Shown: one piece after another, positions 1-49,473 of the stretch
How positions within the stretch are numbered: position 1 is the stretch's first letter
Layout of the letters: each line of letters begins with the position of its first letter
DNA from: Erysipelotrichaceae bacterium
GTDB taxonomy: Bacteria > Bacillota_I > Bacilli_A > Erysipelotrichales > Coprobacillaceae
Assembly: GCA_021201315.1 (NCBI GenBank)
Contig: JAJQFG010000097.1
Span: forward strand, 1 to 49,473
DNA length: 49,473 nucleotides
Direction: 5' to 3'
Program-made: the position numbers and the translations under genes
The notes under the pieces: model-generated
Seen by the model: only the letters and a program-made list of their open reading frames with translations
Databases searched by the model: none
What the model was told of the DNA's origin: nothing

Positions 1-257
1 TGAAATATAAATATGATCATTATGCGTCAAGTGAATCAGATGGTCTAGCATATTATTAAATAAAATCAGCTCTGAATGGAATCGAGAAACAATGAGACAG
101 ATAATTATACATTTTAATTCTATTTAAGATATATATTTTTTAAAGCAATTCAAAGCTTATATCAATATGTTGTAAAAGAAAATTTTTATGTTATAACGAG
201 TATGAAAAAAGGGAATAACTAATAGTGGTTTTACCCTGGAAAATTTTATTTGGTAGA

Positions 258-301
258 AAAACAACCATCCAAAACTTGCTAGGAATTGATGGTTGTTTTT
301 C
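258..301. terminator. Hairpin terminator, T-rich on both strands
   Basis: The arms AAAAACAACCATC and GATGGTTGTTTTT are fully complementary around an 18-base loop. A T-run follows the stem on either strand, so it could stop transcription from both sides. The gene it serves lies outside or has been lost. Confidence 0.7.
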
Positions 302-410
302 GTTACTTCTTATTAATGATTTCAAGAAGTAGATCTATAATGATTTTCATTATTGCAATAACTAACATAATATATTTTATATATGTAAATTATTTATGAT
401 ACAACAATTT

Positions 411-440
411 GACCACAATCCGACCACACAAACGACCACA
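411..440. repeat. Three GACCACA direct repeats near the tRNA-Lys 3' end
   Basis: GACCACA occurs at 411-417, 422-428 and 434-440, with spacings of 11 and 12 bases, about one helical turn. They lie about 115 bases beyond the 3' end of tRNA-Lys. Repeats of this kind next to a tRNA can be leftover integrase arm-type sites, but no integrase gene is present, so that reading is only a suggestion. Confidence 0.35.
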
Positions 441-464
441 ATTTATAATAGTCTATAATAGCAC

Positions 465-493
465 CAAAAAAGGCATAATTTTAAATTATGCCC
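465..493 (-). terminator. Terminator of tRNA-Lys
   Basis: A perfect 10-bp stem (GGCATAATTT at 472-481 with AAATTATGCC at 483-492) is followed on the minus strand by six to seven T residues. It lies about 60 bases downstream of tRNA-Lys in its reading direction. Confidence 0.75.
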
Positions 494-554
494 TTAAATA
501 CCCTGAAAAATAACAATAAAATAACTCATAAAAACTTAAAAAATAAAATAAAAA

Positions 555-627
555 TCTCCCCTCACGGGCTCGAACCGTGGACCCTCTGATTAAGAGTCAG
601 ATGCTCTGCCAACTGAGCTAAGGAGAG
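555..627 (-). tRNA. tRNA-Lys (anticodon CTT)
   Basis: On the minus strand the sequence folds into a standard cloverleaf. The 7-bp acceptor stem (621-627 with 556-562) contains one G-T pair, the D-stem is GCTC/GAGC, the anticodon loop is CTCTTAA with anticodon CTT, and the T-stem is CACGG/CCGTG with loop TTCGAGC. The discriminator base is A and CCA is not encoded. A promoter lies at 649-677 and a terminator at 465-493, so it is probably transcribed alone. Confidence 0.96.
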
Positions 628-648
628 ATGTTTTCGTTTGCGAGTAAT

Positions 649-677
649 ATAATACACCAATGTCAAATAAAATGCAA
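649..677 (-). promoter_or_regulatory. Promoter of tRNA-Lys
   Basis: Read on the minus strand, TTGCAT (672-677) and TATTAT (649-654) are separated by 17 bases and sit about 22 bases ahead of the mature tRNA 5' end. Confidence 0.6.
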
Positions 678-773
678 GAAGTTTTTAAATATTCTTTGAG
701 TGCCTTTGGGTATAATAATCATAAGAAAACTGATCAAAAAAGTGTTATACTTTATATGAAAGAAGGAATAATC

Positions 774-1337
774 ATGTTTTCACATTTTGATGCTTCTACA
801 AAACAAATATTGATTGGTAATATTTTATTAATAGTATGTTGTATTTTTTATATTGCTTGGTGGTTATTAGCTTTTAGGCCCAATAATCCAATTAAAGGAA
901 CTAAAAGTGGATGGTTATTGTTACCTGCATTCATGTTTGGAATTATTTCAGTTGTGATGATTGCTAGTAGTAGTGGTGATAATAATCACTTATTAGTTCC
1001 TAATAATAGTATTTTGATTGGTAGTATTATTATTTATGTTGCTTTAGTAGCTTTTACTAATAGATTATTAAATCGTCAAGTAACAACAGAATTGTTGTTG
1101 ATTGTAGGATGGTTGGCTTTAATGTTTAAGGAAATAAATGTTTTATATTCATTAAATCATTATTCTTTAATAGTAGCCATTATATTGTTGATAGTATGTG
1201 TCATTATGGCTATGATTAGTTTAATTTGTTATATGATGTATTATGATTTAGATGTATATAAAGGTTATATTGATGGTATGATCCCATTGGTAATAGTTGC
1301 TATTATGATGATTGTGATTGATTTGTCGTTTATATAA
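774..1337 (+). CDS. Six-helix membrane protein of unknown function
   Basis: This encodes 187 residues when started at ATG 774, which follows the ribosome binding site GAAGGA. An in-frame upstream ATG at 660 would add 38 polar residues, would overlap the tRNA-Lys promoter and has no ribosome binding site, so I reject it. About six hydrophobic segments span nearly the whole chain, with short polar loops and no catalytic motif. I do not recognise the family. The flavodoxin gene begins 42 bases downstream in the same direction, so the two may be co-transcribed. Confidence 0.75.
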   Translation: MFSHFDASTKQILIGNILLIVCCIFYIAWWLLAFRPNNPIKGTKSGWLLLPAFMFGIISVVMIASSSGDNNHLLVPNNSILIGSIIIYVALVAFTNRLLNRQVTTELLLIVGWLALMFKEINVLYSLNHYSLIVAIILLIVCVIMAMISLICYMMYYDLDVYKGYIDGMIPLVIVAIMMIVIDLSFI

Positions 1338-1379
1338 AGTTTAGGTTTAATGTCTAATATAGTATTGGAGGTTGATAAA

Positions 1380-1829
1380 ATGAAAACATTAGTTACTTAT
1401 TTTTCTTTGTCTGGTGCGACAAAGAGTGCTGCTCAAAGAATTCAAAAATTGACTAAAGCTGATATATTTGAAATTAAAGGAGAAAAGAATTATGGTAACT
1501 ATTTTAAAGCAGTTGCTATAGGTGGAAAAGAAATCATTACCAAAGAAGAACCAATCGTTACAACTCATATTGATCATTTTGAAGATTATGATTGTATCAT
1601 ATTGGGTTTTCCTATCTGGTATGGTGATTGTCCAAGAATTATTCGTACATTTCTTAATGAATATGATTTTAGCAATAAAGATATTTATGTTTTTTGTACA
1701 AGTGGTTCTTCAGGACCATCCAAAGCATTACAAACAATTAAAGATTTATGTCATAATGCTCATGTTCACTCTGCTATGCGTATTGATAATCAAAGTGATG
1801 ATGAAATAAAAATATGGCTTCAAAAGTAA
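1380..1829 (+). CDS. Flavodoxin-like FMN protein
   Basis: A 149-residue protein of the short flavodoxin / NADPH-dependent FMN reductase fold. The phosphate-binding loop is the T-Y-F-S-L-S-G-A-T-K segment near the N-terminus. The second flavin loop is in G-F-P-I-W-Y-G around residue 80, and a third glycine/serine-rich loop (S-G-S-S-G) lies near residue 115. These are the usual places where FMN is held. It should act in the cytoplasm as an electron carrier or small quinone-type reductase; the partner is not visible. ATG 1380 follows GGAGG with good spacing, whereas the frame upstream of it has none. A strong terminator follows immediately. Confidence 0.85.
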   Translation: MKTLVTYFSLSGATKSAAQRIQKLTKADIFEIKGEKNYGNYFKAVAIGGKEIITKEEPIVTTHIDHFEDYDCIILGFPIWYGDCPRIIRTFLNEYDFSNKDIYVFCTSGSSGPSKALQTIKDLCHNAHVHSAMRIDNQSDDEIKIWLQK

Positions 1830-1853
1830 GAACTTCTTTAAGAAGTTCTTTTT
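1829..1853 (+). terminator. Terminator after the flavodoxin gene
   Basis: The stem AGAACTTCTT/AAGAAGTTCT begins at the stop codon and is followed by five T residues. Confidence 0.85.
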
Positions 1854-1941
1854 CATCAAAGGCGTAAAAATAGGTTATAAAAGTATATATGTTGGTTGTT
1901 ATTAGCTTTTTTATTTCCCATTATTTCATGCTTTTCTAACA

Positions 1942-1970
1942 TTGACACTTATTTATAAATTCATTATAAT
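1942..1970 (+). promoter_or_regulatory. Consensus promoter of the ABC transporter pair
   Basis: TTGACA (1942-1947) and TATAAT (1965-1970) are separated by exactly 17 bases, a perfect housekeeping-sigma promoter. It lies 22 bases before the permease start. Confidence 0.85.
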
Positions 1971-1991
1971 TTCTTTTAAAGGAGTTGGCTT

Positions 1992-3296
1992 ATGGGAACA
2001 TTAAAATTTTCACTGCATATGCTTAAAACTGAATATAAAAAAAGCGTTGTATATACAATTACATTGATGCTAACTATTGCAGTGACTTATATCTTTTTTA
2101 ATATCATAGATAATCCATATCTTATGGAAGATACACAAATGCTACAATCAGATGCTATTACAAGTGCAATACCATTTTCTACAACATTAGCTTTTGTGAT
2201 TATTTGTTTTTGTGCATTTATGATATTATTTGCTAATAATTTCTATATCTCTAGAAAAACTAAAGAAATAGCTATTATGACAATGTCTGGTGCTAGTTTT
2301 TTAAAAGTAACAGCTTATTTATTTTATCAAAACCTGGTTATGACAATTATTGCTATGCCTTTAGGTATTTTAATAGGTATTGCATGTTCAATAGGGGTGA
2401 ATAATATTATTTATCAATATTTAGAAACAACAGCTTCTATATTTTATATACCTGTGGAAGCAGTAAGTAGTACGATTATTACTATTATAGTTATTATTGC
2501 TGCCCAATTATTGAATGCTTCTGGATATGTTTACCGTAAAGATATTGCTTATTTGTTAGCATCTGAAACCAGACCAAGAGCTGAAGATGTCAGATTGATA
2601 CGTATGTCTTCACATATTTATTGGATTATTTATTTAGTAACTTTTATTTTATTAGTTTTAACACCTTATGATATGATAAATGGCATTGTTTATAGTTGTT
2701 TAGGTGTTTTTTGTATCAATGGGATGATTAAATATTGTTTCCCTACATGGTTTCATAAAATTAAGGAAAAGTTCTTTTTATCAAATAAAATATGGCTGAT
2801 ATCTTTATCTAATCTTTATTATTCTTTGAAAAGTGCTGTTACTTTAATAGCTATTTATGGTATATCATCATGTGCTTTATCAATGATTATGATTTTAGAG
2901 TTGGATAGTCCTAGAGAAATGGTCACTTCTAGTATTGGTTTTATTGTCGCTATTGTACTTATTCTAACAAGTATTATTTATAAATATTCAATGGAAGCTC
3001 AAACGAGAAGAATGTTTTATTATAATTTATATAAATTAGGTTATACATACAAACAATTAATATCTATTATAAAACGAGAAGTTGCTTCATTCTATTTTAT
3101 AGTTATTCTATTACCATTTCTATTCATTGGAACATCGCTCATATTAGCTTATATACATAACTATGTATCTTTATCTTTTTTGTTTCTTATTGTTTTATCC
3201 CAATGGATATCTGCTATCATTGCTGCAATTGTTACTTATATATCTTATAAAAACTCAGTCTTAAAAGTCTTAAAGGAAGGTGTCCGTTATGAGTAA
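1992..3296 (+). CDS. FtsX-domain ABC transporter permease
   Basis: A 434-residue polytopic membrane protein with about ten hydrophobic segments. It begins with an amphipathic stretch and a membrane helix like BceB/YxdM permeases, and carries FtsX-like four-helix bundles (roughly residues 60-190 and again 280-430). BceB-type antimicrobial peptide permeases are usually about 650 residues and hold a large extracellular domain. That domain appears to be missing here, so the substrate cannot be assumed. The 3' end overlaps the ATPase gene by 8 bases, which indicates translational coupling. No adjacent two-component system is seen. Alternatives are a MacB/LolC-like mechanotransmitter or a self-protection exporter. 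Confidence 0.8.
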   Translation: MGTLKFSLHMLKTEYKKSVVYTITLMLTIAVTYIFFNIIDNPYLMEDTQMLQSDAITSAIPFSTTLAFVIICFCAFMILFANNFYISRKTKEIAIMTMSGASFLKVTAYLFYQNLVMTIIAMPLGILIGIACSIGVNNIIYQYLETTASIFYIPVEAVSSTIITIIVIIAAQLLNASGYVYRKDIAYLLASETRPRAEDVRLIRMSSHIYWIIYLVTFILLVLTPYDMINGIVYSCLGVFCINGMIKYCFPTWFHKIKEKFFLSNKIWLISLSNLYYSLKSAVTLIAIYGISSCALSMIMILELDSPREMVTSSIGFIVAIVLILTSIIYKYSMEAQTRRMFYYNLYKLGYTYKQLISIIKREVASFYFIVILLPFLFIGTSLILAYIHNYVSLSFLFLIVLSQWISAIIAAIVTYISYKNSVLKVLKEGVRYE

Positions 3297-4059
3297 AGAA
3301 ATATTAAATGCTGATCATGTCACTAAAATCTATGGTGTCGGTACAAAAAATCCTGTAACTGCTTTAAATGATGTTTCCTTAAAAATGTATGAAGGTGATT
3401 TTATTTGTGTTATGGGCCCTTCAGGTTCAGGAAAATCAACTTTTATCAATAATTTATCAACCATTGATGTACCTACCAAAGGACATGTTTATATCAATGG
3501 TAAAGAAGTGAGAAAAATGGGAGAAAATGAAGTTGGTAAATTCCGTTATGAAAATTTAGGTTTTATATTTCAGGAATTTAATTTACTAGATTCATTGACT
3601 ATGTCTGAAAACATTGCTGTTCCTTTGACCTTGGCTAGTAAATCTATTGATGAAATCAAACAAAGAGTTCAAAATATTGCAGAAAAACTTGAATTGGTTC
3701 ATTTATTAGATAAATATCCTGGAGAATGTTCTGGTGGTCAAAGACAACGTGCAGCTATCGCAAGGGCTCTTGTTACAAACCCAAAACTTATTGTTGCAGA
3801 TGAACCAACAGGGAATCTAGATAGTAAGAATTCCCATGATTTATTATCATTATTTAAAAATCTTAATGAAAAAGATGGTGTATCTATTTTAATGGTTACT
3901 CATGATTCAATGATTGCATCTTATTCACAAAAACTATTATATATCAAAGATGGCCAAATTGAAGAAACTGTAGAAAGAGGAGAATTATCTCAAACAGATT
4001 ATTTCCATCAAATTGTTGATGTGAATGCTTCAGAATCACAAAAATTATTTGTTGATTAA
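3289..4059 (+). CDS. ABC transporter ATPase (MacB/LolD/BceA type)
   Basis: A 256-residue ATP-binding subunit for the permease encoded just upstream. It has Walker A (G-P-S-G-S-G-K-S-T), a Q-loop (F-Q-E-F-N-L-L), the signature S-G-G-Q-R-Q-R, Walker B ending in A-D-E-P-T-G-N-L-D, and the switch histidine in V-T-H. The D-E-P-T-G-N-L-D form is typical of the MacB/LolD/BceA subfamily that works with FtsX permeases. ATG 3289 follows AAGGAAGG; an in-frame GTG at 3280 lies inside that site and is rejected. About 30 residues after the switch region form a short C-terminal tail. Confidence 0.93.
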   Translation: MSKEILNADHVTKIYGVGTKNPVTALNDVSLKMYEGDFICVMGPSGSGKSTFINNLSTIDVPTKGHVYINGKEVRKMGENEVGKFRYENLGFIFQEFNLLDSLTMSENIAVPLTLASKSIDEIKQRVQNIAEKLELVHLLDKYPGECSGGQRQRAAIARALVTNPKLIVADEPTGNLDSKNSHDLLSLFKNLNEKDGVSILMVTHDSMIASYSQKLLYIKDGQIEETVERGELSQTDYFHQIVDVNASESQKLFVD

Positions 4060-4065
4060 AATAGT

Positions 4066-4093
4066 GTTTGAAATGATAAAATCGGTGTATAAT
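4066..4093 (+). promoter_or_regulatory. Probable promoter of the HtrA-type protease gene
   Basis: TATAAT at 4088-4093 is preceded by a weak GTTTGA-like -35 about 16 bases upstream. A perfect palindrome (4104-4137) follows within the expected first transcribed bases. Confidence 0.5.
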
Positions 4094-4103
4094 GTTAAAG
4101 ACA

Positions 4104-4137
4104 ATTATTTGATAATTTCACACAATTATCAAATAAT
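4104..4137 (+). promoter_or_regulatory. Perfect 14-bp inverted repeat in the htrA leader
   Basis: ATTATTTGATAATT (4104-4117) and AATTATCAAATAAT (4124-4137) are exact reverse complements separated by six bases. The element sits between the -10 box and the start codon at 4193. It has no T-run, so it is more likely an operator for a dimeric repressor or a 5' mRNA hairpin than a terminator. Confidence 0.65.
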
Positions 4138-4192
4138 ATCTTGGCAATTATAGCCTAAGATAAAATTATAAAAAGTGGAAAGGATGATTTAT

Positions 4193-5356
4193 ATGGATGA
4201 AAATAATCAAAATTATTATGACGATGAGTATTTAAAACCTCCTATGAAACCAAAAAAGAAATTTCATTTTAGTTTGTTTAAAATAGTTGTTATTGTATTG
4301 CTAGTGATTTCACTTGCTTGTAATGGTGTATTAATGTATATGGTATTTTTTAATAATTCTTCTACTTCTACCTCTAGCTCCTCAACTGCTACAGTCAATG
4401 AAGTTAACTATGATGTTTCAAGTGATTTGACTGAGATTGTTGCTAAAGCACAAGAATCAACAGTAGGGGTATTAACTTATGAAAATGATACTTCTTCTGG
4501 AAGTGGAAGTGGGGTTATTTATAAAGTTGATGGATCAACTGTTTATGTTATTACCAATCATCATGTTATAGAAGATGCTTCTAAGATTGAAGTTGTTTAT
4601 TTTAATGGTGAATATATTACAGCTGAACTTGTTGGTAGTGATGAATATGGTGATATTGCAGTATTAAAGATGACTGTAGATTTTGATGTTACAGCTTTTG
4701 ATATTGGTGATTCTTCATTATTGGATGCTGGTGAAACTGTATTGGCTATTGGTAGTCCACTAGGTATTGAATATGCTGGTACTGTAACACAAGGTATTGT
4801 TTCTTCACCATTACGTACCATTTCGGTTGATTTGAATGATGATGGATCATATGATTGGGATATGAATGTTATTCAAACTGATGCTGCAATTAATCCAGGA
4901 AACTCAGGTGGTGCTTTAATTAATGCAGCGGGTGAATTGGTAGGTATTACTTCTATGAAGTATTCATCTGAAGATGTTGAAGGTATGGGCTTTGCATTAC
5001 CAATTAATGATGTGGTTGAATTAGCTGATGAAATTATGGAAACAGGCAAAGTATCAAGACCGGTTTTAGGTATTAGTGGTATATCACTTTCAGATTATTC
5101 TTCATATGAATTATATATGTATCGTATTACAACTGATGTTAGTCAAGGTATCTACATTGCTTCAGTTCAAAGTGGTTCTGCTGCAGAAACTGCTGGACTT
5201 CAAACTGGTGATGTTATTACAGCATTTGATGGTACTGAAATCACTTCATACAAAGATTTCTTAACAATGCTCTATGCTAAAGATTCTGGTGATAGTATCA
5301 CCCTTACAATTAATCGTGATGGCAACAGTATGAGTGTTAATGTAACTTTAGGTTAA
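4193..5356 (+). CDS. HtrA/DegP-type membrane-anchored serine protease with PDZ domain
   Basis: A 387-residue protein in the trypsin-like HtrA family, which degrades misfolded proteins outside the membrane. An acidic and lysine-rich N-terminus is followed by one membrane helix (about residues 29-52), a serine/threonine linker, the protease domain (about 80-265) and a PDZ domain (about 290-385). The catalytic triad is visible as His124 (T-N-H-H-V-I), Asp154 (Y-G-D-I-A-V-L-K) and Ser238 (N-P-G-N-S-G-G). ATG 4193 follows GGAAAGGA; a GTG at 4175 has no proper site. The length fits single-PDZ HtrA proteins of Firmicutes. A palindrome in the leader suggests specific control. A terminator follows. 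Confidence 0.94.
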   Translation: MDENNQNYYDDEYLKPPMKPKKKFHFSLFKIVVIVLLVISLACNGVLMYMVFFNNSSTSTSSSSTATVNEVNYDVSSDLTEIVAKAQESTVGVLTYENDTSSGSGSGVIYKVDGSTVYVITNHHVIEDASKIEVVYFNGEYITAELVGSDEYGDIAVLKMTVDFDVTAFDIGDSSLLDAGETVLAIGSPLGIEYAGTVTQGIVSSPLRTISVDLNDDGSYDWDMNVIQTDAAINPGNSGGALINAAGELVGITSMKYSSEDVEGMGFALPINDVVELADEIMETGKVSRPVLGISGISLSDYSSYELYMYRITTDVSQGIYIASVQSGSAAETAGLQTGDVITAFDGTEITSYKDFLTMLYAKDSGDSITLTINRDGNSMSVNVTLG

Positions 5357-5382
5357 AAACTAGCAGAAATGCTAGTTTTTTT
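5355..5382 (+). terminator. Terminator after the HtrA-type protease
   Basis: AAAAACTAGCA and TGCTAGTTTTT pair around a GAAA tetraloop, followed by T residues. Confidence 0.9.
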
Positions 5383-5470
5383 GTGTTTTGTGTCGATATA
5401 CATATATTATGAAAGATGAAAATTACTTTTCTTTTATGATAAAAAAATATATAATAGCCATGGTGATAAT

Positions 5471-6304
5471 ATGAAAAACGAAATCAAAAAGCAATTGTTG
5501 TTATCAACTATTGTATTATTTGTCATTATTATAACGTTATTGATATGGTATGATAATTTTGTGTTTCATACTTATGTAACTACAAATACATATCAATATT
5601 GTTTTAAAGGTGAAAATAGTGATTTTCAAATTAATGGTTATGAATTTTATCAAACAGATAATATATTAGAAACTGGTAATGCTAGAATATTATGTTATCA
5701 AAGTGATTTATTATTAGAAAATGATGAAGTTGTTATAACTTTTTATGTTAATGATACTACAAGTTATAAGGATACATTAGAAATATCTTATGATAATGAA
5801 GTATTGAATATGACAGTCAATCAATATAATGATATTTTATCTATCGATGATTTTGATAATCCTTATATTCATATAACCATTACAAGAGATAATAAAAATA
5901 TCTATGAAAATGATATTGAAATGACGAATCAAGACATATTAACTTATAATGGATCTAATAAAGATTATACAATAAGTAATGTTTATGTAACATCATCATG
6001 GCTAAAAACAGGTGATTTTTCATGTAAAATAGATGATTTAGAAAATCAGTATCCTTATATGACTATTGATTATATGTATAGTAGTGAAGAAGTAGAACTC
6101 AATGAATATGAAAGATTTGTTTATATCTCAGGTAATACTAAAGATATTTTAGAAAACAATGAATATCAAGTTGTTTATTATGATAGTGATGATAGTTTAT
6201 TAGATAATGATATTATATGCGTGATTACATTAATGAATAGTAAAGATGATAATGATCCTTATATTTTTACTATTGAATTAAAGGCAGGTGTGCATTATGA
6301 ATAA
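5471..6304 (+). CDS. Single-pass extracellular protein of unknown function
   Basis: A 277-residue protein with one N-terminal membrane helix (about residues 9-27) and no lipobox, so the remaining 250 residues probably face outside. That portion is rich in Asp, Asn, Tyr and Ile and alternates short hydrophobic and polar stretches, which suggests beta-sheet domains. No catalytic motif is recognised. It overlaps the next membrane protein gene by 8 bases, so the pair is likely translated together. The ribosome binding site (GGTGAT) is weak. Confidence 0.65.
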   Translation: MKNEIKKQLLLSTIVLFVIIITLLIWYDNFVFHTYVTTNTYQYCFKGENSDFQINGYEFYQTDNILETGNARILCYQSDLLLENDEVVITFYVNDTTSYKDTLEISYDNEVLNMTVNQYNDILSIDDFDNPYIHITITRDNKNIYENDIEMTNQDILTYNGSNKDYTISNVYVTSSWLKTGDFSCKIDDLENQYPYMTIDYMYSSEEVELNEYERFVYISGNTKDILENNEYQVVYYDSDDSLLDNDIICVITLMNSKDDNDPYIFTIELKAGVHYE

Positions 6305-6683
6305 GAAAGATCGTATTCCTTATTACTTATTTAGAAATGCTTTAATTACATTTATAGCTGCTTTTATTAGCTTTATGATATCCATTATGAATTATTATCA
6401 ATGTAATATTATTGAAGGCATACAAAGAATATTTTTATTAGATATCTATACTACTCTATACTTTTTACTTATATGGTTATTGAATTATATTATATTTGAA
6501 ATATTTAAAATCATCTATGATGAATATAAAAATATCATTAAATATAAACCGATTATTTTATTGATAATTATTATGATTATTATTTATATATTACCTTTAT
6601 TAGATTTGTTTCAATATGATCTAATGATATTATGTTTCTTTATGATATTAAGAATTATTAGAGTTATGAAAAAAGACCATTAA
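6297..6683 (+). CDS. Small four-helix membrane protein of unknown function
   Basis: A 128-residue, very hydrophobic protein with about four membrane segments and a basic C-terminus. ATG 6297 overlaps the end of the upstream gene and follows AAGGCAGGTG. It is probably the membrane partner of the upstream single-pass protein; the family is not recognised. The terminator of the opposing sspI gene overlaps its last codons. Confidence 0.65.
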   Translation: MNKKDRIPYYLFRNALITFIAAFISFMISIMNYYQCNIIEGIQRIFLLDIYTTLYFLLIWLLNYIIFEIFKIIYDEYKNIIKYKPIILLIIIMIIIYILPLLDLFQYDLMILCFFMILRIIRVMKKDH

Positions 6684-6690
6684 ATGGTCT
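6668..6690 (-). terminator. Terminator of sspI
   Basis: AGACCATT and AATGGTCT pair around a single base (6674-6690), with six T residues next on the minus strand. It overlaps the 3' end of the converging plus-strand gene. Confidence 0.8.
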
Positions 6691-6880
6691 AAAGTAATGA
6701 TGATAGGTATTCTAAAAAATGTTGTTTTGTATTATCATCAATAGATTGATAATATTCTTCAAACAATACACCCAAGCCAACTAAAATAGCTTCGTCTTTG
6801 GAAGCAATACCTTCATCAATAGTTTGTTTTAACTTTGAGGAAGTAAATCCTTTTAAATTATTTTTTAAAAATTCACGCAT
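6689..6880 (-). CDS. Small acid-soluble spore protein, SspI type
   Basis: A 63-residue protein whose central part, with the G-L-G-V-L-F-E-E-Y-Y segment near residues 35-44 and the preceding Leu-Lys-Gln-Thr-Ile-Asp-Glu, matches the layout of Bacillus SspI (about 70 residues, conserved G-L-G-V-L-F-E). Such proteins are packed in the forespore; their exact role is minor or unclear. The start follows AAAGGA. In Bacillus subtilis sspI sits beside the rRNA methylase ysgA and pheST. The same neighbours occur here, which supports the call. It indicates a spore-forming organism. Confidence 0.8.
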   Translation of the reverse strand: MREFLKNNLKGFTSSKLKQTIDEGIASKDEAILVGLGVLFEEYYQSIDDNTKQHFLEYLSSLL

Positions 6881-6937
6881 AGTTTCATCCTTTCTTTATT
6901 AATATGGATGAATAATTCAATAATATACAGGAGTATT

Positions 6938-7603
6938 ATGGAAAAACATCAAATTATTCTAAAATCAAAACCTATAGAATATCAAATTACTTATAAAAAT
7001 ATGAAAAATATTCGTATAAAAATAGAAGAAGGCATCATACAAGTAAGTGCCCCTTATCATACACCTATTATTTATATAGAAGAATTAATCATCAATAATC
7101 AAGATAAATTACTAGCTTTACTCAATCAATATATACCTTACTATCAATATAATGATCAAGGTTTTGTATATATATTTAATCAATATTATACTATTATAGA
7201 AAGAGATATTGGAAAAAATCAATGTAGCTTCCATGATGATAAACTTTATGTATATACATCTCATATCCAAAAATGTATAGAAGATACTTTAAAAGATATA
7301 CTTAAAAATTATATCCAAGAAAGAATTATTTATTACTTATCATATGAATATGATTTACCTATGCCAATAATTCAAATCAAAAAATATAAAGGACGCTGGG
7401 GAAGTTGTTATTATAAAAACAATAAAGTATCATTTAATTTATCATTAGTTCATTTATCAAAGGATTTGATAGATTATGTCATTATACATGAATTAACCCA
7501 TTTTCTTTATCCCAATCATTCTAAACAATTTTATCGTGAAATAGAAAAACATATGCCTGATTACAAACAACGTATACAAAGATTAAAGGAGGAACATGTA
7601 TGA
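6938..7603 (+). CDS. YgjP/M48-type zinc metallopeptidase (DUF45)
   Basis: A 221-residue protein of the YgjP family. The zinc motif H-E-L-T-H is near residue 187, followed by F-L-Y-P-N-H-S-K-Q-F-Y, the usual third ligand region. Upstream, K-G-R-W-G-S-C is the family hallmark before the catalytic helix. The family belongs to the SprT/WSS-like metalloprotease clan; its substrates are poorly known. ATG 6938 follows CAGGAG; an in-frame start at 6908 lacks a site. The stop overlaps the start of the methyltransferase gene (ATGA), so the two are coupled. Confidence 0.88.
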   Translation: MEKHQIILKSKPIEYQITYKNMKNIRIKIEEGIIQVSAPYHTPIIYIEELIINNQDKLLALLNQYIPYYQYNDQGFVYIFNQYYTIIERDIGKNQCSFHDDKLYVYTSHIQKCIEDTLKDILKNYIQERIIYYLSYEYDLPMPIIQIKKYKGRWGSCYYKNNKVSFNLSLVHLSKDLIDYVIIHELTHFLYPNHSKQFYREIEKHMPDYKQRIQRLKEEHV

Positions 7604-8316
7604 TTACATCAATGAATAATGAAACAATCAAAGATATTTTAAAACTTAAACAAAAGAAATATCGTGATGAAATGGGATTGTTTCTAATAGAAGGCTATCA
7701 TTTAGTAGAAGAAGCAAGAAAAAAAGGTTGCATTAAATGTATTATCACTTCTTTAAATAAAACATATGATGAAAATACTATTTATGTCTCAGAAAGTATT
7801 ATGAAAAAATTAGCATTCACAAAGACACCACAACCTATTATGGCCATTTGTTTTAAGTTTGATTATACTATTGATTTTGATAGTCATCGTTATCTTTTAT
7901 TAGATCAATTACAAGATCCAGGAAATGCAGGAACAATTATACGAAGTGCTTTAGCTTTTAACTATAAACAAGTGATTTTATCTAAGGATTGTGTCGATAT
8001 TTACAATGATAAGGTTATAAGATCAACTCAGGGAGCGTTGTTTCATATGAATATTGTTTTTATGGATTTGTTTGATGCTATTGATAAGTTGCATGAGCAT
8101 AATATTGAGGTTTATGCAACTGCTTTAGAAAACGGTAAAGATATTCATATTTTTGATAAAAAGGATAAAATGGCTTTTGTGATGGGAAATGAAGGTAATG
8201 GTGTTTCACAAAAGATATTGGATAAATGTGATAATCGTATGTATATTCCTATTGCAGGGATTGACTCTTTAAATGTAGCGATAGCAGCTGGTATTGTTAT
8301 GTATGAGTTTTGTTAA
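7600..8316 (+). CDS. TrmH/SpoU-family RNA 2'-O-methyltransferase (YsgA-like)
   Basis: A 238-residue SPOUT methyltransferase. The N-terminal third is an L7Ae-like substrate-binding domain. The SpoU domain carries motif 1 (L-Q-D-P-G-N-A-G-T-I-I-R-S-A) near residue 104, motif 2 (M-G-N-E-G-N-G-V-S) near 194 and motif 3 (I-P-I-A-G-I-D-S-L-N-V-A-I-A-A) near 214, which build the knot that binds S-adenosylmethionine. It should methylate a ribose in rRNA or tRNA. Its place directly before the T-box and pheST mirrors ysgA in Bacillus. The ribosome binding site is AAAGGAGG inside the upstream gene. Confidence 0.93.
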   Translation: MITSMNNETIKDILKLKQKKYRDEMGLFLIEGYHLVEEARKKGCIKCIITSLNKTYDENTIYVSESIMKKLAFTKTPQPIMAICFKFDYTIDFDSHRYLLLDQLQDPGNAGTIIRSALAFNYKQVILSKDCVDIYNDKVIRSTQGALFHMNIVFMDLFDAIDKLHEHNIEVYATALENGKDIHIFDKKDKMAFVMGNEGNGVSQKILDKCDNRMYIPIAGIDSLNVAIAAGIVMYEFC

Positions 8317-8323
8317 AAAGTAC

Positions 8324-8352
8324 TTGTTTTTGTGTAACAATTTGGCTATAAT
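8324..8352 (+). promoter_or_regulatory. Promoter of the pheST T-box leader
   Basis: TTGTTT (8324-8329) and TATAAT (8347-8352) are 17 bases apart, directly after the methyltransferase stop codon and before the T-box leader. Confidence 0.75.
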
Positions 8353-8364
8353 TGAGTCGTTAAA

Positions 8365-8566
8365 ACTGTGAAAAGGATTAGTAAATAAGGAAGATGTCTT
8401 AGAGAGGAAAATAAATGGTGAAAGTTTTCTGACAATGTACTTATTGAATTCACCTTGGAGTGCGACTAATCATCGCCGTATGCATCGCGTTAAGAGCTAA
8501 GAGGGCACATATTGATGTGAATAAGGATGGTACCGCGATAATTTCGTTCCTTTAAGGAACGTTTTT
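8365..8566 (+). ncRNA. T-box riboswitch, phenylalanine-specific
   Basis: The leader contains the conserved T-box stretch AAGGATGGTACCGCG (about 8523-8537) that pairs with the uncharged tRNA acceptor end. A terminator (8545-8566, CGTTCC/GGAACG plus T-run) competes with the antiterminator. A TTC triplet at 8449-8451 lies in the expected specifier position of Stem I and reads Phe, which fits the pheST genes downstream. Low charging of tRNA-Phe should favour read-through into pheS and pheT. Confidence 0.92.
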
Positions 8567-8585
8567 ATTTTATAAGGAGGATATT

Positions 8586-9620
8586 ATGGACGAACTATTA
8601 CAAATTAAAGAAGAAGCTTTAAGTAAGATTGATAGTTGTACAACTCTTAAAGATTTGAATGATTTAAGAGTCTTTTATTTGGGTAAAAAAGGGCCAATGC
8701 AAGCAGCTATGAAATCTATGAAAAACATGCCAAAAGATCAAAGAGCTACTTTTGGACAAGTTTCTAATAAGGTTAAACAAGACATAACAAAAGCAATTGA
8801 AGATAAGAAGGTTCAATTAGAAGAAGAAGCAATCATTAATAAAATCAAAAACGAAACAATTGATATTGCTTTACCAAGTCAACAATTACCTGTAGGAACA
8901 ATTCATCCTTTAACTATGGTTAAAGAACAATTAGAAGATTTATTTGTAGGTATGGGATATACAGTTGCTGAAGGGCCAGAAGTTGAAACCGATCATTTTA
9001 ACTTTGAATTAATGAATATTCCTAAAGATCATCCTGCTAGAGATATGCAAGATACATTCTACATTGATGAAAATTTACTTATGAGAACACATACATCACC
9101 TGTGCAAGCACATGTATTATTAGCTGCTAAAGGGGAAGGACCTATTAAAGTTATTTGCCCAGGTAAAACATATCGTCGTGACGATGATGATGCAACGCAT
9201 TCTCATCAATTCTCACAATGTGAAGGTTTGGTTATTGGTAAAAATATAACAATGGCTGATTTAACTGGAACATTAGAATTATTTGCAAAAAAGATGTTTG
9301 GTGAAAAACGTGAAATTCGTTTAAGACCATCTTATTTTCCATTTACTGAACCAAGTGTTGAAGTAGATATTTCTTGCTTTAACTGTGATGGTAAAGGCTG
9401 TGCTATGTGTAAAGGTACTGGATGGATAGAAGTATTAGGTGCTGGTATGGTTAATCCTAGAGTGCTTGAAATGTGTGGTTTTGATAGTGAAGAATATCAA
9501 GGCTTTGCCTTTGGTATTGGCTTAGAAAGAGTTGCCATGTTGAAATATGGTATTGATAATATTAGAGATTTCTACAGTGATGATTTAAGATTCTTAAATC
9601 AATTCGCTAGAAAGGATTAG
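8586..9620 (+). CDS. Phenylalanyl-tRNA synthetase alpha subunit
   Basis: PheS, 344 residues, the usual bacterial length. It forms an alpha2-beta2 enzyme with PheT that charges tRNA-Phe. An N-terminal coiled coil (about 1-90) binds tRNA. The class II catalytic core includes motif 2 around P-G-K-T-Y-R-R-D and motif 3 around [13 protein letters not shown] near residue 311. A short cysteine-containing insertion ([12 protein letters not shown]) near residue 259 is present. The start follows AAGGAGG. pheT begins two bases after the stop. Confidence 0.98.
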
Positions 9621-9622
9621 TT

Positions 9623-12010
9623 ATGAAAGTTAGTTTAAAATTATTAAATGAATATGTTAAAGTAGATGATTATCAACCTCAAGAAATTGCTGATAAATTA
9701 ACTTATATAGGTCATGAAGTAGAAGGTATGGATGTCTTTGCTCATGGTGATAAATTGGTTATTGGCGAAGTTTTAGATTGTGTTCCTCATCCTGATAGTG
9801 ATCATTTGAAAGTATGTCAAGTTAACGTTGGAAATGAAGTTAATCAAATCGTTTGTGGAGCACCTAATATTGCTAAAGGTCAAAAAGTTATTGTTGCATT
9901 ACCAGGTTGTGAATTAGCTCAAGGTCAAAAGATTAATGCTGGTAAGATTAGAGGAGAATTATCTAATGGGATGATTTGTTCTATAGCTGAATTAGGTATT
10001 GATCAAAGATTATTAAGACCAAAAGATAAAGATGGTACACATGAATTACCATTAGATGCACCAGTGGGTGAAGAAGCATTAAAATATTTAGGTTATGATG
10101 ATACTATTTTAGATATTGGATTAACACCAAATCGTGCTGATTGTATGTCTTTGATTTCTTTAGCTTATGAAGTGGGTGCTTTGCTTAATAGAGAGGTGAA
10201 GATTCCTGAAATTAAGGAAATGGATGAATTAGAAAGTGATATTAAAGTTGTAGTAGAAACTGATAAATGTCCTTTCTTTGGAGCAAAATTAGTCAAAGGT
10301 GTGAATACTAAAGAGTCACCAGAATGGTTAAGAACATATTTGATGGCTAGTGGTGTTAAACCTATTAATAATGTAGTTGATATTTCTAACTTTGTCATGA
10401 TTGAAACTGGTCAACCTATTCATATGTATGATTATGATAAATTAAAGAAAAAAGAATTTGTGATTAAAACAGGTTTTAATGAAAAGGTTGTTTTATTGGA
10501 TGATAATGAATATCAATTATTGCCTGAAGATATTATTGTTTCTACTGATGATGGTATTGGCTGTGTTGCAGGTGTAATGGGTGGTAATGATACAAAGATT
10601 GATGATAGTACTGTTAATATCGTTATTGAAGCAGCTACTTTTGACGGTGCAGCTTTAAGAAATACGGCAAGACGCTTGAACTTATTAACAGATGCTTCTC
10701 AACACTATATTAAAGGTGCTATTGATACTGCTAATACATACCGTGTATTAAATAGATGTGCCTCTTTATTAAAAGACTTAGCTGACGCTAAAGAAATCTA
10801 TAAAACAGTATCTACACCATATGATGCTAAACAACGTGTCATTACTTGTTCAACAGCCAAAGTTAATCATCTTCTAGGTACAAATATTACTACTGAAGAA
10901 ATTGCTGATATCTATACAAGATTACATTTTACATATTCATTAGAAAATGATGTTTTCAATGTTACAGTACCTACATATCGTAATGATATGAGTATTCCTG
11001 CAGATCTTATTGAAGAGGTTGCCAGAATGTATGGTTATAATAATATTCCTTCAACATTACCAGAAATGGAAACAACGCAAGGTGCTTTAACTGATGTTCA
11101 ATCTAAAACAAGATTCTTAAAACATCTTTTATCTGATTTAGGTTTACATGAAACCATTACTTATACATTAACTTCATCTTCTAAAGTAGATGACTTCAAT
11201 CTCTTCCATCCAAATGAACCTGTACAATTATTATCACCATTAAGTGAAGAAAGAAGTATGACAAGAAAATCATTGATACCTTCATTATTAGAAGTTATTA
11301 ACTACAATAATTCTCATGCTATTAAGGATGTTAATATCTTTGAAATATCTAATACATATTCAAAAGATACAGAATTATCATCACTAGCTATCGCTTGTTC
11401 TGGTTCATATCAATCTGTACCTTGGAAACAAATCAATACCAAAGCAGACTTCTATTTAGTTAAGGGATTTGTAGATACAATCTTTAAAAAATTAAACATC
11501 GAAGAATCACGATATACTTTAAAACGTGTAGAAGAAGACAATCGCTATTTCCATCCAGGTAGAAGTGGTTATATTATGATGGGTAAAAACATTGTTGGTG
11601 TGATTGGTGAAATTCATCCATTAATGGCTAAAAAATATGATATCAAAGATGCTTATGTCGCTGAATTGAATTTATCAGTCTTATTAGGCTTAAAAACTAG
11701 AAAACTTCAATTCACATCTATTCCTCAATATCCATCAGTTACTAGAGATATTGCTTTAGTTATGGATAAAGATATTCCAACATATGATGTTGTTAAATCA
11801 ATTCAAAAGACAAGTAAACGTATGATTAACCAAATAGAAATCTTTGATGTCTATGAGGGTGAACATGTTGAAGAAGGTAAAAAATCAGTTGCTATTTCTT
11901 TGACATTCCAGGATCCATCTAAGACATTAGAAGATGCAACCGTTAATAAATTAATGGAAGATATTTTAAATGTTGTTGAAAAACAATATAATGCTCATTT
12001 AAGAGCTTAA
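9623..12010 (+). CDS. Phenylalanyl-tRNA synthetase beta subunit
   Basis: PheT, 795 residues, full length. In order it has an N-terminal EMAP/OB-type tRNA-binding domain (about 40-150), the B3/B4 editing domain (about 210-380), the B5 domain (about 400-475), a degenerate class II core (about 480-680) and a C-terminal anticodon-binding FDX-ACB domain (about 700-795). It edits mischarged Tyr-tRNA-Phe and anchors the tRNA. It is co-transcribed with pheS under the T-box. A strong terminator follows directly. Confidence 0.98.
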   Translation: MKVSLKLLNEYVKVDDYQPQEIADKLTYIGHEVEGMDVFAHGDKLVIGEVLDCVPHPDSDHLKVCQVNVGNEVNQIVCGAPNIAKGQKVIVALPGCELAQGQKINAGKIRGELSNGMICSIAELGIDQRLLRPKDKDGTHELPLDAPVGEEALKYLGYDDTILDIGLTPNRADCMSLISLAYEVGALLNREVKIPEIKEMDELESDIKVVVETDKCPFFGAKLVKGVNTKESPEWLRTYLMASGVKPINNVVDISNFVMIETGQPIHMYDYDKLKKKEFVIKTGFNEKVVLLDDNEYQLLPEDIIVSTDDGIGCVAGVMGGNDTKIDDSTVNIVIEAATFDGAALRNTARRLNLLTDASQHYIKGAIDTANTYRVLNRCASLLKDLADAKEIYKTVSTPYDAKQRVITCSTAKVNHLLGTNITTEEIADIYTRLHFTYSLENDVFNVTVPTYRNDMSIPADLIEEVARMYGYNNIPSTLPEMETTQGALTDVQSKTRFLKHLLSDLGLHETITYTLTSSSKVDDFNLFHPNEPVQLLSPLSEERSMTRKSLIPSLLEVINYNNSHAIKDVNIFEISNTYSKDTELSSLAIACSGSYQSVPWKQINTKADFYLVKGFVDTIFKKLNIEESRYTLKRVEEDNRYFHPGRSGYIMMGKNIVGVIGEIHPLMAKKYDIKDAYVAELNLSVLLGLKTRKLQFTSIPQYPSVTRDIALVMDKDIPTYDVVKSIQKTSKRMINQIEIFDVYEGEHVEEGKKSVAISLTFQDPSKTLEDATVNKLMEDILNVVEKQYNAHLRA

Positions 12011-12035
12011 TAGTCCTCAACGAGGACTATTTTTA
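12011..12035 (+). terminator. Terminator after pheT
   Basis: TAGTCCTC and GAGGACTA pair around three bases, followed by five T residues. Confidence 0.9.
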
Positions 12036-12296
12036 TTAAGTTGATTTTTGCAATATTATGTGTAAATGAAGATATTGCTTTTAATGAATTATTAAATATA
12101 TGATAAAATTGTAAGTATCTATTTCAAACAATTCTAAAAAATATTTGATTAATTTTCCTAAGAAAAACATAAATTCTGGTAAATCAAGCTAAAACCATAT
12201 GAATTTTAAGCCTTAAAATCTATTATCATTTACAATTTTTTATCACTTAATCAATTAAGCGATAATTATACTGAATATTTTAGTAGTTCAATTATA
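12036..12296. other. Decayed intergenic region after pheT
   Basis: No complete gene is seen. The frame of the downstream metallopeptidase remnant stays open from about 12205, so the 3' part may hold eroded coding sequence of the same phage-like gene. The rest is AT-rich with no clear promoter or hairpin. Confidence 0.4.
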
Positions 12297-12924
12297 TGGC
12301 CTGAGGGTGGCCATGTGATATCTAAAAATGAATATAAAGAGTTCAGAGATAAAGCTAATGTTTTAGGTTATAAGGTAAGTGGATTTAAAAAATTTGATGG
12401 TGATATCAATCTAGTGCTTGATTGTATGGAAAAAACGCAAGTTATTAGAGAGAAGTATAATGATTTGTTTAAAGGTAATTATATTGAAATGTATAAAGCC
12501 AAGATTTCCACTAGATAATGATACATTTGCGATGATAGGTAATAGTAACCATGAAATAATCATTAATCAGTATGCCTTTAGATCAAGAGAGATGTTAGCG
12601 TTGGAATATCAAAAATTGGTTGATCAAGGATTTTTTGTGAAAGGAACAGATTATTATTCAATTCTGATTCATGAATTAGGACATATTATAGGTAAAGTTT
12701 ATCATATTGATAGTTTAAAAATAGCTAATGATATAACTGAATCAAAATCACATAATACATTAAATTATTTAAAAGATAATCTATCAATTTACGCGGGTCG
12801 TTTTGGTGATGGTAGAGAAATTATTTCAGAAGTTTTTTCCGATTATTTCAATAGTAATAATACTATTGATTTTTCATTGAAATTTATAGATGAAATTGAT
12901 AAAATAATTATAGAAAAGGAGTGA
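12297..12924 (+). pseudogene. Frameshifted remnant of a phage-like metallopeptidase-domain protein
   Basis: Two overlapping frames encode one apparent domain. The first reads from W-P-E-G-G-H-V-I-S-K-N-E-Y (12297 onward) to about 12500 and then ends; the next frame carries on with P-L-D-N-D-T-F-A-M to 12924. The second part holds a zinc motif H-E-L-G-H (near 12670-12684) and then G-R-E-I-I-S-E-V-F-S-D-Y-F, where the Glu could be the third ligand. The layout resembles C-terminal peptidase-like domains of phage or integrative-element head-morphogenesis proteins (low certainty). There is no upstream start or body, so the gene is truncated as well as frameshifted. A sequencing error could explain the shift but not the missing N-terminus. 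Confidence 0.6.
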
Positions 12925-12929
12925 AAATT

Positions 12930-13109
12930 ATGACAGCAAATAAAAGAATGTTTTATTGGCAAGATAATGAAGAATGGTTTTATACAAAAACAAATTCGAA
13001 AGGCTATGTCAAATTTATATTAACCAACAAAGCTCCTAAAGAAGCAAGAAAAAGTTTTAGAGCGTATAAACGCTATATTAGAATTAGAAAATTGATGGGT
13101 ACATGGTAA
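12930..13109 (+). CDS. Small basic phage-like protein, unknown function
   Basis: A 59-residue protein started at ATG 12930, six bases after the stop of the metallopeptidase remnant, with AAAGGAGTG as ribosome binding site. It is rich in Lys, Arg, Tyr and Trp, and contains the stretch N-K-A-P-K-E-A-R-K-S-F. Small proteins with a similar A-P-K-E-A segment occur beside phage structural genes, but I cannot name the family. It is probably part of the same decayed element. Confidence 0.5.
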   Translation: MTANKRMFYWQDNEEWFYTKTNSKGYVKFILTNKAPKEARKSFRAYKRYIRIRKLMGTW

Positions 13110-13168
13110 AAAATGTTTTGTATTATTGAAGAGATATTATAAAAACATATCAGATAAATAATAAAGTT

Positions 13169-13197
13169 AATTGTTCTTGTGTAAGAACAATTTTTTT
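13169..13197 (+). terminator. Terminator after the phage-like remnant
   Basis: AATTGTTCTT and AAGAACAATT pair around GTGT, followed by seven T residues. Confidence 0.88.
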
Positions 13198-13250
13198 CTG
13201 TAGTTGTTTTTAGATGAATTTTTATTTTGATTCAATATTTTGCAAAATAA

Positions 13251-13283
13251 GAAGCAACAAATCATAAAAATTTGTTGTTTTTA
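13251..13283 (+). terminator. Second hairpin with T-run
   Basis: CAACAAA (13255-13261) pairs with TTTGTTG (13271-13277), followed by a T-run. It sits between the phage-like remnant and the permease pseudogene and may mark the end of a lost gene. Confidence 0.55.
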
Positions 13284-13317
13284 AGGTAATATATTGGTAT
13301 AACTTAAAAGTTGCTTG

Positions 13318-14478
13318 TATTATGCTGGTTGGACTTATTGGGCATGCCATATTACTTACATTGCTTCTAAGAGCAGTGGCGGTTTAAAAGCTTTAAGTTG
13401 AGCTATATTTAGAAATGCTGAAACTTATGATACTTTCCCAACGCTTGCTGTACAGCTTGTTACATTGGCTATTTTACTAATATTCTGCTGGGTTGCTAGT
13501 CAAGGTATGAACCCTTTAAAGAGCCTGGCTACAGCAGCAGGATCAAGTATGTTTGTTATGTCAATTTTATTTATTTTGATGATGTTTGCTGCACCTGTTA
13601 TTAATCCTAATGGTGGCTATGTTTCAATGGACTTTAGTTTAAAGAATATTATACCGCAATTCAATGTTAACTATTTTACGTCACTATCAATTTTGGTTTT
13701 TGCAGTAGGTGGTTGTGAAAAGATTTCCCCTTATGTTAACAAGGTTGGAAATCCTTCAAAAGGATTTCCAAAAGGTATGATTACACTAGCTATTATGGTT
13801 ATGGTTTGCACTATTTTAGGTACAGTTGCTATGGGTATGATGTTTGATCCTGAAGTTATTAATGAAAACTTTAGTTCTTATGTTTCAAATGGTGCTTATT
13901 GGGCATTCCAACAATTAGGTGAATATTATCATGTGGGAGATTTACTATTAGTTATTTATGCATTATGTAATATGGTTGGACAATTATCAACATTGGTAAT
14001 TAGTATTGATGCACCACTTAGAATGTTGTTAGATAATAAAGACACACAACAATTCATTCCTAAAGCATTATTGAAACAAAATGAACATGGTGCTTATATC
14101 AATGGTATTAAATTAGTAGCTTTATTATCAGGCGCTATTATTTTAGTACAATCTGTTGTTCCAGGAGCTGCAGCTGTTTTAACCCAATTAACTAAGCTTA
14201 ATTCTGTATGTATGCCACTTCGTTATTTATGGGTATTTGTGGCTTATATGGCATTAAGAAAGCAATTTGATAAATTCCCTGCTGAATATCGATTTGTAAA
14301 AGGTCAAGGATTAGCTATGTTCTTTGGTGGCTGGTGTTTTGTCGTAACTTTAGCATGTTGTATTATGGGTATGTATTCTACTGATTTATTTACGATGGTA
14401 TTAAATATTGCAACACCAATTGTTTTAACAACATTAGGTCTTATTTTACCTGAAATTGCAAAAAGAGAGGCACAGTAG
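13318..14478 (+). pseudogene. Amino acid permease (APC family), N-terminally truncated with an in-frame stop
   Basis: The reading frame from 13318 (Y-Y-A-G-W-T-Y-W) to 14478 looks like one continuous APC-superfamily permease of the GadC/YjeM kind. It is interrupted by TGA at 13399-13401, where the surrounding L-S-x-A-I-F suggests a lost Trp (TGG to TGA). Upstream, a TAA at 13300-13302 closes the frame and the first two or so helices are missing. The rest, about eight to nine membrane segments including G-G-C-E-K-I-S-P-Y-V-N-K, is well preserved. A shortened 337-residue protein from TTG 13465 is possible but would lack the substrate-binding N-terminal helices. Loss seems recent because the 3' part has no other defects. 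Confidence 0.75.
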
Positions 14479-14499
14479 TATAATAATTTTGGAGGTTAT

Positions 14500-15822
14500 A
14501 TGATGTATAAAGAAGTTTCTAAAGATTTATTACAGTTTCTCAAAAAGAGTCCTACAGCATTTCATGCTGTAGAAAATATTAGACAAGAATTACTTGATCA
14601 TGGTTATCAAGAACTATTAGAAAGTGAACATTGGCATATAGAAAGTAATCAAAAATATTTTGTAACAAGAAATCAATCTAGTATTATTGCCTTTCATACA
14701 GGAGATATATTAGATAATTATAGTTTTCATATTGTTTCATCACATAGTGATTCACCAACATTTAAGATTAAAGAAAATGCTGAATTACAAGTCAATAATC
14801 AATATATGAAGCTTAACGTAGAACCTTATGGAGGCATGCTTTGCGCTACCTGGTTTGATAAACCTTTATCTATAGCAGGTAGAGTATTGATTAAACAAGA
14901 TAACCAATTTATACCAACATTACTAAATATTGATAAAGACTTGGTTTTAATTCCTAATGTAGCGATACATATGAATAGAAGCGTTAATGATGGTTATGCT
15001 TATAACCAACAAATTGATATGTTACCACTATTTGGTGGCAGTGAATGTCAAAATGGAGACTTTAGAAAATTAATTGCAGAAGAATTAAATGTTAATGTTG
15101 AAAATATTTATGGTTGTGATCTTTACTTATACAATCGTACGAATCCGTCTATCTGGGGATTAAATGAAGAATTTATTTCAGCAGGGCGTATTGATGATTT
15201 ACAATGTGCTTATACGTCATTACAGGCTTTCTTAAACAGTTATAATAAAGAAAATATTAATGTTTTTGCATGCTTTGATAATGAAGAAGTTGGATCACAA
15301 TCAAAACAAGGAGCTGGATCTACATTATTATATGATGTTTTAAAACGCATTAATATGTCTTTGAATAAGTCAGAAGAAGATTTTTATCGTGCTGTAGCTT
15401 CTAGTTTCATGATAAGTGCAGATAATGCACATGCCGTTCATCCTAATCATCCAGAACTTACAGATGCTAAAAATTGTGTCTATATGAATGAAGGAATTGT
15501 TATAAAATCACATGCTGGTCAAAAATATACAAGTGACGCAACCAGTGTAGCGGTTTTTAAATCTATATGTGAAAAAGTAAATGTTCCTGTACAATTCTTT
15601 GCGAATCGTTCTGATAAATTAGGTGGTAGTACATTAGGTAATATTGCTATGTCACAAGTATCTATGAATAGTGTTGATATAGGTTTACCACAACTTGCGA
15701 TGCATTCATCATATGAAACAGCTGGTATGAAGGATACTTATTATATGATTAAAGCCTTGACAGAATTCTATAACTGTCATATTGAAGAGACAACAAATCA
15801 TGTTTTAAAGGTTATTAAATAA
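14500..15822 (+). CDS. M18-family aspartyl aminopeptidase
   Basis: A 440-residue zinc aminopeptidase that trims acidic N-terminal residues from peptides in the cytoplasm. Metal-binding motifs of the family are present: S-S-H-S-D-S-P-T near residue 84, G-R-I-D-D-L near 227, D-N-E-E-V-G-S near 260, S-A-D-N-A-H-A near 306, and the C-terminal A-M-H-S-S-Y-E-T. Length fits the ApeB/DNPEP type. Two adjacent ATG codons follow GGAGG; the first is used here. The stop overlaps the next start by one base (TAATG). Because the permease upstream is broken, any amino acid uptake and peptide use link between them is lost. Confidence 0.94.
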   Translation: MMYKEVSKDLLQFLKKSPTAFHAVENIRQELLDHGYQELLESEHWHIESNQKYFVTRNQSSIIAFHTGDILDNYSFHIVSSHSDSPTFKIKENAELQVNNQYMKLNVEPYGGMLCATWFDKPLSIAGRVLIKQDNQFIPTLLNIDKDLVLIPNVAIHMNRSVNDGYAYNQQIDMLPLFGGSECQNGDFRKLIAEELNVNVENIYGCDLYLYNRTNPSIWGLNEEFISAGRIDDLQCAYTSLQAFLNSYNKENINVFACFDNEEVGSQSKQGAGSTLLYDVLKRINMSLNKSEEDFYRAVASSFMISADNAHAVHPNHPELTDAKNCVYMNEGIVIKSHAGQKYTSDATSVAVFKSICEKVNVPVQFFANRSDKLGGSTLGNIAMSQVSMNSVDIGLPQLAMHSSYETAGMKDTYYMIKALTEFYNCHIEETTNHVLKVIK

Positions 15823-16412
15823 TGGAAAATAATCTTAATGATGCTTATCAGCAATTACTAGAAGAAATGATTCCCTATATTTATAAAATAACTAAAGATG
15901 AAAATAAAACTCAGATATTACAAAATAAAATTATTGAGCAATTGTTAGAACATCAAAATAAATATAACAATACTCAAAAAATATCTTCTAATATCAAAGA
16001 TTATGTTTATAAAACAAATAAAAATATCAGTTATAAAAATCAACTCAAACAAATTAAAGAAGAAGATAAACAAAAATATAGTATTTCGATTATATTAATT
16101 ATTATGTGTGGTTATATTGTTATTGCATTTTTAAAAGAATTTTTAAGTCAAAATTATTTGATACATTTTTATATTGATTCTTTAATAGCGGTTGTTGCAT
16201 TTTTTATCACAATACGTCAAATGCTAGGTATATATCATTTGATAAAGAAACACGATATATCATTAAGACCACTTGGTGTTATCATTGCTGGGTTTGTATT
16301 AAGTATTATTGTAACTTTCATTACATATACAAGTCCTTTTGATATAACATTTTTACTTATTGTCATTGCTTCAATAACATCAAAAAGAATCTACGATAAA
16401 GAGATGGCTTAG
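15822..16412 (+). CDS. Membrane protein of unknown function (DUF1129-like layout)
   Basis: A 196-residue protein: a charged, helical N-terminal half (about 1-88) and a C-terminal half with four membrane segments. It begins in the stop codon of the aminopeptidase gene, so translation is coupled. No catalytic residues are apparent. The arrangement of a cytoplasmic helical region and a C-terminal four-helix membrane part resembles DUF1129-type proteins of Firmicutes, but I am not sure of that. Confidence 0.6.
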   Translation: MENNLNDAYQQLLEEMIPYIYKITKDENKTQILQNKIIEQLLEHQNKYNNTQKISSNIKDYVYKTNKNISYKNQLKQIKEEDKQKYSISIILIIMCGYIVIAFLKEFLSQNYLIHFYIDSLIAVVAFFITIRQMLGIYHLIKKHDISLRPLGVIIAGFVLSIIVTFITYTSPFDITFLLIVIASITSKRIYDKEMA

Positions 16413-16423
16413 CCATCTCTTTT
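16398..16423. terminator. Terminator shared by converging genes
   Basis: AAAGAGATGGCT and AGCCATCTCTTT pair almost perfectly and include the stop codon of the upstream plus-strand gene. T-rich flanks on both strands allow it to serve the minus-strand exporter operon as well. Confidence 0.75.
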
Positions 16424-16877
16424 ATTCGCTTTTTTCAAATTCATGATTTTTGATACGTTTATATACTTGTAATGATGTAGATGAAATAAGAATACCTAAA
16501 GCAATAGACATACTAATTCCTAATGTTTGTAATAAACTTGAAATAAATAATATATCATAACCTTGCACAGCATAAAACATAGTATTATAAATACCACTAC
16601 CTGGAACTAGTGGGAAACATCCAATAACAATAAATATAGTTGCAGGTGCTTTTAGTATTCGAGCGAACATTTCACTAAGCAATGCTACCACTAACATCCC
16701 AATAAAAGTCTGTAAATAAACATTATTAGTAAAATCTAAACAAACATAAATAAAATAACCCAATGCACCCAAACCACTTCCAATAAAAGCAAAATGCATA
16801 TTTTTAAAAACTCTAAAGATAAATGAAAAACCCAAACAGCCAAAAAAGGCAGCCAAACAATGTATAAAAATAGTCAT
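16422..16877 (-). CDS. Threonine/serine exporter, small subunit (YjjB/ThrE C-part)
   Basis: A 151-residue protein with four to five membrane helices, matching the C-terminal half of ThrE-type exporters (YjjB, DUF3815). It follows the larger half with no gap: the stop TAG of that gene is directly followed by this ATG, and AGGAGG lies inside the upstream coding end. Together the two halves export threonine and serine or, in some bacteria, dicarboxylates. The conserved pattern F-P-L-V-P-G-S-G-I-Y near residue 75 is present. Confidence 0.88.
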   Translation of the reverse strand: MTIFIHCLAAFFGCLGFSFIFRVFKNMHFAFIGSGLGALGYFIYVCLDFTNNVYLQTFIGMLVVALLSEMFARILKAPATIFIVIGCFPLVPGSGIYNTMFYAVQGYDILFISSLLQTLGISMSIALGILISSTSLQVYKRIKNHEFEKSE

Positions 16878-17627
16878 CTAAGCGCCTCCTATAACCATTA
16901 CAATACCAACGCCTATAGCAATACTAGAAGCTATTAAAATAGCTTCAACTAGCCTCATCGTCCCTGATACAAGATTTCCACCAATCATATCACGTAAACT
17001 ATTCGTAATCGCAATACCTGGTGTTAAAATCATCAAACATCCTATGATAGTAGCATCCATTTTTTCAATCAATCCAAATTTAAAACTGATAATAGCTAAA
17101 GTAGCAATCATCATACTTGATATCATTGTTCTTACAATACTGTTAATAGCTACTGCTTCCATAGCTAAAACAACGTAATATAGTACAAATCCAATCAATC
17201 CTGCAACAATCATTTCATTAATACCACCACCAAAAAATACACAAAACATAGCACTTGAAAAAATATATCCAAATAGAATTAATGGTAAGTCTAATTGATC
17301 ATTTTTAATACTATCAATACTATCTTTAATTTCATGATATGTTAATTGTTGATTGGATACTTCTCTTACTAATTGATTCAATTCATGAAGATGATCTAAA
17401 TGAATATGACTACTATGTATAACTTTTGAACTATGATAAGGTGTTCCATCTGTTAATTTGAGTGAAATTGTAAAGTATGTAGGAAGCGCAAACACTTCAA
17501 TATCTTTAAAATAATACGCTTCACACATACGTTTTATTGATTCTTCAACACGATATATCTCTGCTCCATGTTTTAATAATAAGAAACCTATTTCGTTAAT
17601 TGTATCTAATATTTCTACTTCGTTCAT
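16878..17627 (-). CDS. Threonine/serine exporter, large subunit (YjjP/ThrE N-part)
   Basis: A 249-residue DUF1212 protein. A cytoplasmic N-terminal domain of about 115 residues (with G-A-E-I-Y-R-V-E-E-S near residue 20 and the T-Y-F-T-I-S-L segment) precedes five membrane helices; T-P-G-I-A-I-T-N-S-L-R-D is the family motif in the membrane part. ATG 17627 follows GAGGGG; an in-frame TTG at 17639 is less likely. It forms an operon with the small subunit. The promoter at 17664-17692 overlaps the end of tmcAL. Confidence 0.9.
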   Translation of the reverse strand: MNEVEILDTINEIGFLLLKHGAEIYRVEESIKRMCEAYYFKDIEVFALPTYFTISLKLTDGTPYHSSKVIHSSHIHLDHLHELNQLVREVSNQQLTYHEIKDSIDSIKNDQLDLPLILFGYIFSSAMFCVFFGGGINEMIVAGLIGFVLYYVVLAMEAVAINSIVRTMISSMMIATLAIISFKFGLIEKMDATIIGCLMILTPGIAITNSLRDMIGGNLVSGTMRLVEAILIASSIAIGVGIVMVIGGA

Positions 17628-17663
17628 ATTACCCCTCAATAAAATTGTATTTAAATCGATACA

Positions 17664-17692
17664 ATCATATGCTAGAATATGGCTAATGTCAA
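17664..17692 (-). promoter_or_regulatory. Promoter of the ThrE-type exporter operon
   Basis: On the minus strand TTGACA (17687-17692) and TATGAT (17664-17669) are 17 bases apart. The -35 box overlaps the stop codon of tmcAL. Confidence 0.75.
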
Positions 17693-18828
17693 GAAGTTAA
17701 ATATGGGATATGGGCATATTCTTCTTTGATTAAGTCTTTATCAGATTGTAATGCTAATAATCGTGTGGCTTTAATTTCTATGTCCAAAGCAGGATGATGA
17801 TATTTGGAAATATTTGTAATTATTGGATAAGGTGTTATTTTTTTATAATATGATAAATAATTTCGACCATTATCATTCATAGCTAATATTCTTATATAAT
17901 CAAGATTCATAGCTTGTTTGATATCATCTTTGGTATTATGCATTAAAATATGAATAAGCATTCTTGATATACGAGGCTTTGTATAACGTTTTGAAGATAA
18001 AGCATCTATAAGCTCATTCACGTTATGAACTTGCATAATCACTTTTTTCATAGTGTTTTCTAATCCTTCATCAACCATATGAATATTTCTTAGCTCTTCT
18101 TTAGAAGACATTGAAATAATATATTGTAAGTAAGGAAAATAATATTCTAATGTATAGTAATGTTCATATAATTTACTATGTGGTAATTTATTGCTTATAT
18201 CTTGATGATTATATATGGCATTTCTTAAAGCTGTAGCACTAGAAATGGATTGTAAGGTATTATCATGATAATCATTAGTTCTAGTTATACAATGTGGTGT
18301 TATTGAATAATCTTGATTAATTATTTCTTTTACATAACTTAAGCCTAGTAAATCATTTGGTTTACGTATTTGTCTATGCATAATATCTTCTAATGCTTGA
18401 TTACAAGCATCAGGATATCTAAGTCCTTGTTTCATATGGGTTTTAACATGATGATTATATATATCTTTATTATCCTTAATAGTTTTGGCTATATCTATAA
18501 ATATATCAACATTTCCTTCCTCACTACCAAAACATATATCAGTTACACCCATAGCATTGAGTAAAAACAACGCTCCCTGACTAAAATAATCAGCACTTTG
18601 ACAACTATAGACAAAAGATAATTCAATTATGATATCTATACCATATTCAATAGCTATGGCACTTCTTTGCCATTTATCAATAATTGCTGGTTCCCCACGT
18701 TGCACAAATGAAGAAGACATTACAGCGATTGTTAAATCAGGCTGAACTAATTCCTTAGCTTTATGAATATGATAGACATGCCCATAATGAAAAGGATTAT
18801 ATTCCACAATAAGTCCTAAAATACGCAT
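17689..18828 (-). CDS. tRNA(Met) cytidine acetate ligase TmcAL (YlbM)
   Basis: A 379-residue enzyme that acetylates the wobble cytidine of elongator tRNA-Met using acetate and ATP. The N-terminus has the nucleotidyltransferase signature G-L-I-V-E-Y-N-P-F-H-Y-G-H, where the H-x-G-H motif binds ATP, followed by S-S-S-F-V-Q-R-G near residue 43. ATG 18828 follows GAGGTG; a GTG nine bases upstream is part of that site. Length matches Bacillus YlbM (about 415) with a slightly shorter C-terminus. It is divergent from yceD-rpmF, its neighbour in many Firmicutes. Confidence 0.93.
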   Translation of the reverse strand: MRILGLIVEYNPFHYGHVYHIHKAKELVQPDLTIAVMSSSFVQRGEPAIIDKWQRSAIAIEYGIDIIIELSFVYSCQSADYFSQGALFLLNAMGVTDICFGSEEGNVDIFIDIAKTIKDNKDIYNHHVKTHMKQGLRYPDACNQALEDIMHRQIRKPNDLLGLSYVKEIINQDYSITPHCITRTNDYHDNTLQSISSATALRNAIYNHQDISNKLPHSKLYEHYYTLEYYFPYLQYIISMSSKEELRNIHMVDEGLENTMKKVIMQVHNVNELIDALSSKRYTKPRISRMLIHILMHNTKDDIKQAMNLDYIRILAMNDNGRNYLSYYKKITPYPIITNISKYHHPALDIEIKATRLLALQSDKDLIKEEYAHIPYLTS

Positions 18829-18892
18829 ATATTTCACCTCTTCAAATAGTTTAACATATAATGAAAAAAAGGGGAAATAAAATAAATTTCAA

Positions 18893-18921
18893 TTGACATA
18901 TTTACAAGATTTATATATAAT
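18893..18921 (+). promoter_or_regulatory. Consensus promoter of yceD-rpmF
   Basis: TTGACA (18893-18898) and TATAAT (18916-18921) are separated by exactly 17 bases, a perfect housekeeping promoter as expected for a ribosomal protein operon. Confidence 0.88.
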
Positions 18922-18949
18922 GTTGATTGCAGTGTAAAGGGTGATTTTT

Positions 18950-19468
18950 TTGAAGTGGAATTTACAATGGATTTTAAAGCAAAAAAACAACTGTTTTGAT
19001 TTTGATGAAACGTTAAATTTTCCTTCTGAGATGTTTCATAACCTTTCTCAAATTAATGGTTTGAGTGAAATTCATGTGACAGGTCATGGTCAATATGATC
19101 AAAAAAGTCGTCAATTGTACATTGAATATCAAATTGATGGTGAAATGATTTTACCATGTGCGATTTCTTTAGAAGACGTTGATTATCCTTTTGAAATTTC
19201 TTCTTCTAGCGTTTTTGCTTTTTATAAGCCTGATTTTGAAGAAGATGTGATTGAAGTAAAAAAGGATATTGTAGATTTAACACCTGTTATTTTTCAGGAA
19301 ATTATGTTAGAGATACCAATGCGTGTTGTAAAGGAAGATGCAGTTTTACAAACCCAGGGAAAAGGTTGGAAGGTTATGGATGAATCTGATGTTGATGATT
19401 CATCTGATGAAGAGGAAATTGATCCTCGATTAGCAGTACTTAAGGATTATTTTAAGGATAAAGAATAA
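18950..19468 (+). CDS. YceD-family protein (DUF177)
   Basis: A 172-residue cytoplasmic protein. The TTG start at 18950 gives an N-terminus (M-K-W-N-L-Q-W-I-L) matching family members and is well spaced from AAAGGGTG; a GTG at 18941 overlaps that site. The family always sits next to rpmF and has been linked to 23S rRNA maturation in plants and bacteria, though its exact activity is uncertain. The C-terminus is acidic and ends in [11 protein letters not shown], which is characteristic. Confidence 0.9.
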
Positions 19469-19482
19469 GGAGGTTAATTCAA

Positions 19483-19650
19483 ATGGCAGTACCACAAAGA
19501 AGAGTTTCTTCAACAAGAAGAGATAAGAGAAGAACACATGACAAATTAACAGTACCATCAGTAGTTATATGCCCAAACTGTGGAGAATATAAATTATCTC
19601 ACAGAGTATGTAAACATTGTGGAACTTATAAAGGTCAACAGATCTTATAA
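19483..19650 (+). CDS. Ribosomal protein L32
   Basis: RpmF, 55 residues, part of the large ribosomal subunit. It begins M-A-V-P-Q-R-R-V-S and is strongly basic up to residue 25. It keeps two CxxC pairs (Cys30/Cys33 and Cys43/Cys46) that bind zinc, so it is the zinc-containing form. AAGGAGG precedes the start, 14 bases after yceD. A terminator follows at once. Confidence 0.98.
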
Positions 19651-19652
19651 AA

Positions 19653-19678
19653 AATAGTCCTTGGTTAGGACTTTTTTT
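19653..19678 (+). terminator. Terminator after rpmF
   Basis: AGTCCT and AGGACT pair around a short loop, followed by seven T residues. Confidence 0.85.
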
Positions 19679-19685
19679 ATTTTAT

Positions 19686-19710
19686 TAAAAAAAGCCTGAT
19701 AACAGGCTTA
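19686..19710 (-). terminator. Terminator of the SpoVB-like flippase gene
   Basis: AGCCTG and CAGGCT pair around ATAA. The T-run on the minus strand is seven bases, right after the stop codon of the flippase gene. Confidence 0.85.
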
Positions 19711-21294
19711 ATGTCTTAATCTTTGAGCAATTTTATTAGCATAAGGAATAGCATCTAAGTATTCAGGATGATCACTAGACATATAGAATATTACAAGGAA
19801 ATATACCACAACACCAACAACAATTGATAACATCAATGGAACGAACACCATATGTGTTAACATAAATAATACTTTATAACAAATCCAAACAATAACACCC
19901 ATAATTGCTGAAGCCAATAGAGGTAATAGGAATGTTGTTTTGTAATATTGTTTGTATGATATAGCTTTATGAAGTGAAAGTTGATTTAAAAGACAAACAG
20001 ATAATCCATAAAGAATATTACCTAATAATAAACCATAAACTTTTAGTGGTGTTAAAGCCAATAATAAGAAAGTAATAACTGCATTAATTACTAAAGATAT
20101 TGCAGCATTCTTTAATGGCTCATTAACTTTTCCTAAAGCTTGCAGAATACCATTTGTAAGTGTTGATAAACCATAGAAAACAACAGCTGGTGTACCAAAT
20201 GTTAGTAGGGTGGTTGCTGTTTGAATCGTGCTTTCCTGTGGAAATAGCAGTCCCATAATTGGATAAGCTAATACTGACATACCAACAGCTGCTGGAATTA
20301 ATATCATCATGGTTACATTAATACCAGAACGAATATTTTCTTTAACTTGATTATAATCTTTGATAGAAAAAGCAGAAGCAATGGCTGGTATAGAAGCTGT
20401 AGACATTGCACTTGCTAAAGCCACTGGCACATTTTGCAATGTCACATATTCACCTGAATAAATACCATATAATGTTACTATTTCTGTAGAATCTCCTAAA
20501 ACACCATAGAAAATATACATATCCATTGTTGTAACAATATTATATATACATGTTGCAAAAATAATAGGTGTCACAATATTTAAAATCATTTTAAAGATAT
20601 CTTTATAAGAATCTGTATAAGGATCTGCATCATTTTTAATAATCAAATTTTGATGCTTCCTTAAATAAATACATAACATATAAATAAGGCCTATCAAAAC
20701 ACCTGCACCAGTACCTAAAGCACTACCAGCAGCACCTACAGAAGCCATTTGTGTACCACCAGTTGAAATATAAGGTTGAATAAATAACCATGCAGCTCCA
20801 ACAGAAACAATGGCATTTAATAACTGTTCAACAATTTGTGAAATAGATGTATAAATCGTAATCTGATGAGCCTGAAAATAACCTCTAAAAACACCTAATA
20901 ATCCAGATAAGAAAATCGTTGGACAAAGCACTCGTAAAGCTGTTACCGAATATTCTGTTACAAGTAATGGTGCTAAAATAAAACACAACAAGGCAGCACT
21001 ACCACCAATGACACATATATAAATAAAAGAACACCTTAATATCTTTTGAACATTATCATATTGATTCAATACTAGTTTTTCACTAATCAATTTAGATATT
21101 GCAGTTGGAATACTATAGGATGACAACAATAATATCATAGCATATATATTATAGGCAGTAGAATAATAACCCATACCTTCTGCTGTAATTAAATGTGTTA
21201 ATGGACTACGATATAATAATCCAATAATTCTTACCAAAATCCCCGCTATCGCAAGAATAGAGGCTTGCTTCACAATTGACCTTGATTTTGCCAT
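19708..21294 (-). CDS. SpoVB/YtgP-type MOP-superfamily flippase
   Basis: A 528-residue protein with about 14 membrane helices. It starts with a basic cytoplasmic end and helix 1 containing the A-G-I-L-V-R-I-I-G segment typical of the polysaccharide exporter / SpoVB group of the MOP superfamily. Such proteins flip lipid-linked cell wall or spore cortex precursors across the membrane. Vegetative (YtgP/MurJ-like) and sporulation (SpoVB) versions cannot be told apart from sequence alone. The nearby gpr and sspI make a sporulation role plausible. Confidence 0.88.
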   Translation of the reverse strand: MAKSRSIVKQASILAIAGILVRIIGLLYRSPLTHLITAEGMGYYSTAYNIYAMILLLSSYSIPTAISKLISEKLVLNQYDNVQKILRCSFIYICVIGGSAALLCFILAPLLVTEYSVTALRVLCPTIFLSGLLGVFRGYFQAHQITIYTSISQIVEQLLNAIVSVGAAWLFIQPYISTGGTQMASVGAAGSALGTGAGVLIGLIYMLCIYLRKHQNLIIKNDADPYTDSYKDIFKMILNIVTPIIFATCIYNIVTTMDMYIFYGVLGDSTEIVTLYGIYSGEYVTLQNVPVALASAMSTASIPAIASAFSIKDYNQVKENIRSGINVTMMILIPAAVGMSVLAYPIMGLLFPQESTIQTATTLLTFGTPAVVFYGLSTLTNGILQALGKVNEPLKNAAISLVINAVITFLLLALTPLKVYGLLLGNILYGLSVCLLNQLSLHKAISYKQYYKTTFLLPLLASAIMGVIVWICYKVLFMLTHMVFVPLMLSIVVGVVVYFLVIFYMSSDHPEYLDAIPYANKIAQRLRH

Positions 21295-21366
21295 AATAAA
21301 CCTCTCTTTCTAATATCCTTTATTATAGCTTAAATTCACCTAAAATCAACATACTTTAGACATAAA

Positions 21367-21391
21367 AAAAGATATACTTGGTATATCTTTA
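21367..21391 (-). terminator. Terminator of rpsT
   Basis: AAAGATATAC and GTATATCTTT pair around TTG, with a T-run on the minus strand. The stem begins at the rpsT stop codon. Confidence 0.85.
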
Positions 21392-21652
21392 ATCTAAAGT
21401 ATTCACTAATCTTGATAATTTAGATTTTTGTCTAGAAGCATAATTCTTATGATGAATTCCCTTTGATACTGAAGCATCTAATTTTGATGCTACATCATTA
21501 TATGCAGCAACTGCAGCTTCTTTATTTCCAGCTTCAACTTCAGCTCTTACTTTCTTAATAGCTGTTTTTAATGCACTCTTATATGATACATTAGAAGCAT
21601 GTTTTTTATCAGCGTTCTTATAACGTTTAATTTGTTGTTTCATGTTTGCCAT
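21389..21652 (-). CDS. Ribosomal protein S20
   Basis: RpsT, 87 residues, a small-subunit protein that binds the 5' domain of 16S rRNA. It begins M-A-N-M-K-Q-Q-I-K-R and has the S-Y-K-S-A-L-K-T-A-I-K-K segment near residue 22 that marks the family. The start after GAGAGGTGA is preferred over one two codons upstream. It is divergent from gpr, the arrangement seen in Bacillus. Confidence 0.97.
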   Translation of the reverse strand: MANMKQQIKRYKNADKKHASNVSYKSALKTAIKKVRAEVEAGNKEAAVAAYNDVASKLDASVSKGIHHKNYASRQKSKLSRLVNTLD

Positions 21653-21683
21653 AATCATTCACCTCTCTTTTACTCGCTTTGTT

Positions 21684-21712
21684 ATTATAGCGAAAAAAAA
21701 GGATGAATGCAA
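21684..21712 (-). promoter_or_regulatory. Promoter of rpsT
   Basis: On the minus strand TTGCAT (21707-21712) and TATAAT (21684-21689) are separated by 17 bases. Confidence 0.75.
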
Positions 21713-21773
21713 TCATTTTATGAATAAATGATTATATTTTTTTGAGGTTGTCTATAATATTTATGGTGAGAAA

Positions 21774-22742
21774 ATGAATAAATATTATACTAGAAGTGAT
21801 TTAGCTATTGAATCTTTAGGAAAAGCTATATTAGATAAAGACTATAAGCATAGTCAAAAAAGAGTTAATCAAATACTCGTTGAAACATTTGAAATATTAA
21901 GAAAAAGTGATCTTTATCCTCATGATGTAGGTCATTATATTGAATTAAGTTTTGAAAATTATGATGATATAGCCACATTATCCAATCAATTAAAAAAACA
22001 ACTTATAGCACTCATTAAACAAAAATCACATAAAAAAGATCCATTGATATTATTTGTTGGTTTAGGTAATGCTACGCTTACAAGTGATTCGATTGGTTCT
22101 AAGATAGTTCAGCATTTACGCGCAACACACCACTATCATATTGGACAACGACATCTACATCAATATTATGACACAATGAATATGATTCCAGGAGTCATGG
22201 CGCATACTGGTATGGAAACAGCAGATATTATTGGTTGTATTGTTAAGGAAATGAAACCAGATTTAATTATTGCTTTTGATGCTTTGTGTGCATTAAGTTA
22301 TGAAAAATTATGTCATGTGATACAGATTAATGATGCTGGTATTTATCCTGGTAGCGGTGTAGGAAATCATCGTAAAGCTTTAAATGAAGCTAATTTAGGT
22401 GTCCCTACTATTGCTATTGGTATTCCTACAGTGATACATGTATCTTCTCTGATGAATGAAATATATCAATTATTAGAGGGTTATTTTACAGAATCAATGG
22501 ATGCTTCTTCAGCATTAAAAGTGGGAAAAAGAAAAAAATATGAAGGAAAATTATCGCCAGAACAAAGAAAACAAATACTAGGTGAAATAGGAGAACTTGA
22601 TAATCAACAACGTGTTCAACTATTATCAGAAATATTACAGCCATTAGATATTCAATATATTATGAGTGATAAGCAATTAGATTATGATGTAGAAATGATA
22701 TCTAAAATCATTTCTGCAAGTATCAATGATTTAAAAAATTAG
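21774..22742 (+). CDS. Spore germination protease Gpr
   Basis: A 322-residue aspartic-type endopeptidase (family A25) that degrades small acid-soluble spore proteins when spores germinate. It has the propeptide-like N-terminus Y-T-R-S-D-L-A-I-E, the G-L-G-N-A segment near residue 99, P-G-V-M-A-H-T-G-M-E-T near 140 and the D-A-L region near 168 that hold the acidic active site. P-G-S-G-V-G-N-H-R near 196 is also conserved. Activation by removal of about 15 N-terminal residues is known in Bacillus. It presumably acts on SspI-type and other spore proteins of this organism. Confidence 0.96.
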   Translation: MNKYYTRSDLAIESLGKAILDKDYKHSQKRVNQILVETFEILRKSDLYPHDVGHYIELSFENYDDIATLSNQLKKQLIALIKQKSHKKDPLILFVGLGNATLTSDSIGSKIVQHLRATHHYHIGQRHLHQYYDTMNMIPGVMAHTGMETADIIGCIVKEMKPDLIIAFDALCALSYEKLCHVIQINDAGIYPGSGVGNHRKALNEANLGVPTIAIGIPTVIHVSSLMNEIYQLLEGYFTESMDASSALKVGKRKKYEGKLSPEQRKQILGEIGELDNQQRVQLLSEILQPLDIQYIMSDKQLDYDVEMISKIISASINDLKN

Positions 22743-22780
22743 ACAAAATATATAATTTGTATAAATTTTATTCTTCCTAT

Positions 22781-22808
22781 TTGTAATTGATTAATGAATC
22801 AGTATAAT
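22781..22808 (+). promoter_or_regulatory. Promoter with inverted repeat, MntP-like/TetR operon
   Basis: TTGTAA (22781-22786) and TATAAT (22803-22808) are 16 bases apart. The spacer holds TGATT (22788-22792) and AATCA (22797-22801) as an inverted repeat around AATG. This is a plausible operator for the TetR protein encoded second in the operon. Confidence 0.55.
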
Positions 22809-22827
22809 AAAAATAGGAGTTGATAAA

Positions 22828-23382
22828 ATGCTTTGGTTTATTATATTGATTATATGTACATCATTGGATTGTTTTGTTTATGCAATTGAAAATGGCGCAA
22901 CCACTAATGAATTAACAATTAAAAAGACTTTCAAACATAGCTTGGTATTTGGTTTAACAAATATGATGATGATCCTGATAGGTTATATCATTGCTGATAT
23001 CTTTTTTACAGAGAAACTCATTAATATTAATCGCTATATTGCTTGTATTGTTTTGGTTTCTTTGAGTTTAATGTTCTTTTTAAGACCTTTTTCTTCAAAT
23101 GAATTTGTTGAAAGACTCAATCTAAATTTTAATTGTATGGATAGTTTTAAAAAAGCCAGGATTTTAGGTATTGATATTTTACTCATAGGTATTTGTTTTT
23201 ATTATTTAAATATACCTATTATTAATCAATTGATTATTGCTTTCTGCTTTTCTTTTACTGCAGTTTATATTGGCTTATTTTTAGGTTATTATTTAGGAGC
23301 AGCTTATCAAAAAGGGATTTATATGGCATGTGGCATACTATCTTTACTTGTCGCTTTTGTTCAAATGTCTTCAATTTTATAA
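22828..23382 (+). CDS. MntP-like membrane pump (DUF204)
   Basis: A 184-residue protein with six membrane helices arranged as two similar halves. Helix 1 carries S-L-D-C-F and helix 4 carries L-G-I-D-I, matching the paired S-L-D and G-x-D motifs of the MntP manganese efflux / YtaF family, where the Asp residues bind the metal. It should export a divalent cation, probably Mn2+, but the second half is more divergent than in MntP, so the substrate is uncertain. AGGAGTTGATAAA precedes the start. The TetR gene follows 12 bases downstream. Confidence 0.75.
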   Translation: MLWFIILIICTSLDCFVYAIENGATTNELTIKKTFKHSLVFGLTNMMMILIGYIIADIFFTEKLININRYIACIVLVSLSLMFFLRPFSSNEFVERLNLNFNCMDSFKKARILGIDILLIGICFYYLNIPIINQLIIAFCFSFTAVYIGLFLGYYLGAAYQKGIYMACGILSLLVAFVQMSSIL

Positions 23383-23394
23383 GGAGTGATATAT

Positions 23395-23979
23395 ATGCCT
23401 CTTTATAATAAAGTTAACATGAAGGATTTACTTTCTGAAGGATTATATTTGCTTGTTTTAGAAAAACCTTTTGAAAAAATAACAGTTAAACAAATATGCG
23501 ATAAAACAGGTGTAATTAGAGGAACATTCTATAATCATTTTATGGATAAATATGATGCTTTAGAATATTTAACGAATCGTTTAATGACTGAAGATTTTGA
23601 AACAGATCAATCATTATCTCCAACTGAAATGAGTCGAAGATTTGCTATGAATATGCTTATGGCGATTTATGACAAACAAGAATTCTTTAAACACGCTTTT
23701 ACTATTACAGGTCAAAATAGTTTTGAAAGTATGTTAGAGGATATTTTTACAAGAATGTATAATTCAATATTTGAACATTTTGATGTGGATTTTTCAAAAA
23801 CACCTGTCACAAAAGAGTATCTATCCCATTATTTAGCATCTGCATCTATATTTGTATGTCGTGATTGGGTTAAAACAAACTATAAACAAACACCTGAAGA
23901 GGTATTTGAGATATTTCAATTCTTATGTTCATATAATCTAAAAGATTTTGTTTATGAAAATGCTAAAAACGATAATTAA
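23395..23979 (+). CDS. TetR-family transcriptional regulator
   Basis: A 194-residue regulator. The N-terminal helix-turn-helix spans about residues 15-60 with K-I-T-V-K-Q-I-C-D-K-T-G-V-I-R-G-T-F-Y-N-H-F, the TetR recognition helix pattern. The C-terminal ligand domain has no recognised effector. ATG 23395 follows AAGGAGTGAT; an earlier in-frame start lies in the site. Being second in an operon with the MntP-like pump suggests it controls that pump and itself through the inverted repeat at 22788-22801. That is inference. Confidence 0.9.
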   Translation: MPLYNKVNMKDLLSEGLYLLVLEKPFEKITVKQICDKTGVIRGTFYNHFMDKYDALEYLTNRLMTEDFETDQSLSPTEMSRRFAMNMLMAIYDKQEFFKHAFTITGQNSFESMLEDIFTRMYNSIFEHFDVDFSKTPVTKEYLSHYLASASIFVCRDWVKTNYKQTPEEVFEIFQFLCSYNLKDFVYENAKNDN

Positions 23980-24041
23980 GGGAAATGAAACATTCAATTC
24001 ATATTCGTTGTTTATGATACATTTGTCAATGATATATTGAC

Positions 24042-24092
24042 ACTCCACACTCTTACTACTTCTCTCCCCTGTAAGAGCTTGTGGAGTTTTTT
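24042..24092 (+). terminator. Long hairpin terminator after the TetR gene
   Basis: ACTCCACA with TGTGGAGT and CTCTTAC with GTAAGAG form a two-part stem with a pyrimidine-rich loop of 14 bases, followed by six T residues. The stem is longer than others in the window. Confidence 0.82.
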
Positions 24093-24145
24093 CTTGTTTA
24101 TTGTAAGTATAATGTAGTATAATAAAAATAAGTGGGGTGAGAAAA

Positions 24146-25618
24146 GTGAAAGATATTGATTATATAAACACTTTTTTTAACATGGTTTATCATAATGAAC
24201 AAGCTTATATGCGAGATATCATATCATCTTTTGAATATATTCAGAGATATTGTAAGTGGTTATTGTCTAGAAATATAGAATGTGATGTTTTTCGTAGTAT
24301 TATTGAAACTGATACACATTTATTTCAAGCTAAAATGAAAGCATCAGATATTAATCATTTGCTACATATTCCTTTTGTTGAAGAAGTCAAAAGAATTTCT
24401 GATGCTTATATTGATAAAACTCATATTGTATTAATTCCTGGATTTACTCAAGAGAGTGTTTTTCATATGGATGATATAAAAATACAAGATTATTATATTT
24501 ATAATATTAAAGACTATTTCCAATTATCAGATTTATCATTTTATGATCCCTTTGATGCTTTTTTTCATGCTATGAATAATGCCGATAAATGGCCTGGAAT
24601 GCTAGTTTTTAATGAACATAAACGTATATTTATTCCAATTCATAATGATGATGATTTAAAAGCTTTAAGACAATATATGGATTGGGGTTATGATTTATTT
24701 CAAATTTATGATGTATATGATGATGATTCTTATTTTATCCATATTAGTGATACTCATTTTGGTGGCAAAAATAAAACAGAACAAGGACTAGAACGTCTTT
24801 ATAGTTCATTGGATCATATAGTACCTTTATTAAAGTCAAATCAACCTGTAAAGTTTTTAATTACAGGAGATTTAATGGAATTGCCTAATCGTAAGAATAT
24901 GTATGTAGCTCATGATTTTATGATTGATTTAAAAAAGAATTATAAAGCAGATGTAACTTTTATATTAGGTAATCATGATGTTATTGTTCATGGTTTTAAT
25001 TTTGGTAGAATGCAAAAAAGTAAAGTTATTGCTTATTTATTAGGTGAAAGTATTAAGGTATTGGAAAATGAAAAGATTGTTCTTGTGAAGATGGATACAA
25101 CAAGTGAAGGAAATTTGGCTAGAGGTAAAGTTGGACAAAGGCAATTAGATGAAATAGATGAAGAATTATCAGTGATTGATCATTTGGAAGATTATACGAT
25201 TATAGTAATGATGCATCATCATGTTTATCCTATTACAAAAGCTCAATTTATTAAGACAAAATGGCATGAAAATACTTTTATTAATAATATTGTTGAAACC
25301 TCAAAAGTATTGGTTGATGCACCTTTACTTATACAATGGTTAAAGAAGCATCATATTCAATATGTAGTACATGGTCATAAGCATTTACCTTTCTTTAGAA
25401 AAGAAGATGGTATTTATTATATTGGTGCTGGCAGTGCGACAGGTGGATTGAAAGAAAGTAAGAGTCGTTATATTTCATATAATTTATTAAAGTATAGTAT
25501 ATCGAAGAAGAAAATGACAACATGTATGATTTTCTATGATGATAAAGCTAAAGCTGAAAGACAACGTGTAGAGGTTTATTTGTTTGGAGATGATGAAAAT
25601 GGATCAAAAAATGCATGA
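24146..25618 (+). CDS. Calcineurin-like metallophosphoesterase with N-terminal extension
   Basis: A 490-residue protein. The C-terminal 290 residues hold the metallophosphoesterase motifs in order: H-I-S-D-T-H-F (near residue 202), G-D-L-M-E (near 245), G-N-H-D (near 276), M-H-H-H (near 355) and H-G-H-K-H (near 412), which bind two metal ions. The first 195 residues are an unrecognised domain without signal peptide, so it acts in the cytoplasm. GTG 24146 follows GGGGTGAG; a GTG nine bases earlier overlaps that site. The stop overlaps the dehydrogenase gene by about 20 bases. Substrate unknown; cyclic nucleotides, DNA or phosphoproteins are all possible. Confidence 0.88.
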   Translation: MKDIDYINTFFNMVYHNEQAYMRDIISSFEYIQRYCKWLLSRNIECDVFRSIIETDTHLFQAKMKASDINHLLHIPFVEEVKRISDAYIDKTHIVLIPGFTQESVFHMDDIKIQDYYIYNIKDYFQLSDLSFYDPFDAFFHAMNNADKWPGMLVFNEHKRIFIPIHNDDDLKALRQYMDWGYDLFQIYDVYDDDSYFIHISDTHFGGKNKTEQGLERLYSSLDHIVPLLKSNQPVKFLITGDLMELPNRKNMYVAHDFMIDLKKNYKADVTFILGNHDVIVHGFNFGRMQKSKVIAYLLGESIKVLENEKIVLVKMDTTSEGNLARGKVGQRQLDEIDEELSVIDHLEDYTIIVMMHHHVYPITKAQFIKTKWHENTFINNIVETSKVLVDAPLLIQWLKKHHIQYVVHGHKHLPFFRKEDGIYYIGAGSATGGLKESKSRYISYNLLKYSISKKKMTTCMIFYDDKAKAERQRVEVYLFGDDENGSKNA

Positions 25619-26969
25619 TATGATTTTATTTTATAGTTTTTCTAAGGGGTTTAATAGACCTGTACCTATGGATTATTATGATTTAGTATTATCTTTTTTA
25701 AGACAGGATAGTTTTTATCACGAAGTTACTCATCATGATAACTTAGTTTCATGTTTACAACAATGTCTTATGCTTCAATCAACCTTTAAAGAAGATGTAT
25801 TAGCTGCTATAGAAATGTATCAAGAGGATAAATCAAAAATATTGGCACAATGTTTATTAAAACAGATTTTAGCTTTTCAATTTTATGATTTGGATATGTG
25901 TGGCGTTGTTTTAGATAATAATATAGGTAATGATGAGACAGCTTATTATTTTGGAAAGCTCGCTTCAATGATGAGCTTGGAAAAGATATTAGAAATGTTA
26001 CATCGTCCTAATTATCGTATAGTGATGTTACAAAGTGATAGTTTGGGTAAAGATGTTGATTTATCAAAACTAAAAAATTTACCAAATATGACTATTTATG
26101 AAATAACAGAGCAATCACAAGTTCGTGAAAGAATATTGAATGCTGAAATTGTAATTACAAATAAGAATATCATGAATGAAGATATATTACATGACTTAAA
26201 TCAATTGAAACTTATTTGTTTAACTGCTACTGGTGTTAATAATGTTGATTTGGATTATTGTAGAGAAAATCATATTGAGGTTAGAAATATTAAAGGTTAT
26301 TCAACAAATACAGTTGCACAGCATACGTTAGCCTTAGCTTTACATTTAATTGAAAAAAATAATGCTTATGATTATTATGTTAAATCAAAAGCTTATGAAA
26401 AAAGTGGTCAATTTAGTTTCTTTGATTATCATTTTCATGATATATCATCACTTACTTGGGGTATTGTAGGATTAGGTGCTATAGGACACGAAGTAGCTCA
26501 TATTGCTGAAACATTAGGTGCAACGGTACAATATTATTCAACAAGTGGCTATAATCATACTGATGATTATCAACAAGTTGATTTTGGTACATTACTAACA
26601 ACATCTGATATTATTTCAATTCATGCACCTTTAAATAAACAAACACATTATTTGTTTGATGAAAAAGCCTTGCTTAAGATGAAAGATAATGCTTATTTGA
26701 TTAATGTTGGTAGAGGTGGCATTATTGAAGAAAAAGCTTTGGTTAAAGTATTGAATAATGGACATTTAGGTGGTGTCGGATTAGATGTTTTTGAACATGA
26801 ACCATTATTAGAAGATGATGTTATTTATCAAATTGAAGATATGAATAAGGTTATTTTGACACCTCATGTTGGCTGGGGATCAATAGAAGCTAGACAAAGA
26901 TGTGTAGATGAAACATATCTTAATGTAATAAGTTTTATTAATGATGAAAAAAGAAATATTGTGGTATAA
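25599..26969 (+). CDS. D-2-hydroxyacid dehydrogenase with extra N-terminal domain
   Basis: A 456-residue protein. From about residue 145 it is a standard NAD-dependent D-2-hydroxyacid dehydrogenase: substrate-domain start, nucleotide loop G-L-G-A-I-G (near 289), the catalytic Arg in I-N-V-G-R-G-G (near 363), then Glu, and the catalytic His in T-P-H-V-G-W-G (near 425). It would reduce 2-keto acids such as pyruvate, hydroxypyruvate or glycerate precursors. The first 140 residues are mostly helical and not part of the usual family length (about 320). Several ATG codons lie at the start (25590, 25593, 25599); 25599 is chosen by spacing from GGAG but is not certain. It overlaps the phosphoesterase gene. 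Confidence 0.87.
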   Translation: MDQKMHDMILFYSFSKGFNRPVPMDYYDLVLSFLRQDSFYHEVTHHDNLVSCLQQCLMLQSTFKEDVLAAIEMYQEDKSKILAQCLLKQILAFQFYDLDMCGVVLDNNIGNDETAYYFGKLASMMSLEKILEMLHRPNYRIVMLQSDSLGKDVDLSKLKNLPNMTIYEITEQSQVRERILNAEIVITNKNIMNEDILHDLNQLKLICLTATGVNNVDLDYCRENHIEVRNIKGYSTNTVAQHTLALALHLIEKNNAYDYYVKSKAYEKSGQFSFFDYHFHDISSLTWGIVGLGAIGHEVAHIAETLGATVQYYSTSGYNHTDDYQQVDFGTLLTTSDIISIHAPLNKQTHYLFDEKALLKMKDNAYLINVGRGGIIEEKALVKVLNNGHLGGVGLDVFEHEPLLEDDVIYQIEDMNKVILTPHVGWGSIEARQRCVDETYLNVISFINDEKRNIVV

Positions 26970-27002
26970 ACAAGCTTAGAGTTAATCTCTAAGCTTGTTT
27001 TA
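26968..27002. terminator. Bidirectional terminator
   Basis: AAACAAGCTTAGAG and CTCTAAGCTTGTTT pair perfectly around five bases. It separates the converging dehydrogenase and L,D-transpeptidase genes and has T-runs on both strands. Confidence 0.92.
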
Positions 27003-28469
27003 ATAATAACATACAACAGGTGTATAATAACTGATATAACTATATAATTCAGCAGCCTTACTAACTGGTAAATTAACACATCCATGAGATCCATTAGTTA
27101 AATAAATACTACCACCAAATGAAGAACGCCAAGAAGCATCATGTAAACCAATACCACCATTAAAAGCCATCCAATAATTAACAAATGACTCATATTCATA
27201 AGATCCATCTGCTTGTTGAGTACCTCTCAAAGTACGATCTCTTTGCATAAAATAAATATAATAACCACCAGCAGGCGTCTTTCTATCAGCATCACTGGCT
27301 AAACCTGAAACACAATCAGAAGACCAAACAACACTACCATCCTTAACAAAGTAAGCTTTTTGATTCGTTAAATCCACTTCAACAAAAGTATAACCTAAAC
27401 CACCATTACTATAAGAAGCCTGGACACCACTAACTTCTGGAGTTCTTGTTCCATTTTTACCATCTAAAATATCAGCAATCAAACCTTCTACTTCTGCATC
27501 TTGATCCAATGTATAACCATATGTTTTACAAGTTACAGTTCTGGTACCATTAGCACCTTTAAAAGTCATAGACTTACCATTAAGATTAATCTTACTAGCC
27601 AAACTACTAACAAACTCTTTAGCACAAGCAGTATATTCATCTTCATCATAATAATAATTACCGCTTTCATCAATAGATAACCATTCTAAAATATCATCAC
27701 CATCTAACGTCACATCACCACTAATCGTAGAATAAGTAATAGTGGCATTGCAATATTGATTAGCTAATTCATAAAGATTCGTAATAATTTCATCACTAGC
27801 AGTTAATTGAGGCTCCTGATAGCCACCTTCATCTACAACATTTACTTCTAATACTTCATTAGAAAATGAATTAAATATAATATTTTTTAAATTATCATTA
27901 ATAATCGTTGTTCCAAACACTTCATCTACAATTTCAAAACCATCATCACCATAGTTAACATAAGCATCTACTGGTTCTTCTTGCTCACAATCAACATGTT
28001 CTAAATTTGAAATACAAGTCGTTAGCTTTTCATCATCATAAGTTAAAATATCTTCAACCTCAATGTCATTCTTTGAAAAGAAATTGACAAACCAAAGAAA
28101 AATATTTTGATCATCAATATAACTTTGAATAGGTGCATCACTATTTAAAGTAATGCCAACATCATCTTCGTCAACGATTTCTGTTTCCTCATCAACAAAT
28201 GTCAAAGTCAATTCTTTATGCAATAAATTCGATTCTAGAGTATCAATAGTTTCGCTATAATTCTGATGAGAAACATCAATACCATTAATTGATGTATTAG
28301 CTAAAAAACGCCCATTATAATAAAAGCAACCAATTAAATATATAATTAGGATAACTAATATCACAATACATACAATCCTTATTTGTTTAGGATGCTCAGC
28401 CAAAAAACGTTTAAATTGAAACTTTTTTGGACTATTTTTTTCAACACTTTCGTCCATGTTTTCCTCCAT
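27000..28469 (-). CDS. L,D-transpeptidase (YkuD) with peptidoglycan-binding domains
   Basis: A 489-residue cell wall enzyme. A cytoplasmic basic N-terminus is followed by one membrane helix (about residues 32-52), two repeats of a putative peptidoglycan-binding domain (about 60-340), and a C-terminal YkuD domain (about 365-489). The catalytic motif is S-H-G-C-V-N-L-P near residue 464, in which Cys forms the acyl-enzyme. It makes 3-3 crosslinks or attaches proteins to peptidoglycan. ATG 28469 after GAGGGG is chosen over an internal ATG four codons on. Confidence 0.94.
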   Translation of the reverse strand: MEENMDESVEKNSPKKFQFKRFLAEHPKQIRIVCIVILVILIIYLIGCFYYNGRFLANTSINGIDVSHQNYSETIDTLESNLLHKELTLTFVDEETEIVDEDDVGITLNSDAPIQSYIDDQNIFLWFVNFFSKNDIEVEDILTYDDEKLTTCISNLEHVDCEQEEPVDAYVNYGDDGFEIVDEVFGTTIINDNLKNIIFNSFSNEVLEVNVVDEGGYQEPQLTASDEIITNLYELANQYCNATITYSTISGDVTLDGDDILEWLSIDESGNYYYDEDEYTACAKEFVSSLASKINLNGKSMTFKGANGTRTVTCKTYGYTLDQDAEVEGLIADILDGKNGTRTPEVSGVQASYSNGGLGYTFVEVDLTNQKAYFVKDGSVVWSSDCVSGLASDADRKTPAGGYYIYFMQRDRTLRGTQQADGSYEYESFVNYWMAFNGGIGLHDASWRSSFGGSIYLTNGSHGCVNLPVSKAAELYSYISYYTPVVCYY

Positions 28470-28633
28470 ATTATCCCCTCATTTTACATTAGCATAATCA
28501 TACACTAAACCTCATTAAGTGTCAAGTTGCGTCAAATTCATCATCTTAATATGATAAAAAAAGAACATTGATATTTTAAACCTATTTTTCCAGAAAAACA
28601 ATATGACAATGGCACTTAACACAATTAACATAA

Positions 28634-29482
28634 TTATTGCGATAATTTTTGTACAGCTATTTTATTAGCATTAGTCAATGTATCATACCAATCATAACCT
28701 TTTTTTCTACAAGCAATAATACCACCAAGATGACTATCACCAGCACCAACACTGCTTTCTATTTCTTGTGAAACAGTAGAAACAACATAGCTATGATACC
28801 CATCATAGTAATAACACCCCTGTTTTCCTAAAGTTACAATAATAACATTTTGAGATAATTCATAAAGAGATACAACAGCTTGATTGACATCATCTTGATG
28901 TGTATAAGTTAATATTTCTTGTTCATTCAAATGAATAATAGGATGTAACTGAAAGATTCTTTGCATCTTATCTTCATCAATCAAATGAATTCTCGGACCA
29001 GGTGCAAAGTAAATCGTTTGATGATTATTAGCTTCTAAAAAATCAATGATATTATTTCCTGTTACCTCTTCAATTTCTAAACCACAAATATAAATACAAT
29101 CATATTTATTCATATCTAGTAACTTAAAATAATCTTTAGTATATAAATACTCTACACCATGTTCGCATAAAAAAGTACGTTCACTACTATCATCTACAAT
29201 ACAATAACAACAGCCATTATTATCATTGCTTTCAATCATAATTGAAATATCTTCATTGATTAGATTCTCTTTTACAAAGTCTCCATAAATACCTTTACCA
29301 ACAGGGGAAAACAAATCAAAAGGAACATGCATTTGTTGCAAAATATAGGCAACGTTATAAGCACATCCTCCAAGTTGTAAGCTTTGTGATATAATATTTT
29401 CATCTTCACTTATTTTAGGATATTGATGAACACGTATAATGACATCGCATACACAAGATCCAATAATTAACGCCTTTTGCAT
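28634..29482 (-). CDS. PfkB-family carbohydrate or nucleoside kinase
   Basis: A 282-residue kinase. The N-terminal G-G-C-A-Y-N-V-A motif (near residue 37) and the C-terminal S-V-G-A-G-D-S-H-L-G-G (near 252), with the catalytic Asp, mark the ribokinase/PfkB fold. Order of motifs and length fit pseudouridine or ribose-type kinases, but the substrate cannot be assigned. ATG 29482 follows GAGGTGATC; an upstream start overlaps that site. The gene is divergent from the nucleotidyltransferase gene. Confidence 0.88.
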   Translation of the reverse strand: MQKALIIGSCVCDVIIRVHQYPKISEDENIISQSLQLGGCAYNVAYILQQMHVPFDLFSPVGKGIYGDFVKENLINEDISIMIESNDNNGCCYCIVDDSSERTFLCEHGVEYLYTKDYFKLLDMNKYDCIYICGLEIEEVTGNNIIDFLEANNHQTIYFAPGPRIHLIDEDKMQRIFQLHPIIHLNEQEILTYTHQDDVNQAVVSLYELSQNVIIVTLGKQGCYYYDGYHSYVVSTVSQEIESSVGAGDSHLGGIIACRKKGYDWYDTLTNANKIAVQKLSQ

Positions 29483-29538
29483 TTTGATCACCTCTATCAT
29501 TATATCAAAAAATATTGTAGATTTCTTATAATTTATGG

Positions 29539-29567
29539 TTGTTTGAAGAAAAATATATTGTTATAAT
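29539..29567 (+). promoter_or_regulatory. Promoter of the nucleotidyltransferase gene
   Basis: TTGTTT (29539-29544) and TATAAT (29562-29567) are 17 bases apart, 22 bases before the start codon. Confidence 0.75.
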
Positions 29568-29588
29568 GTTTTTGAAGGAGTGGGAAAA

Positions 29589-30485
29589 ATGAAAAATGTT
29601 ACATTGGTTGTTATGGCAGCTGGAATTGGAAGTAGATTCGGTGGTGGCATTAAGCAGCTAGAAGCCATGGGACCAAATGGTGAAATCATTATGGATTATT
29701 CGATATATGATGCTTTAAGCGTAGGTTTTAATAAGGTGGTCTTTGTTATTAGAAAAGATCTAGAAGAAGCTTTTGATGAAGTTATTGGCCAAAGAATAAA
29801 AAAGAAAGTACATGTTGAGTATGCTTATCAAGAAGTTGATAATATCCCTGAAAAATATCAAGCAACTTTTAGTGAGAGAAGTAAGCCATGGGGAACAGGA
29901 CAAGCAATACTTGCTTGTAAGGGTTTAATTAATGAGCCTTTTTTAGTTATCAATGCTGATGATTATTATGGTAAAGAAGCTTATAAAGTAGCCTATGATT
30001 ATTTAACAGCTGATCATAGAGATGATGGTTTAAAAGCAAGCATGGTTGGCTTTATTCTTAAGAATACTTTAAGTGATAATGGTGGTGTTACTAGAGGTGT
30101 TTGTCAGGTAGAAAATGGCCGATTGGTTGATATCGAAGAAACTCACAACATTGAACATATCAATGGTAAAGCAATTAGTGATGGTAAAGAAATTGATAAA
30201 GAATCTGTTGTATCTATGAATATGTGGGGCTTATATCCAGATTTTCTAGATGTTTTAGATAGCGGTTTTGAAGAATTCTTATCACATTTAAAAAATGATG
30301 ATTTAAAATCTGAATATCTTCTTCCAACAATCATTGGTGATTTACTCCATGATGGTAAAATTAGTGTTGACGTGCTTACAAGCCATGATGAATGGTATGG
30401 TGTGACTTATAAAGAAGATAAAGATTCAGTAAAATCGAGTATTCAAAAATTAATTGATCAAGGATTATATCCTGAAAAATTATAA
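29589..30485 (+). CDS. Sugar-phosphate nucleotidyltransferase family protein
   Basis: A 298-residue protein of the NTP-transferase fold. The nucleotide-binding loop V-M-A-A-G-I-G-S-R-F-G-G near residue 8 and Lys at 23, and the metal-binding N-A-D-D-Y-Y near residue 121, are as in sugar-1-phosphate nucleotidyltransferases. The stretch S-K-P-W-G-T-G-Q-A-I near residue 98 contacts the base. The product sugar nucleotide is not evident; these proteins often lie beside choline or sugar kinases, and here a PfkB kinase is divergent. ATG 29589 follows AAGGAGTG. Confidence 0.9.
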   Translation: MKNVTLVVMAAGIGSRFGGGIKQLEAMGPNGEIIMDYSIYDALSVGFNKVVFVIRKDLEEAFDEVIGQRIKKKVHVEYAYQEVDNIPEKYQATFSERSKPWGTGQAILACKGLINEPFLVINADDYYGKEAYKVAYDYLTADHRDDGLKASMVGFILKNTLSDNGGVTRGVCQVENGRLVDIEETHNIEHINGKAISDGKEIDKESVVSMNMWGLYPDFLDVLDSGFEEFLSHLKNDDLKSEYLLPTIIGDLLHDGKISVDVLTSHDEWYGVTYKEDKDSVKSSIQKLIDQGLYPEKL

Positions 30486-30497
30486 ATATTCATACAT

Positions 30498-30529
30498 AAA
30501 AAATAGTATACATTTGTATACTATTTTTT
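30498..30529. terminator. Bidirectional terminator
   Basis: AAAAATAGTATAC and GTATACTATTTTT pair perfectly around four bases, between the nucleotidyltransferase gene and the converging xre gene. Confidence 0.92.
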
Positions 30530-30549
30530 GTAACTAACCACATTTTTAA

Positions 30550-30816
30550 TTATCCTTGATATTTTTCTTCAGTTGCTAATAAAGCTTCAATATCGCCTAA
30601 TAATTGTCCTTTTTCATCTACGTTACCACAAATGTAATCTAATGATGCATTATAGAAACGTGAAAAACGAATCAATTTTCCTAAAGAAGGTTTTCTTTGG
30701 TTTGACTCATATTGAGAAACAATTGGTTTTGACATTTTTAATGTTTCAGCAACTTGTTTTTGAGATAGACCAGCTTCTTTACGTAATATTTTTAATCTTT
30801 CACCGATTGTGCTCAT
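30550..30816 (-). CDS. XRE-family helix-turn-helix regulator
   Basis: An 88-residue protein that is almost entirely one Cro/CI-type DNA-binding domain: R-L-K-I-L-R-K-E-A-G-L-S-Q-K-Q-V-A near residue 7, then S-K-P-I-V-S-Q-Y-E-S-N-Q-R-K-P-S. AAGGTGG precedes the start. A TTCGCAA/TTGCGAA inverted repeat near its promoter (30854-30879) may be its own operator. No toxin or antitoxin partner is seen; the neighbouring plus-strand gene is a LytTR regulator. Confidence 0.9.
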   Translation of the reverse strand: MSTIGERLKILRKEAGLSQKQVAETLKMSKPIVSQYESNQRKPSLGKLIRFSRFYNASLDYICGNVDEKGQLLGDIEALLATEEKYQG

Positions 30817-30853
30817 GCTTTCACCACCTTTTTTTTATTATACACTATATTAA

Positions 30854-30879
30854 TTCGCAATGGGTAAAGTTCTTGCGAA
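30854..30879. promoter_or_regulatory. TTCGCAA/TTGCGAA inverted repeat upstream of xre
   Basis: TTCGCAA (30854-30860) and TTGCGAA (30873-30879) are exact reverse complements separated by 12 bases. The left arm lies in the -35 region of a minus-strand promoter whose -10 (TATAAT on the minus strand) is at about 30836-30842. It is a candidate operator for the XRE protein or the divergent LytTR protein. Confidence 0.5.
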
Positions 30880-30997
30880 ATGCAACTGATTTTTTTCAAT
30901 TTTTTGCAATAATCAGAAAAAACATGCCAAAATTGATATAAAAATATGCTGACCTTTCTACTAGACTTTTGTAAAATAAGAGGAGAGGAGGTACATA

Positions 30998-31690
30998 ATG
31001 AAAATATTATTATATGATCAAAGACAATGTTATCTCAATCTGATCATCAATAAACTTAAACATTATTTTAGCGATACAATTTGTATTATTATTTGTGACA
31101 ATTTACAAAAATTTAGATTTTATGATAAATATTTGCTTGCCATTGCAATTATTTCTGATGATGGTGAGAATATAGATTTACTTCGCTTATTTATGACAAC
31201 TCATACTGAATCGCAGATTATATTTATCTGGGATAGTTATTTGTATGTCCACGAAATGATTGAGTTAGGTGTTAGTGATTATTTTATAATGCCTGTTGAA
31301 GTTGATATTTTATGTGAGAGTGTTGAGAAAGTTGTAGTATTAAATACTCAATGTATTTTACCTGTGAAAGATACTAAGAGGAAACACGTTTTTATGTTAG
31401 ATGATATTCAATATGTAGAAACAAATTATGATGATTTTACGATTACTACTAAAGATAATGAAAGCTTTAAAACATCTATTAAAAATTACTACTTTTTGAA
31501 ATGTTTATTTAAACGCATTTTTTATCAAGTTGATCAAAGTGTACTTATTAATTTAAGATTTATTGATTACTTGAAGAATTATAATATTATTTTAAAAACA
31601 GATATTAATTATCGATTGAGTAAAGATTATTGCACTATTGAAAAAGAAAGAAAGATGTTAAAGTACTCTTATGTGTCACAGAAAAAATAG
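30998..31690 (+). CDS. LytTR-type regulator with degenerate receiver domain
   Basis: A 230-residue protein: a receiver-like N-terminal domain (about 1-115) and a LytTR DNA-binding domain (about 128-225, with V-F-M-L-D-D-I-Q-Y-V-E and F-Y-Q-V-D-Q-S-V-L-I-N). In active receivers an acidic pair follows strand 1, an Asp ends strand 3 and a Lys ends strand 5. Here the first site reads Y-D-Q-R-Q and the last reads F-I-M-P-V-E with Met in place of Lys, so phosphorylation is doubtful. No histidine kinase gene is adjacent. The start follows GGAGAGGAGG. Confidence 0.82.
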   Translation: MKILLYDQRQCYLNLIINKLKHYFSDTICIIICDNLQKFRFYDKYLLAIAIISDDGENIDLLRLFMTTHTESQIIFIWDSYLYVHEMIELGVSDYFIMPVEVDILCESVEKVVVLNTQCILPVKDTKRKHVFMLDDIQYVETNYDDFTITTKDNESFKTSIKNYYFLKCLFKRIFYQVDQSVLINLRFIDYLKNYNIILKTDINYRLSKDYCTIEKERKMLKYSYVSQKK

Positions 31691-31713
31691 TTCTGCAAAT
31701 GTATATTATTGAT

Positions 31714-32565
31714 TTAATGGTTAAAAATATTAGTATAAACATTAATGATTTGTTGTAGATAATCATCTAGTTTTTCATTTTTTCTATGAATAATGGCAAC
31801 GGATGTATAGAGTTGTTTATCTTTTAGTTCTTCTACGTGTATAGGAAAATCAATGATATCAATAGCACGTTTAGGAACAATCGCAACACCATAATCATAT
31901 TTGGCATATAATAAAGATGTACGGGAATCATCACAGGTTAATTTAATGATCGGATGAAATTGGTATTGCAAGCAATAATCACTAATGAAAGAAAGATATC
32001 TTTGGTGAATGATTAAAGGAATATCATGATAATCCTTGATATATGGCATAGATTTATTAAAAAAATGTTCCTGGCCAACAGCCATCATAGGTTCTTTGAA
32101 TAAAAGTGTTGTTTCAACTTGATTTTGATCAAAAGGTGTACGCACAAAAGCAATATCGATGCTATGAGTTAATAGTAAATCAATCATTTCATAGGTTGAT
32201 CCTTCATGAATACGAAAAGATATTTTATTATCTGTTATAAAATCATGATCCAAATAAGATATAAGTGAATGATTAGATGACGTCATACCAATACGCAAAA
32301 ATTTATTTTCCAAGCCACTAATTTCATGCATGGTGAGTTCACTAAGCGATAAAATCTGTAAAGAACGCTTATAAAATAACTTGCCTGCAGGTGTTAATTC
32401 ATTGCCACGTCGACTTCGAATAATTAATTGTGTATTCAGTTCTTCTTCTAACTGCTTTAGTTGCATTGATAATGGTGGCTGAGCCATATGAAGCTTTTGT
32501 GCTGCTTTAGAAATAGTACCTTCTTCAACGATGGTTTTAAAATAATACATTTGTTTAATATCCAT
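31714..32565 (-). CDS. LysR-family transcriptional regulator
   Basis: A 283-residue regulator. The winged helix-turn-helix (about residues 1-60) contains G-T-I-S-K-A-A-Q-K-L-H-M-A-Q-P-P-L-S, followed by a linker helix and a type 2 periplasmic-binding-like effector domain (about 88-283). ATG 32565 follows GGAGG. It is divergent from the heterodimeric ABC exporter operon with about 100 bases between, so it may control that exporter, as is typical for LysR pairs. Confidence 0.93.
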   Translation of the reverse strand: MDIKQMYYFKTIVEEGTISKAAQKLHMAQPPLSMQLKQLEEELNTQLIIRSRRGNELTPAGKLFYKRSLQILSLSELTMHEISGLENKFLRIGMTSSNHSLISYLDHDFITDNKISFRIHEGSTYEMIDLLLTHSIDIAFVRTPFDQNQVETTLLFKEPMMAVGQEHFFNKSMPYIKDYHDIPLIIHQRYLSFISDYCLQYQFHPIIKLTCDDSRTSLLYAKYDYGVAIVPKRAIDIIDFPIHVEELKDKQLYTSVAIIHRKNEKLDDYLQQIINVYTNIFNH

Positions 32566-32612
32566 AATTACCTCCATATAAAAAAAGTATAATAAATATA
32601 TATAATATATAT

Positions 32613-32641
32613 TTTACATATAATAGCATTTTGACTATAAT
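32613..32641 (+). promoter_or_regulatory. Promoter of the ABC exporter operon
   Basis: TTTACA (32613-32618) and TATAAT (32636-32641) are 17 bases apart. The AT-only stretch just upstream (about 32594-32612) lies between this promoter and the divergent LysR gene and could hold the LysR site. Confidence 0.7.
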
Positions 32642-32665
32642 AATTCAAGAAAGGGGATTCATACT

Positions 32666-34366
32666 ATGTGGAAGAAATATATTAAACCATATCGTAAAGA
32701 GGCGATAACAGGATTTGGTTTTAAATTAATTGAAGCTTTTTTTGAATTAATGGTACCATTAATCGTAGCAGATATTATCGATAATGGTATAGGTAATAGT
32801 GATACGAATTATATTATAAAAATGGGTGCATTAATGTTCTTTTTAACTTTTGCAGGTTATGGCTGTGCTTTGGTTTGTCAATATTTTGCCTCTAAAACAT
32901 CTCAAGGTTTTGGTACATATCTTAGAAATGATATGTATAAAGCTATCAATGCTTTTGATTATGAAGAGATTGATAATATCGGAACACCTTCATTAATTAC
33001 ACGTATGAGTAATGATATTGTGCAAATACAATTAGCGGTAGCTATGATTATTCGTTTATGTTCAAGAGGTCCATTCTTAATTATTGGCTCATTGGTAATG
33101 GCTTTTCGTATTAACTTTCAAATGGCGCTGATTTTTATGCTTTGTGCTCCTTTGATTGCTTTAACGATTTATATGGTAATGTTTAAGTCATTACCTCTAT
33201 ATACAAATATTCAAAAACAATTGGATCATGTTGCTTTAATATGCCGTGAAAATTTATCAGGTATAAGAGTAATACGTGCTTTTTCTAAACAACAATATGA
33301 AAGAAAAAGATTTCATGAAGCTACATCTAAACAAAAAGATGAACAAATTGGTGTTGGTAAAATATCGGCATTATTAAATCCTTTTACAAATATTATTGTT
33401 AATTGTGGCATTATGTTAGTATTATATGTTGGTGCCATTAAGGTTAATGTAGGAACTTTAACTCAAGGGGAAATTGTAGCTCTGATTAATTATATGAATT
33501 CAATTTTATTAGCGATGATTGCATTTGCTAATACAATACTTATATTAATTAAAGCATCAGCTTGTTATAAGAGGGTCAATGCTATTTTAAATATTCAACC
33601 AACTATTATTGGTGGCAATGAAACAAATGGTGTTAGTGATGCACCACTTGTAAGATTTGATCATGTTTCTTTTAATTATCATAATGCCAAAGCCATTGAA
33701 GATGTTTCTTTTACTATTGATCAGGGAGAAACAATTGGTATTATTGGTGGAACAGGTTCAGGTAAGACAACATTAGTGAATTTGATTGGACGTTTTTACG
33801 AAGTAAGTAGTGGCCAAATATATATTAAAGATAAACCCATTCAAAATTATACTTTAGAATCACTTCGTGAAATGATGGGCTTTGTTCCTCAACAAGCAGT
33901 GCTTTTTAGCGGCACTGTTAGAAAAAACATATGTTGGGGTAAACAAGATGCAACTGATGAAGAAATTGATGAGGCATTACAATTGGCACAAGCATCGTTT
34001 GTTTATGATTTAAGTGAAGGTATTGATACTTATATCAATCAAGATGGTCATAATTTGTCAGGAGGACAAAGACAACGACTAACGATTGCTAGAGCATTGG
34101 TTAAAAAGCCTGAATTATTGATATTAGATGATAGCGCAAGTGCCTTAGACTTTGCCACAGATGCTGCTTTAAGAAAGTCTTTAGCCTCTTTAGATCAGAC
34201 TACGATTATTGTTAGTCAACGTGTTAGTAGTTTAATGCATGCTGATAAGATATTAGTTTTAAGTCATGGGCAGTTAGTAGGTATGGGTAATCATCAACAA
34301 CTAATGAAAGATTGCTTAATATATCAGGAAATTGTTCATTCACAATTATCAAAGGAGGTAGCATAA
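32666..34366 (+). CDS. Heterodimeric ABC exporter, subunit with degenerate ATPase site
   Basis: A 566-residue half-transporter: six membrane helices (about 1-320) and a nucleotide-binding domain (about 330-566). Walker A (G-G-T-G-S-G-K-T-T) and the signature L-S-G-G-Q-R-Q-R are intact. After Walker B the usual catalytic Glu is Asp (L-I-L-D-D-S-A-S-A-L-D), and the switch His is Gln (I-I-V-S-Q-R-V). This is the known pattern of the inactive-site partner in heterodimers such as BmrC/BmrD or TM287/288. It is coupled to the next gene, which starts right after its stop. Drug or lipid export is likely; the substrate is unknown. Confidence 0.94.
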   Translation: MWKKYIKPYRKEAITGFGFKLIEAFFELMVPLIVADIIDNGIGNSDTNYIIKMGALMFFLTFAGYGCALVCQYFASKTSQGFGTYLRNDMYKAINAFDYEEIDNIGTPSLITRMSNDIVQIQLAVAMIIRLCSRGPFLIIGSLVMAFRINFQMALIFMLCAPLIALTIYMVMFKSLPLYTNIQKQLDHVALICRENLSGIRVIRAFSKQQYERKRFHEATSKQKDEQIGVGKISALLNPFTNIIVNCGIMLVLYVGAIKVNVGTLTQGEIVALINYMNSILLAMIAFANTILILIKASACYKRVNAILNIQPTIIGGNETNGVSDAPLVRFDHVSFNYHNAKAIEDVSFTIDQGETIGIIGGTGSGKTTLVNLIGRFYEVSSGQIYIKDKPIQNYTLESLREMMGFVPQQAVLFSGTVRKNICWGKQDATDEEIDEALQLAQASFVYDLSEGIDTYINQDGHNLSGGQRQRLTIARALVKKPELLILDDSASALDFATDAALRKSLASLDQTTIIVSQRVSSLMHADKILVLSHGQLVGMGNHQQLMKDCLIYQEIVHSQLSKEVA

Positions 34367-36109
34367 ATGGACATGAAGACGATTAAACGTTTACTAACAT
34401 TTTGTAAGCCTTATTTGAAATATTTGTATTTAGCTTTAATATGTTCAGCTATACAAATTATTTTTACATTATTAACACCAGTTCTTATTGGTAGGGCTGT
34501 TGATCATGTTATTGGTGTTAATCAGGTTGATTTTGATTTGTTATATCAAATTTTGATTTATATTGCTTTAAGTGTCATGGTTGCAGAGATTTTTGATTTA
34601 TTAGTGGTTAGATTATCGAATAAGATGACTTATGCTATTACTAAAGATTTACGTGATCAATTATTTGAAAAATACTCTAAATTACCCTTAAGTTATATTG
34701 ACTCTCATCCTCATGGAGATTTATTGAGTCGTATGAGTAATGATATTGATTTGATTGGTGATGGTCTTTTACAAGGATTTACCCATCTTTTTAATGGCAT
34801 TGCTACCATTATTGGTACTATTTGTTTTATGTTATATATCAATGTTCCCATTGCTATGATTGTCATTGTATTAACACCTTTATCATTAGTAGTTGCTACA
34901 GTCATTGCAAATAAAACATATAAATATTTTCAAGAACAATTAGCTCTAAGAGGAGAAATGAGTGCTTATATAGAAGAAATGATTGGTCATCAAAAAATTG
35001 TCAAAGCTTTTGCATATGAAAAAACCAATCAGGAAGTATTTGAAGAAATCAATCAACGTGTTTATGTAAGTGGTGTTAAATCACAATTTTTAGGCGCTTT
35101 AGCTAATCCTAGTACTAGAGTTGTTAATAATATTGTTTATGCCTCTGTATGTGTTGCTGGTTCTTTATATGCTGTATCAGGACATATGAGTGTAGGTTCA
35201 CTTTCAAGTTTTCTTACATATGCCAATCAATATACAAAACCATTCAATGAAATATCCAATGTCTTTACTGAATTACAAACTGCTTTAGCTTCAGCAGCTA
35301 GAATTTTTGATATCTTAGATACACCTGTTGAAAAAGAAGTTCAATCACCACAAACAATCACTCATCCTCAAGGTCATGTTCAGATTGTTGATTTAACTTT
35401 TTCATATGAACCTAAGCAAAAACTGATTGAAAATCTAAATGTTGAAGCTAAACCAGGTCAAACCATTGCAATTGTAGGACCTACAGGATGTGGTAAAACA
35501 ACACTCATTAATTTACTTATGCGTTTTTATGATCCTCTTAAAGGTCATATTTATATTGATGGTATTGATACTATGAATATGGATCGTGATTATTTACGTA
35601 GCCTTTATGGTATGGTACTACAAGAATCATGGTTATTTAATGGTACAATTAAGGAAAATATAGCTTATGGTAAAGAAGCCACTGATGAAGAAATCATTGA
35701 AGCTGCTAAAAATGCACATGCTCATAAATTCATTATCCAATTAAAAGATGGTTATGATACGATGGTTAGTGAAGAAGGTGGTAATTTATCACAGGGACAA
35801 AAACAATTATTATGTATTGCTCGAATTATGTTGATGAAACCACCAATGCTTATTTTAGATGAAGCAACAAGTTCTATTGATACACGTACAGAAAGACAAG
35901 TTCAAGATGCTTTTGATACAATGATGCAAAATCGAACGACTTTCATCGTTGCTCATCGTTTATCTACTATTCAAAAAGCAGATCAAATACTCGTTATGAA
36001 TCATGGACAAATTATTGAACAAGGAAAACATGAGGAATTATTAGAAAAACATGGCTTTTATCATCATTTATATTATAGTCAATTTGATGTTCAACATGAT
36101 AATAATTAA
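34367..36109 (+). CDS. Heterodimeric ABC exporter, catalytic subunit
   Basis: A 580-residue half-transporter with six membrane helices and a C-terminal ATPase. Walker A (G-P-T-G-C-G-K-T-T), Walker B with the catalytic Glu (L-I-L-D-E-A-T-S-S-I-D) and the switch His (V-A-H-R-L-S-T) are intact. Its signature is L-S-Q-G-Q-K-Q, slightly off consensus; this signature serves the partner's degenerate site, as expected for an asymmetric heterodimer. ATG 34367 follows AAAGGAGG and directly abuts the stop of the first subunit. Confidence 0.95.
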   Translation: MDMKTIKRLLTFCKPYLKYLYLALICSAIQIIFTLLTPVLIGRAVDHVIGVNQVDFDLLYQILIYIALSVMVAEIFDLLVVRLSNKMTYAITKDLRDQLFEKYSKLPLSYIDSHPHGDLLSRMSNDIDLIGDGLLQGFTHLFNGIATIIGTICFMLYINVPIAMIVIVLTPLSLVVATVIANKTYKYFQEQLALRGEMSAYIEEMIGHQKIVKAFAYEKTNQEVFEEINQRVYVSGVKSQFLGALANPSTRVVNNIVYASVCVAGSLYAVSGHMSVGSLSSFLTYANQYTKPFNEISNVFTELQTALASAARIFDILDTPVEKEVQSPQTITHPQGHVQIVDLTFSYEPKQKLIENLNVEAKPGQTIAIVGPTGCGKTTLINLLMRFYDPLKGHIYIDGIDTMNMDRDYLRSLYGMVLQESWLFNGTIKENIAYGKEATDEEIIEAAKNAHAHKFIIQLKDGYDTMVSEEGGNLSQGQKQLLCIARIMLMKPPMLILDEATSSIDTRTERQVQDAFDTMMQNRTTFIVAHRLSTIQKADQILVMNHGQIIEQGKHEELLEKHGFYHHLYYSQFDVQHDNN

Positions 36110-36133
36110 AAAGAGATTGGCAACAATCTCTTT
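36110..36133. terminator. Bidirectional terminator
   Basis: AAAGAGATTG and CAATCTCTTT pair around GCAA between converging genes. Confidence 0.88.
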
Positions 36134-36134
36134 A

Positions 36135-36623
36135 TCATTTAAAGATAACTTTTCTTAGTTTTGTTTTATCGGCAAATCGAGTTGAGAAATTAAAATCTTT
36201 TTGCATATATACAAATGACATCTTATTATCAAAAGTAAAATTAACTTTTTTAAGTTTACGATAATCAATCAGCATTCGACCAACCATCATATGCTTTTTA
36301 CCTAATAATACAATGCTAGAAAGCATATATGCGTAAATCAAACTCATTAAAGCTGCAACATTCATACCATTTCTATACCATCCACTATAACCATGCATAA
36401 TACCATAAATAGAACAACCAATACCACCTATAAAACATGCTAAATAAAGGATAGTTAATATAATATAAAAGATATAACCATTCCTGCTTAAACAAAATTT
36501 TAAATCTTTATCCTTTCTTCGAGCATTAAATATTGTAACAATAATGTTGGCAATAGAATAAGTAAACCAAAGTGTAACAACCACCATGATAACCGCTAAC
36601 ATATCTAAGATTGTGTCTTGCAT
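36135..36623 (-). CDS. Three-helix membrane protein of unknown function
   Basis: A 162-residue protein with three membrane segments (about residues 5-33, 48-78 and 88-112) and a soluble basic C-terminal part. ATG 36623 follows AAAGGAAG. The open frame extends upstream to 36929 but that part overlaps the thioesterase gene on the other strand and reads as low-complexity Ile/Phe, so it is not coding. The family is not recognised. Confidence 0.7.
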   Translation of the reverse strand: MQDTILDMLAVIMVVVTLWFTYSIANIIVTIFNARRKDKDLKFCLSRNGYIFYIILTILYLACFIGGIGCSIYGIMHGYSGWYRNGMNVAALMSLIYAYMLSSIVLLGKKHMMVGRMLIDYRKLKKVNFTFDNKMSFVYMQKDFNFSTRFADKTKLRKVIFK

Positions 36624-36746
36624 AACAATGTACTTCCTTTCATATGTTCTTATTATACATGGATTTTTTATATTCGCAAAGAAAAAAATGAAATAAGTGA
36701 AATATTTGTTGAAAGGGTATATAATACTAATAAGGATGTGAAACAA

Positions 36747-37475
36747 ATGGATGAATATATGACATATAAAAAAATAGAAGTGGATTTTGGTGATGTTGAT
36801 TATATGGGTGAATATCGTATTAATAATATTGTAGATCAATTTGCCAGGATTGCGACAAATAATGCAACTGAATATGGTTTTTGGAATGATACAATGGCTA
36901 AGCATTATGGTTGGGTAGTAGCTAAGCAATCTTTATATTTAGATAAACCTATTTGTTATAAAGATATCATTGAGTTATCAACAACTTTTTCTCATAGTAC
37001 ATTTGTAACATTCCCTAGATATTATTTTATTAATAGAGATAATCAACAAATAGGTTTTGGTACATCTATATGGACTTTAATTGATATTGCTAATAGACGT
37101 ATTGTAGCACCTAAAAGAATAGGTATAAAAGTACCACAAAGCAAGCAACTTCCAACATTAGATTCACCAAAAGATATCACCATTGATATACCTTTACAAC
37201 ATATTCAAACAAGACAAGTATTATATAGTGATGTTGATACGAATCAACATATGAATAATGTACGATATATAGATTGGGCTTTAGATTTAATAGATTATAA
37301 AATTCATGAAAAATATTTTACATCCGAATTACATATTCTTTATAAAAAAGAAATCAGACCATTAACTCCTGTAAAACTTTATATAGGACAAGATAATTTA
37401 AGATATATTATTGAAGATAAAAGTGAAGAAGATGAACAATTTTTCTTGATAGAAATTGTATTTAAAGAAAGATAA
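36747..37475 (+). CDS. Acyl-ACP thioesterase (FatA/FatB-like)
   Basis: A 242-residue thioesterase with two hotdog domains (about 1-130 and 145-242). The second hotdog carries the motif S-D-V-D-T-N-Q-H-M-N-N-V near residue 162, where Asp, Asn and His take part in catalysis in bacterial and plant acyl-ACP thioesterases. It releases free fatty acids from acyl carrier protein and so can set chain length. ATG 36747 follows AAGGATGTGA; upstream in-frame sequence lies in the promoter region of the opposite gene. Confidence 0.92.
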   Translation: MDEYMTYKKIEVDFGDVDYMGEYRINNIVDQFARIATNNATEYGFWNDTMAKHYGWVVAKQSLYLDKPICYKDIIELSTTFSHSTFVTFPRYYFINRDNQQIGFGTSIWTLIDIANRRIVAPKRIGIKVPQSKQLPTLDSPKDITIDIPLQHIQTRQVLYSDVDTNQHMNNVRYIDWALDLIDYKIHEKYFTSELHILYKKEIRPLTPVKLYIGQDNLRYIIEDKSEEDEQFFLIEIVFKER

Positions 37476-37728
37476 ATATAGGAAAATTATAGAAAATGAT
37501 AATTTTAAAATATAAAAAAATGCATATTTTCATAATTTGAAAAAAATAATATATAAAATGTGCTATTATATGCGTGTCCCAAATATCTATAATAGTATTC
37601 GTTTTCCCGTAACAGAATACAGATAGGAAAAATACCAATTCATAAATTGGTATTTTTTGTTTGTGAAAATAATAATGCATATAAATAGATTTTTTAAATC
37701 ATTCATGATATAGTCAAATTAACAGAGT
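37476..37728 (+). other. Intergenic region with a possible structured RNA
   Basis: No gene is seen. Bases 37587-37626 can fold (CTAT with ATAG and GTATTC with GAATAC around a 14-base loop). A strong terminator follows directly. No good promoter is found, so this could be the thioesterase 3' untranslated region or a small RNA. Confidence 0.35.
37628..37658 (+). terminator. Terminator before the pyruvate formate-lyase locus
   Basis: AAAAATACCAATT and AATTGGTATTTTT pair around CATA, followed by T residues. The flanking A-run makes it usable on the minus strand too. Confidence 0.85.
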
Positions 37729-37778
37729 GGAATAGACAAATTTTATGTTTAAATTCTTTTGAAAATTTGGTTTATTCC
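37729..37778 (+). promoter_or_regulatory. Imperfect inverted repeat upstream of the pfl promoter
   Basis: GGAATAGACAAATTTT (37729-37744) is nearly the reverse complement of AAAATTTGGTTTATTCC (37762-37778), allowing one extra base and one mismatch. It ends two bases before the -35 box, a fitting place for an activator or repressor site. The binding protein is not identified. Confidence 0.5.
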
Positions 37779-37780
37779 CA

Positions 37781-37809
37781 TTGTGAATATTTATTAAGAA
37801 TGTTATAAT
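37781..37809 (+). promoter_or_regulatory. Promoter of the pyruvate formate-lyase operon
   Basis: TTGTGA (37781-37786) and TATAAT (37804-37809) are separated by 17 bases, 32 bases before the start codon. TTGTGAA also resembles half of a Rex (NADH-sensing) operator, but the other half is not convincing. Confidence 0.75.
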
Positions 37810-37840
37810 TAACACGAAAATTTAAACAGGGGGTTTTAAG

Positions 37841-39907
37841 ATGACATTTAAAGTAAAATGGAATGATGCTTGGGATGGTTTCCAAGCAGGAAAATGGAAT
37901 AAAGATGTTAATTTAAGAGATTTTATTCAATTAAATTATACTCCTTATGATGGAGACGATTCATTCTTGGCAGGTCCTACACAAAACACAAAAGATTTAT
38001 GGGATCAGGTTATGGATTTAACTAGACAAGAAAGAGAAGCTGGTGGTGTTTTAGACATGGATACAAAAGTTGTATCTACATTAACTTCTCATGATGCTGG
38101 TTATTTAGATAGATCAAAAGAAAAGATTGTTGGTTTCCAAACTGATAAACCTTTCAAGAGATCTTTACAACCTTTTGGTGGTATTCGTATTGCTGAACAA
38201 GCTTGTGAAACTAATGGTTATAAGGTGGATCCAGAAATTTCTTATATTTTTAGAGAATATAGAAAAACTCATAACCAAGGTGTATTTGATGTTTATACAC
38301 CAGAAATTAGAGCTTGTCGTTCATCTCATGTTATTACTGGTTTACCTGATGGATATGGTAGAGGACGTATTATTGGAGATTATCGTAGAGTAGCTTTATA
38401 TGGTGTTGATTTATTAATTGAAGATAAGAAGAATCAATTAGCTACTACACAAAAGAGAATGACTTCTAGTGTTATTCGTTTAAGAGAAGAATTATCTGAA
38501 CAAATTAGAGCTTTAGGTGAATTAAAAGAAATGGGCTTTAAGTATGGTTTCGATATTTCTAAACCTGCTAAAGACTGTAAAGAAGCTATTCAATGGACAT
38601 ACTTTGGTTATTTGGGTGCTGTAAAGGAACAAAACGGGGCAGCAATGTCATTGGGTAGAACTTCTACATTTATTGATATTTATGTAGAAAGAGATTTAGC
38701 TAATGGTAAATATACTGAAGAAGAAGTTCAAGAATTTATTGATCATTTCATTATGAAGTTAAGATTAGTAAAATTCGCAAGAACTCCAGAATATAATTCA
38801 ATCTTCGCTGGTGACCCTACTTGGGTAACTGAATCAATCGGTGGTGTTGGTGTTGATGGTCGTCATATGGTTACTAAGACTTCATATAGATATTTACATA
38901 CACTATCTAACTTAGGAACTGCACCAGAACCAAATATGACAGTATTGTGGTCTACAAGATTACCTGCTAACTTTAAAGCGTTCTGTGCTAAGACTTCAAT
39001 TGAAACTTCATCAATTCAATATGAAAATGATGATTTAATGCGTGTTACTCATGGTGATGATTATGCCATTGCATGTTGTGTATCATCAATGCGTGTTGGT
39101 AAGGAAATGCAATTCTTCGGTGCTCGTGCTAACTTAGCTAAGTGCTTATTGTATGCTATCAATGGTGGTGTTGATGAAAAATCTAAGAAACAAGTTGGAC
39201 CTAAATATCGTCCGGTTGTTGGTGATTACTTAGATTATGATGATGTTATTGAAAAATATACTGATATGATGGCTTGGCTTGCTGGTGTTTATGTAAATGC
39301 TTTAAATATTATCCATTATATGCATGATAAATATGCTTATGAAAGAATCCAAATGGCTTTACATGATAGAGAAGTTAAACGTTACTTCGCTACTGGTATT
39401 GCTGGTTTATCAGTTGTAACAGACTCATTATCAGCTATTAAGTATGCTAAAGTTAAATGTATTAGAGATGATGATGGTGTTGTTGTTGATTATGAAGTAG
39501 AAGGAGATTTCCCTAAATATGGTAACGATGATGATCGTGCTGATGAAATCGCTCAATGGTTGGTTGAAACATTCATGGATATGGTTCGTTCTCATCATAC
39601 TTATAGAGATTCTATTCCTACAACTTCTATCTTAACAATTACTTCTAATGTTGTTTATGGTAAAGCAACAGGAAGTACTCCTGATGGTAGAAAAGGTGGA
39701 GAACCATTTGCTCCAGGTGCTAACCCAATGCACGGTAGAGATACTCATGGTGCTATTTCTTCATTATCATCAGTTGCTAAGTTACCATTCAAAGATGCTC
39801 AAGATGGTATTTCTAATACATTCACAATCATTCCTAATGCTTTAGGTAAGGATGATGCTGTATTTGCTGGTGATTTAGATATTGAATCTATCAAAGAAGG
39901 TAATTAG
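37841..39907 (+). CDS. Pyruvate formate-lyase catalytic chain lacking the glycyl radical domain
   Basis: A 688-residue protein matching pyruvate formate-lyase (PflB, about 760 residues in E. coli), which splits pyruvate with CoA into acetyl-CoA and formate under anaerobic conditions. The two active cysteines are Cys412-Cys413 in A-I-A-C-C-V-S-S-M. Homology runs to P-N-A-L-G-K-D-D near residue 670. Then, after a short acidic tail, the chain stops. The last 70 residues of normal PflB, including the radical Gly (Gly734 in E. coli), are absent and are encoded by the gene at 40146. It starts after CAGGGGG and heads the operon. The enzyme should therefore work only with the separate radical subunit. 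Confidence 0.94.
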
Positions 39908-39923
39908 AAAGAAGTGTTTATAA

Positions 39924-40130
39924 ATGGCTACTCAAAAAGAAATTGAAGAGTTAGTTAAAATGTTAGATGGTCATATGAGCTCTGGTTCAGGACATATTAA
40001 TGTTAAAGTGAATGAAGATGCTCAAATTGAAATGGAGGACGTTACTGTTGTGTCAAAGATGGATTGTGATAGTGGTGATACTGCTTGTAAGATTCCAAAT
40101 TTACCAATGGATGACGATGATGAATATTAG
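39924..40130 (+). CDS. Radical-domain-like small protein without the radical glycine
   Basis: A 68-residue protein between the catalytic chain and the radical subunit. Residues 6-30 (I-E-E-L-V-K-M-L-D-G-H and G-H-I-N-V-K-V-N) align with the start of the glycyl radical domain ([11 protein letters not shown] and H-L-N-V-N-V-L-N). The R-V-S-G-Y-A-V radical loop is missing; instead the C-terminal half is acidic, holds Cys48 and Cys55 and ends in four Asp and a Glu. Spacing is 16 bases from pflB and 15 to the radical subunit, each with its own ribosome binding site. It looks like a duplicated, diverged radical-domain fragment. A role as placeholder, chaperone or regulator is inference; no known family is recognised. 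Confidence 0.8.
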   Translation: MATQKEIEELVKMLDGHMSSGSGHINVKVNEDAQIEMEDVTVVSKMDCDSGDTACKIPNLPMDDDDEY

Positions 40131-40145
40131 TAAAGGAGAATAATT

Positions 40146-40385
40146 ATGGCTAGTGAACAACAAGTTGAAAATTTAGTTGGTATGTTAGATGCTTATGCTG
40201 AAAAAGGTGGACATCATTTAAATGTTAATGTATTAAATAGAGATACTTTATTAGATGCTCAAAAACATCCTGAAAAATATCCTCAATTAACAATTCGTGT
40301 TTCTGGATATGCTGTTAACTTTGTAAAACTTACAAAGGAACAGCAAGACGATGTTATTTCACGTACATTCCACGAATCTTTATAA
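40146..40385 (+). CDS. Separate glycyl radical subunit of pyruvate formate-lyase (GrcA-like)
   Basis: A 79-residue protein that corresponds to the last part of PflB. It contains [15 protein letters not shown] near residue 24, P-E-K-Y-P-Q-L-T-I near residue 42, and the radical loop R-V-S-G-Y-A-V-N-F with Gly54 as the radical site, ending in [13 protein letters not shown]. In E. coli the related YfiD/GrcA is a spare part that rescues oxygen-cut PflB. Here the main chain has no radical domain of its own, so this subunit must be the only source. AAAGGAG precedes the start. Activation by PflA is expected. Confidence 0.95.
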
Positions 40386-40391
40386 AAATTT

Positions 40392-40414
40392 AGGAGACAT
40401 TTAAATTGTCTCCT
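40392..40414 (+). terminator. Hairpin after the radical subunit gene
   Basis: AGGAGACA and TGTCTCCT pair around seven bases, followed by only three T residues. It is a weak terminator or mRNA stabiliser that may lower expression of the downstream genes relative to the enzyme subunits. Confidence 0.55.
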
Positions 40415-40457
40415 TTCAAAGTAAAATGATAAGAACACTATTGAGGAGGATGAATAA

Positions 40458-40757
40458 ATGAAAATCTTATTATGTTGTGTTGCTGGAGTTACTTCTACAT
40501 TATTTGCTTCAAAATTAAAAGATGCAGGTTCTCGTAAAACTAAAGATTTAAATGTATGGTCTGCATCAGAACATGCAGTTGAATATTCTGCTGATTTAGC
40601 TGATGTTATCTTAATTGAACCACAATTAAGAAGTGCTTATGATAGAATTGCTGCTGCATATCCTGATAAAATTGTTAAAGTTGTTAATGAAGAAGATTTT
40701 GTTAACTTTAATGCAATCAAGATTTTTAATGATATCTGGGAAGAATATAATAAATAA
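40458..40757 (+). CDS. Stand-alone PTS IIB-like protein (lactose/cellobiose type)
   Basis: A 99-residue protein with the fold pattern of phosphotransferase IIB subunits of the lactose/cellobiose family. It opens M-K-I-L-L-C-C-V-A-G-V-T-S-T, in which Cys7 takes the place of the phosphocysteine of cellobiose IIB (C-x-x-G-x-S-T). No IIA or IIC gene is near, so sugar transport by itself is unlikely. It lies between the pfl subunits and pflA, which suggests a link to that enzyme system, for example sensing PTS or phosphoenolpyruvate status. That is inference. GAGGAGG precedes the start. Confidence 0.82.
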   Translation: MKILLCCVAGVTSTLFASKLKDAGSRKTKDLNVWSASEHAVEYSADLADVILIEPQLRSAYDRIAAAYPDKIVKVVNEEDFVNFNAIKIFNDIWEEYNK

Positions 40758-40780
40758 TAAAAATTATTATAGACTTAAAA

Positions 40781-40808
40781 GGGAATCAATTTCATTGATT
40801 CCTTTTTT
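40781..40808 (+). terminator. Terminator after the IIB-like gene
   Basis: GGAATCAAT and ATTGATTCC pair around TTC, followed by six to seven T residues. pflA starts 31 bases later, so it probably has its own promoter or relies on read-through. Confidence 0.88.
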
Positions 40809-40838
40809 ATGGTAAAATATATGAAAGGTGGTGTTTTT

Positions 40839-41588
40839 ATGGAAGGTTATATTCATTCAACAGAAAGTTGTGGAACAGTTGATGGACCAGGTATAAGATT
40901 TGTAGTTTTCTTCCAAGGATGTCCAATGCGTTGCTTGTATTGTCATAATCCTGATACATGGCAACCTCATGTTGGTGAAACCATGAGTGTGGATGATATT
41001 TTAAAAATGTTTAATTCAAAGAAAGAATTTTATAAAAATGGTGGGATTACATGCACTGGTGGAGAACCACTCTTACAAATAGACTTTTTAACAGAATTAT
41101 TTGAAACATGTCATCATCAAGGCATTCATACTTGTTTAGATACTTCGGGTATTACTTTTAATGAAAATCCTGATTATTTAAAGAAGATGGATAGATTATT
41201 AGCCGTTACAGACTTAGTTATGTTGGATATCAAACATATTGATCCTATAGAACATGTAAAACTTACTAGTCAACCTAATGATATGATATTAAAATTTGCT
41301 CATTATATTGATGATAAAGGTGTTGAAATATGGATAAGACATGTCGTTGTACCAACGATTACCCAAAATGATACATATTTATATCGATTAGGCGAATTTA
41401 TCGCTACATTAAAACATCTTAAAGCATTAGATGTATTACCATATCATACAATGGGTAAAGTTAAATATGATAATTTAGGCTACGATTATCCACTAAAAGA
41501 TATAGAGCCGCTAAGCAAAGAAGATGCCATTAAAGCGAGAGATGTGATACTAAAAGGAATGAAAGATGCATTGCGTAAACATGAATAA
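40839..41588 (+). CDS. Pyruvate formate-lyase activating enzyme
   Basis: PflA, 249 residues, a radical SAM protein that abstracts a hydrogen from the radical Gly of pyruvate formate-lyase. The cluster-binding motif is C28-P-M-R-C32-L-Y-C35-H-N, and the SAM-binding G-G-E-P motif follows near residue 77. Length matches E. coli PflA (246). ATG 40839 follows AAAGGTGG; an upstream ATG at 40809 lies in the terminator. Its target here should be Gly54 of the separate 79-residue subunit. The 3' end overlaps the next gene by 23 bases. Confidence 0.96.
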   Translation: MEGYIHSTESCGTVDGPGIRFVVFFQGCPMRCLYCHNPDTWQPHVGETMSVDDILKMFNSKKEFYKNGGITCTGGEPLLQIDFLTELFETCHHQGIHTCLDTSGITFNENPDYLKKMDRLLAVTDLVMLDIKHIDPIEHVKLTSQPNDMILKFAHYIDDKGVEIWIRHVVVPTITQNDTYLYRLGEFIATLKHLKALDVLPYHTMGKVKYDNLGYDYPLKDIEPLSKEDAIKARDVILKGMKDALRKHE

Positions 41589-43218
41589 AATATATGAACA
41601 ACTAGATTATTTTTATGCTCATCAACAATTAGATGAAGCCTATGCATATTTACTCAATCAATTAAATAAAGCCATGCAAGATAGTAGAGATGATTTGGTA
41701 TTAGGATTATTAAGTGAATTAATGGGTTATTATCGTGTCACTTCTCAATTTGATTTGGGTTATACGATAGCTTTTCAATCAGAAAAAATATTATTATCTC
41801 ATCATTTGGAAAATACTATCGAAGCAGGTACATGTTATTTAAATATTGCAACCTTATATAGAGCAGGTGGCAGATATTTAGAAGCGTTGGATTATTATCG
41901 CAAAGTAGAAGTTATATATCAAAAACTTGATCAGCATGATGAACGTCTAGCATCATTTTATAATAATATATCTTTATTATATCAAGAGTTAGGTGATCTT
42001 GATAAAGCAATTAATTATGAAACAAAAGCCTTATCTATTATGCAAAGTATTCATCATAGTGAAGTAGAAATAGCGATAACTTATAGTAATCTTTCTCAAA
42101 TGTATTATCAATTAAATCAAAATGATCAAGCTTTAGACTATTTAAATCAATCATTATCACTCTTTGAATCATTAGATTATCTAGATACACATTACTATGC
42201 AGCTTTATCATTAAAAGCATATCAATATAGTTTAGATCATCAATATGAACAATCTCTACAACTTTATGATGATATACTAGAAAAACTCAATGAATTGTAT
42301 GGCCATAATAAAGAATATCAAATAGTTTTAGAAAATAAGAAAAATGTTGAAAATAAGTCACATATAAAAGGATTAGAACTATGTGAAAAATACTATCAAC
42401 AATATGGCATAGAAATGCTAGAAAATTTTAAAGAATATATATCATACATGGCTATTGGTTTATGTGGTGAAGGATCAGATTGCCTAGGCTATGATGATGA
42501 ATTGTCGCATGACCACGATTTTGGACCATGCTTTTGTATTTGGTTACCTAAAAACATATATGATAAAATACATCCTGATTTACAAAAAGCCTATGATGCT
42601 TTACCAAAAAACTTTATGGGCTTTCAAAGAAATACAACATCACAAGCTATTCATAGAGTTGGCGTACAATGTATTGATGACTTCTTTGTGTATCCGCAAA
42701 ATGAGGAGGATTGGTTAGATATAGATGAAATGACATTGCTTAATTGTATCAATGGAAAAATATTTGTAGATAATTATGGACTAGTTACAAAAATAAGAGA
42801 ATATTTATTATACTATCCTAAAAACATACAATTAATGAAGTTAGCTAAAAATCTTCACTTAATGTCACAATGTGGTCAATATAATTATCAACGTATTCTA
42901 CAAAGAAAAGATAAAGTAGCATTACAATTATGTCTATCTACATTTATTGATGCAACTATATCTGTCATATATATCTTAAATCAAAAATACAAACCTTATT
43001 ATAAATGGAGCTATTATGGCATAAAAGATTGTGTGATATTGAATGATTTGAAAGAATCACTTCATTATTTAATAGAATCTGATGATAAAGAAACAATCAT
43101 GGAAAGCATATGTCAACGTGTTATATTTGAATTAAAAAAGCTTAATCTTACAACATGTGAATCATCTTTTTTAGATGATCATGTATCTTATATATTAGGA
43201 GTTTACAATGATAGATGA
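41566..43218 (+). CDS. TPR protein with a nucleotidyltransferase-like DUF4037 domain
   Basis: A 550-residue two-part protein. Residues 5-250 are helical repeats of the tetratricopeptide kind, for protein contacts. Residues 270-550 match DUF4037: the motif G303-S-D-C-L-G-Y-D-D-E-L-S-H-D316-H-D318 has the G-S plus D-x-D pattern of the nucleotidyltransferase superfamily, and the C-terminal part is helical as in kanamycin nucleotidyltransferase. It could transfer a nucleotide to a protein or small molecule; the target is unknown. ATG 41566 lies inside pflA and follows AAAGGA; an ATG 15 bases later has no site. It overlaps the next gene by 11 bases, so pflA, this gene and the DUF4125 gene are tightly coupled. 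Confidence 0.82.
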   Translation: MHCVNMNKIYEQLDYFYAHQQLDEAYAYLLNQLNKAMQDSRDDLVLGLLSELMGYYRVTSQFDLGYTIAFQSEKILLSHHLENTIEAGTCYLNIATLYRAGGRYLEALDYYRKVEVIYQKLDQHDERLASFYNNISLLYQELGDLDKAINYETKALSIMQSIHHSEVEIAITYSNLSQMYYQLNQNDQALDYLNQSLSLFESLDYLDTHYYAALSLKAYQYSLDHQYEQSLQLYDDILEKLNELYGHNKEYQIVLENKKNVENKSHIKGLELCEKYYQQYGIEMLENFKEYISYMAIGLCGEGSDCLGYDDELSHDHDFGPCFCIWLPKNIYDKIHPDLQKAYDALPKNFMGFQRNTTSQAIHRVGVQCIDDFFVYPQNEEDWLDIDEMTLLNCINGKIFVDNYGLVTKIREYLLYYPKNIQLMKLAKNLHLMSQCGQYNYQRILQRKDKVALQLCLSTFIDATISVIYILNQKYKPYYKWSYYGIKDCVILNDLKESLHYLIESDDKETIMESICQRVIFELKKLNLTTCESSFLDDHVSYILGVYNDR

Positions 43219-43816
43219 AATCATTACATTAGAATGGAAGTTTATGCAAGAAACGAAGCATATTGATGGTAGAGCTAAATGTCAGGATGACTTTGAAAAT
43301 TTTGAAAAATATCGAAAGGCTCAATTTCGTGTTTATAATAATGAAGTATTAGAAAGTTATTTATATGACTTACATCAATATGAAAATCTAGGTAGAAATC
43401 CTATTACAGAAAAATATGGCTATATGATGGCTAGTAGTGATCCACAATACTATGAAACGATTAAAGATCAATTACCTATTATTGATGAAGACAAATTAGA
43501 AATCATCAATACAATATGTCAAATTGAAGTGACTATGAAAGAAGAATTTAATCAACAATATCCTACATTAGCATCATTGTCTAGAAAGATACATAGTTAT
43601 GAAGATGAAAAAGAAGAAACTTCTTTTGAAACATATTTAAGAGGAGAATTATTAACTTATTCTTCTCAAAGCCTCTATTTATATGGTAAAATGTTGGTAG
43701 AAATGATGAATCATAAACAAAATATTGTAACTGAAATTATGAAGGAAACAGTTAAATTGTATGATTATCAAAATATTGAAGAAGCAGAAGAAAAAATGAA
43801 GGAGAATGACAAATGA
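43208..43816 (+). CDS. DUF4125-family protein
   Basis: A 202-residue, mostly helical, acidic protein without membrane segments or signal peptide. It begins in the last codons of the TPR/DUF4037 gene after TAGGAG and ends overlapping the ROK kinase start by four bases (ATGA). The start E-W-x-F-M-x-x-T and the invariant-looking N-I-G-G-R-A-type region (here H-I-D-G-R-A-K-C-Q-D-D) are typical of DUF4125. Function unknown. Steady pairing with a nucleotidyltransferase-type partner suggests it may be the substrate or cofactor of that partner. Confidence 0.75.
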   Translation: MIDEIITLEWKFMQETKHIDGRAKCQDDFENFEKYRKAQFRVYNNEVLESYLYDLHQYENLGRNPITEKYGYMMASSDPQYYETIKDQLPIIDEDKLEIINTICQIEVTMKEEFNQQYPTLASLSRKIHSYEDEKEETSFETYLRGELLTYSSQSLYLYGKMLVEMMNHKQNIVTEIMKETVKLYDYQNIEEAEEKMKENDK

Positions 43817-44694
43817 AATTAGGAGCTATTGAAGCAGGTGGAACAAAGTTTGTAGTGGCAATTGGCAATGAAAATGGTGAAGTATTAGAAAGAGCATCTT
43901 TTCCTACAACATCACCAGATGAAACGATGAAAGAAACTATTGCATTTTTTAAGGATAAAAATGTAGAAGCTATTGGTTTGGGATGTTTTGGACCAATTGA
44001 TCCAGATAAGAACTCACCTACTTATGGTTATATTACGACAACACCTAAACCAGGATGGGCTAATTATAATATTGTAGGAGTTTTAGCAGAAGCTTTCCCT
44101 GATACACCTATTGGTTTTGATACAGATGTGAATGGTGCGTGTTTGGGTGAAGCTTATTTTGGCGCAGCAAAGGGTTTAGATAGTGCTTTATATTTGACGA
44201 TTGGAACTGGTATTGGTGGTGGTGCCATAGTAGAAGGCAATTTGGTTCATGGTTTGTTGCATCCTGAAACGGGACATATGTTGATGAATGTTAGAGAAGA
44301 TGATCCTTATAAGGGAAAATGTCCTTATCATGGTACATGTTTTGAAGGTATGGCAGCTGGCCCTGCCATTGAAGAAAGATGGGGTAAAAAGGGTAGTGAA
44401 TTACCAGCTGATCATCCTGCATGGGATTTGGAAGCTTGGTATATTGCTCAAGCACTAGCTATTTATGTATTAACATTATCACCAAAGAAGATTATTTTAG
44501 GTGGTGGGGTTATGCATCAAAAACAATTATTCCCTCAAATTCATAAGTATCTACAAGAGAGATTAAATGGTTATATCCAAAAAGAAGAAATAACAACAGA
44601 TAAGATTAAAGATTATGTTGTTTATCCAGGACTTGGCGATAATGCAGGTATTTGTGGTGCATTAGCTTTAGCTAAGGTAGCAAAAGAAAATTAA
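43813..44694 (+). CDS. ROK-family sugar kinase (fructokinase type)
   Basis: A 293-residue kinase. The phosphate loop I-E-A-G-G-T-K-F near residue 5, the catalytic D-T-D-V-N-G-A near residue 102, and the zinc-binding block with [10 protein letters not shown] near residue 175 fit ROK fructokinases such as Bacillus GmuE/ScrK. It would phosphorylate fructose or mannose with ATP, feeding glycolysis and so the pyruvate formate-lyase step. GGAG precedes the start. It is coupled to the DUF4125 gene by a four-base overlap. Confidence 0.9.
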
Positions 44695-44713
44695 AAAAAC
44701 AGGAGGGGATATC

Positions 44714-44908
44714 ATGTCTAAAAAACTTTATCGTTCATCTCGTGATTCCATGATTTGTGGTGTGTGTGGTGGTATTGCAGAGTATTTTGATGTTGATTCA
44801 ACAATTGTTAGAATTATTGCAGTATTATTGATTTTTGGCTATAGTGCTGGAATATGGATTTATCTCATTGCAGCATTTATTATGCCTAAAGAACCTCATG
44901 ATTATTAA
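44714..44908 (+). CDS. PspC-domain membrane protein
   Basis: A 64-residue protein that is one PspC domain: [17 protein letters not shown] near residue 8, followed by a membrane helix (about 32-57). PspC proteins bind or sense membrane stress regulators in other bacteria. GGAGGGG precedes the start and a terminator follows the stop. No other Psp genes are seen. Confidence 0.92.
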
Positions 44909-44932
44909 GAACTAGATTCTCTAGTTCTTTTT
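44907..44932 (+). terminator. Terminator after the PspC gene
   Basis: AAGAACTAGA and TCTAGTTCTT pair around TTC, followed by T residues. Confidence 0.9.
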
Positions 44933-44942
44933 AAAATAATTA

Positions 44943-44973
44943 TTGACTTGAAGTTCACTCCAAGTATTATAAT
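44943..44973 (+). promoter_or_regulatory. MerR/NmlR-type promoter-operator with 19-bp spacer
   Basis: TTGACT (44943-44948) and TATAAT (44968-44973) are 19 bases apart, longer than the usual 17. The spacer region holds the near-dyad CTTGAAGT / ACTCCAAG (44947-44964). A long spacer with a central dyad is the mark of promoters activated by MerR regulators, and this dyad matches the CTTGGAGT-type box of the NmlR/AdhR group. The regulator encoded just downstream most likely binds here. Confidence 0.85.
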
Positions 44974-44990
44974 ACTTTCAGGTGATGCAA

Positions 44991-45353
44991 ATGAGAATAT
45001 CTGAAGTCTCTAAAAAATATAATCTAACAACGGATACATTAAGATATTATGAAAAAATAGGATTATTAAAAGATGTACCAAGAAATAAAGGAATTAGAGA
45101 TTATGATGAAATAACGTGCCAACGTATCGAATTTATCAAATGTATGCGAGAAGCAGGTGTGGAAATTAAATTATTGAAACAATATTTTGATTTATATGAT
45201 CAAGGTCCATCAACAGTGAGTGCTAGAAAAGAATTACTTCAAGAACAACGCAAAAGGTTATTAGAAAAACAAAGAAGTATTCAGGAAACATTAGAAAGAT
45301 TAAACTATAAAATTGAAAAGTGTGAGGAGGAAGAAAATCATGGAAAAATCTAA
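44991..45353 (+). CDS. MerR-family regulator, NmlR/AdhR subgroup
   Basis: A 120-residue regulator: winged helix-turn-helix (I-S-E-V-S-K-K-Y-N-L-T-T-D-T-L-R-Y-Y-E-K-I-G-L-L) at residues 3-26, then a long dimerisation coiled coil. The segment R-I-E-F-I-K-C-M-R-E-A-G near residue 46 has the single conserved Cys used by AdhR/NmlR to sense aldehydes or other electrophiles. ATG 44991 follows AGGTGATG; two earlier starts lie in that site. It overlaps the DUF362 gene and likely controls this operon through the operator at 44943-44973. Confidence 0.92.
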   Translation: MRISEVSKKYNLTTDTLRYYEKIGLLKDVPRNKGIRDYDEITCQRIEFIKCMREAGVEIKLLKQYFDLYDQGPSTVSARKELLQEQRKRLLEKQRSIQETLERLNYKIEKCEEEENHGKI

Positions 45354-46227
45354 AGTTTATTTTACAAAAGAAATTACAAGTGAGAGTTTAATTAAAATCT
45401 ATGAAGCAGTGGGCGTAGAATTAACAGGTAAAGTTGCTGTTAAAGTTTCTACGGGCGAAGCTGGTGCTAGAGGTTATTTAAAAGCTGATTTAATTGCTCC
45501 ATTAGTAAAGAAATTAAATGGTACAATAGTTGAATGTAATACAGCTTATCGTGGTGAAAGAAATATTTTAAAAGCTCATATGAAAGTAGCGCAAGATCAT
45601 GGATTTACTTCATTTGCAGATGTAGATATTATGGATGCACCTGGAGAAAAGAAGATACCAGTGAATGGTGGTAAGCATTTGGATTACGATATTATTGGTG
45701 TGAATTTAGATAATTATGATTCTATGTTAAACTTGGCTCATGGTAAAGGCCATGCGATGGGAGGCTTTGGTGCTAATTTAAAGAATCAATCTATTGGTAT
45801 TGCTTCTAGAAATGGTAAAGCTTATATTCGTTCAGCTGGTTTTACGGATGATCCTAAGATTTTATGGGATAATTTACCAGAACAGATTGATTTTATTGAA
45901 TCTATGGCTGAAGCTGCTAAAGCAGTATCTGATTATTTTGCAACACAAAATAAACCAATTGTTTATATAACAGTTATGAATTTCTTATCTATTGATTGTG
46001 ATTGTGACTGTAATCAAAGTGATCCAGTGATGGATGATTTAGGTATTGTAGCATCATTAGATCCAGTGGCTAATGATCAAGCATTTATTGATATGGTATG
46101 GGCTTCTAAGGAACCAGGAGCTAAGAAATTACAGGAGAGAATTGATAGTATGCTAGGTAGAGAAATCTTACCTTATAGTGAAAAATTAGGTTTAGGAAGT
46201 ACACAATACGAATTGATTGAATTATAG
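45340..46227 (+). CDS. DUF362-family protein
   Basis: A 295-residue cytoplasmic protein. The DUF362 core includes T-G-E-A-G-A-R-G-Y near residue 36, the G-F-G-A-N-L-K-N segment near residue 142, and C-D-C-D-C-N near residue 218, which could bind iron or another metal. Related proteins often carry ferredoxin domains; this one lacks a classical 4Fe-4S motif. GAGGAGG inside merR precedes the start. It lies between the NmlR-type regulator and an iron-sulfur aldo/keto reductase, so a role in electrophile or redox stress is likely by context. Confidence 0.85.
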   Translation: MEKSKVYFTKEITSESLIKIYEAVGVELTGKVAVKVSTGEAGARGYLKADLIAPLVKKLNGTIVECNTAYRGERNILKAHMKVAQDHGFTSFADVDIMDAPGEKKIPVNGGKHLDYDIIGVNLDNYDSMLNLAHGKGHAMGGFGANLKNQSIGIASRNGKAYIRSAGFTDDPKILWDNLPEQIDFIESMAEAAKAVSDYFATQNKPIVYITVMNFLSIDCDCDCNQSDPVMDDLGIVASLDPVANDQAFIDMVWASKEPGAKKLQERIDSMLGREILPYSEKLGLGSTQYELIEL

Positions 46228-46236
46228 GAGTATAAA

Positions 46237-47334
46237 ATGAAAAAATTAGGATTTGGGTTAATGAGATTACCAAAAATTGGTGACGATATCGATATTGAAC
46301 AAACAAAAGTGATGGTTGATCATTTTATGGATGCTGGCTTTACATATTTCGATACAGCTTGGGCTTATGCTGGTAGTGAAGATGCTATTAGACAGGCGTT
46401 GGTTGAAAGATATCCTAGAGATAGTTATACACTTGCTACTAAAAATGCAGCTTGGATTAATTGTAAAACGAAAGAAGATGCTCTTAATCAGTTTGAAACA
46501 TCTTTAAAACAAACAGGTGTTGACTATTTTGATTATTATTTATTGCACAATCTAGGTGAACAACGTACACAATATTTTGATGATTTTGGTATGTGGGATT
46601 GGATATTAGAAATGAAAAAAGAAGGTAAAATTAAAAATGCAGGTTTTTCATTCCATTCTACACCTGAAGAATTAAACGAACTATTAACCAAACATCCACA
46701 AATGGACTTTGTCCAATTACAAATCAATTATGCTGACCGGTATAACCCTGCGATTAAATCCAGAGAATGCTATGAAGTGGCTAAAAAACATGGCAAAAAA
46801 GTCGCAGTTATGGAACCAGTTAAAGGTGGATTACTGGCAAATCCTCCTGAAGCAGTTGAAAAAGTATTAAATGAAGCCAATGACCAGGTATCATGTGCTT
46901 CATGGGCCATCAAATTTGCAGCTAATTTAGATAATGTGATGGTTGTTTTATCAGGTATGAGTAATATTGAACAAATGGATGATAATATTTCATATATGAA
47001 AGATTTTGATCATCTTACTGATGAAGAAATGCATGTTATTACAAAAGCACAAGAAGTTATGAAACGTATTCCTCTTATCCCTTGTACAACATGTAATTAT
47101 TGTGCTAAAGTCTGTCCAATGCATATTGGTATTTCAGGCTCATTCACAGCGATGAATATGTATACTTTATATGATAATAAGGATGCTGCCAAAGGACAAT
47201 ATGATTGGTTAGTGACAGATCATGGCCTCAAATTAGCAAGTGAATGTATCAAGTGTGGTGCATGTGAGAATGTATGTCCACAACATATCTCAATAAGAAA
47301 TGAATTAATGAAAGTAAGTACAACTTTTGAATAG
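46237..47334 (+). CDS. Aldo/keto reductase with two C-terminal 4Fe-4S clusters
   Basis: A 365-residue enzyme. The aldo/keto reductase barrel (about 1-270) shows F-D-T-A-W-A-Y near residue 39 (Asp and Tyr), A-T-K-N near residue 69 (Lys) and Y-L-L-H-N near residue 103 (His), the catalytic set. The C-terminal part has two cluster motifs, C283-x2-C286-x2-C289-x3-C293-P and C337-x2-C340-x2-C343-x3-C347-P, as in ferredoxins. It should reduce aldehydes with electrons from NADPH or ferredoxin, fitting control by an aldehyde-sensing MerR protein. Confidence 0.94.
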   Translation: MKKLGFGLMRLPKIGDDIDIEQTKVMVDHFMDAGFTYFDTAWAYAGSEDAIRQALVERYPRDSYTLATKNAAWINCKTKEDALNQFETSLKQTGVDYFDYYLLHNLGEQRTQYFDDFGMWDWILEMKKEGKIKNAGFSFHSTPEELNELLTKHPQMDFVQLQINYADRYNPAIKSRECYEVAKKHGKKVAVMEPVKGGLLANPPEAVEKVLNEANDQVSCASWAIKFAANLDNVMVVLSGMSNIEQMDDNISYMKDFDHLTDEEMHVITKAQEVMKRIPLIPCTTCNYCAKVCPMHIGISGSFTAMNMYTLYDNKDAAKGQYDWLVTDHGLKLASECIKCGACENVCPQHISIRNELMKVSTTFE

Positions 47335-47345
47335 TTCTAACTTTG

Positions 47346-47380
47346 AATTCCTCTCATACAATGGTATGGGAGGAATTTTT
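47346..47380 (+). promoter_or_regulatory. Terminator-like hairpin that buries the mazF ribosome binding site
   Basis: Bases 47346-47359 pair with 47364-47377 over 14 bp (one G-T pair) around AATG, followed by five T residues ending just before the mazF ATG. The right arm contains GGGAGG, the ribosome binding site. The element can stop transcription from the upstream operon and, in a read-through RNA, hide the site from ribosomes. Confidence 0.75.
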
Positions 47381-47713
47381 ATGAATAGAGGAGGAATATA
47401 TTATGCTGATTTATCACCTGTTATAGGTAGTGAACAAGGTGGTTATCGCCCAGTACTTATACTACAAAATAATAAGGGTAACAAATATTCAACTACTGTC
47501 ATTATTGCACCTATTTCATCACGCCTTACCAAAAACGATTTACCAACACATGTCATGAGCGAAACAGATTTTTTAGAAAAGAAATCAGTCATCTTATTAG
47601 AACAAATTCGTACCATTGATAAAAAACGCATCGATGAAAAATTAGGCTGCTTATCCAACTATCTTATGGATAAAGTCAATAAAGCCATTAAAACAAGCTT
47701 AGACATTAAATAG
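47381..47713 (+). CDS. MazF/PemK-type endoribonuclease toxin
   Basis: A 110-residue toxin of the MazF/NdoA family that cuts mRNA at short sequences. It begins M-N-R-G-G-I-Y-Y-A-D-L-S-P-V-I-G-S-E-Q-G-G and has R-P-V-L-I-L-Q-N near residue 23, with the basic loop and the T-H-V-M segment near residue 51 that make up the active site in the family. No MazE-like antitoxin gene lies upstream, where it normally sits; the nearest gene is the aldo/keto reductase. An upstream in-frame extension to 47327 is not coding because it crosses the hairpin. Translation is probably limited by that hairpin. Confidence 0.92.
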   Translation: MNRGGIYYADLSPVIGSEQGGYRPVLILQNNKGNKYSTTVIIAPISSRLTKNDLPTHVMSETDFLEKKSVILLEQIRTIDKKRIDEKLGCLSNYLMDKVNKAIKTSLDIK

Positions 47714-47750
47714 TAGATATGTTATAATTCCTAAGAAGGAGTTGAATATT

Positions 47751-48599
47751 ATGAATGTTCAAAGAATTAAACAAAGAGCTTCTGAAGTTTTAGTGAATTA
47801 TAAAGATCAATATTTACGTATTTTGATTATAGTTATGCTTTTGAATTTGGTGCCAACTATTTTTAGTGGTTATACTAGTACATTTGCAACTATTATTTAT
47901 TATATTGTTAGTTTTTTATTTTTAACAGTGAGTCATGGTTACATTGTTTCTTCTTTAAAAATGGTTAGAAATAATGGTATTACTTTAAGTGATGATGATG
48001 CTTTTGTAGGTTTTAGAAGAATTAAGGATTTATTTCCTACATATCTTTTGCAGGAAGTGATTAGTGTTGTAGTGATGATTATTTATTTTATTATCTGTAT
48101 TATTATTTTCGCTATTTTTGGATCATCATTTATGAATATTTCTTATTTAGCAAGTGCATCTACTTCAACTGATGCTATGGTTAATTATATCTTAAATTTA
48201 TTTATGACTAGTTCATCATTTTCAACACTTGTTTTAATGATGTTATTAATAGGTGTTGTATTAATGGTTATTGTTTCATTGTTTTTGTTTGCTGTTCCTT
48301 ATTTATTAGAGGAATATCATATGGGACCAGTAGAATGTGTGAAGGAATCATTTTCTATGATGAAAGGTCATTTATGGGATTTGGTAAGATTGGATATTTC
48401 TTTTTGGGGCTGGATGATTTTGGTAGGTATTATAGAGATGCTTTTGTCTAGTCTGCTTTCATTTGTATCTATTGGTGGTTTGATTGCTAGTATTATTGCA
48501 GGTATTATAGCTGTTTATACTTATGTCCCAAGATATCAATTATCAATAGCTATTTTCTTTGAAGAATTAGCTTATTACCGTTATAATAATGTTTATTAA
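47751..48599 (+). CDS. DUF975-family membrane protein
   Basis: A 282-residue protein with about six membrane segments, charged ends and the layout of DUF975 (Q-R-I-K-Q-R-A near the N-terminus; E-E-Y-H-M-G-P-V-E-C-V-K-E-S-F-S-M-M-K-G-H near residue 190). Function unknown. ATG 47751 follows AAGGAG. It is coupled to the CPBP gene, which begins 10 bases after its stop. Confidence 0.85.
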   Translation: MNVQRIKQRASEVLVNYKDQYLRILIIVMLLNLVPTIFSGYTSTFATIIYYIVSFLFLTVSHGYIVSSLKMVRNNGITLSDDDAFVGFRRIKDLFPTYLLQEVISVVVMIIYFIICIIIFAIFGSSFMNISYLASASTSTDAMVNYILNLFMTSSSFSTLVLMMLLIGVVLMVIVSLFLFAVPYLLEEYHMGPVECVKESFSMMKGHLWDLVRLDISFWGWMILVGIIEMLLSSLLSFVSIGGLIASIIAGIIAVYTYVPRYQLSIAIFFEELAYYRYNNVY

Positions 48600-48609
48600 A
48601 GGAGTGCTT

Positions 48610-49338
48610 ATGTCTCAATTTCGTTTTACTAGAAGTGTTTCTTTACAAAATAAATGGTTATTTGTACTTGTAGTACTTCCTTTATATGTATATTGTTCTT
48701 CATTGATTGGTAGTGCTATTATTCAGTTTATGATATTGGAACTTGGTATTTCTATGACTTATACAGCTGCTAATGCCTATTTAAATTTAATGGTTGATGG
48801 GGCTATGCTTATCATTGTCTTTTTGATGATGAAAGATAGTATGATTGAACAAATTAAGGAATTTTTTAGTCATATCAGTGAACATATTTTAGAAGCTTTA
48901 GTATTAGGTCCTGTTCTTATTTATGGTGCGAATATTGTTGGTAGTCTACTTGTTTTGGCTTTTGGTGGTGTTTCTGATAGTGAAAATCAGATATTGGTAG
49001 AAAGTTTACTGGATTCTTTTCCTGTTATTATGAGTTTTTGTACTGTTGTACTTGCACCAATACTAGAAGAAATGATATTTAGAGGTATTGTATTTACCTG
49101 GATATATGAATATAATCCTAAGTTAGCACATATTATTTCAGCATGTTTATTTGGCTTTGTACATGTCATGTCTTCTGTATTATCTGGTAATATCAGTGAA
49201 ATGATTCAAATATTCCCTTATATCTTTACTGGATTAGTATTAAGTTACCTCTATGAAAAACACAACAACATATGTGTTCCAATAGGCGCTCATGCCATGA
49301 ATAATCTTATATCAATAGTTTTAAACTTTTTATATTAA
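48610..49338 (+). CDS. CPBP-family intramembrane metalloprotease
   Basis: A 242-residue protein with about seven membrane helices. The CPBP motifs are present: E-E-M-I-F-R-G near residue 158 and F-G-F-V-H-V near residue 190, with H-A-M-N-N near residue 227. These hold the catalytic Glu and His residues of CAAX-protease-like (Rce1/Abi) enzymes. Roles in bacteria include protein processing and bacteriocin self-immunity; neither is specific here. ATG 48610 follows AAAGGAGTG. Confidence 0.92.
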   Translation: MSQFRFTRSVSLQNKWLFVLVVLPLYVYCSSLIGSAIIQFMILELGISMTYTAANAYLNLMVDGAMLIIVFLMMKDSMIEQIKEFFSHISEHILEALVLGPVLIYGANIVGSLLVLAFGGVSDSENQILVESLLDSFPVIMSFCTVVLAPILEEMIFRGIVFTWIYEYNPKLAHIISACLFGFVHVMSSVLSGNISEMIQIFPYIFTGLVLSYLYEKHNNICVPIGAHAMNNLISIVLNFLY

Positions 49339-49361
49339 CATGGATAACATCCATGTTTTTT
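49338..49361 (+). terminator. Terminator after the CPBP gene
   Basis: ACATGGAT and ATCCATGT pair around AAC, followed by six T residues; the stem begins at the stop codon. Confidence 0.9.
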
Positions 49362-49405
49362 AATAATATTCAATAAATCTCATGGTATTAATAATTGAAA
49401 TAGTT

Positions 49406-49473
49406 TATAATAGCATAAAGGAGCTACCTGTAGTAAAATAGATATAGGTAGAGAAAGTGAGGAATAGAAAAGA
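49406..49473 (+). promoter_or_regulatory. Start of a further leader cut by the window end
   Basis: TATAAT at 49406-49411 is followed by CTACCT (49424-49429) and AGGTAG (49446-49451), which can form a hairpin, then a purine-rich stretch. This could be the 5' end of a structured leader such as a T-box, but the diagnostic part is outside the window. Confidence 0.3.

Follow-up and report, generated by a model that had tools for sequence, protein, structure and literature searches.

Pyruvate formate-lyase (PFL) is a textbook example of an oxygen-sensitive radical enzyme, and in the gut it feeds formate and acetyl-CoA fermentation. In the window, by which we mean the whole stretch of 49,473 nucleotides analysed here, this enzyme is encoded in separate pieces, and the locus raises the question of what a third, very small protein is doing among them. 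The catalytic chain of 688 amino acids (37841..39907, + strand; TIGR01255, 1129 bits, profile positions 1-665 of 744) carries the active-site pair Cys412-Cys413 and ends just past the ALGKD motif, with a C-terminal tail free of cysteine. The stand-alone radical domain of 79 amino acids (40146..40385, + strand; GrcA3, NF038360, 167 bits, cut-off 158) contains the motif RVSGYAV with the radical Gly54 and is also without cysteine. Exactly where an earlier note had placed it, between these two halves, lies an open reading frame with an ATG start and a TAG stop (39924..40130, + strand), separated from the catalytic-chain gene by 16 nt and from the radical-domain gene by 15 nt, whose 68-residue product is called P68 below. 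The earlier note had seen in it a mimic of the radical domain that lacks the radical glycine, and had offered three ideas for its function, namely a plug, an assembly factor or a redox switch.

The frame has homologues, and comparison with eight relatives gives dN/dS values of 0.07-0.34 (one pair, being saturated, yields no value), with codon changes that fall mostly at third codon positions; for these reasons it is not a chance frame and, to judge from this substitution pattern, it is a real gene under purifying selection. Across 17 diverse members of the family the invariant residues are Leu14, Asp15, Gly21, His24, Cys55 and Pro58; the conserved residues of the first half (LD, G, H, N) are those held in common with the radical domain, and those of the second half form a cysteine motif. 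Upstream of the operon lies a promoter-like site (TTGTGA, 17 nt, TATAAT, with TG before the second hexamer; 37781..37809, + strand); the consensus scan found 18 such sites against 21.6 expected by chance, and it is by its position only that this one is of interest. A palindromic hairpin (AGGAGACATTTAAATTGTCTCCT) follows 3' of the radical-domain gene at 40392..40414, where scan and sequence identify it (listed on the - strand, with no strand assigned). The gene for the PFL activating enzyme PflA, a radical SAM protein (40839..41588, + strand), adjoins the split enzyme in most loci. In the window it is preceded by a gene for a PTS-IIB-like protein of 99 amino acids (40458..40757, + strand), a family name given from appearance only; this gene comes next after the split PFL in two genera, one of them the window's, and lies several kilobases away from it in other genera (L029, L034).

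The resemblance of P68 to its downstream neighbour concerns its beginning. The start of P68 aligns with the start of the radical-domain protein at a BLOSUM62 score of 77, against a shuffle mean of 23.1 (sd 4.4, maximum 50; 2000 shuffles), and a profile of the P68 family matches the neighbouring radical-domain gene over positions 1-32 (E = 2.9e-7), which bears out the earlier observation that the first 30 residues match. In E. coli PflB numbering, the first half of P68 corresponds to 686-710, the helix and strand ahead of the radical loop; the match of the window's catalytic chain ends at 681, and GrcA3 spans 680-760. The part that copies the helix and strand opening the radical domain, residues 4-31 (39933..40016, + strand), is referred to here as the docking half. 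The radical loop did not come with it, and the missing glycine is a property of the whole family: the SGYA motif occurs in none of the P68 homologues, as against 115 of the 115 distinct radical-domain (GrcA3) proteins collected. Against NF038360 itself ("autonomous glycyl radical cofactor GrcA3", a name used by no paper found in the open-licence literature), P68 scores 20.8 bits over profile positions 2-30 only, far from the cut-off of 158, and its relatives score 12-17 bits. P68 thus shares with GrcA3 the first 30 residues, including, as a sequence match only, the N-terminal helix and HxNVxV strand, and it shares its genomic place; unlike GrcA3, it has no radical glycine and bears a cysteine tail. 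Beyond the start of GrcA3, it resembles nothing in Pfam, NCBIfam or PDB, and no Pfam or NCBIfam family covers it. Pfam matches to Pol_BBD and BMFP fell below the cut-off and were attributed to chance, as were PDB profile matches to arrestin and others. The AlphaFold2 model of P68 alone (pLDDT 53.6) has a helix at 4-19 and a tail without structure, and is too weak as evidence; that of the three pieces as one chain, with stops read through, is unusable (pLDDT 38.8), the alignment being shallow and its short rows misplaced by MAFFT.

The second half of P68 ends in a cysteine tail (residues 46-68, MDCDSGDTACKIPNLPMDDDDEY; 40059..40127, + strand), with Cys48 encoded at 40065-40067 and Cys55 at 40086-40088. 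The acidic tail with two cysteines described in the earlier note is a family trait: Cys55 is invariant, the position of Cys48 shifts by a few residues, and the median charge after residue 28 is -7. All 62 distinct homologues have at least two tail cysteines within C-x(0-6)-C, and the motif [AC]CxxP[TN] is present in 62/62 of these separate proteins, against 23/36 of the tails collected from catalytic chains, which are described below. Between the last two tail cysteines there are six residues in 55 of the 62 proteins, within a range of 0-6, and at least three tail cysteines occur in 43/62; the P68 of the window has only two, most others having two or three. Radical-domain proteins contain cysteine in 5 of 115 cases, mostly in doubtful N-terminal extensions.

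The P68 family reaches far wider than the window's operon. Among 295 genomes of the window's order, full-length P68 was found in 29 (the window's own included), all of them among the 53 with a stand-alone radical domain, and it was absent from the genomes with unsplit PFL; these counts were made by hand from tables, with full-length meaning a match beyond about position 49 and stand-alone an open frame under 115 aa. Within the genus g11, P68 is present in three species with split PFL and in none of three with unsplit PFL. In a sample of 250 Lachnospiraceae genomes (the family of the Lachnospiraceae-like genome G060), also counted by hand and with stand-alone here meaning an open frame of at most about 160 aa, 65 have P68, 96 a stand-alone radical domain and 64 both; the genome with P68 and no stand-alone radical domain (G303) contains no PFL that could be found at all. 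In the phylum sample the family is rare, 11 of 392 genomes lying above threshold, one of them through its radical domain only. A profile search confirmed what the earlier note had expected, that homologues lie beside split pfl genes, with the exception of three Lachnospiraceae genomes in which the P68 gene is far from PFL and a split PFL is present elsewhere in the genome. The outcome that the earlier note had named as fatal, homologues scattered at random or absent beside the same split, did not arise in the general sense, with the reservation that about a third of the genomes with split PFL have no separate P68.

Outside one group of Erysipelotrichales, nearly all of these genomes have instead a cysteine tail fused to the catalytic chain. 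In 32 of 32 Lachnospiraceae genomes with a stand-alone radical domain and no P68, the C-terminus of the catalytic chain is a short tail containing two or more cysteines, in a pattern C-x(0-6)-C that is usually followed by xxP (for example, ...DLDCSNGACASPTLFEGLDVE, ...RIEECGNQACNIPNIMESIDNE and ...DCACCEPNANLDEE). Separate P68 proteins end alike (e.g., ...GCTDCSRTPLACSVPTLHQGLDDY; in the window, ...MDCDSGDTACKIPNLPMDDDDEY), and the catalytic chains accompanied by P68 end without cysteines in the loci checked, about 30 of them from Lachnospiraceae. As far as sequences can tell, the tail comes in one of two ways, fused in cis to the catalytic chain or carried by P68: of the distinct split loci, 57 have P68 only, 37 a fused tail only, 1 both and 15 neither, and Fisher's exact test of P68 against the fused tail, which ignores ancestry, gives 5e-16. 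The 15 loci with neither belong to one part of the Erysipelotrichales and one more distant genome, and their chains mostly end a few residues from ALGKD. The 36 fused tails collected were chosen by having at least two cysteines, so that a pair in 36/36 follows from the selection; 25 of the 36 have only two. A quick tree built from the catalytic chain requires 6 changes between the two forms, of which just 1 independent pair lies on strongly supported branches, and repeated swapping of the tail between cis and trans forms appears likely, though it is not proved. One unsplit PFL of 766 aa with a GrcA3-like C-terminus (L191, 524-2824) has the segment CGCEEVTC in the linker that joins its core to the radical domain, so that these cysteines sit at the radical-domain hinge; this protein may be a refusion or an intermediate. 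Another unsplit PFL, of 745 aa and from the window's order (L111, 950-3187), has a radical domain that scores close to GrcA3 and no cysteine segment, and may show the state before the split. No partner cysteine specific to the tail-bearing enzymes was found in the catalytic chain, the cysteine columns being present also in unsplit or tail-less enzymes.

There is good support for P68 as a third component of split PFL, conserved and hitherto undescribed, whose functional core is the cysteine tail. From the persistence of this tail where the mimic half is missing, we infer that the tail is the working part and that the mimic half is most simply a tether. The reading that we prefer, at a probability of roughly 0.4, is that P68 is a third subunit in which the mimic half serves as this tether and the tail as a dithiol arm that keeps the active-site cysteines reduced. 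The docking half would copy the helix and strand that seat the radical domain on the catalytic chain, and the tether would put the cysteine tail where the radical domain attaches. Whenever the separate radical domain does not occupy its groove, either ahead of activation or following damage by oxygen, the arm could then reach the exposed active site or groove of the catalytic chain, keep the active-site cysteines (Cys412/Cys413 in the window) in the reduced state or return them to it, and be re-reduced in turn by a cellular thiol system. Unlike that of ribonucleotide reductase (RNR), PFL turnover needs no external dithiol; as it consumes no thiols, the arm would be of use in maintenance or recovery and not in every catalytic cycle.

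This dithiol arm is favoured by the co-occurrence of P68 with split PFL, by the interchange of the cysteine tail between cis and trans, by the cysteines at the radical-domain hinge of the unsplit L191, and by the invariant Cys55 with its ever-present second tail cysteine beside a radical-domain protein that almost never has one. The stretch copied by the docking half also overlaps an element needed for the binding of YfiD in E. coli (PMC8683613). Several points count against it, however. Turnover can do without a dithiol from outside; the cysteine spacing is variable and three or more tail cysteines are frequent, which would suit metal binding too; one Erysipelotrichales group has split PFL without any cysteine tail, so that the tail is not needed by every split enzyme; the cis/trans interchange is only partly independent of ancestry; a tail-specific partner cysteine did not turn up in the catalytic chain; and both docking and redox activity are predictions from sequence. 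Among the three ideas of the earlier note, the redox switch nevertheless gains most, as the cysteine tail persists without the mimic half, and it is a redox function that we would infer for the cysteine pair.

The nearest parallels to such an arm come from the RNRs. PFL and RNR have a common barrel fold and a cysteine radical, and RNRs re-reduce their active site via two cysteines at a flexible acidic terminus, which belongs either to the catalytic chain or to a small subunit of its own. The class I enzyme of E. coli, NrdA, has the C-terminus DDGCESGACKI with Cys754 and Cys759, a flexible acidic end with a cysteine pair like that of P68 (DCDSGDTACKIP); the motif is short, however, and the likeness probably convergent, and in P68 PNL and an acidic end come after it. 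The split class II RNR of P. aeruginosa has a small separate subunit, NrdJb, through which the catalytic NrdJa undergoes thiol-disulfide exchange (PMC4520616; see also PMC5704485). Like P68, NrdJb is encoded beside the catalytic chain and brings a cysteine pair to a radical enzyme that elsewhere carries it C-terminally (PMC4520616), but the enzyme is a different one, PFL has no need of a dithiol in turnover, and the likeness is by analogy. Two features of the RNR type are found in P68, the pair lying near the C-terminus in 62/62 separate proteins and being placed on a separate subunit (57 loci), on the catalytic chain (37) or on both (1). No RNR family or structure appears among the Pfam, NCBIfam and PDB matches of P68, and such support as NrdA and NrdJb may lend to the dithiol arm is that of a motif analogy. 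We would put forward more tentatively the wider proposal that gut Lachnospiraceae and Erysipelotrichales possess a PFL variant in which a cysteine-pair arm, in cis or on a mimic subunit, would maintain the active-site thiols in an RNR-like manner.

The alternative that survives best concerns assembly and activation, and has its model in E. coli, where oxygen cleaves PFL at the radical glycine. The stump left behind must then have its residues 696-733 if the spare domain YfiD is to bind and become activated, their loss resulting in 32-fold lower YfiD activation and no measurable binding (PMC8683613). YfiD (GrcA) with this stump is like P68 and its partners in having the PFL radical domain on a separate chain, and the docking half matches the segment that is duplicated between YfiD and cleaved PFL; unlike in the YfiD system, the split is here a genomic one, and the part of mimic falls to a third protein that has a cysteine tail and no radical loop. 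P68 could be a permanent counterpart of the stump that docks, recruits the radical domain and aids the activase in installing the radical, its tail contacting the radical domain or the activase. The alignment of the docking half to PflB 686-710, overlapping the 696-733 element, argues for this, as do the position of the P68 gene between the two chains to be joined and that of the activase gene, next in most loci. The assembly factor of the earlier note is strengthened by this precedent, but the genomes with fused tails are without the docking half, which is therefore not the conserved requirement, and genomes with neither P68 nor a fused tail also have the split enzyme. We consider this alternative doubtful, though worth keeping in sight.

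The number and spacing of the tail cysteines lead to another possibility, that they often form CxxC-x6-C sites for zinc, iron or an Fe-S cluster, with a stabilising or regulatory effect on the complex. The 43 of 62 proteins with at least three tail cysteines and the 55 of 62 with six residues between the last two are in keeping with this, and small Fe-S subunits are known in other glycyl radical enzymes. Those of benzylsuccinate synthase and 4-hydroxyphenylacetate decarboxylase are, like P68, small cysteine-bearing subunits of such enzymes, and they are folded Fe-S proteins; P68 has no sequence match to them in Pfam, NCBIfam or PDB. Moreover, two cysteines are all that the window's protein and 25 of 36 fused tails possess, the spacing varies from 0 to 6, and P68 does not provide four cysteine ligands per cluster within one chain. 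A metal or Fe-S site seems rather unlikely to us.

Less likely still, the cysteine pair might act as a radical quencher or sacrificial oxygen shield: upon displacement of the separate domain or the arrival of oxygen, it would pass a hydrogen atom to the glycyl radical and so switch it off ahead of any cleavage of the chain. Chemically, a dithiol next to a glycyl radical would be a reasonable source of hydrogen, and there is a strong association between the cysteine tail and dissociable radical domains; against this, such cysteines are present in the unsplit PFL L191 as well, and absent from some split enzymes. Both rivals, metal binding and radical quenching, are to be taken seriously, and the number of cysteines (two or three) and their spacing (0-6) do not decide. 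The plug of the earlier note, a mimic half that fills the radical-domain groove under oxygen and shields the active site, has lost weight and is now improbable: the docking half does copy the segment by which the radical domain is seated, without the radical loop, and docking in the groove is still plausible, but in 37 distinct loci the tail is present on the catalytic chain without the mimic half, and a plug is thus not the common denominator. That P68, a partial duplicate of the radical domain, is a decaying, non-functional remnant of the gene split is ruled out by its dN/dS, its full-length conservation across two bacterial groups and its invariant Cys55.

In gut bacteria of two large groups, PFL is therefore often a multi-part enzyme and has a conserved cysteine tail described in none of the family databases and papers searched. 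The remark in the earlier note that no protein of this design had been described agrees with the searches of Pfam, NCBIfam, PDB and the literature, in which no paper on P68 was found for split PFL with a radical domain, Erysipelotrichaceae or Lachnospiraceae; the papers covered were those under open licence, so that a description elsewhere is possible. Reconstitution of such a PFL with two genes alone would leave out one of its parts. Should the tail prove to be a dithiol arm, it would open a direct, testable way of learning how anaerobes shield a glycyl radical enzyme or set it going again, along with the RNR parallel, and it would amount to an RNR-like reductase arm in a glycyl radical enzyme thought to need none.

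Some further observations concern the other parts of the enzyme. In one genome (G004; L022, 3-1498) the catalytic chain is broken into two frames, by sequencing error or decay, with the P68 gene and radical domain downstream intact. A related split-PFL catalytic chain (L252; G587:C1:93779-95812) contains five in-frame TGA codons, as where TGA is read as an amino acid. No viral homologues of P68 were found, and P68 was not seen on the gut and rumen viral contigs L192-L202, several of them 110-333 kb long, which encode stand-alone GrcA3-like radical domains 75-83% identical to that of the window. Further entries of the viral collection (L203-L240) contain YfiD-like radical domains, of 120-124 aa in three examples. 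On one of the gut and rumen contigs (L196), a catalytic PFL chain of 680 aa lies directly upstream of the GrcA3-like radical domain.
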